Source: Gammaproteobacteria bacterium (GTDB lineage: Bacteria; Pseudomonadota; Gammaproteobacteria; SZUA-140). From it: 42,140 bases of DNA. The notes beneath the pieces are model-generated. The model had not been told where the DNA came from and did no database searches. It was given only the letters and a program-made list of their open reading frames with translations. Every line of letters begins with the position of its first letter. The stretch's first letter is position 1. Location: the NCBI GenBank assembly GCA_015488555.1, contig WFNO01000030.1, positions 1 through 42,140 on the forward strand, written 5' to 3'. A program made the position numbers and the translations under genes. Below, piece by piece: positions 1-42,140 of the stretch.

Positions 1-2
1 AC

Positions 3-176
3 TGGTTTCGCGCCAAGGGGCAGCTTTCCAGCGGCGTGGTAGAGGGTTTCAATACCAAGGCAAAACTGACGGTCAGAAAAGCCTTTGGTTTTCGAACCTA
101 TCACGCTATGGAAATCGCTTTGTATCATACACTTGGCGCCTTGCCTGAACCAGAATCTACCCATAGATTCTGCTAA
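3..176 (+). CDS. ISL3-family-like transposase, C-terminal end (cut by window edge)
   Basis: The frame that is open from the window edge encodes 57 residues and stops with TAA at 174-176. It contains the run SSGVVEGFNTKAK followed by RKAFGFRTYHAMEIALYHTLG and ends PEPESTHRFC. This matches the C-terminal part of ISL3-type transposases, where the glutamate of VVEG is the last residue of the DDE catalytic triad. The rest of the gene lies outside the window, so I cannot tell whether the element is complete. The sequence just after the stop carries a short direct repeat (CCGGTAACA twice, about 206-224), but I could not identify a terminal inverted repeat. It lies about 0.5 kb from the dif site. Confidence 0.8.
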   Translation, partial: WFRAKGQLSSGVVEGFNTKAKLTVRKAFGFRTYHAMEIALYHTLGALPEPESTHRFC

Positions 177-294
177 CGAGGCAATTTGCGCATTCTAGCA
201 CGGGGCCGGTAACACGCCGGTAACATGAAGCCCCGCCATGGAGGTGGTGTCCAGAATCTTTCGCACATTTTTCAGCAGTGGCCTCAATCTGGAT

Positions 295-559
295 TCATGC
301 TACGTGGGTCTCAGCCAGGTCGAGATTGCGCAGCAAATCCATCCTCTGGTAGCTTGGTGCCCCACTGTGTACCGGCAATGTGTCGCAGTCGAGCTGCGGC
401 CAGCATCAGCGCTGACTTGCCATCTGGAAAGACACCGACGACACGGGTACGACGCCGGATCTCCCGCATGATCCGCTCCAACGGGTTATTGGTGCGGATC
501 CGGCGCCAGTGCGAAGGCGGGAAACCATAGAAAGCCTCATTCAGCGGGTCTCTGGACGG
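295..559 (-). pseudogene. IS256/Mutator-family transposase remnant, truncated and frameshifted
   Basis: On the minus strand, from an in-frame TGA at 560-562, one frame reads NEAFYGFPPSHWRRIRTNNP and then LERIMREIRRRTRVVGVFPDG, followed by KSALMLAAARLRHIAGTQWG. This is the conserved C-terminal core of IS256-type transposases, including the final catalytic glutamate in NPLER. After residue GTK (codon at 353-355) the plausible end continues one base out of frame as YQRMDLLRNLDLAETHVA and stops at 295-297. The gene therefore carries a frameshift at about 352. It also lacks roughly the first three quarters of a normal transposase of about 400 residues, and must be inactive. The upstream break coincides with an 85-bp inverted-repeat element. 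Confidence 0.8.
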
Positions 560-636
560 TCAGTCCGCTAGGCGCGCCGACGCCGGCATAGCCCGAGCTA
601 TGCCAAGGAAGCGCAACACCGCGGATGGCCGTCCAG
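552..636. repeat. 85-bp palindromic element next to dif
   Basis: The outer arms are an imperfect inverted repeat: CTGGACGGTCAGTCCGC at 552-568 against the complement of 621-636 (CTGGACGGCCATCCGC). Inside lies a perfect 8-bp hairpin, GGCATAGC at 585-592 and GCTATGCC at 597-604, with a 4-base loop. The element starts inside the broken end of the IS256-like remnant and ends about 50 bp before dif. It could be a non-autonomous, MITE-like or REP-like element, or the remains of an IS end. I see no flanking target duplication. Confidence 0.5.
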
Positions 637-687
637 CGGCAGCGGATCGATGACGGGGCGAAGAGGCTGGCCTCGCTCGCACTATTT

Positions 688-715
688 ACTGCGCATAATG
701 TATATTATGTTAAAT
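688..715 (+). other. dif: dif site: XerC/XerD chromosome-dimer resolution site
   Basis: The 28 bp consist of ACTGCGCATAA (XerC arm), TGTATA (central region) and TTATGTTAAAT (XerD arm). The E. coli dif site has GGTGCGCATAA, TGTATA and TTATGTTAAAT, so only the two outermost XerC-side bases differ. At dif, XerC and XerD recombine dimeric sister chromosomes during division under control of FtsK, so the site marks the replication terminus. The context agrees: genes to the right run overwhelmingly toward the site. It lies 39 bp beyond the stop of the formyltransferase gene. Plasmid pdif sites and Xer-using mobile elements carry related sequences, but these usually have a variable centre. Confidence 0.93.
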
Positions 716-754
716 AAGAAATGCCAGAGACGGAGAAGGATTTCCGAATATCGA

Positions 755-1570
755 TCACCCGCTCGAGATTTCCGCCCTGAAGTTTCTACCTGCAGGTACG
801 GCGCCCTGCACGTTTTCGGTTTGCGCTCTTCTCGGTAATTCACCGCTGCGTGCTTGTTCCAGCACATCGATGAGCAGTTCCGCAGCCGCTCTTGCCAGTT
901 TGGGTCGCAGTTGGCTTTCCGTTCGATCGCCAGCCACGGGCACCGCGGCCTGCGCGACGATATCCCCCGTGTCGATCCCCTCGTCCACCCAGTGGATGGT
1001 GACGCCGGTTTCCTCGGCGCCGTCCGCCAGGGCTTCACCGATGGGGTCGGCACCGCGATAGCGCGGCAGCAGTGAACAATGCACGTTCAGCGTGGCGATG
1101 CGCGGGATCTCGATCACGGGCCGCTCGAGGATGTGGTGAAAGGTCATGATGAGAATGAGATCCGGCCGGTAGGATTTTATTTTTTCTATGGATTCCGGTG
1201 AGTTGATGTCTTGCGTGTAATACGGCTCCAGGGCCGCTCGGTGACAGAAGTCCTCGATGTGCCGGAATGGCAGATCGAAGTACCTGGAGAGTGTCCTGCG
1301 CAGGCGCAGGCCGGTGACGAATCTGAGATGGTTGAAACGCCATTGCAGGCCTTCCGTCAGGCGTTTGCCCAGGCGGTTTCGTCCATCCACTTCGTTCGTT
1401 GTGGTGTCTTGCTTGCGTTGTTTGGGCCTGGAGAGCACCACACCAGTGATTTCGTCCAGCAACTCGGGTCGTCTGCGGCGGAGCGCTTCCAGGACCTCGG
1501 CCGGGAGTCTGGATCCCTGACAACTGAAACAGATGACGCGCAATTTCTTGTGATTTCTCGTTTTTTTCAT
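755..1570 (-). CDS. Formyltransferase-family protein (10-formyl-tetrahydrofolate-type fold)
   Basis: The product has 271 residues. The motif NVHCSLLPRYRG (residues 162-173) and VTIHWVDEGIDTGDIV (about 190-205) are the signature of the formyl transferase domain shared by methionyl-tRNA formyltransferase, PurN and sugar formyltransferases. Asn162, His164 and Asp200 occupy the catalytic positions, and the His-to-Asp spacing of 36 equals that of Fmt. The start was taken at ATG 1570 because a longer frame would run back through the preceding reductase gene; that start lies 13 bp beyond the reductase stop, so the two are probably co-transcribed. The protein lacks a recognisable Fmt C-terminal tRNA-binding domain and has a long, basic insertion (residues 45-115). 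A small-molecule or sugar substrate is more likely than Met-tRNA, but the substrate is unknown. It is the last gene before dif. Confidence 0.8.
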   Translation of the reverse strand: MKKTRNHKKLRVICFSCQGSRLPAEVLEALRRRRPELLDEITGVVLSRPKQRKQDTTTNEVDGRNRLGKRLTEGLQWRFNHLRFVTGLRLRRTLSRYFDLPFRHIEDFCHRAALEPYYTQDINSPESIEKIKSYRPDLILIMTFHHILERPVIEIPRIATLNVHCSLLPRYRGADPIGEALADGAEETGVTIHWVDEGIDTGDIVAQAAVPVAGDRTESQLRPKLARAAAELLIDVLEQARSGELPRRAQTENVQGAVPAGRNFRAEISSG

Positions 1571-1583
1571 ATATCTTATTGTT

Positions 1584-2630
1584 TTATGGGGCTGGATTGG
1601 GGTGCTGTTGGTGGATGGCCTCGATTCCTTCCAGTACCGCCTCGTTGAGCGTGATTTCTGCGCTGGCGATGTTGGCTGCGAGCTGTTCCATGGTGGTGGC
1701 TCCGATGATGGCACTGGTGAGAAAAGGCTGCCGGCAGACCCAGGCCAGGGGCATCTGAGCCGGATCCAGACCGTGGCGGCGGGCCAAGTCGACGTAGGCT
1801 TCGGTGGCCGCAACCGCCTGTTCCCCGCTGTACCGCTGGTACTCGGGATAGAGGGTCAGGCGCGCGCCAGGCGGGCGTGCCCCGTGCAGGTATTTGCCCG
1901 ACAAGACGCCGAAACCCAGGGGCGAATAGGCCAGCAGGCCGCACCGTTCCCGCCAGGAGATTTCCGCCAGGCCTACCTCGTAAGTGCGGTTGAGCAGATT
2001 GTAGGGATTCTGGACGCTCGCCACCCGCGGCAGGTCCAGTTGTTCGGCGAGGTCGAGAAAGCGCATCACTCCCCAGGGTGTTTCGTTGGAGAGGCCGATG
2101 GCCCGGATGCGTCCTGCACGCATTTCTTCCGCCAGGGCCTCCAAGGTATCCTCGAAGGGCGTGAGGTTCGGTTCTTCTACCTGCGGCGTGTACCCCAGGC
2201 GGCCGAAATAGTTGGTGCGCCGTTCAGGCCAATGTAGTTGATAGAGGTCCACGTAATCCGTGCGCAGGCGGCGCAGGCTGTCCGACAGGGCCTGATGGAT
2301 GTGGCGGCGCACGTAACGCGTGGTACCGTGTCGGATCCAGGGGATCCAGTCTGGTCCGGGGCCGGCGATCTTGGTGGCCAGCACGATGCGCGCGCGGCAC
2401 TTGCGGCTCGCCAGCCATTCACCGATGATCTCCTCGGTGCGGCCGTAGGTCTGGGCGCGCGGCGGGATGGGGTAGAGTTCCGCGGTGTCGAAGAAGTTGA
2501 CGCCCTGGTCCACGGCGTAGTCCATCTGCGCGAAGGCCTCTTCGCGGCTGTTCTGTTCTCCCCAGGTCATGGTGCCCAGGCAGATCACGCTGACTTCGAT
2601 GCCCGTCTTTCCCAGCAAACGATGATCCAT
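1584..2630 (-). CDS. tas: NADP(H)-dependent aldo-keto reductase, Tas-like
   Basis: The product has 348 residues, close to the 346 of E. coli Tas, and opens with RLLGKTGIEVSVICLGTMTWG, the usual start of this group. The aldo-keto reductase tetrad is visible: Asp and Tyr in NFFDTAELYP, Lys in VLATKI and His in YQLHWPERR. The full TIM-barrel length is present, ending in the region ITLNEAVLEGIEAIHQQHP. The family reduces aldehydes or ketones with NADPH in the cytoplasm; the natural substrate of Tas-type enzymes is poorly known. The ATG at 2630 is preceded by GGGGAG at a good distance. The gene is followed after 13 bp by the formyltransferase gene, suggesting a two-gene transcript. Confidence 0.88.
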   Translation of the reverse strand: MDHRLLGKTGIEVSVICLGTMTWGEQNSREEAFAQMDYAVDQGVNFFDTAELYPIPPRAQTYGRTEEIIGEWLASRKCRARIVLATKIAGPGPDWIPWIRHGTTRYVRRHIHQALSDSLRRLRTDYVDLYQLHWPERRTNYFGRLGYTPQVEEPNLTPFEDTLEALAEEMRAGRIRAIGLSNETPWGVMRFLDLAEQLDLPRVASVQNPYNLLNRTYEVGLAEISWRERCGLLAYSPLGFGVLSGKYLHGARPPGARLTLYPEYQRYSGEQAVAATEAYVDLARRHGLDPAQMPLAWVCRQPFLTSAIIGATTMEQLAANIASAEITLNEAVLEGIEAIHQQHPNPAP

Positions 2631-2729
2631 GATCGGCTCCCCGTCTGAAATCGCGATAGCAACAGGGGCATGCCCTGCCCTATCTATTGTTTCACCTTCT
2701 GCGCATCGTGCCCATTCGCTTTATTCGGA

Positions 2730-3044
2730 TTACGCCTTCCAGCGCTGCCACATGCCGGCGTAGGCCTCCTCCAGGGCGCGGGCCTGCAGGCGCAGATGGA
2801 TGCGGCCCAATTGATACCAGGCCTCGGCACTGCGGGGATCCAGCCGTTCCAGGACATGCTGGAAGCAGGCGAGCGCCTGCGGGTACTATTTCTGGCGTTC
2901 GTGGAGCATGCCCAGCACGAACCAGGCATCCGTTTCGTCCGGATTGCGGGCCAACAGGTCCTGGCAGTGGCGGGCCGCTTCGGACCAGCGGCCTTCCCGG
3001 ATGGCGGCGCGGACGGGTACCACCCAGGAAGGGGTGTCGGTCAT
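2730..3044 (-). pseudogene. Small TPR protein gene interrupted by an amber codon
   Basis: From ATG 3044 the frame encodes MTDTPSWVVPVRAAIREGRW and a TPR helix pair, reaching MLHERQK at codon 52. It then meets TAG at 2886-2888 and continues in the same frame as YPQALACFQHVLERLDPRSA to EEAYAGMWQRWKA and TAA at 2730. The pattern of conserved TPR residues crosses the stop without a frame change, so a single base change (for example CAG to TAG) explains it. The last residues, ALEEAYAGMWQRW, resemble the extreme C-terminus of the GT41 protein encoded just upstream (ALEAAYREMWHRYL). The gene may be a deletion remnant or a relative of that protein. A sequencing error or amber readthrough is possible. 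Confidence 0.65.
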
Positions 3045-3133
3045 GGGCGGTGTGCGGCCTGCAAATCCGGTACGGAATGGTGGCGAATGGGTTCGTGCAT
3101 GTTACCTGGTGTGTGCTTCCAGTGTCGCGGATT

Positions 3134-3218
3134 TGGTGCCCAGGGCCGGACTCGAACCGGCACGGGTTGCCCCGAGGGATTTTAAGTCCCTTGTGTCTAC
3201 CAGTTCCACCACCTGGGC
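3134..3218 (-). tRNA. leuZ: tRNA-Leu (UAA)
   Basis: The 85-nt minus-strand sequence starts GCCCAGGTGGTGGAACTGG and ends with the complementary CCTGGGC, A and an encoded CCA (3134-3136). The anticodon loop ACTTAAAA gives UAA. A class II long variable arm is present (CTCGGGGCAACCCG), followed by GGTTCGAGTCC in the T arm. It is the third tRNA of the conserved gly-cys-leu group found downstream of pgsA in E. coli. Here it is separated from tRNA-Cys by the GT41 gene and appears to have its own promoter at 3238-3267. Confidence 0.96.
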
Positions 3219-3237
3219 CGATGGGAGGGGCCGGCCC

Positions 3238-3267
3238 ATTCTAGCCACTGAGTGCCGTATTTGTAAA
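3238..3267 (-). promoter_or_regulatory. Sigma-70-type promoter of tRNA-Leu
   Basis: On the minus strand TTTACA (3262-3267) and TAGAAT (3238-3243) are separated by 18 bp. Each matches the consensus hexamer at five of six positions. The -10 box lies about 20 bp upstream of the tRNA 5' end at 3218, and a GC-rich stretch follows it, as is common for stable-RNA promoters. Confidence 0.6.
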
Positions 3268-3301
3268 AAACGCGCCCGGCCAAGCCCGCCAAGCTCGGCG
3301 G

Positions 3302-5272
3302 CTATGTGCGGTTGACGAGGTAGCGGTGCCACATCTCCCGGTAGGCCGCCTCCAGGGCCGCGGCCAGGCCTCGGCCGTCGCCCAGGGGCGAGGCCTGCAG
3401 GCGCGGCCGCAGTTCGCGATGCAGGTCCTGGCGGCGTTGCGGATCCTGCGCCAGGGCCACGGCGCGGGCCACGTATTCGTCGGGGTCTCGCGCGCACAAC
3501 TCCCCTTCCAGACCCAGGGCGGCGAGCATGCTCAGCCCCTGGCGTTCGATGAGGAAGCGGCCGGCCAGGGTGATTACGGGCACCCCCATCCACAGGGCAT
3601 CGGCGGTGGTGACGCCCCCGGTGCGGGGAAAGGGATCCAGTGCAATGTCGACCTCATTGTAACGGGCCATGTAGTCCGGCGATGCCGGTTCCAGCAGCAG
3701 GCGCCGGGGATCCGTGCCGGCGGCGGCGAAGCGCGCGCGCAGTTCTTCCTGCAGGGTCTGGTCGCGAAGCTGATGATTCTTGAGCAGGAGCCGGGCCTGG
3801 GGCAGGGCTTGCAGGATGCGGGTCCAGGTCTCGATAACCTGCGGAGTGTACTTGGCCAGTTGGTTGAAGCTGGCAAAGGTCACCGCCTCTCCCCTGCCCC
3901 GCTGTTCGCGGGGTTCGGGACAATTCGGAGGCGGGCGGTAGGCGATCCAGCAGCACGGCAGGCGCAGCAGGGATTCGCTGGCCCGCTCCGGCGTGTCCGC
4001 CGGCAGCAGGATCCCGTCCGCGATCCAGTAGTCCATGGCGGACAGGCCGGTGGTGGCGCAATAGCCGAGATACGTGGCTTGCACCGGTGCCGGCCGGTAG
4101 GTGAAGGCCCCCAGACGATTGCCGGTGGTGTGTCCCGCCAGGTCCACCAGGATGTGGATGCCGTCGGCATGGATACGCCGTGCCAGGGCGGCGTCGTCCA
4201 AGCCAGAGGTGAAGCACCAGTGATCGCCATAATCCTGCAAGCGGCGGGTCACGGCGTCGGGGCGCGCGACCTCCGCATAGCAGAAGATCTCGAACTGCGT
4301 GCGGTCGTGAGCCGCCAGCAGGGGCTCGAAGAAGTGACAGGCGGCATGCCGTTTGAAATCCGGCGAGACGTAGCCGATGCGCAGGCGCGTCTCCGGCGCA
4401 GCTCTGTGCGGTGCGAAGGAGAGGCGCTCGCGCGGGCCGAGATGGCGTTCCCAGGCCCGGTGGGCCTGCAAGCGTTCTTCGGCCGTGCCCAGCAGGTGGT
4501 AGCTGAGCACGAACAAGAGATTGTCTCGGGCCACCCGCAGCCGGGGATCGCATTCCAGGGCACGCTGGTAACAGGCGCGTGCCTCCTCCACCCGCCCCCG
4601 GTCCTTGAGCAGGGTGCCCAGGTTGCAGTGCGCGGCGGCGTTGTCCGGTTCCAGGCGCAGGACGGTCTCGAGGGCCTTTTGGGCCGCCACCAGTTCACCC
4701 TGCTCGCGCAAGACCTCCCCCAGATTGAAATAGGCATCGGCAAAGCGGGGATTCGCGGCGATGGCTTGCTCGAAACAGCGGCGCGCCTGCGGCAGCGCCC
4801 CTTCGGCCTGGTGGACCTTGCCGAGGTTGTTGTACGCCGCGGCATGGTGTGGGTCCCGGGCGATGGTCTCGTGATACTGCCGCGCCGCCTGCCGGTGTTG
4901 GCCGCGGGCCAGGTAGTGGTTGCCGAGCAGAAAACGGATCTCGGCGTCGTGCGGCGCCAGCGACGAGGCGCTGGCGAGGTGGCAGTGGGCCTCGTCGTAT
5001 TGCCCCAGGGCCTCGCAGGCCAGGGCCAGGCTCACGTGGCAGCGCGCATCGTCGGGTGCGGCCTTCACGGCCCGGGCCAGCAGCCGCCGGGCCCGTTCAT
5101 GGTCGCCGCGCTGGTAGTGGACCAGGCCCAGGAAGTGCAATGCCGCCGCGTGCCTGGGTCTGCGGCGCAGGATCTGGCGATAACACTGCGCCGCTTCCTC
5201 GAGGCGGCCGGCGTTGTGATGTTGCAGACCCTGTTGCAGGCGTCGCTGGAGATCGTCGTCGTTGTCGTTCAA
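3302..5272 (-). CDS. TPR-containing GT41 / O-GlcNAc-transferase-like glycosyltransferase
   Basis: The 656-residue product has about seven tetratricopeptide repeats in residues 1-255 (for example AAQCYRQILRRRPRHAAALHF). The C-terminal half is a Glyco_transf_41 region: RIGYVSPDFKRHAACHFFEP, DGIHILVDLAGHTTGNRLGAF, APVQATYLGYCATTG, FASFNQLAKYTPQV and LDPFPRTGGVTTADALWMGVPV. These are the conserved blocks of the SPINDLY/OGT family, which transfers sugar from UDP- or related nucleotide sugars to Ser/Thr of proteins, such as flagellin or adhesins in some bacteria. The acceptor here is unknown and no obvious partner is adjacent. The start ATG is at 5272. The gene lies between tRNA-Cys and tRNA-Leu, which are normally neighbours, so it was probably inserted there. 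Confidence 0.88.
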   Translation of the reverse strand: MNDNDDDLQRRLQQGLQHHNAGRLEEAAQCYRQILRRRPRHAAALHFLGLVHYQRGDHERARRLLARAVKAAPDDARCHVSLALACEALGQYDEAHCHLASASSLAPHDAEIRFLLGNHYLARGQHRQAARQYHETIARDPHHAAAYNNLGKVHQAEGALPQARRCFEQAIAANPRFADAYFNLGEVLREQGELVAAQKALETVLRLEPDNAAAHCNLGTLLKDRGRVEEARACYQRALECDPRLRVARDNLLFVLSYHLLGTAEERLQAHRAWERHLGPRERLSFAPHRAAPETRLRIGYVSPDFKRHAACHFFEPLLAAHDRTQFEIFCYAEVARPDAVTRRLQDYGDHWCFTSGLDDAALARRIHADGIHILVDLAGHTTGNRLGAFTYRPAPVQATYLGYCATTGLSAMDYWIADGILLPADTPERASESLLRLPCCWIAYRPPPNCPEPREQRGRGEAVTFASFNQLAKYTPQVIETWTRILQALPQARLLLKNHQLRDQTLQEELRARFAAAGTDPRRLLLEPASPDYMARYNEVDIALDPFPRTGGVTTADALWMGVPVITLAGRFLIERQGLSMLAALGLEGELCARDPDEYVARAVALAQDPQRRQDLHRELRPRLQASPLGDGRGLAAALEAAYREMWHRYLVNRT

Positions 5273-5281
5273 GCGAGCCCT

Positions 5282-5345
5282 GCTCCAGTGTTAGTTTCCA
5301 GTGTCAGTTTCCGGTGTCAGTTTCCGGTATCAGAATCCGGGGCCA
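5282..5345. repeat. Degenerate 13-14-bp tandem repeat upstream of the GT41 gene
   Basis: Units of the type GTCAGTTTCCGGT follow one another (AGTTTCCAGTGTC, AGTTTCCGGTGTC, AGTTTCCGGTATC, AGAATCCGG). They look like doubled versions of the 7-bp family seen elsewhere in the window. They fill the 120-bp gap between the GT41 start and tRNA-Cys. Confidence 0.7.
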
Positions 5346-5395
5346 AGCTTGGGACTGGGATCAGGCGCTGGGCGGCGCGGCCGGGAAGAAAGAAA

Positions 5396-5469
5396 TGGAG
5401 GCTGGGGTCGGAATCGAACCGGCGTCCACGGCTTTGCAGGCCGCTGCATAACCACTCTGCCACCCAGCC
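5396..5469 (-). tRNA. cysT: tRNA-Cys (GCA)
   Basis: The minus-strand sequence of 74 nt begins GGCTGGGTGGCAGAGTGG and ends with CCCAGCC, T and an encoded CCA (5396-5398). The anticodon loop CCTGCAAAG gives GCA, and the T arm reads GGTTCGATTCC. It lies 90 bp downstream of tRNA-Gly, in the same order as glyW-cysT in E. coli, and is probably transcribed with it. Confidence 0.96.
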
Positions 5470-5559
5470 AGGAATCGAACAAAAGACCGTGCTGTCGTGC
5501 TGCAGATCGTCTCGCGCTGAAATAGAAAACATTCAGGGAGGATCGGGTGGGAAGACATC

Positions 5560-5635
<76 letters not shown>

Positions 5636-5651
5636 CCACTCACAGTCGGAT

Positions 5652-5680
5652 ATTTTGGTCAGCCAATGCGGGGCTGTCAA
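5652..5680 (-). promoter_or_regulatory. Sigma-70-type promoter of the tRNA-Gly/tRNA-Cys unit
   Basis: On the minus strand a perfect TTGACA (5675-5680) stands 17 bp from CAAAAT (5652-5657), which matches the -10 consensus at four of six positions. The -10 box ends about 16 bp before the tRNA-Gly 5' end. It lies between pgsA and the tRNA, so the tRNAs need not rely on readthrough from uvrC-pgsA. Confidence 0.6.
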
Positions 5681-5682
5681 GT

Positions 5683-5717
5683 CCAGATATCGGATCCCAG
5701 ATCTCAGATATCAGACA
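5683..5717. repeat. Heptanucleotide repeat array after pgsA
   Basis: Five 7-bp units: CCAGATA, TCGGATC, CCAGATC, TCAGATA, TCAGACA. They end five bases before the pgsA stop codon on the other strand. The array belongs to the same family as those at 14301-14377 and 35616-35859. Confidence 0.75.
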
Positions 5718-5721
5718 TTTT

Positions 5722-6279
5722 TCAAGGAGTTTTGCGGTTCAGGGAAGGCCAGGCCTTGCGCAGGTAGAGGGTCATGGACCAGAGGGTCAGCGCCGCTGCC
5801 ACGTAGAGCAGGACGAATCCCACTGTATCCAGGGGGAAGTCGTACAGGGGTTCACCGTAGAGCAGGAAGATGATGGCCAGCATCTGGCAGGTGGTCTTGA
5901 CCTTGCCCATCATGCTCACCGCCACGCGGGCGCTCTCGCCGATTTCTGCCATCCATTCGCGCAGGGCCGAGACCGCAATTTCGCGGCCGATGATGATGGC
6001 CGCGGGGATGGACATCCAGGGGCTGGGATGGGCCTCCACCAGCAGAACCAGGGCCACGCCTACCATGAGTTTGTCCGCCACCGGGTCGAGGAAGGCGCCG
6101 AAGGCCGAGGTCTGGTTCATACGCCGGGCGAGAAAGCCGTCCAGCCAGTCGGTGACCGCTGCCAGGGTGAAGATCACCGCACTGGCGGCGCCCGACCAGT
6201 GGACCGGCAGGTAGAACACCAGGACGAAGACCGGGATCAGCGCGATCCGGAACACGGTGAGGATGGTGGGTGTGGTCAT
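5722..6279 (-). CDS. pgsA: CDP-diacylglycerol--glycerol-3-phosphate 3-phosphatidyltransferase
   Basis: The 185-residue integral membrane enzyme makes phosphatidylglycerol phosphate from CDP-diacylglycerol and glycerol-3-phosphate, the committed step to phosphatidylglycerol and cardiolipin. The CDP-alcohol phosphotransferase signature DG-x2-AR-x8-G-x3-D-x3-D is intact at residues 47-69 ([15 protein letters not shown], then AFLDPVAD). Hydrophobic segments occur at about 9-25, 30-43, 73-83 and two near the C-terminus. The length matches E. coli PgsA (182). It lies 56 bp downstream of uvrC in the conserved uvrC-pgsA order and is followed by tRNA-Gly. Confidence 0.95.
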
Positions 6280-6335
6280 GGTTCGATCCGCGGGCTCGGT
6301 CCTGGGTTGATGTTCTGTACCTGTACGTAACGCGC

Positions 6336-8177
6336 TCAGCCATGAAAGGTATCATAAATGCGGCGCGCGAGGGCCTTGTCGATGCCCGGCAGGCGGCTGA
6401 GGTCTTCGACACCGGCGCGCGCCACTCCCTGCAGGCCGCCGAATTGTTGCAGCAGGAGTTTCTTGCGCCGCGGTCCGATGCCCGGAATCAGGTCCAGGAT
6501 GGAGGCCTGCTGGGTCTTGGTGCGCCGCTGGCGGTGGCCGGTGATGGCGAAGCGATGGGCCTCGTCTCGGATCTGCTGGATGAGATGGAGCGCCGGTGAA
6601 TCCGCGGCCAGGGTGACAGTGACCGCCGGCTCTGCCAGGATCAGGCGTTCCCGTCCCGGCTTGCGGTCGCGTCTCTTGGCCACACCCACCAGGGTGACAC
6701 CACCGATCTGCAGTTCTTCCAGCACCTCGCGCGCCTGGCGCAACTGGCCCTTGCCACCGTCGATGAAGAGCACATCGGGCAGCACCCCTTCCCCCTTCTG
6801 CAGGCGCAGGTAACGGCGCATGAGGGCTTGGTGCAGGGCGGCATAGTCGTCGCCGGGGGTGATGCCGCGGATGTTGAAGCGACGATAATCCGATTTCAGC
6901 GGCCCCTCGGGCCCGAAGACCACGCAGGCAGCCACGGTGTCCCGCCCGCCGGTATGGCTGATATCGAAGCATTCCAGGCGCTGCGGCACCTGGTCCAGGC
7001 GCAGGGCCTCCTGCAGGGCTTCGAAACGCCGGGCTAGGTGGCTGTGGTCGGCCAAGCGGCGCTGGAGGTTCTGGCAGGCGTTGTTGCGGGCCATCTCCAG
7101 CCAGCGGGCCCGATCGCCGCGCACGCGGCTGCGCAGGGCCACCTTGCGGCCGCGGCGCTGGGCCAGGGCCTGTTCCAGCCAGTCCTGATCCTCGGGCGCC
7201 GCGCTCAGCAGGATTTCCGCCGGGATCTCCCGCTCGCTTTGTTCCTGGAGGTAGAACTGGGCGAGAAAGGCGGCCAGGATCTCACCCGCCTCCGCCCCCT
7301 CGGTGTGGCTGGGGAAGAAGGTCTTGTTGCCCAGGTTGTGCCCGCCACGAATGAAGAAGACCTCCACCGCCGCCTGTCCCCCGCTGAACGCGCAGGCGAC
7401 GATGTCCAGATCCCCGTGCTCGGCGCTCACGTACTGGCGGTCCTGGATCTGGCGCAGGCGCTGGATCTGGTCGCGATAGCGGGCGGCCCGCTCGTAGTCC
7501 AGACGCGCGGCGGCCTCTTCCATGCGGGCCACCAGCACGTCCACCACTTCGCTGCTGCGGCCTTCCAGGAAGAGCAGGGTATGGCGCACGTCTTCGGCAT
7601 AGCGCTCGGGGCTGATCAGGCCCACGCAGGGAGCGCTGCAGCGGCCGATCTGGTATTGCAGGCAGGGACGGCTACGGTTGCGGAAGAAACCGTCTTCGCA
7701 TTGGCGCACCTGGAACAGCTTCTGCAACAGGTCCAGGGTCTCGCGCACGGCACCGGCGCTGGGATAGGGACCGAAGTAGCGCCCCTTGCCGCGCCGCGCC
7801 CCGCGGTGAAAGGCGAGTCGCGGAAAATCGTGGTCCGTGGCGCAGTAGATGTAGGGATAACTCTTGTCGTCGCGCAGCAATACGTTGTAGCGCGGTCGCA
7901 GCGTCTTGATGAGGTTGTTTTCCAGCAGCAGGGCCTCGTTCTCGGTACGCGTGACCGTGACCTCGATGGCGGCCAGGCGCGCCAGCATGGCACGGGTCTT
8001 GGGCGCCGTGCTGCCGCGATTGAAATAGCTGCCCACCCGCTTCTTGAGATTGCGCGCCTTGCCCACGTACAGGACCTTTCCTGTACCGTCCAGCATGCGA
8101 TAGACGCCGGGCTGCGCGGGCAGGTTCTCGACGAAGGCCCTGGGATCGAACTGGCAATCGAGTTGGGGATCGGACAT
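6336..8177 (-). CDS. uvrC: Excinuclease ABC subunit C
   Basis: The 613-residue protein makes the two incisions flanking a lesion in nucleotide-excision repair with UvrA and UvrB. The N-terminal GIY-YIG nuclease reads [19 protein letters not shown] (residues about 19-37). A UVR segment is present near 205-235 ([20 protein letters not shown]). The RNase H-like C-terminal nuclease follows ([20 protein letters not shown] and [14 protein letters not shown]). Two helix-hairpin-helix motifs close the protein ([20 protein letters not shown] and [15 protein letters not shown]). Length matches the family (about 610). Together with pgsA and the tRNAs it forms the conserved uvrC locus; the uvrY regulator that precedes uvrC in E. 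coli is absent here. Confidence 0.97.
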
Positions 8178-8237
8178 GATCGGCGAATCGAGCGAAATTG
8201 CACCAATCTTAGCAAAAACGCTCCGCGGCGAGCGCGG

Positions 8238-8921
8238 TCAGGTACCGTGGTCCAGGCGCGCGCAGATGGCCGTGAAGACGGTGTGGAACATGGCCTTGGT
8301 GAGGCGTCCGGTCTGGGTGTTGTAGCGGCTGCAATGGTAGGAGTCCACCAGCCAGCGGCCGTCCGGCAGGGCGTGCTCGCGGCCGTGGGCGAAGGGATGG
8401 GCCCTCTGCTGCAATCTCAGGGCGCGCAGCACGGCCTGGTGGGCCACGGTGCCTAGGGCCAGGATCACAGCCCCAGTGGGTAAGTCGGCCAGTTCCGCGG
8501 CGAGGAAGGGATTGCAGTTGGCCACTTCCCCGCCGGTGGGTCTGTTTTCCGGGGGCAGGCATTTCACGGCATTGGTGATGCGGCAGTCCCGCAAGCGCAG
8601 GCCGTCCTCGCGATGCCTGCTCGTCTTGCGGTTGCTGAAACCGAAGGCATGCAAGGTCTCGTACAGCAGGATGCCGGCGTGATCGCCCGTGAAAGGCCTT
8701 CCGGTGGCATTGGCCCCGTGCAATCCCGGGGCCAGCCCCACGATCAGCAGCCGCGCCTGCGGATCGCCGAAGGGGGCCACCGGGCGGGCGTGGTAATGGG
8801 GATAGACCCGGCGGATCTCCCGCAGGTGGGCCGCCAGGCGCGGGCACCGCTCGCAAGCCGCGTCGAAGACCGCAGCACGCGTGCACCGGCCCGCGCGCGG
8901 CGGCCGTACCGACTCGCTCAC
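8238..8921 (-). CDS. Family 5-like uracil-DNA glycosylase (Fe-S, UdgB type)
   Basis: The 227-residue protein carries the motif GLAPGLHGANATGRPFTGDH (residues 62-81), typical of family-5 UDGs, and SYHCSRYNTQTGRLT near the C-terminus at the second active-site motif. Cysteines at about 23 and 26 (CERC), 121 and 136 fit the four ligands of a [4Fe-4S] cluster. Such enzymes remove uracil and some deaminated purines from DNA in base-excision repair. No ATG is suitably placed. GTG at 8919-8921 is chosen because it directly follows the stop of the preceding gene and an AGGAGG, although that Shine-Dalgarno sequence touches the start codon and is unusually close. Translation is probably coupled to the HPF-like gene. 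Confidence 0.85.
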   Translation of the reverse strand: MSESVRPPRAGRCTRAAVFDAACERCPRLAAHLREIRRVYPHYHARPVAPFGDPQARLLIVGLAPGLHGANATGRPFTGDHAGILLYETLHAFGFSNRKTSRHREDGLRLRDCRITNAVKCLPPENRPTGGEVANCNPFLAAELADLPTGAVILALGTVAHQAVLRALRLQQRAHPFAHGREHALPDGRWLVDSYHCSRYNTQTGRLTKAMFHTVFTAICARLDHGT

Positions 8922-8925
8922 CCTC

Positions 8926-9456
8926 CTAGAGTGGGAGCACCACGGTGGCCTGGGGGCCCTGCTCGCCTGCCTCCTCCAGGAAGCGTACCGGTGTGGACGG
9001 CGACAGTTTCTCGAATTCCACGTTCTTGACGCTGTTGCGGTGGAAATAGATCTCCCGGCCATCGGGGGTGGTGATGAAACCATAGCTTTCTTCGGGGAAG
9101 ACCTTGCTCACGATCCCGTGGGGAGGCTCCTCGTGGGTCTTGACTTCACCGCGCTGGCGGCGCGCGTGATCCTGCAACTGGCGGCGGGCGGCATCGAAGG
9201 CGTCACGGATGGCCACGTAGAGGTCTTCGTTGGGTTCGCGCTTCACCACCAGCTCCGCGCCGGGTACCGTGAGATCGATGCGCACATTGTACAGCACGCC
9301 CTGGTGTTTGTGCCGGTGGGGGCACTCCACCATCACCCGGCAGCTGGTGATCTTGTCGTGGAACTGGTCCAGCTTGGCGGCCTTCTCACGGATGGTCTGT
9401 TCCGCCACGTCCGACAGGGACATGTTGCGCGCCGTGATCTGTAATGGCAGTTGCAT
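8926..9456 (-). CDS. Ribosome hibernation factor (HPF/RaiA) fused to a cold-shock domain
   Basis: The 176-residue product has an HPF/YfiA domain (about 1-105: PLQITARNMSLSDVAEQTIR, KITSCRVMVECPHRHKHQG, VKREPNEDLYVAIRDAFDAA). A cold-shock OB fold follows (about 112-173: HGIVSKVFPEESYGFITTPD and REIYFHRNSV), with the nucleic-acid-binding RNP-like motifs YGFI and YFHRNSV. HPF domains bind the decoding centre of idle ribosomes, and CSDs bind single-stranded RNA or DNA. The fusion suggests a stress-time RNA or ribosome-binding role; its exact function is not established. ATG 9456 is preceded by a purine-rich GAAGGGAGG. The UDG gene follows immediately, and the upstream gap (9457-9649) is AT-rich and probably holds the promoter. 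Confidence 0.88.
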   Translation of the reverse strand: MQLPLQITARNMSLSDVAEQTIREKAAKLDQFHDKITSCRVMVECPHRHKHQGVLYNVRIDLTVPGAELVVKREPNEDLYVAIRDAFDAARRQLQDHARRQRGEVKTHEEPPHGIVSKVFPEESYGFITTPDGREIYFHRNSVKNVEFEKLSPSTPVRFLEEAGEQGPQATVVLPL

Positions 9457-9649
9457 GGATGCCTCCTTCCCTTCTTTCGTTCTTCGTTCACGAGGGGGAC
9501 GAGATCCGAGGCCGCAGGGGCCCTTAATCTCATCCCCCCACCCATCTTAACGTTTTTTCCCGGGCTGCCAAACGTTTCCTGCCCTCTTCATCATACACAT
9601 CAAAAAATGAAAATATATGTTTCAATGGGTTGCTATTACCAATCGGAGT

Positions 9650-11872
9650 TCAACGTGATACCCGTTTGGCCTCCATCACGTTAGGCAGCTGGTTGATGCG
9701 GGCCAGCACCCGGCTCAGCTTGTCCAGGTCCGTGATCTCCAGGGTCAATGCCATCTGCGCCAGGTGTCGCTTGTGGTCCGAATGGATGTGGGCGGCCACC
9801 AGGTTGATGCGTTCGTTGGCCAAGATGGCGGTGATGTCTCGCAGCAGGCCGCGGCGGTCGATGGCTTCGATCTGGATGTCCACCGGATAGGTGTGCTGGG
9901 CCTGTTCTCCCCAGTCCACCTTGAGAATGCGCTCCGGGGTCTGGCTGGTATGGCGCAGGATATGGGCGCAATCGCTGCGATGAATGGTGACCCCGCGCCC
10001 GCGGGTGATGTAGCCGCGGATGTCGTCTCCGGGCACCGGCTTGCAACACCGTGCCGTATGCGTGAGCAGGTTGCCGATACCCTGGATGCTGACATTGCCC
10101 CCTTCCCTGCGCGGCTGTGGGGCGCGTACGGGGCCCTCCGCTTCCTGCTCGGCACTCTGCGGCTGGACCGCGGCCGCCAGTTCTTGTGCCGCGTTCAGAT
10201 AGCGGACCGCCTTGATCTCGTTGTGGGCCACGGCGATGTACAGTTCTTCGCTGTCGCCGTAGCCCAGGCGCTCCGCCAGCTTGTCGTGGCGTACACCCCC
10301 GATACCCACCCGGCGCAGTTCGCGCTCCAGGATGGCCCGTCCCTCCTGGATGTTCTTGTCCCGGTCCTGGTGTTTGAACCAGGCCAGCACCTTGGAACGG
10401 GCGCGGCTGGTCTTGAGATAACCCAGATGAGGATTGAGCCAGTCGCGGCTGGGGGCGGCATGCTTCACCGTGAGGATCTCCACCTGTTCGCCTGTCTGCA
10501 GGTTGTAGGTAAGCGGCACCATGCGGCCGTTGACCTTGGCTCCCCGGCAGCGGTGTCCCACCTCGGTGTGGATGTGGTAGGCGAAATCCAGGGGGGTGGC
10601 CCCGGCGGGCAGGTCCACCACGTTGCCCTTGGGGGTGAACACGTAGATGCGGTCCTGGAAGACCTCGGACTTGAACTGATCCACGAACTCACCGGCGTCG
10701 GCCACTTCGTCCTTCCATTCCAGGAGCTGGCGCAGCCAGGCGATCTTGCGATCGAAATCCTGGTCCTGGCCGCTGCCTTCCTTGTAGCGCCAGTGGGCCG
10801 CCACCCCCAGCTCGTTGCGCCGGTGCATCTCGTGGGTGCGGATCTGGATCTCCACGGTCTTGCCCTCGGGCCCGATGACCGCGGTGTGGATGGACTGGTA
10901 GTCGTTCTCCTTGGGCGTGGCGATGTAGTCGTCGAACTCTCCAGCGATGTATTGCCACAGGGAATGCACCACACCCAGGGCGGAATAGCAGTCCTGTACG
11001 GTGTCCACCAGGATGCGCACCCCGCGCACGTCGTAGATCTGGTGGTAGTCCAGGTTCTTGTGCTCCATCTTGCGCCAGATGCTGTAGATGTGCTTGGGAC
11101 GTCCGGTGATCACCGCGCGGATGCCAGCCTTGTCCATTTCCCGCTCGAGGATGCAGATGAAATTCTGGATGTAGCGCTCGCGATCCACGCGCCGCTCGTC
11201 CAGCATGCGGGCGATCTTCTTGTACAGGGCCAGGTCCAGGTAACGCAGGGCGAGGTCTTCCAGCTCCCATTTGATCTGCCAGATGCCCAGGCGGTTGGCC
11301 AGGGGGGCGTAGATGTCCAGGGTCTCGCGGGCGATGCGCCGCTGCTTGTCTTCGGGCAGGGCGCCCAGGGTGCGCATGTTGTGGGTCCGGTCGGCCAGTT
11401 TGATGAGCACCACCCGGATGTCCTCGGCCATGGCCAGCAGCATCTTGCGCAGGTTCTCCGCCTGTAGCCGTTCCCGCTTGTCCTTCTCCGGCAAGTTCTG
11501 GAAGGCCTGAATGAGTTTCATCTTGGTCACGCCTTCTACCAGCGCGGCGATGCTGGGACCGAAGCGCCGGCGCAGGTCCTCCAGGCTCAGGTCGCTGTCC
11601 TCCACCACGTCGTGGAGGATGGCGGCGGCCACCGTCTCGTAGTCCATCTGCAGCTCCAGGAGGATGTCGGCCACCGCCAGGGCGTGCTGGACATAGGGTT
11701 CGCCGGAGGCCCGGTACTGGCCTGCGTGGGCCTCGCTGGCCACGGCGCAGGCCTCGCGGATCACCTTCGCCTCGGCCGGGGGATAGCGCCGCTCCACAGC
11801 GGCCAGCCAGCGCTCCGGGTCCAGGTGCTCCTTGCTGCTATGGAGGGAACGGGGATTCTGAACGCTGACCAT
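9650..11872 (-). CDS. relA: GTP pyrophosphokinase RelA, with an apparently intact (p)ppGpp-hydrolase site
   Basis: The 740-residue protein aligns over its length with E. coli RelA (744). Domains: HD (about 35-190), synthetase (about 240-370, with KHIYSIWRKM and DYQSIHTAVIGPEGKTVEIQ), TGS (VYVFTPKGNVVDLPAGATPL), zinc-finger-like region (TARCCKPVPGDDIRGYITRG) and ACT. The synthetase motif EFDD at 312-315 is of the RelA type, not the RFKD type of Rel/SpoT. However, the HD residues needed for hydrolysis in Rel enzymes, which E. coli RelA has lost, all seem present: R54, H63, H87, D88, E91, D92, D161 and N165. The protein may therefore both make and degrade (p)ppGpp. ATG 11872 is the first start. 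Confidence 0.92.
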   Translation of the reverse strand: MVSVQNPRSLHSSKEHLDPERWLAAVERRYPPAEAKVIREACAVASEAHAGQYRASGEPYVQHALAVADILLELQMDYETVAAAILHDVVEDSDLSLEDLRRRFGPSIAALVEGVTKMKLIQAFQNLPEKDKRERLQAENLRKMLLAMAEDIRVVLIKLADRTHNMRTLGALPEDKQRRIARETLDIYAPLANRLGIWQIKWELEDLALRYLDLALYKKIARMLDERRVDRERYIQNFICILEREMDKAGIRAVITGRPKHIYSIWRKMEHKNLDYHQIYDVRGVRILVDTVQDCYSALGVVHSLWQYIAGEFDDYIATPKENDYQSIHTAVIGPEGKTVEIQIRTHEMHRRNELGVAAHWRYKEGSGQDQDFDRKIAWLRQLLEWKDEVADAGEFVDQFKSEVFQDRIYVFTPKGNVVDLPAGATPLDFAYHIHTEVGHRCRGAKVNGRMVPLTYNLQTGEQVEILTVKHAAPSRDWLNPHLGYLKTSRARSKVLAWFKHQDRDKNIQEGRAILERELRRVGIGGVRHDKLAERLGYGDSEELYIAVAHNEIKAVRYLNAAQELAAAVQPQSAEQEAEGPVRAPQPRREGGNVSIQGIGNLLTHTARCCKPVPGDDIRGYITRGRGVTIHRSDCAHILRHTSQTPERILKVDWGEQAQHTYPVDIQIEAIDRRGLLRDITAILANERINLVAAHIHSDHKRHLAQMALTLEITDLDKLSRVLARINQLPNVMEAKRVSR

Positions 11873-11914
11873 ATGAATTCAATGGTGGCGGCCCGCGAGG
11901 AATACAAGCACGGA

Positions 11915-12010
11915 TCCCCAGCTTGAATTCCCAGCATGAATCCGGCTCGAGATCCCGAAGGGATTTCCCAGACTGAATCTGGAACGAATCCGGAATGAAG
12001 ACTGCGCTGC
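11915..12010. repeat. Degenerate 14-bp repeats upstream of relA
   Basis: In the 196-bp gap between relA and the Rsd-like gene, similar segments recur: AGCTTGAATTCCCA, AGCATGAATCCGG, AGACTGAATCTGGA and ACGAATCCGGA. On the minus strand they read as ATTCATGCTGGGA-like units. No gene is seen here; the relA promoter must lie in or beside these repeats. Confidence 0.45.
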
Positions 12011-12068
12011 ACAAGCGCCTTGCCGGCGGTGACTCGCGCGGGATTTCGAGCCAGCTCTAATCCCAGTT

Positions 12069-12524
12069 TTAATCCAGGCGCCCCAGCAGCACTCGGATGA
12101 CTTGGTCCTCCAGTTCGATGCGGTCCGCCAGCCGCTCTCCCAGTTCGGAGAGGTCCCGCTCCAGCTCGCTGAGGTCGGGCGTGCGGTCGCCGAAATCATA
12201 TTTGTCGTTGAAGTCCAGGATGGCCTGGGTGGTGGTAACGATGCCGGGATAGACCCGGTCGGCCACGCGCAGCACCGCACGGCGCCGTTCCCGACCCTCG
12301 TCGATGTAGCGATAAAGCCGGAAGTGGGCCTCGGCGGTGTAGTCGATGAGGGCCTGGCAGAACTGTTCCAGCAGGTCCAGGGTTTCGGGATCGTTTTCAT
12401 AAGGGTGCTGGGCCGCCAGTTCGCTGTACAGGGCCAGCATCTCGGTGCGGTTGTTGACGAGTTCCTGAATGAGGTGGATGGAAGCGGTGCGGCGTTCCTG
12501 GAACACGTTGTCTGGACTGGCCAT
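12069..12524 (-). CDS. rsd: Rsd/AlgQ-family anti-sigma-70 protein
   Basis: The 151-residue, mostly helical, acidic protein resembles Rsd/AlgQ (about 158 residues). Recognisable blocks are RRTASIHLIQELVNNRTEML, LALYSELAAQHPY and LLEQFCQALIDYTAEAHFRLY. The last corresponds to the conserved family segment around the HF of the sigma-binding face. Rsd binds region 4 of the housekeeping sigma factor and reduces its use in stationary phase; AlgQ is its Pseudomonas counterpart. ATG 12524 is preceded by AAGAAGGAGAAACC on the minus strand, a good ribosome-binding site. Its place beside relA makes a shared stress role plausible, but a 196-bp gap separates them. Confidence 0.82.
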   Translation of the reverse strand: MASPDNVFQERRTASIHLIQELVNNRTEMLALYSELAAQHPYENDPETLDLLEQFCQALIDYTAEAHFRLYRYIDEGRERRRAVLRVADRVYPGIVTTTQAILDFNDKYDFGDRTPDLSELERDLSELGERLADRIELEDQVIRVLLGRLD

Positions 12525-12610
12525 GGTTTCTCCTTCTTTATTGTTCCGGATTCGTCCGGGGGTACGGAGGCGATTGAGAAGCGCCGCGTACCACCCCGAT
12601 GTTATCAGAT

Positions 12611-13108
12611 TTATGACGTCCTCTCCCCTGCCGGTGCGACATCCCCTGCCAGCATCCCTAGGAGGTCCATGACCCTGCGGACCAACTCGGCCACCAGGTC
12701 TGCGTGCGGCTCTACAGCTTCCTGCCCGCCCGTTTCCATACCCGTCTCGATACCGAGCACATACAGGCGTGGCGGCAGGAGTCCCAGTCTGGCCCCAGGG
12801 CCAGGGTCTCGCTCAGGCCGAAACCGTGGCTGGACATAACCTTGGCGTCGTTTTCCAATGCCGAGTCTTCCAATTCCTGCGGCGCGCGAAACAGCGGATG
12901 CCGCCCGGTGGCAGGCCCGCACGCATGGCATCCAGAACGATTGCAAATTCTGCGCCAGCCAGATACTCCAGCAACAGCGTTCCCGGCCAGTCACAGCAGT
13001 GGATCTCGGGCGCCAGGGTGGCGAGCAGGGTTCCAGGGCCAGTGCCTCCAGTCCAGACGGTCGCTACTGAAGGGGGACAGCATCCCGATGGTGCGTAGTC
13101 CATTTACT
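12611..13108 (-). pseudogene. Hydrogenase maturation protease (HyaD/HupD family), multiply frameshifted
   Basis: Family-like segments follow one another on the minus strand, but in changing frames. They are IGMLSPFSSDRL (about 13060-13095), GLEALALEP, then LLATLAPEIHCCDWPG, TLLLEYLAGAEFAIVLDAM and GLPPGGIRCFAR in one frame. ELEDSALENDAKVMSSHGFG and LSETLALG follow in a second frame, and LGLLPPRLYVLGIETGMETG to the TGA at 12611 in a third. This order (metal-binding Asp region, VLDAM, SSHGFGL, PPRLYVLGIE) is that of the endopeptidase that trims the nickel-hydrogenase large subunit. At least four frame changes are needed. The first conserved motif (GSPFGDDRLG in relatives) is also altered. No hydrogenase genes are in the window. 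Assembly error cannot fully be excluded, but four indels point to decay. Confidence 0.75.
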
Positions 13109-13163
13109 CGTGGCGGCATCCTCGTGGGCGGGAGTGATAGTATAGAGCATTGAGGACATGCGC

Positions 13164-13607
13164 ATGGTATCCTACAAACGCCTTCTCGTGGCAGTGGATT
13201 TTTCTCCAGCAGCCGAAACTGTGGCCCGGCGGGCAGTGGATGTGGCGCAAGCCTACCAGGCCGAATTGCATTGGGTGCACGTGGTGGATTACCTGATGCC
13301 CCTGGGGCTGGCCGACGACTTCACGCCCACGCCCGCCCTGATGGTGGACGAAAAGGAACTGCTGGAACAGGGCCGGCAGTCCTTGCAGAGATTCCTGGCC
13401 AAGCGGGACCGCGCCGCGGACCCGCAGAGCGTACTCCCAGGCGTGCCGCGGCAGGAGATCGTGCACCTGGCCCGGGAGCTGTGCAGCGATCTCATCGTCA
13501 TCGGTTCCCACGGCCGCCACGGGCTCGCGCGCCTGCTGGGTTCCACCGCCCGCACCGTACTCAACGATGCGCCCTGCGACGTGCTGGCGGTACGCGTAGC
13601 GGACTGA
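13164..13607 (+). CDS. Universal stress protein, UspA family
   Basis: The small single-domain Usp (147 residues from the second ATG) begins MVSYKRLLVAVDFSPAAETV. It ends with the nucleotide-binding motif G-x2-G-x9-GS in VIGSHGRHGLARLLGSTART, followed by LNDAPCDVLAV. That motif marks the ATP-binding class of Usp. Such dimeric cytoplasmic proteins rise in stress and stationary phase. An ATG also lies at 13158, but GAGG at 13152-13155 stands only two bases from it and eight from 13164, so the later start is preferred. It is one of the few plus-strand genes and lies 11 bp before pcm, with which it is probably co-transcribed. Confidence 0.88.
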   Translation: MVSYKRLLVAVDFSPAAETVARRAVDVAQAYQAELHWVHVVDYLMPLGLADDFTPTPALMVDEKELLEQGRQSLQRFLAKRDRAADPQSVLPGVPRQEIVHLARELCSDLIVIGSHGRHGLARLLGSTARTVLNDAPCDVLAVRVAD

Positions 13608-13618
13608 AAGAAGAGTGA

Positions 13619-14299
13619 ATGCCCATGGAAGCGATCCAGCGCATGCTCCATGACATCGAATGGGAGGTCCGCCACACCAGCGGCATGATCGGGCGCCGGG
13701 CCCTGAGCCCGCGCACCTTGGACGCCCTGCGCGCGGTGCCGCGCCACAAATTTGTGCCTGCTCACCTGCAGCCCTACGCCTACGACAATTGCCCCCTGGA
13801 GATCGGCAAGTGCCAGACCATTTCCCAGCCCTACATCGTTGCGGTGATGACCGAATTGCTGGATCTGGAGGCGGACGACGTGGTGCTGGAGGTGGGCACC
13901 GGCTCCGGCTATCAGGCTGCGGTCCTGTCCCAGTTGGTCCGGCAGGTCTACACCATCGAGATCATTCCAGAACTTGCGCGGCGTGCCGAGGCGGTGTTGA
14001 AGGAACTGGGCTGTGACAATGTCACGGTGCGCATCGGCGACGGCCATCGAGGCTGGCCGGAGCATGCGCCCTACGACGGTATTCTCGTCACGGCGGCGGC
14101 TCCCCGTATTCCCGAACCCTTGCTGGAACAACTGGCCCCTGGCGGCAAGATGATCATTCCCGTGGGACCGCCCTATCACACCCAGGAACTGGTGCTGGTG
14201 GAGAAGATCCCGCAGGAAGAGATCAAGAAGCGCCGCATCCTGCCCGTGGCCTTCGTGCCCATGACAGGAGAGGAAGAAATCGTGGCCAGGGAAGATTGA
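13619..14299 (+). CDS. pcm: Protein-L-isoaspartate O-methyltransferase
   Basis: The 226-residue enzyme methylates L-isoaspartyl residues of aged proteins with S-adenosylmethionine so that they can revert to aspartate. It has the specific substrate motif GKCQTISQPYIVAVM (about 63-77) and SAM motif I VLEVGTGSGYQAAVL (about 89-103). Conserved post motifs follow (RIGDGHRGWPEHAPYDGILV, APRIPEPLLEQLAPGG). The length equals that of the family. AAGAAGAG precedes ATG 13619; ATG 13625 is an alternative. In E. coli pcm belongs to the surE-pcm-nlpD-rpoS cluster; here it follows a Usp gene instead, so the stationary-phase context is kept in a different form. Confidence 0.95.
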   Translation: MPMEAIQRMLHDIEWEVRHTSGMIGRRALSPRTLDALRAVPRHKFVPAHLQPYAYDNCPLEIGKCQTISQPYIVAVMTELLDLEADDVVLEVGTGSGYQAAVLSQLVRQVYTIEIIPELARRAEAVLKELGCDNVTVRIGDGHRGWPEHAPYDGILVTAAAPRIPEPLLEQLAPGGKMIIPVGPPYHTQELVLVEKIPQEEIKKRRILPVAFVPMTGEEEIVARED

Positions 14300-14300
14300 T

Positions 14301-14377
14301 CCAGATGCCAGATACCAGATATCAGATGGCAGATGTCAGATGCTGGATGCCAGAGGCTAGATGTCAGATATCAGGTG
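14301..14377. repeat. Heptanucleotide repeat array, 11 units, reaching into a coding end
   Basis: Eleven contiguous 7-bp units, all variants of TCAGATG or CCAGATA, fill the space between the convergent genes pcm and the minus-strand Usp gene. The last unit, TCAGGTG at 14371-14377, lies inside the Usp gene and supplies its stop codon (TGA at 14371-14373). The phase is exact over 77 bp, so this is a true 7-bp tandem array, not chance similarity. Confidence 0.9.
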
Positions 14378-15291
14378 TCCTCTGAAACCAGCATCAGGCT
14401 GCAGTGGATATCTTCGAGGAGGTCCTCCAGTTCCCGGCGTTCGGCGAGGGTCTGGGCGGCGCCGGCAATGAGGATATCGCCGCCCGCCGCCTCTGCCGCG
14501 CGAGTGATGGTGGCGGGCCGCAGGTCTTGCAGGCGGTGGAAGCGGGCATGCAGCCCTCTCGCCTGCAACAGGCGCCGTACCGCTTCCTCCAGCTCCGGAT
14601 GTCCTGCGGGTAACAGCACCGGCAGCGGCCGGCCGTCCGCCCTGCCCTCCGCACCCTGCAGGCGCAGGGCCAGTTCCAGCGCATGCCAGGCGGCGGCCGT
14701 ATCGTCCGCCATCAGGACCATGGGGGATTGCAGGCGGTGGAGGCGGCGCCCTGCGAACAGGGTGCAACGGCAGCGCCCCAGGCAGTGGCTCAACACGTGA
14801 CCGGTGCGGGGGCCGGCGGGCGGGACCACCGCGCCCGTGAATTCTCCCAGCACTAACAGGTCGGCCTCCAAGGTGGAGGTTTCCAGGGTTTCGCGCCATT
14901 CCCCGCGCCGCACCTCGAAGGACCATTGGATACGGGCCTGGCGGGCCTGGGCTGCGAGTCGCGTGCGGGCGGCCCGGGCCCGGGCACGCAGGCGGCGCTC
15001 CATCTCTTCGGGTGCCAGGCGCCGGCTGTGAGAACCGAGACCGATCTCGCGGGCGAAGGGCAAGGCCGCCAGGCGCAGCAGGTTGACGTCTTCGATGAAC
15101 AGCCCCATCACCTCCGCCTCCAGGCGGGCGGCCAGGGTGGTGGCGGCCTCCAGCGCCTCGTACGTATCGGTACTGGCGTCCAGCACCACCAGGACGCGGC
15201 GGATGGCCGGCCCGCCGCGGCCGCCGGCAGCAGCCGCGGTGGAGTGCTTGCCTTCTGCGCCGGTTCCCGTTTCCGTGCCGGTTTCAGTCAT
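14371..15291 (-). CDS. Universal-stress-protein-like protein, 306 residues
   Basis: The N-terminal Usp-like region starts at RRVLVVLDASTDTYEALEAA (about residues 31-50). It continues VMGLFIEDVNLLRLAALPFA and reaches EADLLVLGEFTG. The second half (about 170-306: PMVLMADDTAAAWHALELAL to CSLMLVSEDT) looks like a second, more divergent alpha/beta domain, so this may be a tandem Usp. The ATP-binding G-x2-G-x9-G motif is not clear. The start is ATG 15291, preceded by GAGGAG at the right distance; it overlaps the stop of the Lon-like gene (ATGACTGA). The N-terminus carries a low-complexity TETGTETGTG run. The stop codon lies in a heptad repeat array, so the C-terminus may vary between strains. Confidence 0.7.
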   Translation of the reverse strand: MTETGTETGTGAEGKHSTAAAAGGRGGPAIRRVLVVLDASTDTYEALEAATTLAARLEAEVMGLFIEDVNLLRLAALPFAREIGLGSHSRRLAPEEMERRLRARARAARTRLAAQARQARIQWSFEVRRGEWRETLETSTLEADLLVLGEFTGAVVPPAGPRTGHVLSHCLGRCRCTLFAGRRLHRLQSPMVLMADDTAAAWHALELALRLQGAEGRADGRPLPVLLPAGHPELEEAVRRLLQARGLHARFHRLQDLRPATITRAAEAAGGDILIAGAAQTLAERRELEDLLEDIHCSLMLVSEDT

Positions 15292-17773
15292 GTGACTCCT
15301 CGTGTTCATGGGCCGCCTTGGCGAATTCCTGGCGGATGTGGCTCAGTTCCGCGAGGCGGTCCGCCACGCGGCGGTTGACGCTGCCCTCGGGAAAGCGTCC
15401 CTGGGCATCGGGTTTGCCGGCGGGCAAGCCCGTGAGGCGCTCGATGGCCTGATCGATGTGGGCGATGGGATAGACGTGGAAGCGCCCCTCGCGCACGGCC
15501 TCCACCACGTCCTGGCGCAGCATGAGATGGATGACGTTGGACTGCGGAATGAGTACGCCATGGCGGCCGTCCAGTCCCCGCTCCCGGCAGACGTCGAAGA
15601 AACCCTCGATCTTCTCGTTGACGCCGCCGATGGCCTGCACCTGGCCGTGCTGGTTGATGGAACCGGTCACCGCCAGGTACTGGCGAATGGGCACCCGCGC
15701 CAATGAGGACAACAGCGCGCACAGCTCCGCCACCGAGGCGCTGTCCCCCTCCACCAGTCCATAGGACTGTTCGAACACCAGGCTGGCGGACAGGGACAGG
15801 GGCAGATTGGTGGCGTAGCGCGAGGCCAGGAAGGAAGACAAGATCAGCACGCCCTTGGAATGGATGGCGCCACCCAGCTCCACTTCGCGTTCGATGTCGA
15901 TCACTTCGCCTTCCCCCAGGCGGGTGTTGGCGGTGATGCGGGTGGGCTGGCCGAAGGCGAAATTGCCCAACTGGACCACCGACAGGCCGTTGATCTGCCC
16001 CACCCGCTCGCCGTTGGTGTCGATGAGCACCACACGGCGCCGGATGTTTTCGTAGGCGCGCTGGCGTATGCGGTCGAGGCGGTGGATCTGGGCGTCGATA
16101 GCCTGTTGCACGTCTTCCCTGCCGATGCAGTCGCGACGGCGCTGCCGGGCCCAGTAATCGGCTTCGCGCAACAGGTCCGCCAGGTCCAGGAGATGGGTGG
16201 TGAGCTTTTCCGCGTCCTCGGCCAGGCGGGCGGCGTGTTCCAGCACCCGCGCTACCGCATGGCGGTCTAGGGGCAACAGCGATTCGCGCCGTGCCATGGT
16301 GGCCAACAGGCGGGCATAGAGGCGGTCGTTCTCCGGCGTGCGCACCACTTCTTCCTCGAAGTCCGCCGCCACCTTGAACAACTCGGCGAACTCCGCATCG
16401 TAGGCCATGAGCAGGTAGTACAGCAGGCGGTCGCCCAGCAACACCACTTTCATGTCCACCGGGATGGGCTCCGGCTCCAGGCTCACGGTGCTCACCAGGC
16501 TGTAGAGTTTCCCCAGGGACTGGATGCGCAGCTCCTGGGAGCGCAGGACCTGTTTCAGGCCCTCCCAGGCATAGGGCTGCATCAGGACCTTGTGGGCCTC
16601 CAGGATGAGATAGCCGCCATTGGCACGATGCAGGGCGCCGGGTTTGATGAGCGTGAAGTCCGTGACCAGGGCACCCATCTGTGCCTGGTATTCCACTCGG
16701 CCGACGAGGTTCTGGTACAGGGGACTGTCCTCGTAGATGACGGGGGCGCCCTGCTGGTCGCCATGGTCCACCAGGACGTTGACCTCGTAACGGCGGTACG
16801 AGGGGGTCTCGGCCAGGGGCATACCCAGCACCTGCGAAACGCCCTCCCGGCTGCGGAAATCGCCGAGATTGGAGATGATGTCCTCCTGGACCTGTTCCAG
16901 GTAAGTGGTCACCGCCTCCAGGGAGGCGTATTTCTTCTTCAATTCCTCGATGAGGTTGCCGGCGGCGAACAGCCCCACTTCGTGATCCAGGGCGCGCAGT
17001 CTCTCCCGGGCCTCGCGCTGCCAATGCGGGATGCGCAGGAGGATGGCCTCCAGTTTCTCCTGCAGGCGGTTGACCACCTCTTCGATGTGTTTCTTCTCCT
17101 CGGCGCTGAGGCGTTCGTATTCTTCCGGTTTGATGACCTGCCCGTCGCGCTGGGGGGCGAAGGCGAAACCACCGGGCGTGCGGATCAGGGCGATGCCTTG
17201 TTCCTCCGCCTCCCGGGCCAGTTCGTGGAAGGCCCGTTCGCGCCGCTCCTTGAATTCCTCCTCGATCTCGCGCACCCGCGCCTGGTATTCCTCGGTCTCG
17301 AAGGCGGCGGGGATGGCGGTCTTGAGATCCTCCACCAGGCGGGCCATGTCCTCGCGCAGGGCGCGCCCCCGGCCGGCGGGCAGGCGCAGGGCCCGGGGAC
17401 GGGAGGGTTCCGAGAAGTTGTACACGTAACACCAGTCGTCGGGCACCGGCGCCTTCCCGGCTCGGTCCTCGAGGTACTGGCGCACCACCGTGTACTTGCC
17501 GATGCCCGGCGGCCCGAGGACGAACAGGTTGTAGCCTTCGCGCCGGATGCCGACACCGAAGTGCAGGGCCTCCAGGGCTCGCTCCTGACCCACCACCCCC
17601 TGCAAGTCTTCCAGTTCGGCCGTGGTCTCGAAATCGAAGCGGGCGGGATCACAGCGCCGGTAGAGCTGCTCCGGAGGCAGGGGATCCGGCAGGCCGCCGT
17701 CCTCCCCGGCAAAGGGATCGCCACCGCTGCCGGCCGGGATCGCGGAAGGGGGGCGTTCGAAATGCTCGCTCAA
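15284..17773 (-). CDS. Lon-like ATP-dependent protease (AAA_32 / LonB-LonC type)
   Basis: The 829-residue protein has an N-terminal segment ending in FETTAELEDLQGVVGQERAL and a Walker A motif GPPGIGKYT (residues about 91-99). A long coiled-coil-rich insertion follows (about 150-300). The second half has AAA features (GALHRANGGYLILEAHKVLM) and a C-terminal Lon protease domain. The catalytic dyad is Ser678 (GLVEGDSAS) and Lys721 (GGVNEKIEGF), spaced 43 residues as in Lon. Unlike classical LonA it lacks the N-terminal LAN domain, and it belongs with the YcbZ/LonC-like group. It presumably degrades or processes proteins in the cytoplasm; its substrates are unknown. The downstream Usp-like gene overlaps its stop and is translationally coupled. 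Confidence 0.88.
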   Translation of the reverse strand: MSEHFERPPSAIPAGSGGDPFAGEDGGLPDPLPPEQLYRRCDPARFDFETTAELEDLQGVVGQERALEALHFGVGIRREGYNLFVLGPPGIGKYTVVRQYLEDRAGKAPVPDDWCYVYNFSEPSRPRALRLPAGRGRALREDMARLVEDLKTAIPAAFETEEYQARVREIEEEFKERRERAFHELAREAEEQGIALIRTPGGFAFAPQRDGQVIKPEEYERLSAEEKKHIEEVVNRLQEKLEAILLRIPHWQREARERLRALDHEVGLFAAGNLIEELKKKYASLEAVTTYLEQVQEDIISNLGDFRSREGVSQVLGMPLAETPSYRRYEVNVLVDHGDQQGAPVIYEDSPLYQNLVGRVEYQAQMGALVTDFTLIKPGALHRANGGYLILEAHKVLMQPYAWEGLKQVLRSQELRIQSLGKLYSLVSTVSLEPEPIPVDMKVVLLGDRLLYYLLMAYDAEFAELFKVAADFEEEVVRTPENDRLYARLLATMARRESLLPLDRHAVARVLEHAARLAEDAEKLTTHLLDLADLLREADYWARQRRRDCIGREDVQQAIDAQIHRLDRIRQRAYENIRRRVVLIDTNGERVGQINGLSVVQLGNFAFGQPTRITANTRLGEGEVIDIEREVELGGAIHSKGVLILSSFLASRYATNLPLSLSASLVFEQSYGLVEGDSASVAELCALLSSLARVPIRQYLAVTGSINQHGQVQAIGGVNEKIEGFFDVCRERGLDGRHGVLIPQSNVIHLMLRQDVVEAVREGRFHVYPIAHIDQAIERLTGLPAGKPDAQGRFPEGSVNRRVADRLAELSHIRQEFAKAAHEHEESHD

Positions 17774-17828
17774 GGACGGACTCCCATCGTCGTATCGTTC
17801 ATCTCGTTATGAGTATGGGTATCGCGGC

Positions 17829-19574
17829 TCAGGCCGGGTCCGAAGGATCGTTCCCCTCCCCGACCCGTGCGGCCAGGGCCAGCCGCCAAGTCTCCAGCCA
17901 GTCCTCACGCACCTGCGTGAGATAGGCTGCATTCTTCGACCAGATTCTCTTGGCCCGCGCCAGTTCCCGGAAATGATGCAGGGCGCGGGCGTGTTCGTCC
18001 AGGCTTTCGTAGAGCAGCGCCAGTTGCTGTCTCAGAGGCAGGGCCGCCGGATAGCATTCCAGAAGACGCTCCGCCACGGCGGCGAGCGCCGGCCGCTGCG
18101 GCAGTTGCTGGCACAGCAGGGCTACGATGTCCCTTTCATAGAAGTCGCGATGAGCCGGCGGCAGGGCCTCGAGGCGCTGCCGCAGTCGCTCCCACATTGG
18201 TTCCAGATCTCGTTCCGGATCTCGTTCTGGTGCGTTCTCGCCGGGTGCGCTTCGCAGGGCCAGCAGCTCGAAACGCAGGTCGCGGGGAAAGCGCCGCCGG
18301 GCGGCGGCCAGCCGCTCCCACCAGTCCGCGCGGCCCGCCCGTTGGGCGAGCCTGAGTTCCAGCAATGCCAGATCGGGATGGCGGGGATTGTGGCGGGCGG
18401 CACGACTGACCTCCGCCAGGGCGGCCGGCAGGTGTTCCGGAGGCACTTGTGCCCAGCGCCGCAGCAGCCGCCCGCTGGGGGTCTCTTGCATGGGTGTTCC
18501 CGGAATCTCGTGGTAGCCGGGCGCCAGCCCCCAGTATTCGCCCCCGGGCCGGGGCGGCAACATGCGGCGGTAGAGTTCCAAGCGCTCGTGCCGCTGCGTG
18601 ATCACCCGTTCGCGTCGCACGTATTCGTGGAGCCGGCGGGCCTCCTCGCGCAGGACCTCCGGATGGTGCAGATAGAACCGGATGCGCCGGGCCAGCGCCT
18701 GCTGATCGGTATAAGGTTCCAGGCCGGCGGCCGCCAGCAGGCCCTCATAGGACGGCAGGGCCGGCAGCAGGGGCAGAACGCCGCGGGCGATCATTTCCAC
18801 GGCCTTGATGTCGCTGCGGCAGCGGTTGAAAGGCGTGTCCAGCAGGGGCACCACCCCCAGATGGAGGCCGTCCAGGAATTGGAAATAGGCCTCCATGTCG
18901 CCCCAGCCCCGGTGGTGGAACTGGGCGGGTGGGATGCGGGCGTAACGGGCCAGGGCCTCGTCACCCATGAGATGGACCCGCAGGCGCGGTTCCTCGCGCG
19001 CCAGTCGCCGCAACAGGGGCAGGATGGCCAGGATGTCGGCCATGTGGCCGGCGGAGCCGCCCCAGCCCACCACGAAGGTCTCGCCGGGCGCGCGCCACAC
19101 CGATTCGAAGGACGGCAGCGGCTGCGGCCAGTGGTTTTCGATCACGTCGCACAGCCCGGACAGCAATCGTTGCAGTCCGGGCCCGGTGACGATGACGGCA
19201 TCGCAGGCCTCGAGGATCAGTTCGTAGGCCTGGCAGGCCAGGGGCGTGCTCAGCCGGCCCGCGGCGTTGGACGCCGGCGGGATGTCGTAGAAATTGTCCA
19301 CGTATTCCACCAGGGTCTTGAGCCCTTTGCGGTGGCGCCGCTCGATGACCGGCAGCAGGTCCAGATCCAGGGACTGGGACAGCACCAGCAGATCGGCCGC
19401 CTCCGCCCAGCGGTAGTGCTCTTCGGCCTCCGCGGTCAAATTGACCACGCGCCAGGCGGGCATCCGCCGGGCGATCTCCTGCGCCGGCCAGACCATGCGG
19501 TGGCAGATGTCGCCGATACGCTTGAGATGGGTGAGCTGCAGGATGGTGTAGGGTTGGTCGGGGCCTGCGGTCAT
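17829..19574 (-). CDS. GT-B-type glycosyltransferase with C-terminal helical region
   Basis: The 581-residue product opens MTAGPDQPYTILQLTHLKRI. It has Rossmann-like segments such as AADLLVLSQSLDLDLLPVIE, KTLVEYVDNFYDIPP, CDAVIVTGPGLQRLL, ETFVVGWGGSAGHMADI and LRVHLMGDEALARY. DIKAVEMIARGVLPLLP is followed by YEGLLAAAGL, as in group-1 glycosyltransferases. The last 200 residues are TPR-like helices. The substrate is not predictable; surface polysaccharide or protein glycosylation is possible. A longer frame exists, but ATG 19574 gives a start just before the conserved N-terminus. Residues of the form PERDPERDLEP arise from a 12-bp tandem repeat in the gene (about 18200-18235). It stands alone between the Lon-like gene and the divergent pterin dehydratase gene. 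Confidence 0.7.
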   Translation of the reverse strand: MTAGPDQPYTILQLTHLKRIGDICHRMVWPAQEIARRMPAWRVVNLTAEAEEHYRWAEAADLLVLSQSLDLDLLPVIERRHRKGLKTLVEYVDNFYDIPPASNAAGRLSTPLACQAYELILEACDAVIVTGPGLQRLLSGLCDVIENHWPQPLPSFESVWRAPGETFVVGWGGSAGHMADILAILPLLRRLAREEPRLRVHLMGDEALARYARIPPAQFHHRGWGDMEAYFQFLDGLHLGVVPLLDTPFNRCRSDIKAVEMIARGVLPLLPALPSYEGLLAAAGLEPYTDQQALARRIRFYLHHPEVLREEARRLHEYVRRERVITQRHERLELYRRMLPPRPGGEYWGLAPGYHEIPGTPMQETPSGRLLRRWAQVPPEHLPAALAEVSRAARHNPRHPDLALLELRLAQRAGRADWWERLAAARRRFPRDLRFELLALRSAPGENAPERDPERDLEPMWERLRQRLEALPPAHRDFYERDIVALLCQQLPQRPALAAVAERLLECYPAALPLRQQLALLYESLDEHARALHHFRELARAKRIWSKNAAYLTQVREDWLETWRLALAARVGEGNDPSDPA

Positions 19575-19802
19575 GGTGCTGCGGGTCTGCTTCGGGATCG
19601 GCGGAAACCCATCATAACATCCCCGCCCGTACATCCAGGCCCTTCCGTCCGTAGCTGGGGGGCACTGCCGCTGGGATGGCCACGCGCCAAACAATGAAGT
19701 CCGGGAAGCTGGCGGGATCGCGGCAGGATCGTGTGGCGGCGCAAGAGTCTGACCAATGTTGTAAACTATTGGACCCATTGCTGCGCCGACGGAGGTGTGC
19801 CC

Positions 19803-20159
19803 ATGACCGCATTGCACGAGCATCATTGTGAGGCCTGTCGCCCCGACGCGCCGCGGCTCTCCCCGGAAGAGATCGCGGCACTACAGCCGGAGGTGCCTCA
19901 GTGGCAGGTGGTAGAATGCGAAGGGATCCCCATGCTGGAGCGGACCTATTCTTTCCGGAATTTCCGCGAGGCCCTGGATTTCACCAATCGGGTGGGAGAG
20001 ATCGCCGAGGCGGAAGGACATCACCCGGATCTGCTCACCGCTTGGGGTAAGGTGACGGTGACCTGGTGGTCGCACAAGATTCGCGGGTTGCACCGCAACG
20101 ATTTCATCATGGCGGCCAAGTGCGACCGGTTGTACGCAGAGGCGGCCGCCGCCCGCTAG
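19803..20159 (+). CDS. phhB: Pterin-4a-carbinolamine dehydratase
   Basis: The 118-residue protein dehydrates 4a-hydroxytetrahydropterin, recycling the cofactor of aromatic amino-acid hydroxylases. Conserved blocks are [20 protein letters not shown], the active-site [30 protein letters not shown] and [10 protein letters not shown]. The HH of GHHPD are the catalytic histidines. GGAGG stands seven bases before ATG 19803, which fixes the start. No phenylalanine hydroxylase gene is near; many bacteria carry such a stand-alone dehydratase, some with roles in molybdopterin metabolism. An N-terminal HEHHCEAC segment is somewhat longer than in short homologues. Confidence 0.93.
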
Positions 20160-20186
20160 CCGTTCCCGATCAGCCCCCAGCTAGGA

Positions 20187-20235
20187 CTCCCAGCTCGGGC
20201 TCCCTACTCGGGTTCCCTACTCGGGCTCTCGATCA
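20187..20235. repeat. 14-bp tandem repeat between pterin dehydratase and rtcB
   Basis: Units CTCGGGCTCCCTA, CTCGGGTTCCCTA and CTCGGGCTCTCGA follow one another between the two convergent genes, with weaker copies just before. The array ends at the rtcB stop codon region (20233). Confidence 0.7.
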
Positions 20236-21663
20236 TCCCTTGATGCATACCATGGGCTCCAGGCGCGCCACCTTGCGGGCCAGGCCGGCCTGGTGGGCGG
20301 CGTCCACCACTTCCGTGACGTCTTTGTAGGCACCCGGGGCCTCTTCGGCGACCCCGCGCATGCTGGGGCTGCGCACGTGGATGTTGCGCCGGGCCAGTTC
20401 TTCCACCACCTTCCTGCCCTGCCACTTGCGGGTGGCGGCACGCCGGCTCATGGCCCGCCCGGCCCCGTGGCAGGCCGAACTGAAGGCCAGCGCCTCGCTC
20501 TTCTCGGTGCCAGCCAGGATGTAGGAGGCCGTGCCCATGGAGCCGCCGATGAGCACCGGTTGCCCGGCCTCGCGCAGGGCCACCGGCAGCGCCGGGTGGC
20601 CAGGACCGAAGGCCCGCGTGGCGCCCTTGCGGTGCACGAACAGGGTGCGCTTGCGGCCATCCACTTCGTGCTCCTCCAGCTTGCAGGTATTGTGGGAGAC
20701 GTCGTAGAGCACGGGAAGCTCGACTTCGGGGAAGACCTGGCGGAAGGCCTCCCGCGCCAGGTGGGTGATGATCTGGCGGTTGGCCAGGGCGCAGTTGATG
20801 CCGGCGCGCATGGCGCCCAGGTAGGCCTCACCCAGCGGCGAATGGATGGGCGTGCAGGCCAGCTCGCGGTCCGGCAACTGGATGCCATAGTGCGAGGCCG
20901 CCATGGCCATTTCCTTGAGGAATTCGGTACCGATCTGGTGACCCAGACCGCGGGATCCGCAGTGGATGCTGATCACCACGTCCCCTTCTTCCACCCCGTA
21001 GATCGCCGCGATGCGGGTATCGAAGACGGCGGTCACGTGCTGGATCTCCAAATAGTGGTTGCCGGAACCCAGCGTGCCCATCTCGTCCTGCTGGCGCTGC
21101 TTGGCCCGCGCCGAGACCCGGCTGGGATCGGCGCCCTCCATGCAACCATGCTCCTCGGTGCGCTCCAGGTCGGCGGGTTCGCCGTAGCCTCGCTGCACCG
21201 CCCAGCGGGCGCCGCCCAGGAGCATCTCGTCCATTTCGTGGATACTCAGGTGGATGCGCCCCGTACTGCCCACCCCTGCGGGTACGGTGCGGAACAGGAC
21301 CTCGGCCAGTTCCTCCAGATGAGGTTCCACGTCGCCGCGGCGCAGGCCCGTGCGCAGCATGCGCACGCCACAGGAAATGTCGAAGCCCACCCCGCCGGCG
21401 GAGATCACTCCCCCTTCGTCCGGATCGAAGGCCGCCACGCCGCCGATGGGAAAGCCATAACCCCAGTGGGCGTCCGGCATGGCATAGGCGGCCTGCACGA
21501 TGCCCGGCAAGGTGGCCACGTTGCAGGCCTGCTCGGCCACCTTCTCGTCCATGGCGCGCAACAGGGGTTCCGTGGCATAGATCACGGCGGGGACGCGCAT
21601 GCGCCCGTGCGGGGGGATGCGCCAGGCGCTGTCGGAAAGCTTCTCGAAACCGGAGATGTCCAT
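20233..21663 (-). CDS. rtcB: RNA-splicing ligase RtcB
   Basis: The 476-residue GTP/Mn-dependent ligase joins 2',3'-cyclic phosphate (3'-phosphate) to 5'-OH RNA ends in tRNA or stress-cleaved RNA repair. Family motifs: MPDAHWGYGFPIGGVAAFD, GVGFDISCGVRMLRTGL (metal-binding Asp and Cys), MGTLGSGNHYLEIQ, SIHCGSRGLGHQIG, YDVSHNTCKLEEHEVDG and the guanylylated histidine in ACHGAGRAMSR. The residues for two Mn ions and His-GMP formation appear intact, and the length is typical (about 480). It follows the archease gene by about 30 bp; archease promotes the guanylylation step. The regulator RtcR, which accompanies rtcBA in E. coli, is not in the window, and I found no clear sigma-54 site. Confidence 0.97.
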   Translation of the reverse strand: MDISGFEKLSDSAWRIPPHGRMRVPAVIYATEPLLRAMDEKVAEQACNVATLPGIVQAAYAMPDAHWGYGFPIGGVAAFDPDEGGVISAGGVGFDISCGVRMLRTGLRRGDVEPHLEELAEVLFRTVPAGVGSTGRIHLSIHEMDEMLLGGARWAVQRGYGEPADLERTEEHGCMEGADPSRVSARAKQRQQDEMGTLGSGNHYLEIQHVTAVFDTRIAAIYGVEEGDVVISIHCGSRGLGHQIGTEFLKEMAMAASHYGIQLPDRELACTPIHSPLGEAYLGAMRAGINCALANRQIITHLAREAFRQVFPEVELPVLYDVSHNTCKLEEHEVDGRKRTLFVHRKGATRAFGPGHPALPVALREAGQPVLIGGSMGTASYILAGTEKSEALAFSSACHGAGRAMSRRAATRKWQGRKVVEELARRNIHVRSPSMRGVAEEAPGAYKDVTEVVDAAHQAGLARKVARLEPMVCIKG

Positions 21664-21693
21664 CCTACCCTCTTTCCTCTGCTCGACCGCCGA

Positions 21694-22125
21694 TCAGACG
21701 TCCACCACGCACTGGGCGCACCACACCCCTTCTTCGTCGCGCTGGACCTGGAGGGCCGTGTAGGTGGCTCCTTTGATCTCCACCGCCGGCTGATGGCGTT
21801 CCCGATCCACGGCCTCCCCCCAGGCCCGGCCCGTGAGACTGTGGTCGTGCAGTTCCACCTCGAAACGGCTGAACAGCATCTTGCGGGTGGCCATCTCGTA
21901 GATCAGGGCGTTGATCCAGTCGGCGAACAACAGTTCATCGTCCGGGCCCTCACAGCGCAGTTCCACGGCCTGGCGGGGCGCCACCAGAGTGGGGTCGGTG
22001 ATCACCGCGGTCAGGGCCAGCGCGGCCTGTTCGAAGGCCTCTTCCAGGGAGCGGCCGCAGCCGCGGATGCCGATGTCGGCGTCGTGATGAAAGTGTTCCC
22101 AGCAGGGAACCGTGTGCCGGGTCAT
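21694..22125 (-). CDS. Archease, RtcB activator
   Basis: The 143-residue protein begins [20 protein letters not shown] and has the archease blocks [40 protein letters not shown], and [20 protein letters not shown] through [11 protein letters not shown]. Acidic residues in DADIGI and near the C-terminus bind the metal in archease. ATG 22125 is preceded by GAGGTGG and gives the usual family length; a longer frame starting upstream adds no similarity. Archease accelerates RtcB-catalysed RNA ligation and allows multiple turnover. The adjacency and shared strand with rtcB support one operon. The 208-bp region upstream (22126-22333) holds no gene; it contains an inverted CCATGGAA/TTCCATGG pair of unknown meaning. 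Confidence 0.94.
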
Positions 22126-22333
22126 CGAGATACCACCTCTTTGCTCGCCCCACCTCTCCGCTCGCCATGGAACCGTCAATTGAGCGCCCGCTCATGATAC
22201 TGCCGCACACCGGTATTTTCCATGGTGGCGCGCGCGGGTGAACTCAAGCCCGAGAGGTATGACGAGTGGTGAAAACGTGAGACGAAAGCGCGGGCGGTCC
22301 GCGCAGAATGTCGATGGGATTTCCGTGGGACCG

Positions 22334-23149
22334 TCAGGGGAGCAACAAGGTGAAACGGGCGCCTCCCAGCGGTTCGCCGTTGGCGAGTTCGATGCGCCCC
22401 CGCCGCCCGCCGCAGCGGTGGTGCCCGGCGATCAGGGCGGCGAAGGTCAGGCCCAGGCCGGTGTTGCCGCGCCGGAAATCCACCCCGTGTCCCCGCGCCC
22501 GCGCCGGTTCCCGTTCCCGCGTGCCTTCGTCCTCGTCCCCGTGGCTGCCGCCACCGCCCGGTTCGAGGAATTCGCGGGGATAGCCGGCGCCGTCGTCGCA
22601 CACGGCCAGTTCGAGCAGGCCGTCGCGAACGTCGGCGCGCAAAAGCAAGCGTGCGGCGGCGTGGCGCACGGCGTTGTGGATGGCACTGCCCAGCACCCCG
22701 GTCACCAGCTCGCGATCGAAGGTCCAGGTGAGGCTCTCGTCCACTTCCACCGCCGCGCGCAGGCCCGCACATTCGATGATCCCCTGTTCCTGCGCCAGAC
22801 ACTCCTCCAGCAGGTCGGCCACCGCGTACTCGTCCACATGGGCCGGGATGCCGCCTGCATGTCCCATCTTGTAGAAGGCGAGCAACTGGATCAGTTTGTG
22901 ATGGAAGCGCTTGGCCTCGAACTGCAGTTGCGCCCAGTGCCGGCGATCCGCGGCGGAGAGAGTGCTGGTGTTGAATGCCTCCAGGCCATTGAGCACCACA
23001 CCCAGGGCGTTTTTCATGTCATGGATGGTGCTGGCCAGCAGATCCGTGAACTGGAGTGCCGGCAGGGTCTCGTCGCCTTCGGAGCCGGTCCGTTCCGGCC
23101 GCGAGGCTTGTGGGGGTTGGGGGTTGGATGACATGGGTTCAGGCGGCAT
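22334..23149 (-). CDS. Soluble sensor histidine kinase, partner of the TPR response regulator
   Basis: The 271-residue protein has no membrane segment. The H-box is LLASTIHDMKNALGVVLNGL with His43. The ATPase domain has an N-box GSAIHNAVRHAA (Asn159), G1 CDDGAGYP (185-191) and G2 NTGLGLTFAALI (229-240). Between G1 and G2, in the ATP lid, is a low-complexity insertion rich in Gly, Glu and Arg (about 197-222). Its DNA resembles the tandem repeats of the window. ATG 23149 overlaps the end of the response-regulator gene by 11 bp, so the two are translationally coupled. The absence of a sensor domain suggests that it reads a cytoplasmic partner, perhaps the TPR part of the regulator. ATG 23134 is an alternative start. 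Confidence 0.82.
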   Translation of the reverse strand: MPPEPMSSNPQPPQASRPERTGSEGDETLPALQFTDLLASTIHDMKNALGVVLNGLEAFNTSTLSAADRRHWAQLQFEAKRFHHKLIQLLAFYKMGHAGGIPAHVDEYAVADLLEECLAQEQGIIECAGLRAAVEVDESLTWTFDRELVTGVLGSAIHNAVRHAAARLLLRADVRDGLLELAVCDDGAGYPREFLEPGGGGSHGDEDEGTREREPARARGHGVDFRRGNTGLGLTFAALIAGHHRCGGRRGRIELANGEPLGGARFTLLLP

Positions 23150-24773
23150 GGGCGTTCACCAGTCGATCGAAGCGGGCCTGCAGGGCGGGCAGGTCCGGTT
23201 CCTGGGGAGCGGTCTCGCGCACCATCTGCAGGCAGCGCCGCACGCGTTCCAGGTGCTCCGGGGTGGGACCGTGTCGTTCCATGTATTTGAGCAAGACCAT
23301 GGCCGTGTTCATGTTGATGGTCTTGTTGTGCGGCAGATCCTCGAGCGCGGCTTCGAACAGGCGGATGGCCTCTTCCAGTTGCCCTTCCTGCACCAGGCGC
23401 ACGCCGCGGTTGTTGAGTCGCACCACATTGTCGCGGCTGTCGGAGATCAGCTCCCGGCCCTCTTCGCTGCGGCCGATCTCGGCGAAGGCCGCCTGCACCT
23501 GCTGGAGCAGGGCCTCGTCTTCGTGATGATTGCGCACCAGCTCGCGGGCCAGTTCCCGGCCCAGTTGTTCATCACCGTGTAGGATGCTGGTCTTGGCCAT
23601 CTCCAGCACCAGTGCCGGCGGGCAGCGGGATTGCTGTTCCTGGAACAGTCGTGCGGCCCGCCGGTAGGCCTCCTGTGCCTCTTCGTCGCGCCCCAGATCC
23701 TGGAGGACGGTGCTCTCCGCCAGTTCGGCATAGAGTCGGGCCCCCTGGTCGTCCGGGAAGTCCCGGCGCAGGCGTCCCAGCACCCGCAGGGCCTCCGTGC
23801 CCGACCCGCTGCGGGCCAGGGCGCGGGCCTGCTTGCTGTAGTTGGCCGGCGTGCGATACACCGAATGCTCGCCCAGCTTGACGGCCTTCTTGAAGGCCCG
23901 GGCCGCCGTGGCATAGTCCTGGCACCGCAGCGCCAGGTCGCCGAGGTTCATTTGCCTGAGGATGGCCTTGGGTGACAGCGTGGCGGCGGTCTCCAGCCAG
24001 CGGCGTGCCTCTCCTTCTTCTCCCAGCCGTTCCAGGGTCTTGGCGAGCCAGTCGTAGGCCTCCATGAAATGTTCGTTCTCTTCCACCAGTTCCTGGAAGG
24101 TGTTGCGCGCCGCCTCCAGGCGCCCGGTGTGGAAAAACACCTTACCCAGCCCCAGGCGTGCCCACGGCATGGGGCGTTCGCGGATCACATCACGGTAGAG
24201 CGCCTCGGCTTCCTGGTAACGGCCCTGGCGCAGGCACAATTCTCCCTTGAGTTTCTGGAATTCGCGCAGATTGCGCGGGCGGTCGCGGATGCGCTCGTCA
24301 CAGAGGCGGATGGCCTCTGCCAGCTCGCCGCGCTGCACCCGCTCCTCGATCTCCTCCAGGTCGGCCTTGCGCAGGATGATGCGTTCCAGGCGCTGGCGCA
24401 GGGTGTCCTTGGTGAAGGGTTTGGAGAGGTAGTCGTCCGGGTAATACTCCACGGCCCCCATCACCATCTGCATGGTGTTCTCCGCCGTGAGCATCATGAA
24501 AACGGTGGAGAAACGGATCAATTTGCGGTGTTTGGCCTCTTCCAGGAGTTGTTGGCCGTCCTTGCCCTCCCCCAGGTTGTAGTCACACAGCACCACGTCA
24601 TAGCTGTGGCGGCTCATGAGCTTGAGGGCTTCCTTGGCGTCGCCCGCCACGTCGATGCGCGTGGCTCCGAAGGATTCCACCATGTGTCGCAGCATGCTGC
24701 GCATGTCGCTGAAATCGTCGATGATCAAAAAGCGCTTGCGGCTGAAATCGACTCGGGGTTTGCGGGCGGCCAT
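23139..24773 (-). CDS. Response regulator with C-terminal tetratricopeptide repeats
   Basis: The 544-residue protein has a receiver domain (about 12-125) with all key residues: Asp19-Asp20 (LIIDDF), phospho-acceptor Asp64 (VVLCDYNLGEGKDG), Thr96 and Lys118 (YLSKPF). The rest (about 135-540) is a series of TPR-like helical repeats, for example EAEALYRDVIRERPMPWARL and ATAARAFKKAVKLGEHSVYR. No DNA-binding or enzymatic output domain is seen, so phosphorylation probably alters protein-protein binding. The overlapping kinase gene downstream makes it the likely cognate regulator. ATG 24773 fits the receiver start. Confidence 0.88.
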   Translation of the reverse strand: MAARKPRVDFSRKRFLIIDDFSDMRSMLRHMVESFGATRIDVAGDAKEALKLMSRHSYDVVLCDYNLGEGKDGQQLLEEAKHRKLIRFSTVFMMLTAENTMQMVMGAVEYYPDDYLSKPFTKDTLRQRLERIILRKADLEEIEERVQRGELAEAIRLCDERIRDRPRNLREFQKLKGELCLRQGRYQEAEALYRDVIRERPMPWARLGLGKVFFHTGRLEAARNTFQELVEENEHFMEAYDWLAKTLERLGEEGEARRWLETAATLSPKAILRQMNLGDLALRCQDYATAARAFKKAVKLGEHSVYRTPANYSKQARALARSGSGTEALRVLGRLRRDFPDDQGARLYAELAESTVLQDLGRDEEAQEAYRRAARLFQEQQSRCPPALVLEMAKTSILHGDEQLGRELARELVRNHHEDEALLQQVQAAFAEIGRSEEGRELISDSRDNVVRLNNRGVRLVQEGQLEEAIRLFEAALEDLPHNKTINMNTAMVLLKYMERHGPTPEHLERVRRCLQMVRETAPQEPDLPALQARFDRLVNAHAA

Positions 24774-24876
24774 GGGTGCGTGGCGGGACTCCGGTTGACT
24801 GGTTTCGACATAGTAGAACTGCGAGACACATGTGCCTCAGAGGATATAATCGGATGTGGGCGGAAGAATCTTGAAG

Positions 24877-24910
24877 CACCCACCCGCGCCCGCCGCCACG
24901 GGCGGGTGGC
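24877..24910 (-). terminator. Possible terminator hairpin after the dodecin gene
   Basis: On the minus strand CCACCCGCCCG pairs imperfectly with CGGGCGCGGGTGG about 15-45 bp beyond the dodecin stop. No good T-tract follows, so it may be only a strong hairpin. Confidence 0.35.
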
Positions 24911-24927
24911 AGGCCGGCCGGACGGGC

Positions 24928-25137
24928 TCAGTCTTCGAGCGTGAAGCCCACCTTCAGGGTCACCTGCCAGTGGGCGACCTTGCCGTCTTCGATCTGGCCG
25001 CGGGCGCTCACCACCTCGAACCAGCGCATGTGGCGCACGGTCTTCGCCGCCCGGGCGATGGCCGTCTCGATGGCCTCTTCCAGGGAATTGGGTGAAGAAC
25101 CGGTGAGTTCGATGAGTTTGTAGACGTGATGTGCCAT
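24928..25137 (-). CDS. Dodecin, small flavin-binding protein
   Basis: The 69-residue protein [20 protein letters not shown], with [20 protein letters not shown] and [18 protein letters not shown], is a typical dodecin. The family forms hollow dodecamers that bind and buffer riboflavin, FMN or FAD. The flavin-stacking tryptophan is present in [15 protein letters not shown] stands five bases before ATG 25137, which fixes the start; a longer frame exists but adds nothing like dodecin. The gene appears to be a single transcription unit. Confidence 0.93.
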
Positions 25138-25244
25138 GACGCCTCCCTTTGTTCTCGTGATGGCCTGCCGGATGCTTGCAAACCCATCTCTACCAGAGAG
25201 AGGTGCGGCGCGCAAGAAGTGGATGCGCAGTGGATCGTGGATTC

Positions 25245-25345
25245 GGAGGTGAATCTGCGGGGGTTGGACTCGGATTCCGGATCAACTGTCAGACCGGATG
25301 CCAGATTGGACGTCGGGTTAGATACCGGATTGGATGCCAGGTTGG
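25245..25345. repeat. Degenerate 7-14-bp repeats running into the end of the GGDEF-EAL gene
   Basis: Segments such as CCGGATG-CCAGATT, GGATTCCGGATCAAC, ATACCGGATTGGATG and CCAGGTTGGGC are related to the heptad family but less regular. They lie in the gap between dodecin and the GGDEF-EAL gene and extend past its stop codon (25318), so they encode the last residues AQPGIQSGI. Confidence 0.5.
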
Positions 25346-27210
25346 GCAACGGCCCGATCGTGGAAGGGCCGTTGCATGAAGGCGGCCATTTCCGCCGCCG
25401 GCATGGGCTGGCCGAGGAGATAACCCTGCACCTCGTCGCAATGGTGGCGGCGCAGGAATTCCAGTTGTTGTTCCGTCTCCACGCCTTCGGCAGTGACCTG
25501 CAGCCCCAGACTGTGGGCCATGGCGATGATGGCCTTCGCCAGATTGGCGTCGTTGACTTCGCTGTCCAAGCGGTTGATGAAGATGCGGTCGATCTTGAGA
25601 GAGCCTACCGGGAAGCGGGTCAGATAATGCAGGGAGGCGTAGCCGGTGCCGAAATCGTCCACGGCGATGTGAAAACCCATGTTCTTGAGTTCAGTCAACA
25701 CGCGCGAAGTGGTCTCGAGATCCTCGATCACCAAGTGCTCCGTTACTTCCAGGCGCACCTGGTGGTGAGATAGATCCAGATCTAGTTCACGGATCACGTT
25801 TTCCATCATGTCGATGAGGTAGTCGCTGCCGAACTGGCGCACGGACAAATTGATGGACATTGCTTGTAATGGTATATCTTGGCGCTGCCATTCCAAATAT
25901 TGCCGGCAGGCTTCGCGGAAGGTCCATTCCCCCACTGGCACGATCATACCGGTCTTCTCCAGTATGGGCAGAAACTTCTGCGGACTGATGATGCCTTTCT
26001 CTGGGTGTTGCCAGCGCAGCAGGGCTTCTACTCCCACCAGCTGCATGCCTTCCAGGCGGTATTGTGGTTGGTAGTATAGCTGGAATTCGCCGTGTTTGAG
26101 TGCCTGACGTAGATCATATTCCAGCTCTAACCACTCGGAGGCAGCCACGTTCATCTCTTCCGTATAAAACTTGTAACGGCCTGCACCTTCCTGCTTGGCG
26201 TGATGCATGGCCGTGTTGGCGTGTTTGATGAGTTCTTCATCGTTGTTGCCGTCATAGGGATAGAGACTGATGCCCATGCAGGAGGATACGAACAGTTCCC
26301 GCCCACCGACGACGAAGGGCTCCGCCATGCGATTGCGTATCCGGTCCAGCACGGCATTGACTTCCTCCACCGACTTTACCTCGCTCAACAGCAAGATGAA
26401 TTCGTCACCGCCAAAGCGAGCCACGCTGTCGCCAGGTCCGATACAGGATTGCAGGCGACGGGCCACCGCATGCAGAAGTTGATCGCCTCCTGACTGGCCC
26501 ATCGTCTCGTTGATCAGCATGAAATGGTCCAGGCCGATGACGAACACCGCCAGCAGGCCGTTGTCGTTCCGGACCCGCACCAAGGACTGTTTCAGACGGT
26601 CTGTGAACAGCAGTCGGTTGGGTAGCTCGGTGACGCCGTCGTACTGGGAAATCATGACAAGGCGCTTACTCTGGTGACTCAAGCGTTGTTGCAGGGCCTC
26701 GTTGATCTGGCGCAGTTCCTGGTTGGTACGACGGATCTCTTCGTCCAGCCGGGCCTTTTCCTCCAGCAGGTCGTGATAGTGAAAGGCCTCGCGCAGATGA
26801 TGACGCAGCTCATCGGCATCCCATGGTTTGATGAGGTAGCGATATACTTCGCTCTGATTGACCGCCCGCGTGACTACGTCTCGATCCAGGTGTTCGGTAA
26901 ACAGGATGCGCACTACATGGGGATGGCTTTGGCGAAGCCGGTTCAATAGGTCGATCACGGGCATATCTTGCAGCTCCTGGTTGGCGATGAGCACGGATAT
27001 CGGTTGTACGGCGACCACCTCCAGGGCCCGAGTGGCGCTGGGAACCGCGAGCAGAGTGTAACCTTCTCCTGCCAGTTGCCCTGATAAGGTGTCTCTGGCT
27101 ACTTCGTCCAGCCCCACCAGCAATAGCAAGCGCTCAGATTTTTCCATGGCGATGACAGAATCCTCCTTGGAGAAGGGTATCGGGCTGGCTAGGTCATTCT
27201 TTAGCTCCAT
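25318..27210 (-). CDS. Receiver-GGDEF-EAL cyclic-di-GMP protein
   Basis: Up to 630 residues. The N-terminal receiver-like domain (about 28-145) keeps Thr105 and Lys128 (YLIKPW) but has Asn77 (SVLIANQELQDMP) where the phospho-acceptor Asp should be. A coiled coil at about 148-185 links it to GGDEF (motif ARFGGDEF at 265-271, intact; no RxxD inhibitory site just before it). The EAL domain has EALLRW at 395-400, the glutamate in LEVTEHLV, DDFGTGYASL, the lysine in SLKIDRIF and AEGVET, so phosphodiesterase residues look complete. The protein may make, degrade or bind cyclic di-GMP. The start is uncertain: ATG 27210 overlaps the preceding gene by 17 bp, and ATG 27147 is the alternative. It is the last gene of the luxI operon. 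Confidence 0.9.
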   Translation of the reverse strand: MELKNDLASPIPFSKEDSVIAMEKSERLLLLVGLDEVARDTLSGQLAGEGYTLLAVPSATRALEVVAVQPISVLIANQELQDMPVIDLLNRLRQSHPHVVRILFTEHLDRDVVTRAVNQSEVYRYLIKPWDADELRHHLREAFHYHDLLEEKARLDEEIRRTNQELRQINEALQQRLSHQSKRLVMISQYDGVTELPNRLLFTDRLKQSLVRVRNDNGLLAVFVIGLDHFMLINETMGQSGGDQLLHAVARRLQSCIGPGDSVARFGGDEFILLLSEVKSVEEVNAVLDRIRNRMAEPFVVGGRELFVSSCMGISLYPYDGNNDEELIKHANTAMHHAKQEGAGRYKFYTEEMNVAASEWLELEYDLRQALKHGEFQLYYQPQYRLEGMQLVGVEALLRWQHPEKGIISPQKFLPILEKTGMIVPVGEWTFREACRQYLEWQRQDIPLQAMSINLSVRQFGSDYLIDMMENVIRELDLDLSHHQVRLEVTEHLVIEDLETTSRVLTELKNMGFHIAVDDFGTGYASLHYLTRFPVGSLKIDRIFINRLDSEVNDANLAKAIIAMAHSLGLQVTAEGVETEQQLEFLRRHHCDEVQGYLLGQPMPAAEMAAFMQRPFHDRAVAQPGIQSGI

Positions 27211-27703
27211 TTTCGTCGTGGGAGCGGGTGTGACATGGACCGTGATACTCGAAGATCATCCCTCGCGAAAAGTCCCTGCGCGCTACTGGTGGGATCGTGG
27301 CTGGTAGGGCCAGATGCTTGAGACAACAACGCAGCTGCAGGACCCCATTGCGGTTCCATTCTATACCGCAGTGCTGATCAGGCGGTACAGCAGTACGACA
27401 GTCTATGTGGCGACCGCCTTCGCATGCAAGGTCCTTGTCCTCCGCATGCTGGCGCCCTCCTGGAATAGGACCCATCTCACGAACGGCAGCGGCGATTTCC
27501 CTACCACCTCCCTGCACCGCCCGGTCTTCCAGAATGACCCAACGATAACGCCGCGTTCCCTGGGCCAGTTCGGCAAGCGCTCGGGCGCCATCCGCGAGAT
27601 GGGTGAAACCTTGGATCTCCCCTTCCCGGCTCCTGAGTTCGGTCCTGAGATCCCGCAGCAATTCCTCGAATCGTTCCAGATCGCCCACGAGCAGGATGTT
27701 CAT
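27194..27703 (-). CDS. Receiver-like protein encoded directly after luxI
   Basis: The 169-residue product starts MNILLVGDLERFEELLRDLR and continues through RYRWVILEDRAVQGGGREIA to AAVREMGPI. This resembles beta1 to about alpha3 of a response-regulator receiver. An aspartate at the end of the third strand (VILED) could be the phospho-acceptor, but the first acidic pair is reduced to GD. After about residue 85 the sequence (PGGRQHAEDKDLACEGGRHI onward) loses receiver character, and no other frame restores it. The C-terminal half is therefore unrecognised, or the gene is partly decayed. Its ATG overlaps the luxI stop (ATGA at 27700-27703), and its end overlaps the next gene, so it belongs to the quorum-sensing operon. 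Function unknown. Confidence 0.6.
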   Translation of the reverse strand: MNILLVGDLERFEELLRDLRTELRSREGEIQGFTHLADGARALAELAQGTRRYRWVILEDRAVQGGGREIAAAVREMGPIPGGRQHAEDKDLACEGGRHIDCRTAVPPDQHCGIEWNRNGVLQLRCCLKHLALPATIPPVARRDFSRGMIFEYHGPCHTRSHDENGAKE

Positions 27704-28344
27704 GCCACCTCCCGCCAGACCCCGGTGTCGGGTGCACGGCGCGCCGCGGCACCATACAGGGCTTCGTGCAGCTCGGCATCGATGGCGATGCGGCAGGCCA
27801 CCGTGCGCACCTTGCCGATGCGCCGGGGTATGCGATCCGCCAGCCGTACCAGCGGAATGCCGGCCCGCATCATGAGCCGCTCCAGAGCCACGCTGGTGAC
27901 GGTCACATAGGCCCGTATGCCCTGGCGCCGGGCATAGTCGTAGGCTGCCCGCAGCATGGCGAAGGTCACGTTCCCGAGATTGGCCTGCGCCTTGCCGTCT
28001 TCACCACCGGCGGAGCGTACGGCAAAACGGCTGAGTTCCCACACGGTCGGATCCTGCGGCGCAGCGGCACCCGCCAGCAGCTGGGGAAAGGTGTCGCGCA
28101 ACATGTAGGGTCCGGTGGTGGGAAGCATGCGCCAGCAGCCGGTCACACTGTGGTTCTCGCAGGCCACCATGTAGACCGGATCCAGCTCGTCGTAGCGGTC
28201 TCTTTCCATGCCGTCGCGTCCGTCCACTTCCCAGCTCAGGCGCTGGTAGAAGATCTCGTACCGCAGGCGGAACATGTCCTGTAGTAGTGACGGATCGAAG
28301 CCTTTTGCTTGGGCTCGTCCCAAAACGATCTCGACCTTGGCCAT
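27700..28344 (-). CDS. luxI: Acyl-homoserine-lactone synthase, LuxI family
   Basis: The 214-residue protein makes an acyl-homoserine-lactone signal from S-adenosylmethionine and an acyl donor. The invariant residues of the family are all visible: Arg28 and Phe32 (FRLRYEIF), Trp38, Asp49 and Asp52 (RDRYDELD), Arg72 (CWRMLPTTGPYML), Phe86, Glu103 and Arg106 (VWELSRFAV). ATG 28344 is preferred because AAGGAGG lies nine bases before it; ATG 28350 would leave only three. A lux box stands 60 bp upstream, so LuxR-signal autoinduction is likely. The acyl chain cannot be inferred. The next gene overlaps by four bases. Confidence 0.93.
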   Translation of the reverse strand: MAKVEIVLGRAQAKGFDPSLLQDMFRLRYEIFYQRLSWEVDGRDGMERDRYDELDPVYMVACENHSVTGCWRMLPTTGPYMLRDTFPQLLAGAAAPQDPTVWELSRFAVRSAGGEDGKAQANLGNVTFAMLRAAYDYARRQGIRAYVTVTSVALERLMMRAGIPLVRLADRIPRRIGKVRTVACRIAIDAELHEALYGAAARRAPDTGVWREVA

Positions 28345-28375
28345 GCGCATCGCCCTCCTTGCTCGTGGAGAGGGC

Positions 28376-28423
28376 AGTAAAGCGCAAAGCCAGGGTGGGG
28401 GATAACTGTAGGATCCTACAGGT
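28376..28423 (-). promoter_or_regulatory. lux box and luxI promoter
   Basis: At 28404-28423 the plus strand reads AACTGTAGGATCCTACAGGT, with a perfect 16-bp palindromic core CTGTAGGATCCTACAG. The Vibrio fischeri lux box is ACCTGTAGGATCGTACAGGT, two bases different. Read toward luxI, a possible -10 box TTTACT (28376-28381) follows 22 bp after the box. That fits an ambidextrous (class II) LuxR activation site overlapping the -35 region. The gap between luxR and luxI holds no gene otherwise. Confidence 0.88.
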
Positions 28424-28597
28424 TCATTTCAAGCATTTGTTTTGAGTGCAATTCACACCGACGCTCGATGCGGGTACGACGGTGGAAAGTACGACTGTCG
28501 GCTCGCTGTGATCGTTCTGGATGATCATTCTAGGCGCAGCGGGACGAGCCACGCCGGGTGAGATGGACCCCTGCCAGGGCGGGAGCCTAGAAGGGGA

Positions 28598-29374
28598 TCA
28601 GTCGAGTTGGGGAGAGATCAACCCCAGGGAAACAGCCCGGGCCACGGCCTGGGCACGGGAACTGACGTTGAGTTTTTCCGTGACGTTTTGGATGTGATAA
28701 AGCACGGTGCGTTCCGAGATGCCCAGAATGCGGGCGGTTTCCCAGGAGGTCTTGCCTTCGGCGCACCACAACAGGCATTGCTTTTCACGTTCCGTGAGGC
28801 GCACGCCAGTGATGGGCAGCAGTTCGTCGGCGAAGACCCGCCGTACTGCCTCATGCAAGTATGCCGTGAACATTTGCCCGTAAGGTGCCGCCTTTTCTAT
28901 TTTTCTCGTGGCGCGCTCATGCTGTTCATGACTGGCTAAACTGAACATGGCGCTTTCGCCCCGGGCGGTGTGTACAGGAAAGCTGATGCCGCTCACCAGC
29001 CCATGTTGTTCGGCTTCACCGAAGAATTCACGAATTCTGGAGTTTTCCTTGGCCAGCGATGTCAGCCGATCCCAGCGTACCGGCGTGATGTGAGCAGCGC
29101 AGTGATGTACCGTGGGATCCACGCGCACGAAGTGCCGTTCGTTGTACAGAGTGCGCCAGGCTTTGGGATAGCCACTGATGTAGATCATGTAGGGCCTGCT
29201 GAGCGAGGTAGGAATGCAGGCGCCATAGATGAAGTTGCCGAATTCGTAAGTCTCACAGAAGCGGACGCATACGTTGTGGATATCATCCACGGTAGCGACA
29301 TCGGCCAGGGCGTCGGTGAATTCCTCGAAGTTAGGCTCGGCCACCGTTCGAATCTTGCTCCCCCCCGCCACCAT
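28598..29374 (-). CDS. luxR: LuxR-family AHL-responsive transcription factor
   Basis: The 258-residue protein has an autoinducer-binding domain and a C-terminal LuxR helix-turn-helix. The six signal-pocket residues of TraR (W57, Y61, D70, P71, W85, G113) occur with a constant offset of 16: W73, Y77, D86, P87, W101 and G129. The HTH reads LTEREKQCLLWCAEGKTSWE and TARILGISERTVLYHIQNVT, with the conserved Glu, Leu and Gly. It is therefore a genuine AHL receptor, not a solo with an altered pocket. It lies upstream of luxI on the same strand, about 250 bp apart, with the lux box between them. Its own promoter and ribosome-binding site are weak by eye. Confidence 0.93.
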   Translation of the reverse strand: MVAGGSKIRTVAEPNFEEFTDALADVATVDDIHNVCVRFCETYEFGNFIYGACIPTSLSRPYMIYISGYPKAWRTLYNERHFVRVDPTVHHCAAHITPVRWDRLTSLAKENSRIREFFGEAEQHGLVSGISFPVHTARGESAMFSLASHEQHERATRKIEKAAPYGQMFTAYLHEAVRRVFADELLPITGVRLTEREKQCLLWCAEGKTSWETARILGISERTVLYHIQNVTEKLNVSSRAQAVARAVSLGLISPQLD

Positions 29375-29451
29375 CTGGAACTGGATCTAGATAGGCCTGA
29401 ACCTGATCCAAAATCGCAATTCTAATATGCTGCCTGGAGCCGCTGTTCGTG

Positions 29452-29658
29452 TCAACTGTAAGCTTTTTTGGGCTTTTTCAGAGTCGCGCCACGCCCCAGC
29501 ATCTTGCACATGGGGTCGTAATGTCCGTGGCGGAAAAATGGAGTCCGCTTCTCCAGAGTTCGGCGTTGTTTGGCGTGGGCAGGTCAGCCACTGCGCTGTT
29601 CGAACAGCCGCGCCAGTCACATGTCGTAGAGGGATTGTTTGATGGGTTCACGGCACAT
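29452..29658 (-). pseudogene. Possible decayed small gene with two in-frame TGA codons
   Basis: From ATG 29658 one frame reads MCREPIKQSLYDM, TGA, LARLFEQRSG, TGA, PAHAKQRRTLEKRTPFFRHG, HYDPMCKMLGRGATLKKPKK, AYS and TGA at 29452. The segments look like ordinary basic protein, and both internal stops could come from CGA arginine codons by one transition. I do not recognise the family. The opposite strand has an open frame (29449-29757) that overlaps the next gene and looks less natural. This fills most of the 296-bp space between luxR and the YqgE-like gene. Confidence 0.3.
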
Positions 29659-29670
29659 GACTGTGGCAGT

Positions 29671-30351
29671 CTAGCGCAAAGCCTGGGGGCGAGGCATGTC
29701 AGCTTGCAACTGGAGGAATGCGTCGGCCGCAGCGAAGGGATGGACCCGCCGCAATAGGCGCGCCAACAACCAGTCTGGTTGGGCGTCGAACACCAGACTG
29801 CGGTCCCCTTCCACTACATACCAGGCCCCGCGTGCGATCTCGGACTGGAGCTGTCCCGGGGCCCAGCCGCAATAGCCAAAATAGATCCGGGCCTCGCCGC
29901 CATGTGGCGTGGAACCAGCGAGCAGGCGCAGCACGTGGAAGGTACCGAACAGATAACTGATGCCGCCGGGACGTAGGGGGGTGATCGGGTGCTGGCTGGC
30001 CAGTAACACGGACGCCACGGTGGGTAATACTGGCCCACCTTCGTAGATTGGGACAGGGTTACGAGTGGGAAACAGGTCGGAAGCCGCTAGCATGGTGGGC
30101 CGGTTGACAATTACCCCGGTGGTGCCCCGCTGGTCATGCGTAGTGATGAAGACCACCGTCTCACGAAAATAATTGCCTCGCATGGCTGGGGTGGCCACCA
30201 GAAAACGCCCGGCGGCCGGGGTCAAGTTGTAGATCCGGCCATCGTGGCTGGTGAGTGCGGCCAGGGTTCGTCCGGCGGGCAGGCTGAGTAACAGGCACAT
30301 CGCCGAGAGCAGCACAAATGTCAGGGGCGGCCTCGTGCGATTGCAGGACAT
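29671..30351 (-). CDS. YqgE/AlgH-family protein with a predicted signal peptide
   Basis: The 226-residue product has the UPF0301 core from about residue 45: GRFLVATPAMRGNYFRETVV, GTTGVIVNRPTML, VPIYEGGPVLP, ARIYFGYCGWAPGQLQSEIA and RGAWYVVEGDRSLVFD. The last two blocks (GYxGWxxGQLExE and WW-like) are diagnostic. Ordinary YqgE is cytoplasmic and about 185 residues long. Here the first 31 residues form a basic N-terminus, a hydrophobic stretch (LTFVLLSAMCLLLSLPAG) and a likely cleavage after RTLA, so export is expected. GGGAGGT stands about nine bases before ATG 30351. The gene stands alone between luxR and the HDOD gene, with a 244-bp upstream gap that holds short repeats and no gene. Function unknown. 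Confidence 0.82.
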   Translation of the reverse strand: MSCNRTRPPLTFVLLSAMCLLLSLPAGRTLAALTSHDGRIYNLTPAAGRFLVATPAMRGNYFRETVVFITTHDQRGTTGVIVNRPTMLAASDLFPTRNPVPIYEGGPVLPTVASVLLASQHPITPLRPGGISYLFGTFHVLRLLAGSTPHGGEARIYFGYCGWAPGQLQSEIARGAWYVVEGDRSLVFDAQPDWLLARLLRRVHPFAAADAFLQLQADMPRPQALR

Positions 30352-30595
30352 TGGCCATTCACCTCCCTTGCCCCTCCAGTGCTGGTGGATAGCGCTCGGA
30401 TGCGAGCGGCCGAATCGGGATCCGAATCGGGGCTCGACTTGATCGGGGCTGTCCCGGGAGTATGACAAAGGCCCGCCCCCTTGGCAAAGGGTGTCGCGGT
30501 GCAAAGGCCGCGGCCCCCGCGGGGTGCCCCGTCTGCTCCAGTTTCTGAAAGAGTTCAGATGAAGATCCAGGAAAAGAGTTTCACAAGAGAAGGTT

Positions 30596-31468
30596 TCAGG
30601 CCACCTTGGTGAGCAACACGGATACCATGGCATGGAATTGTTCTTCGGCTTTGGCCGCAACCGCCTCCAGGTCGGGATCTTCCAGACCGATGAGTGCGCG
30701 CGCCGCCAGTGCGATCTCAGTCCGGGGTCGCTCTTCCGCTTCGCCGTGATCGTCCTCCCGGCTGGCTAGGGAGTGGAGGTTGCAAGCGAGATGGTTGGCG
30801 ATGTGTACCACTGCGGCGCTCAGAGGAGCACTGTCAGCAGCAGCGGGATCGTGGTGGAAGGCTACCGCCGAGACGATGTTCTGTGGTAGGCGCCAGAAAC
30901 GCAGTAATTCACCACCCACTTGCGCGTGATCGAAGCCGATGACCTCCCGTTCCATTTGCGCCAGCGGCAGGCCACCGTCCCGGGCGCGCAGGTGCGCTTC
31001 GCGGCTCATTTCTGGCAGCTTGTGGAGCATGATCAGCTGGCCGATGTCGTGCAGCAGGCCGCCGATGAAGAAGGGTTCCAGATGCAGGGCGTTGCAGCGG
31101 GCCGCCAGGAGCCGCGCGCCCACGGCGCAGTAGAGACTATGGGCCCAGAAACTGCGCAGATCCAGGAAATCGAAGCGCAGGCGCGAGAACATGTCCACCG
31201 TGGTGGTGGCCAGCACCAGGTCGCGGATCCCGCGCAGGCCGATGATGGTGATGGCCCGGGAGATGCTGTCGATGCGCGAGGGAAAGCCATAGAGCGGGCT
31301 GTTGGCGATGCGCAACAGGCGCGCGGTCAGCGCGGGATCCTGGGAGATGAGCCGCCCCACGTCACTGGCGGAAGCCGTGGGATCCTCCACCATTTCGTTG
31401 AGCTTGATGAATATTTCCGGCAGTGCGACGAGTTTGACCGAACCCTTGATGAGATCGAGGGGTTGCAT
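30596..31468 (-). CDS. HDOD-domain signalling protein
   Basis: The 290-residue protein is almost wholly an HDOD domain: LVALPEIFIKLNEMVEDPTA, SDVGRLISQDPALTARLLRI, ANSPLYGFPSRIDSISRAI, LRGIRDLVLATTTVDMFSRL, and the HD-like GGLLHDIGQLIMLHK. VIGFDHAQVGGELLRFWRLP follows, as in related proteins. HDOD proteins act as scaffolds in signal transduction and cell-cycle or motility control; enzymatic activity is usually not shown. ATG 31468 has AGAGG about ten bases before it. The frame is open further upstream, and a TTG at 31582 overlapping the hrpA stop would add a 38-residue acidic N-terminus (KLDEKFGEEEDASADTG), so the start is uncertain. It is likely co-transcribed with hrpA. Confidence 0.85.
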   Translation of the reverse strand: MQPLDLIKGSVKLVALPEIFIKLNEMVEDPTASASDVGRLISQDPALTARLLRIANSPLYGFPSRIDSISRAITIIGLRGIRDLVLATTTVDMFSRLRFDFLDLRSFWAHSLYCAVGARLLAARCNALHLEPFFIGGLLHDIGQLIMLHKLPEMSREAHLRARDGGLPLAQMEREVIGFDHAQVGGELLRFWRLPQNIVSAVAFHHDPAAADSAPLSAAVVHIANHLACNLHSLASREDDHGEAEERPRTEIALAARALIGLEDPDLEAVAAKAEEQFHAMVSVLLTKVA

Positions 31469-31572
31469 GAAATCGAGACCTCTCAGTGTTTGATTAGGGG
31501 TCGCAGCCTCTTGCGAGCCTGTGTCTGCCGATGCATCCTCCTCTTCCCCGAACTTTTCGTCTAACTTGTCGG

Positions 31573-34500
31573 TCAGCAAGGAACTTTCTTTAACTGTTCC
31601 AGGGAGACCCTGCGGGCGGTCTTGAGTTCCTGGGCGAAGAGCGACACCCGCAATTCCTCCAGCAGCCAGCGCCGTTCGCTGGCCTGCCAGCCTTGGGGAT
31701 CGCTGGCGTATCGCTCCAGACAGGCCTGCCAGAGGGGCTGGATCTGGCGCAGGCGGTCCAGGTCCCGGGCCGGCTGGTCGTGTAGTTTCTGCAGGCGCCG
31801 TTCCATGGCCTCCAGATAGCGGGGATAATGGCGCAGCCAAGCCTGCGGAACCTGGCTCAGGAAGCCGGGGAAGATCAGCCGTTCCAATTGCCCGCGCATG
31901 TCCTGGAAGGCCGGCAGCCAAGCGGGCGGCACCGGACCCTGCAGGCGCTTGTGCAACCGGTGATGGCGTTCGAGGACCTCTTCCAGGAAGCGGGCGAGAA
32001 CCTCGGCCGTGCGGTGCAGGCGCCTCTTGCCGGCCTCCAACAAGGCCTCGAACGTGGCCTGCCGGCGCGGGGCTTCCGTGCCGTCCAGGAAGGCCTGCTC
32101 CAGCACCGCATCCCGATATTCCGCCTGCAGGGCCCGGCGGGAACCCAGGGGCGTGTACAATCGGCAGAGCCGTTCGTTGTCGGCGACGGCAGCGGCGAGC
32201 CCTGCCAGCTCTTCGCGCAACTGCAGGCCCAGCAGCCGCCGCACGCCGCGTCGGTGATGCTGCGCGGCCTGTTGGGGGGTCTCGAAGGTGCGCAGGCAGA
32301 CGCCTTCCGATTTCCCGTCTCCTTCATCCGTCAGGGCCGGATAGGCCGTGAGAGAGACGGCGCCTCGCTGGAGTGTCACCTGCGGGGGCAGGTCGCCGAA
32401 ATCCCAGCGCTGGATGCCGCGCCGTTCCCAGGCCTGCCCGCCAGTCGCTTCCTCGTGCTCGGTCTCCTCCGCCGCCGGGCCTTTTCCTTCCAGCAGGCGG
32501 CGGAAGGCCGCCCGGGCCGCGTCCGCCCATTCTTGCTGCAGGCGTGCCAGATCGTCGCCCTCGGCCAGGGTCCGGCCCTGTTCGTCCACCAGTCTGTAAT
32601 GGGGGCGCAAATGCACCGGCAAGCGTTCCGGCCGCCAGGCGTCCGCAGGAATGGCCACGCCCGTCATGGCCTGCAACCGCTGCGCCAGGGCCTCCTGCAA
32701 AGATCCTTCCTGAGAGCCGTTCGAGGATCCATCCGGCGAAGCTGTAGGCACATCTCCTTCCGTCGGTTCCGCCAGGGCTTCGGCGCAGGCCGCGGCGAAC
32801 TCGGCGGCCGGGACGAAATTGCGGCGCAAGGACTTGGGCAGGGACTTGATCAGGGCCAGGATCAACTCGTGGCGCAGCCCCGGCACCAGCCATTCGCAGG
32901 CCGCCGCCCGCACGCGCATCAGCACGGGCAGCGGAATCACCACGGTGAGACCGTCTCCGGACTCGCCGGGTGCAAAATGGTACTCCAGGGGCAGGCGCAC
33001 GCCGTCCACCTCCAGGTGATCGGGAAAGGCCGTGGCGGGATCTGCGAGCGGGAGATCACCCGCCAGGTCGGAACGCTCGGCGTACAACAAGCGCGGCTGG
33101 CGGCTCTCCACCTCCCGGCGCCAGCGTTCGAAGCTGCGCCCGTCACAGATCTCCACCGGGATGCGCTGGCGGTAGAAGGCGAGCAGCGATTCCGTCTCGT
33201 CCACCAGGAAACGGCGCCGCAACTTGTCCTGCACCGCCAGCAGCTCGTCCAGCAGGGCCCGGTTGTGGCGGGCGAAGGGGGCATCGGCGGCGTATTCCCC
33301 GCGCGCCAGGGCTTGCAGGAAGATCTCGTGGGCCTGCTCCGGGTCGATGGCATCGTAGGCCACCCGGCGCCGGGGGTGGATGACCAGCCCGTAGAGCGTG
33401 GTGCGCTCGAAGGCCATGACCCGGGCGCGGCGGCGCACCCAGTGTGGGTGTTCGTACTGGCGCTGCAGCAGATGAGGCGCCAGTTCCTCCAGCCATTCGG
33501 GTTCGATGGCGGCGGCGTGCACGCCATACAGGCTGGAGGTCTCCAGCCACTCCGCCGCCACGATCCACTTGGGTGGTTTGTCCGCCAGTCCGGAAGTGGG
33601 AAAGAGTCGCAGGCGCGCGCCGCGCGCGCCCAGGTATTCCCGCCGCGAACCCTTCCGGGACTCGGCGCGTCCCTTTCCATTCGCCGGCCGCTCGTCCAGC
33701 ATGGCCACCTGTCCCAGGAGACCACTGAGCAGGGCCTTGTGCAAGGCGGCGTAGTCCGGCGGCTGCTCGTTCAACTGCAGGCCCATCTCCCGCACTTGCT
33801 GGTATAGCTGCTGGTGGATGTCGCGCCACTCGTCCAGGCGCTGGCAGGAAAGAAATCGCTCCTGGCAGAAACGCCGGAAGCGGCGCCGGGAAAGCCGGCG
33901 GCGCTGGGTCTCCACCGCCTCCCAGAGCTTGAGCCAGGCCAGGAAGTCGGAGCGCGGATCCTGGTAGGCGGCGTGCGCGGCATCGGCCGCCGCCCGCTTG
34001 TCTGCGGGGCGCTCGCGCGGATCTTGAATGGACAGGGCACTGGCGATCACCAGCACTTCACGCAAGCAGCCGAATTCGGCCCCGGCCAGCACCATGCGTC
34101 CCAGGCGGGGATCCAGGGGCAGGCGCGCCAAACGCCGGCCCAGAGGGGTGAGCGCGTCCTCGTCGTCCAGGGCCTGCAGCTCGCGCAACAGGCGCAGGCC
34201 GTCCCGCACCTGGCGCCCGTCCGGCGGGTCCAGGAAGGGAAAGTGTTCCAGTTCCCCCAGCCGCAGTTGTTTCATCTGCAGGATGACGCTGGCGAGATTG
34301 GTGCGCAGGATCTCGGGGGGCGTGAACGGGGGGCGGGAGTCGTAGTCGGCCTCGCTGTAGAGGCGGATACAAATGCCCGGGGCCTCGCGCCCGCAGCGAC
34401 CGGCGCGCTGGCGGGCCGCGGCCTGGGAGATGGGCTCGATGGGCAGCCGCTGAACCTTGCTGCGCGGGCTGTAACGGCTGATGCGGGCCAGCCCCGTGTC

Positions 34501-35607
34501 CACCACGTAGCGGATGCCTGGCACCGTGAGCGAGGTCTCGGCCACGTTGGTGGCCAGCACGATTCGCCGGCCACCATGGGGGCGGAAGACCCGGTCCTGC
34601 TCGGCGGCGCTCAGGCGCGCGTACAGGGGCAGGATCTCGGTGCCCGGCGGGTGGTGTTTACGCAGCGCCTCGGCCGTTTCCCGGATGTCGCGCTCGCCGC
34701 TGAGAAACACCAGGATGTCGCCCGGGCCTTCCGCCGCCAGCTCGTCCACGGCCTGGAGTATGGCTTGTTGCAGGTCACCTTCCGCCGTCTCCTCGGGCGG
34801 GCGATAGCGGATTTCCACGGGATGGCTGCGCCCCGACACCTCGATGACGGGGGCTTCGCCGAAGTGCCGGGCAAAGGCCTGCGGGTCGATGGTGGCCGAA
34901 GTGACGATCAGCTTCAGATCGGGGCGCCGGGGCAGGATGCGGCGCAGATAACCCAGCAGGAAGTCGATGTTGAGACTGCGCTCGTGGGCCTCGTCGATGA
35001 TGAGAGTGTCATAGGTCTCCAGCAGGCGGTCCTGCTGGATCTCGGCCAGCAGAATGCCGTCCGTCATCAGTTTGATGCGGGTCTCGGCACGGGTGCGGTC
35101 GTGGAAGCGTACTTTGTATCCCACCCATGCCGCCGGAGCCCCTGCCGCCTGCAGTTCTTCGCCCAGGCGGCGGGTCACGCTGCGGGCGGCGATCCGCCGC
35201 GGCTGGGTATGGCCGATCAGCCCCCGGGCACCGCGCCCCAGAGACAGGCAGAACTTGGGCAATTGGGTGGTCTTGCCCGACCCGGTCTCGCCGCAGACGA
35301 TCACCACCTGATGGCTTTCCAGGGCGCGGGCGATGTCGGCGGCGTGCTCAGCGATGGGCAGACCCGTCGGCACTTCGAGTCGGGGCCGCTCGCCCATGCG
35401 CTGCGCCACCCGGGCGCGTGAAGCGGAGCATTCCTGTGCCAGTCCGGCGAGCCGCGCGCGCAGCTCCGCCTCCCCTCCACTTCCCCGCCGCAGCCTCTTC
35501 CATTCCCGCCACAGGCGGGCCAGAGCCCGGCGCAGCCGCGGGCGGTCCGGCCCGAAACACTCGGACAATACGGCCTCCAGTTCTCGGATTTCCTGCATGG
35601 CCTGCAT
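31573..35607 (-). CDS. hrpA: ATP-dependent RNA helicase HrpA
   Basis: The 1344-residue DEAH-box helicase (E. coli HrpA has 1300) shows motif I GETGSGKTTQLPKFCL and motif Ia TQPRRIAARSVTRRL. Motif II is DEAH (IIDEAHERSLNIDFLLG), III is VTSATID and VI is QRAGRCGRE. An OB/HA2 region follows, and the long C-terminal DUF3418-type region ends in RWLLEELRVSLFAQELKTAR. HrpA rescues stalled or collided ribosomes in E. coli. ATG 35607 is the first start. An internal low-complexity stretch with SPDGSSNGSQEGSLQE marks a less conserved linker. The HDOD gene follows its stop. Confidence 0.96.
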   Translation of the reverse strand: MQAMQEIRELEAVLSECFGPDRPRLRRALARLWREWKRLRRGSGGEAELRARLAGLAQECSASRARVAQRMGERPRLEVPTGLPIAEHAADIARALESHQVVIVCGETGSGKTTQLPKFCLSLGRGARGLIGHTQPRRIAARSVTRRLGEELQAAGAPAAWVGYKVRFHDRTRAETRIKLMTDGILLAEIQQDRLLETYDTLIIDEAHERSLNIDFLLGYLRRILPRRPDLKLIVTSATIDPQAFARHFGEAPVIEVSGRSHPVEIRYRPPEETAEGDLQQAILQAVDELAAEGPGDILVFLSGERDIRETAEALRKHHPPGTEILPLYARLSAAEQDRVFRPHGGRRIVLATNVAETSLTVPGIRYVVDTGLARISRYSPRSKVQRLPIEPISQAAARQRAGRCGREAPGICIRLYSEADYDSRPPFTPPEILRTNLASVILQMKQLRLGELEHFPFLDPPDGRQVRDGLRLLRELQALDDEDALTPLGRRLARLPLDPRLGRMVLAGAEFGCLREVLVIASALSIQDPRERPADKRAAADAAHAAYQDPRSDFLAWLKLWEAVETQRRRLSRRRFRRFCQERFLSCQRLDEWRDIHQQLYQQVREMGLQLNEQPPDYAALHKALLSGLLGQVAMLDERPANGKGRAESRKGSRREYLGARGARLRLFPTSGLADKPPKWIVAAEWLETSSLYGVHAAAIEPEWLEELAPHLLQRQYEHPHWVRRRARVMAFERTTLYGLVIHPRRRVAYDAIDPEQAHEIFLQALARGEYAADAPFARHNRALLDELLAVQDKLRRRFLVDETESLLAFYRQRIPVEICDGRSFERWRREVESRQPRLLYAERSDLAGDLPLADPATAFPDHLEVDGVRLPLEYHFAPGESGDGLTVVIPLPVLMRVRAAACEWLVPGLRHELILALIKSLPKSLRRNFVPAAEFAAACAEALAEPTEGDVPTASPDGSSNGSQEGSLQEALAQRLQAMTGVAIPADAWRPERLPVHLRPHYRLVDEQGRTLAEGDDLARLQQEWADAARAAFRRLLEGKGPAAEETEHEEATGGQAWERRGIQRWDFGDLPPQVTLQRGAVSLTAYPALTDEGDGKSEGVCLRTFETPQQAAQHHRRGVRRLLGLQLREELAGLAAAVADNERLCRLYTPLGSRRALQAEYRDAVLEQAFLDGTEAPRRQATFEALLEAGKRRLHRTAEVLARFLEEVLERHHRLHKRLQGPVPPAWLPAFQDMRGQLERLIFPGFLSQVPQAWLRHYPRYLEAMERRLQKLHDQPARDLDRLRQIQPLWQACLERYASDPQGWQASERRWLLEELRVSLFAQELKTARRVSLEQLKKVPC

Positions 35608-35640
35608 TGTAGCAATCAGATATCAGATGTCAGACGTCAG

Positions 35641-35675
35641 AAAAAAATCATCCTCTCCCCCTTCAGGGGGAGAGG
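35641..35675 (-). terminator. Rho-independent terminator, copy 2 (downstream)
   Basis: On the minus strand CCTCTCCCCCT pairs with AGGGGGAGAGG (35652-35662 and 35665-35675) around a 2-base loop, and is followed by ATGATTTTTTT. It is the second copy met by transcripts leaving the lipoprotein gene, just before hrpA begins. Confidence 0.75.
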
Positions 35676-35769
35676 GCAAGGGAGAGGGGGTATCAATCCT
35701 TACTGATATCTGATATCTGATATCTGATGTCTGATATCTGACTTCCCCTTCCAGGGGGAAAGAAGCCAC

Positions 35770-35805
35770 AAAAAAATTACCCTCTCCCCCTTCAGGGGGA
35801 GAGGG
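35770..35805 (-). terminator. Rho-independent terminator of the large lipoprotein gene, copy 1
   Basis: On the minus strand CCCTCTCCCCCT and AGGGGGAGAGGG (35780-35791 and 35794-35805) form a perfect 12-bp stem with a 2-base loop, followed by TAATTTTTTT. It lies about 60 bp beyond the lipoprotein stop codon. Confidence 0.82.
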
Positions 35806-35862
35806 CAAGGGTGAGGGGGTGTCAACCCTTCTGATATCTGATATCTGATATCTGAGATCTGG

Positions 35863-38568
35863 TTATTCCACCGGCAGTCCTTCCGAGTACTTGACGGTGG
35901 TGTTCTCGGGCATGGCCCCCATGCCGTGGTCCACGAAGTCGGGCACCGAATTGAGGTCCACGGTGTTGGCGGCGTCCAGCGTGGGCAGCCCTGCGGTGCT
36001 GGCCGGCACCTCGGCCAGGAAGACGCTGATCTCCAGCGGCTTGACGTAATAGGTCGTGCCGTCGTTGGCGTCCGTCACCAGGGTCCCTTCCGGAATGCTG
36101 ATGGCCTTGTCCTTGATCTCCTGGGAGATCTGGAAGTCGTTCATGGCCAGCATGTCGTAGAGATCGGGCAGCCCCATCATCCAGCCGTCGAACTGCAGCG
36201 ACACGGTCTTGGTCTCACCGGCGCCGTTGGTGAGATCGATGGGTAACAACTGGATGGGATCCGACAGAATCACGTAGTTGGAACCATCCATGAGATAGCG
36301 CTGGCTGCCCCAGCCGCCGCCTTCGGCATACTCCCAGTTGAACTCGGCGGGACGGGCGGAGCCGGTGGGCACACCATAGCTGTCCACCGCCACCACGTTG
36401 CCGTCGCCGTCCAGCGGGTTGCCGCTGTTGTCATAGGCCTGCAGGCCCCACATGCCCTGGGTGAAGACGTTGCCCGTCTCGTCTTCCGGGGTCGCCGGGT
36501 CGTCCGTGGCATAGACGAGCTGCAGGAAATCGGGATTCGCCGGATCGGTCACCAGGGTGAAACGCACGTCCGGCTCCCAAGGGGCGGTCAGGTAGGCGGT
36601 ACCCGGCGGCAGGAAGCTGTCGGCATTGGCGGGATTGAGCGTACGCTGCAATTCCATCACGACTTCGTAGGAGTCGGGGGCGTCGGCGTCGGCGATGCGC
36701 CGCACCACGTAGTTGACGCCGTTGTTGCTGATGTAATACTCCCCGTCCCGGTCCATGACGAAGTCCCGGTCCGCCTGGTCGTCGAACACCGGGGTCCAGG
36801 TCTCCTCGTCGAAGTCCACCAGCGCCTTCTCCACCCAGCCGGTCTTGCCGCCGCTGAAGTCGTCGGTGTATTCGATGTAGAGGGAACCGCTGATGTTGAC
36901 CATGAGCTGGTCACCGTCACTGGGCGTATAGATGGGCCCATTGGCCTCCAACCGCCCTTCCATGTTCATCTGGGCGGGATAGAAGCCGGGGCCGCTGTAC
37001 GGGATCCCGTTGCCGGGATCGGCGTCCAGGTAGACGTACTGGATGATATTCCCGTTGTCCCAGCGGCTGATGTCCACGAACTTGCGGTCGGCCTCGCCCA
37101 TGAGCAGCAGTTCGTAATCGGTGAAGGCCTGGAATACCGAAGGCAGGCCATCGAAGGTCGTGCACCTGGGTGGGGTGACGCCCCAGTCGATGATGCCGTC
37201 ACAGTATTCCCATTGGCCGCTACCGCTGTTGTAGAACAGCTCGTACATCTCACCGATGAAGATCTCCACCGGTACGCCCAGAATATCGTTCAGGGAGGCC
37301 TGGGTCACCATGCGGCGGGTGAGGGTTCCGGGAAAGATCTTGGAGACCGTATACGTCGGCTGAGCTTCTCCGGGAGCCAGGTCCACACGCTTCACAGTGA
37401 CCCCATCGGGAAAGGATTCCCCGCCCCAGATCTCGTGTCTTCCCTGCCAGGCCCCGTAATAGGCATACATCTCCACGCCGTTGCCGTCGGTGTAGACGAT
37501 GGGGAAACCGAAGTTCTTGTGTTTCTCCACGTTGTCTCCGGCGGCGATCCCCTGCCCGGCATCGGCATCGGTGTAGAACAACCCGTAGCGGCGGCTGATC
37601 TCCACGGCCTGGTTCAGATCGCGGCTCTTGTACACCTCGTCGCCGCTGGTATCCAGGTCGTCGTCCAGCACCAGGTAGTCCTGGTTGTAGGCATAGGCCG
37701 CGGTCCGGGACGGAATGGTACAGTTGGGATCCATGCTCTGCATGCAGAATTCGTAATCGGGATAACTGACCTTGCCGTAACCGTTGTTCCCGGAACGCAC
37801 CAGAATGCCTTTGAGCGGAGGCACCGTGAGGTTCGGTCCCATCATGGGCATGCTGGCATCGTGGATCTTGATGGTGTTGACCCCTGCTTCGTCGATGCGG
37901 GACGAGGCGGCGAAGTAGGCCGAATTGTCGTCCGCGAAGCTGACGTTGAGATCCCACTCTCCGTAATCCGCGTAGCTACCGTCGTCGTTGACCGTGGCCG
38001 ACCGGTAGATCTTGAATTCGGCCCGAATCGTGATCGTCTGGCCGGAATTCATCATGTCCGGTTCCTCGATCCAGACCCGCACCCGGTTCACCAGCTGGCC
38101 GTTCTCCTCGATCATGCTGGATTCCACCACCCAGGGTTGGAGCATCTTGGTCTGCCGCCCTTCCTCTTGCTCTTCCCAGGCGACGATGGCGGTGTAGGGC
38201 CCCTGGCCCACGTTCTCGGGCAAGGCGTAATTGGTCTGTCCCAAGGCATTGAGGATGGTCTCGATGATGTCGAATTGTTCGAGGGCGCGTTCCTCCACGT
38301 ATTTCTTGGGCTGGGTTTGCTGGTAGTCCGAATCCGCCGGCAGGTCCGATGCCGCCACCCCCCTGAGCAGGGCCTGGAAGCCGCTGACCCGTACCCCGGT
38401 GGTCGAGGTGCTGGAATTGCTGGCCGGAACGGCCGAGATCTCCGTGGGCAGGGTATAGCCCGCCACACCGATCAGGGAATTGACGTCGTCGCTGCCGTTG
38501 CTACCACCGCCTCCGCCGCAGCCCCCCAGGGCCAGCAGCACGGCGCTCGCGATCAAGCTCTTCTTCAT
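35863..38568 (-). CDS. Large secreted lipoprotein, unknown function (901 residues)
   Basis: The N-terminus MKKSLIASAVLLALGGCGGG is a lipoprotein signal with lipobox LGGC (Cys17), followed by a glycine/serine linker. The mature part is acidic, rich in Asp, Gly, Tyr and Trp, with no membrane segments. It should be anchored in the outer membrane or exposed. Stretches such as DADAGQGIAAGD, DLDTSGDEVYKSRDLNQ and NPLDGDGNVVAVDSYG look like Asp-rich loops of beta-structured or calcium-binding surface proteins, but I recognise no catalytic motif or named family. AGGAGGT lies four bases before ATG 38568 and fixes the start. The gene is monocistronic, ending in tandem terminators. Possible roles in adhesion or substrate binding are guesses. 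Confidence 0.82.
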   Translation of the reverse strand: MKKSLIASAVLLALGGCGGGGGSNGSDDVNSLIGVAGYTLPTEISAVPASNSSTSTTGVRVSGFQALLRGVAASDLPADSDYQQTQPKKYVEERALEQFDIIETILNALGQTNYALPENVGQGPYTAIVAWEEQEEGRQTKMLQPWVVESSMIEENGQLVNRVRVWIEEPDMMNSGQTITIRAEFKIYRSATVNDDGSYADYGEWDLNVSFADDNSAYFAASSRIDEAGVNTIKIHDASMPMMGPNLTVPPLKGILVRSGNNGYGKVSYPDYEFCMQSMDPNCTIPSRTAAYAYNQDYLVLDDDLDTSGDEVYKSRDLNQAVEISRRYGLFYTDADAGQGIAAGDNVEKHKNFGFPIVYTDGNGVEMYAYYGAWQGRHEIWGGESFPDGVTVKRVDLAPGEAQPTYTVSKIFPGTLTRRMVTQASLNDILGVPVEIFIGEMYELFYNSGSGQWEYCDGIIDWGVTPPRCTTFDGLPSVFQAFTDYELLLMGEADRKFVDISRWDNGNIIQYVYLDADPGNGIPYSGPGFYPAQMNMEGRLEANGPIYTPSDGDQLMVNISGSLYIEYTDDFSGGKTGWVEKALVDFDEETWTPVFDDQADRDFVMDRDGEYYISNNGVNYVVRRIADADAPDSYEVVMELQRTLNPANADSFLPPGTAYLTAPWEPDVRFTLVTDPANPDFLQLVYATDDPATPEDETGNVFTQGMWGLQAYDNSGNPLDGDGNVVAVDSYGVPTGSARPAEFNWEYAEGGGWGSQRYLMDGSNYVILSDPIQLLPIDLTNGAGETKTVSLQFDGWMMGLPDLYDMLAMNDFQISQEIKDKAISIPEGTLVTDANDGTTYYVKPLEISVFLAEVPASTAGLPTLDAANTVDLNSVPDFVDHGMGAMPENTTVKYSEGLPVE

Positions 38569-38884
38569 GGGTACCTCCTGAAAATCAACGACTCTCCGGT
38601 GTTCCACACCGGCTCCGTGCATGAAAATGAAGAGAAAAAACCGGCCTTGGAGCTAGATTCGCAATCTCCCGCTATATCGTCCTTCTACGGGAATTATTGA
38701 ACGTTTCGCAATTTTTTTCTGAGATTCGCAGGGTTCCAGGGAAGAGAGTGGAAAATGGCGATGCATCCAGTCCGGTGACAACGACCTCGCAGGGCGAACG
38801 GGCGGAAAACCGCTGCGGTGCTGGGGACTTGTGGAGGGTTACGGTATCATGAGGCATGAGTGGACCGCACACGGGAGAACGCAC

Positions 38885-39745
38885 ATGGCTGCCAAAGAAT
38901 TCGACCCCGATGCCATCAAGAAGCGCCAGCAACAGGACTGGGACATGGTCTCCGCCGGCTGGGAGAAGTGGTGGGACGTCCTGGAACGGGGGGCTCGACC
39001 GGTGAGCGAGCGGCTCATCGCCCTGGCTGGGCTGGAACCGGGGCATCGCGTATTGGACATCGCCACCGGTATCGGTGAACCGGCCCTCAGCGCGGCGCGC
39101 GCCGTGGCGCCGTCCGGGACGGTGCTGGCCACGGATCAGGCCGCGGGCATGCTGGCCATCGCCGAGCGCCGCGCCCGCGCCGAGGGTGTGGAGAACGTCT
39201 CCTTCCGGCAGGTCGACGGCGAGTCACTCCACGATGTGGGTGAGCAATTCGATGCCGTCTTGTGCCGTTGGGGTCTGATGTTCTTCCCCATGCTGGATCT
39301 GGCGCTGCGCAACATCCACCGGCACCTGGATGCGGGCGGGCGTTTCGCCGCGGCCGTGTGGTCCACTCCGGACAAGGTGCCTTCCATCAGCCTTTCCATG
39401 AACGTAGCCCGGGAGCTATTGCAACTGCCGCCCCCGCCACCGGGTATGCCCAATCCCTTCGCCCTGGCGGACGTGGAGTCCCTGCAACAGGCCTTTCTCG
39501 CCGCCGGCTTCAGCGACGTGCGCTACGAGGTCGTGCAGGTGCGTTTCAGCGTGCCTTCGGCCGAGACCTATACGGCCTTCACCCGCGATGTCAGCGCGCC
39601 GCTGGCAGCCGTGTGCGCGGAACTGGATGAAACACGGTGCCAGGAAGTATGGGATGCCATCACGGAAGCGGCGCGGGCCTACGCCACGGCGGAAGGTGAG
39701 ATCGTCATGGACAACGAGGCCATCTGTATCGTCGGCGAGCGCTGA
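38885..39745 (+). CDS. SAM-dependent class I methyltransferase (UbiE-like)
   Basis: The 286-residue product has motif I VLDIATGIGEPALSAARAV, a motif II-like acidic residue in TVLATDQAAGMLAIAERRA, and motif post-I with FRQVDGESLHDVGEQFDAVL, then CRWGLMFFPMLDLALRNIHR. This is the layout of UbiE/COQ5-type methyltransferases. The C-terminal third (RYEVVQVRFSVPSAETYTAF) is variable and probably sets the substrate, which is unknown. GGGAGA precedes ATG 38885 at a suitable distance. An ATG at 38849 and a GTG at 38831 are in frame and would add 12 or 18 residues. It is one of the few plus-strand genes and stands alone between two minus-strand lipoprotein genes. Confidence 0.83.
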   Translation: MAAKEFDPDAIKKRQQQDWDMVSAGWEKWWDVLERGARPVSERLIALAGLEPGHRVLDIATGIGEPALSAARAVAPSGTVLATDQAAGMLAIAERRARAEGVENVSFRQVDGESLHDVGEQFDAVLCRWGLMFFPMLDLALRNIHRHLDAGGRFAAAVWSTPDKVPSISLSMNVARELLQLPPPPPGMPNPFALADVESLQQAFLAAGFSDVRYEVVQVRFSVPSAETYTAFTRDVSAPLAAVCAELDETRCQEVWDAITEAARAYATAEGEIVMDNEAICIVGER

Positions 39746-39811
39746 GCTTCACCGTCAGCCGCCTGCGGGGAGCGGTGATCGACTCCTGATCGACTTTGGC
39801 GCCGGTCTGCT

Positions 39812-41725
39812 TCAGAAGGGCGATACGGCCACCTGCCGGTCCAGCAGTTGGACGATGTCGGCGTAGCCGCTCTTGCGCGCGATGTCCAGAGGCGTCTCTC
39901 CGGCGGCGTTGCGCAGCCGACTATCGGCCCCGTGTTCCAGCAGCAGACGTACGATCTCGGTGTGGCCGCCGCGGGTGGCGTAAGCGAGGGCCGTCATACG
40001 GCTGTCTTCCCGCTCGAAGGGCCGCCCGCTCTCTTCCACGGCGTTCACCTCGGCGCCGTTCTCCAGCAGCAGGGCCACCACGCGCCGGAAACCGTTTTTG
40101 GCCGCTGCCATGAGTGGATTCATGCCGGTGAGATCGGGCAAATCGGGATTGGCCCCCGCCTCCAGCAAGAGCTGCACCGTGGGGGTGAAGCCCTGGGAGG
40201 CCGCCCAGAACAATGCCGTCTTGCCTTCCGCGTCCCGAATGTCCGGATCGGCGCCGGCCTCCAACAACACCCGAGCGGTATCGGCATGGCCGTTGGCCGC
40301 CGCTTCGATGAGCAGGGGACGCAACTGCTGTTCGTCGATGATGTTGGCGATGAAATAGTCCAGCAACTGGCCGGCCTGGGCCTCGTCTGGATCCAGGCCC
40401 TTGGCGATGAGCAAGCGCATCACGGCCGCATCTCCCTTACGCGCGGCGAAGAGTCCGGGGGTCTCCACCAAGCGATTGGGTTGCAAGGGATCGGCACCCG
40501 CTTCCAGCAGCAGGCGGGCCACGTCGCTGTGTCCCCGGCGGATGGCGGTGATGAGAGCGGTGTCTCCGCGCGAGGCCGTCCACATGAGATCCCGTTGCTG
40601 AATGGGCACGCTGGAGGCTCGAATCCTGGCCTCGGTCAATCCCCAAGGCACATCGTCGATGTCGGCTCCGTGACGGATGAGCAGCTGGGTAGCCTCCAGA
40701 TTACCGTAGTAGGCGGCGGTGAGCAGCGGCGTGACGCCGGTGATGGGATCGCGATAATTGGGATCGGTGGCCGTCTCCAGCAGCAACCGGACTTTTTCCA
40801 CATCGCCGAGGCGAATGGCCTTGAGCATAGCCTCTTCGGCGCTCAAAGCGGCATAAAGACTCTCGTCGCGCCCGCCTCGGCTCCGCAACAGCGTGGCGAT
40901 CTGGCGATAGCCCTTGCGCTTGGCGATGGCCAGGGCAGTATCTCCGTTGCGGCGGGTGATGTTGGGTTCGGCGCCGTACTCCAGCAGGGCGCGTGTGATA
41001 GCGGTGGAACCGTCCACTACCCCGCCGTATTCCGCGGCATACATCAGAGGTGTCATGCGGTCCAGGGCCTGCACCTCTTCCTGGGAATAGAGGTTGGGAT
41101 CGGCGCCCTGGGCCAGCAGGAAATCCACCACCTGCGGGCGGCCGAATTTGATGGCTTGAATCAAGGCCGTCTCCCCCGCCTGATTGCGGCGATCGAGCCG
41201 GGCACCGGCCTGCAACAGCAGGCGCACGTGCTCCAGGCGCCCGTTGGCGGCGGCGTTCATCAAGGCCGTGGTCCCGTCATTGGTGCTCAGATGGACGTTG
41301 GCGCCCCGTTCGAGCAGCAGGCGCAGGATGGAGGTGTGGCCTTCGCCAGCCACGGCGATGAGCGGGGTATTGCCCAATTCGTCTTGCTGGTCGACGTCGA
41401 CGCCGCGATCGAGCAACAGGCGGACAATGTTCTCGTGTCCGTAACGGGCGGCCAGGATGATACCCAGGGCCTCCGCTTCCGCTTCCAGGGCTTCGCGGTC
41501 GTCTTCCACCGCGGGCGGGGTGGTGATGGGCGATGGATCCTCGGGTGCGGGGCCCAGGAAGGTAGATTGAGCCAGCTGGTCCGCCGTCACCACCTCTTCC
41601 GTTTCTTCCACGGGTGATGCAGACACCGCTTGCTCTACTTCCGGCACCGTGGTGCATCCCGATATCCAGGCGGTCGCCAGGACCGCAGCCAGTCCACTGC
41701 CGAATCCAATCAGACGCTGTCTCAC
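39812..41725 (-). CDS. Ankyrin-repeat lipoprotein
   Basis: The N-terminus RQRLIGFGSGLAAVLATAWI followed by SGC is a lipoprotein signal (Cys24). After an acidic, Pro/Glu-rich linker (about 25-85) come a dozen or more ankyrin repeats to the end, for example GNTPLIAVAGEGHTSILRLL, GKTALFWAASQGFTPTVQLL and GETPLDIARKSGYADIVQLL. The protein is therefore a periplasmic or outer-membrane-anchored ankyrin scaffold of about 637 residues. GTG 41725 is preferred as start because GGAGG lies seven bases before it and it places the signal peptide at the very N-terminus; ATG 41758 would add 11 residues. Periplasmic ankyrin proteins have been linked to oxidative-stress enzymes in some bacteria, but no partner gene is visible here. 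Confidence 0.87.
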   Translation of the reverse strand: MRQRLIGFGSGLAAVLATAWISGCTTVPEVEQAVSASPVEETEEVVTADQLAQSTFLGPAPEDPSPITTPPAVEDDREALEAEAEALGIILAARYGHENIVRLLLDRGVDVDQQDELGNTPLIAVAGEGHTSILRLLLERGANVHLSTNDGTTALMNAAANGRLEHVRLLLQAGARLDRRNQAGETALIQAIKFGRPQVVDFLLAQGADPNLYSQEEVQALDRMTPLMYAAEYGGVVDGSTAITRALLEYGAEPNITRRNGDTALAIAKRKGYRQIATLLRSRGGRDESLYAALSAEEAMLKAIRLGDVEKVRLLLETATDPNYRDPITGVTPLLTAAYYGNLEATQLLIRHGADIDDVPWGLTEARIRASSVPIQQRDLMWTASRGDTALITAIRRGHSDVARLLLEAGADPLQPNRLVETPGLFAARKGDAAVMRLLIAKGLDPDEAQAGQLLDYFIANIIDEQQLRPLLIEAAANGHADTARVLLEAGADPDIRDAEGKTALFWAASQGFTPTVQLLLEAGANPDLPDLTGMNPLMAAAKNGFRRVVALLLENGAEVNAVEESGRPFEREDSRMTALAYATRGGHTEIVRLLLEHGADSRLRNAAGETPLDIARKSGYADIVQLLDRQVAVSPF

Positions 41726-42030
41726 GCTCCCCCCTCCGGCCCTCGTGGGACCGCGCATACACCGAATCCTTTCTTCTCGATCCGCTCCTCCCATCTCCTC
41801 TCGGCGACCCTCTACTGGCTCCCGATGAGGGAGCCCGATTGGGGCGTTTGGGTTGCCACCCGGATGGTCGCCGGTGCAAGATGTTCCCGCGCGTTCTTCC
41901 AGCGGACTCTGAGCGGTGCACCGGGTGGTGGTGCCACGGAATCCCTGAGCGCCTTGGGAACGCCGGGCCTTTCTTCTTATCCCAGCATGATACTCGAAAT
42001 TGGCGTGGCGCATAAAGAGCGGAGAGGGGC

Positions 42031-42140
42031 TCAATCACGCAACCGCCAGCCCCGTTTCAGGAGCCACAAGGTCAGCACAGTCAGAAATAACTGAAAAAAC
42101 AAGACGATGAACATGCTGCGCCAGGGAGAGACGTCGGAGA
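42031..42140 (-). CDS. C-terminal end of a membrane protein (cut by window edge)
   Basis: The minus-strand frame from the window edge encodes about 35 residues and stops with TGA at 42031-42033. It includes SDVSPWRSMFIVLFFQLFLT and then VLTLWLLKRGWRLRD. A single strongly hydrophobic segment followed by basic residues indicates a C-terminal transmembrane helix with its end in the cytoplasm. The family cannot be told from this piece. The space from 41759 to 42030 between it and the ankyrin lipoprotein gene shows no further gene. Confidence 0.6.
   Translation of the reverse strand, partial: SDVSPWRSMFIVLFFQLFLTVLTLWLLKRGWRLRD

Follow-up and report, generated by a model that had tools for sequence, protein, structure and literature searches.

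The closest described systems are the dif site of Escherichia coli, served by XerC, XerD and FtsK, and the proteobacterial dif sites surveyed by Carnoy and Roten in 2009, in which the dif pattern was found in approximately 88% of species (PMC2731167). The surveyed sites typically combine a conserved XerD arm with variable outer bases in the XerC arm, and about a quarter of them have mobile genes as neighbours (PMC2731167). We compared with these systems a candidate site in a contig of 42,140 nucleotides (C30), which forms the entire stretch of DNA analysed here (the window) and belongs to a draft genome of 2.35 Mb in 132 contigs that is 95% complete.

The site, ACTGCGCATAATGTATATTATGTTAAAT, lies on the + strand at positions 688–715, with 687 bases to its left, and shares 26 of its 28 bases with E. 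coli dif. Both mismatches are at positions 1 and 2, the outermost bases of the XerC arm, whereas the centre and the XerD arm are reproduced exactly, in agreement with what an earlier note on this DNA had read from the letters. The layout is that of a chromosomal dif site, with two 11-bp arms around a 6-bp centre and a conserved XerD arm, and the site resembles the surveyed proteobacterial set in being palindromic and A+T-rich and in where it is conserved and where it varies. It is accompanied by the following features:

1–176, + strand: 3′ end of an ISL3-family transposase gene, cut by the contig end (PF01610, E = 1.9e-7)
314–538, − strand: C-terminal remnant of an IS256/Mutator-family transposase (PF00872, E = 9.3e-12)
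522–640, − strand: truncated copy of a 281-nt MITE, its first bases overlapping the end of the IS256/Mutator remnant
688–698, + strand: XerC-binding arm ACTGCGCATAA, different from E. coli at positions 1–2, which also vary in the family
699–704, + strand: central hexamer TGTATA between the arms, the same as in E. coli dif
705–715, + strand: XerD-binding arm TTATGTTAAAT, unchanged in 13 family members
755–1570, − strand: formyltransferase-domain protein (PF00551), the right-hand neighbour, reading toward the site

Elsewhere in the window, the − strand at 39812–42034 encodes a 740-amino-acid protein that consists largely of ankyrin repeats.

A dif site is expected once per chromosome, and the whole draft genome (95% complete) contains exactly one dif-type match at up to three mismatches. 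The search with the 28-mer that the earlier note had proposed thus returned this site and no further identical copies. Across approximately 500 kb of the genome that were scanned, the only other sequence with 18 or more of the 28 bases matching was the palindrome of the site itself.

Sites within three mismatches of the core occur in 33 of 55 genomes (own genome counted), always as one match each; the true share of carriers is probably higher, because more diverged dif sites escape this cut-off. Among the 13 sites from the same family, including the one described here, the XerD arm is invariant and variation is confined to positions 1–4, 7, 13 and 15, mainly 1–4. At least 119 stretches from other genomes, nearly all labelled as gammaproteobacteria, contain the identical 28-mer, and its carriers among the matches listed include Marinobacter, Aeromonas, Psychromonas and Methylococcaceae. 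In a genome of the same genus (G001), dif is followed on the right by a homologous TPR/GT41-type gene on the same strand. The mobAB-like gene that adjoins dif in G001 was also sought in the genome studied here, where only its last 56 codons were found, at the start of contig C31; what comes next there is a phosphatase-like reading frame rather than dif, so that the left flank of dif is not conserved within the genus as it stands. Directly beside dif on its right, G001 also has several tandem-like copies of a repeat of approximately 75 nt that contains 'tgtcatttcgaccggagggagaaatcctgtcccaccgccccaagattcctcgctgcgctcggaatgacgaggaag' (L019:1540–1930).

The genome encodes the full cognate set of proteins. 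XerC scores 354.9 bits against TIGR02224 and XerD scores 384.7 against TIGR02225, both above the curated cut-offs (335.15 and 329.6, respectively), and FtsK carries a gamma domain (102 bits). The XerC gene follows diaminopimelate-epimerase-like and DUF484-like genes and the XerD gene lies upstream of a DsbC-like gene, as judged by eye from the translations; we take these settings to be the usual operons and familiar arrangements of the two genes.

In relatives, the sequence around dif is polarized. In the four other genomes of the family that have long flanks (G003, G005, G008 and G011), GC skew is positive to the left of dif and negative to its right. In eight genomes of other genera of the family, 35 GGGNAGGG octamers (E. 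coli octamer assumed) point toward dif and 4 away from it (p = 3e-7). Given its single copy, its conservation in the family, the presence of XerC, XerD and FtsK, and the octamer polarity and skew switch in relatives, we are highly confident that 688–715 is an ordinary chromosomal dif site of the XerC/XerD/FtsK system of dimer resolution, and the identification made in the earlier note therefore holds, the two mismatches to E. coli included. That note had looked for dif near the minimum of GC skew; its proper place is the maximum of the cumulative GC skew (PMC2731167).

The window itself is less clearly polarized. The earlier note had taken the site to fix the window at the replication terminus and to account for its strand bias, and had proposed converging octamers as a check. 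In relatives from other genera, octamers and skew are centred on dif, and 22 of the 28 genes called in the window do run toward it. However, the window has 9 octamers toward dif and 4 away (E. coli octamer assumed; p = 0.27, not significant), and this total of 13 is the number that chance gives. Raw GC skew to the right of dif should be negative but is +0.03. Fourfold sites of the genome have a skew of −0.119, a general excess of C on the coding strand, to which much of the raw value in the window is owed. Where genes lie mostly on one strand, such an excess can reverse the sign of the raw GC skew. After correction for coding, the replication component of the skew in the window is −0.001 and −0.017 (each ±0.020), that is, approximately zero, compared with absolute values of 0.05–0.15 on many other contigs. 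A flip at dif is invisible in the window because just 687 bases lie to the left of the site, and the rest of that side is lost where the contig breaks off in an IS copy. The same-genus genome has no GC-skew flip at dif either, and its octamers are divided 10:6 toward and away from dif (E. coli octamer assumed). With a corrected skew near zero, octamers at 9:4 and a congener without a flip, replication polarity around dif in this genome is weak or mixed.

One explanation, which we consider possible but somewhat doubtful, is that the site is a true dif that IS or MITE rearrangement has moved off the terminus defined by skew, and that the compositional meeting point of the forks is a junction on another contig, C86. 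The flat skew of the window is consistent with such a displacement, as is the gene content of C86. Its 47–61-kb segment has the same gene order and orientation as DNA to the left of dif in G005 (−39 to −20 kb), G008 (−17 to −8 kb) and G011 (−18 to −8 kb), and its 23–30-kb segment matches G003 at −34 to −26 kb, also to the left of dif. The GC skew of C86 then turns sharply from positive to negative at 61–62 kb, exactly at a complete copy of the 281-nt MITE (61861–62141), the same element that is truncated in the window approximately 48 bases before dif. This MITE has a palindromic core, inverted ends of approximately 34 nt and what appear to be TA target duplications. The genome contains more than 10 good copies, many of them at contig ends, and copies of approximately 72% identity occur in G001. 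The ISL3-family transposase has ten further copies in the genome, again mostly at or near contig ends. A second dif-like site was sought at the C86 switch and none was found. The earlier note had named a GC-skew switch far away as evidence against its reading, and the C86 switch, beside genes that lie to the left of dif in relatives, comes close to this.

On the other hand, the 281-nt repeat may mark a false join in C86. The metE gene, to the right of the switch on C86, is on a contig other than that of dif in G003, and the C86 join therefore unites distant DNA, by rearrangement or by assembly error. The right arm of the window is also plausible as terminus-side DNA, because uvrC lies to the right of dif in G003 as well, at 88 kb and in the same orientation; in the single-contig genomes G038 and G053, uvrC is approximately 190 kb from dif. 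By contrast, and in favour of a displacement, an HrpA-like helicase gene that is 31–35 kb from dif here is 0.8–0.9 Mb away in these two relatives from the same class. The window is thus a mosaic of terminus-side uvrC and a helicase gene that is distant in relatives. Either the terminus was rearranged or C86 was misjoined at the MITE, and the C86 switch may be an inversion junction, a displaced terminus or a misassembly. We infer that insertion elements brought about rearrangements around dif, which would explain why dif and the skew switch lie apart in the assembly. A broader version, in which rearrangement in an IS- and MITE-rich genus has uncoupled dif from the skew switch so that dimers are resolved away from the compositional terminus, seems unlikely to us.

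It is very improbable that the site is instead the attachment site of a mobile element that uses XerCD (an IMEX or a filamentous phage) or a dif-like site of a plasmid. IS debris does lie 50–690 bases to the left of the site, and dif sites are common targets of integration (PMC2731167). However, integration normally leaves two copies and only one is present, no phage or integration genes are among the genes scanned, and the contig bears genes for tRNA-Leu, tRNA-Cys and tRNA-Gly, uvrC, a RelA/SpoT gene, rsd, rtcB and the HrpA-like helicase. We rejected an IMEX or other dif-integrated element, as two dif-like sites flanking an insert are required and the genome has one. The debris, which the earlier note had tied to the site, is real (the transposase remnants at 1–176 and 314–538) but is the usual company of dif, because IS, transposase or integrase genes accompany 14.2% of surveyed proteobacterial sites and phage proteins flank 10.9% (PMC2731167). 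A chance match can be dismissed, as approximately 4e-9 matches this good are expected per genome (2.35 Mb, both strands, genome composition), 100 shuffled windows yielded none as good and relatives conserve the site.

As a chromosomal dif site, 688–715 would be expected to act as its E. coli counterpart does, with which it shares the exact centre and XerD arm, a single copy, and XerC, XerD and FtsK-gamma in the same genome. It differs from E. coli dif in two outer XerC-arm bases, in the weak local skew and octamer polarity of this genus and in the IS and MITE remnants on its left. By analogy with known biology, an odd number of crossovers would join sister chromosomes as a dimer, and septal FtsK, guided by octamers, would move along the DNA until two dif copies lie together. 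There, the FtsK gamma domain would activate XerD, which would exchange one pair of strands and XerC the other, converting the dimer into two monomers.

The site itself is an expected, well-described feature that follows an already known pattern. It likely anchors the window at the replichore boundary, on account of what dif is rather than of the composition of the window. The dif site is a firm landmark for ordering the contigs of this draft genome, and the region around it would illustrate how mobile elements can reshuffle a terminus.
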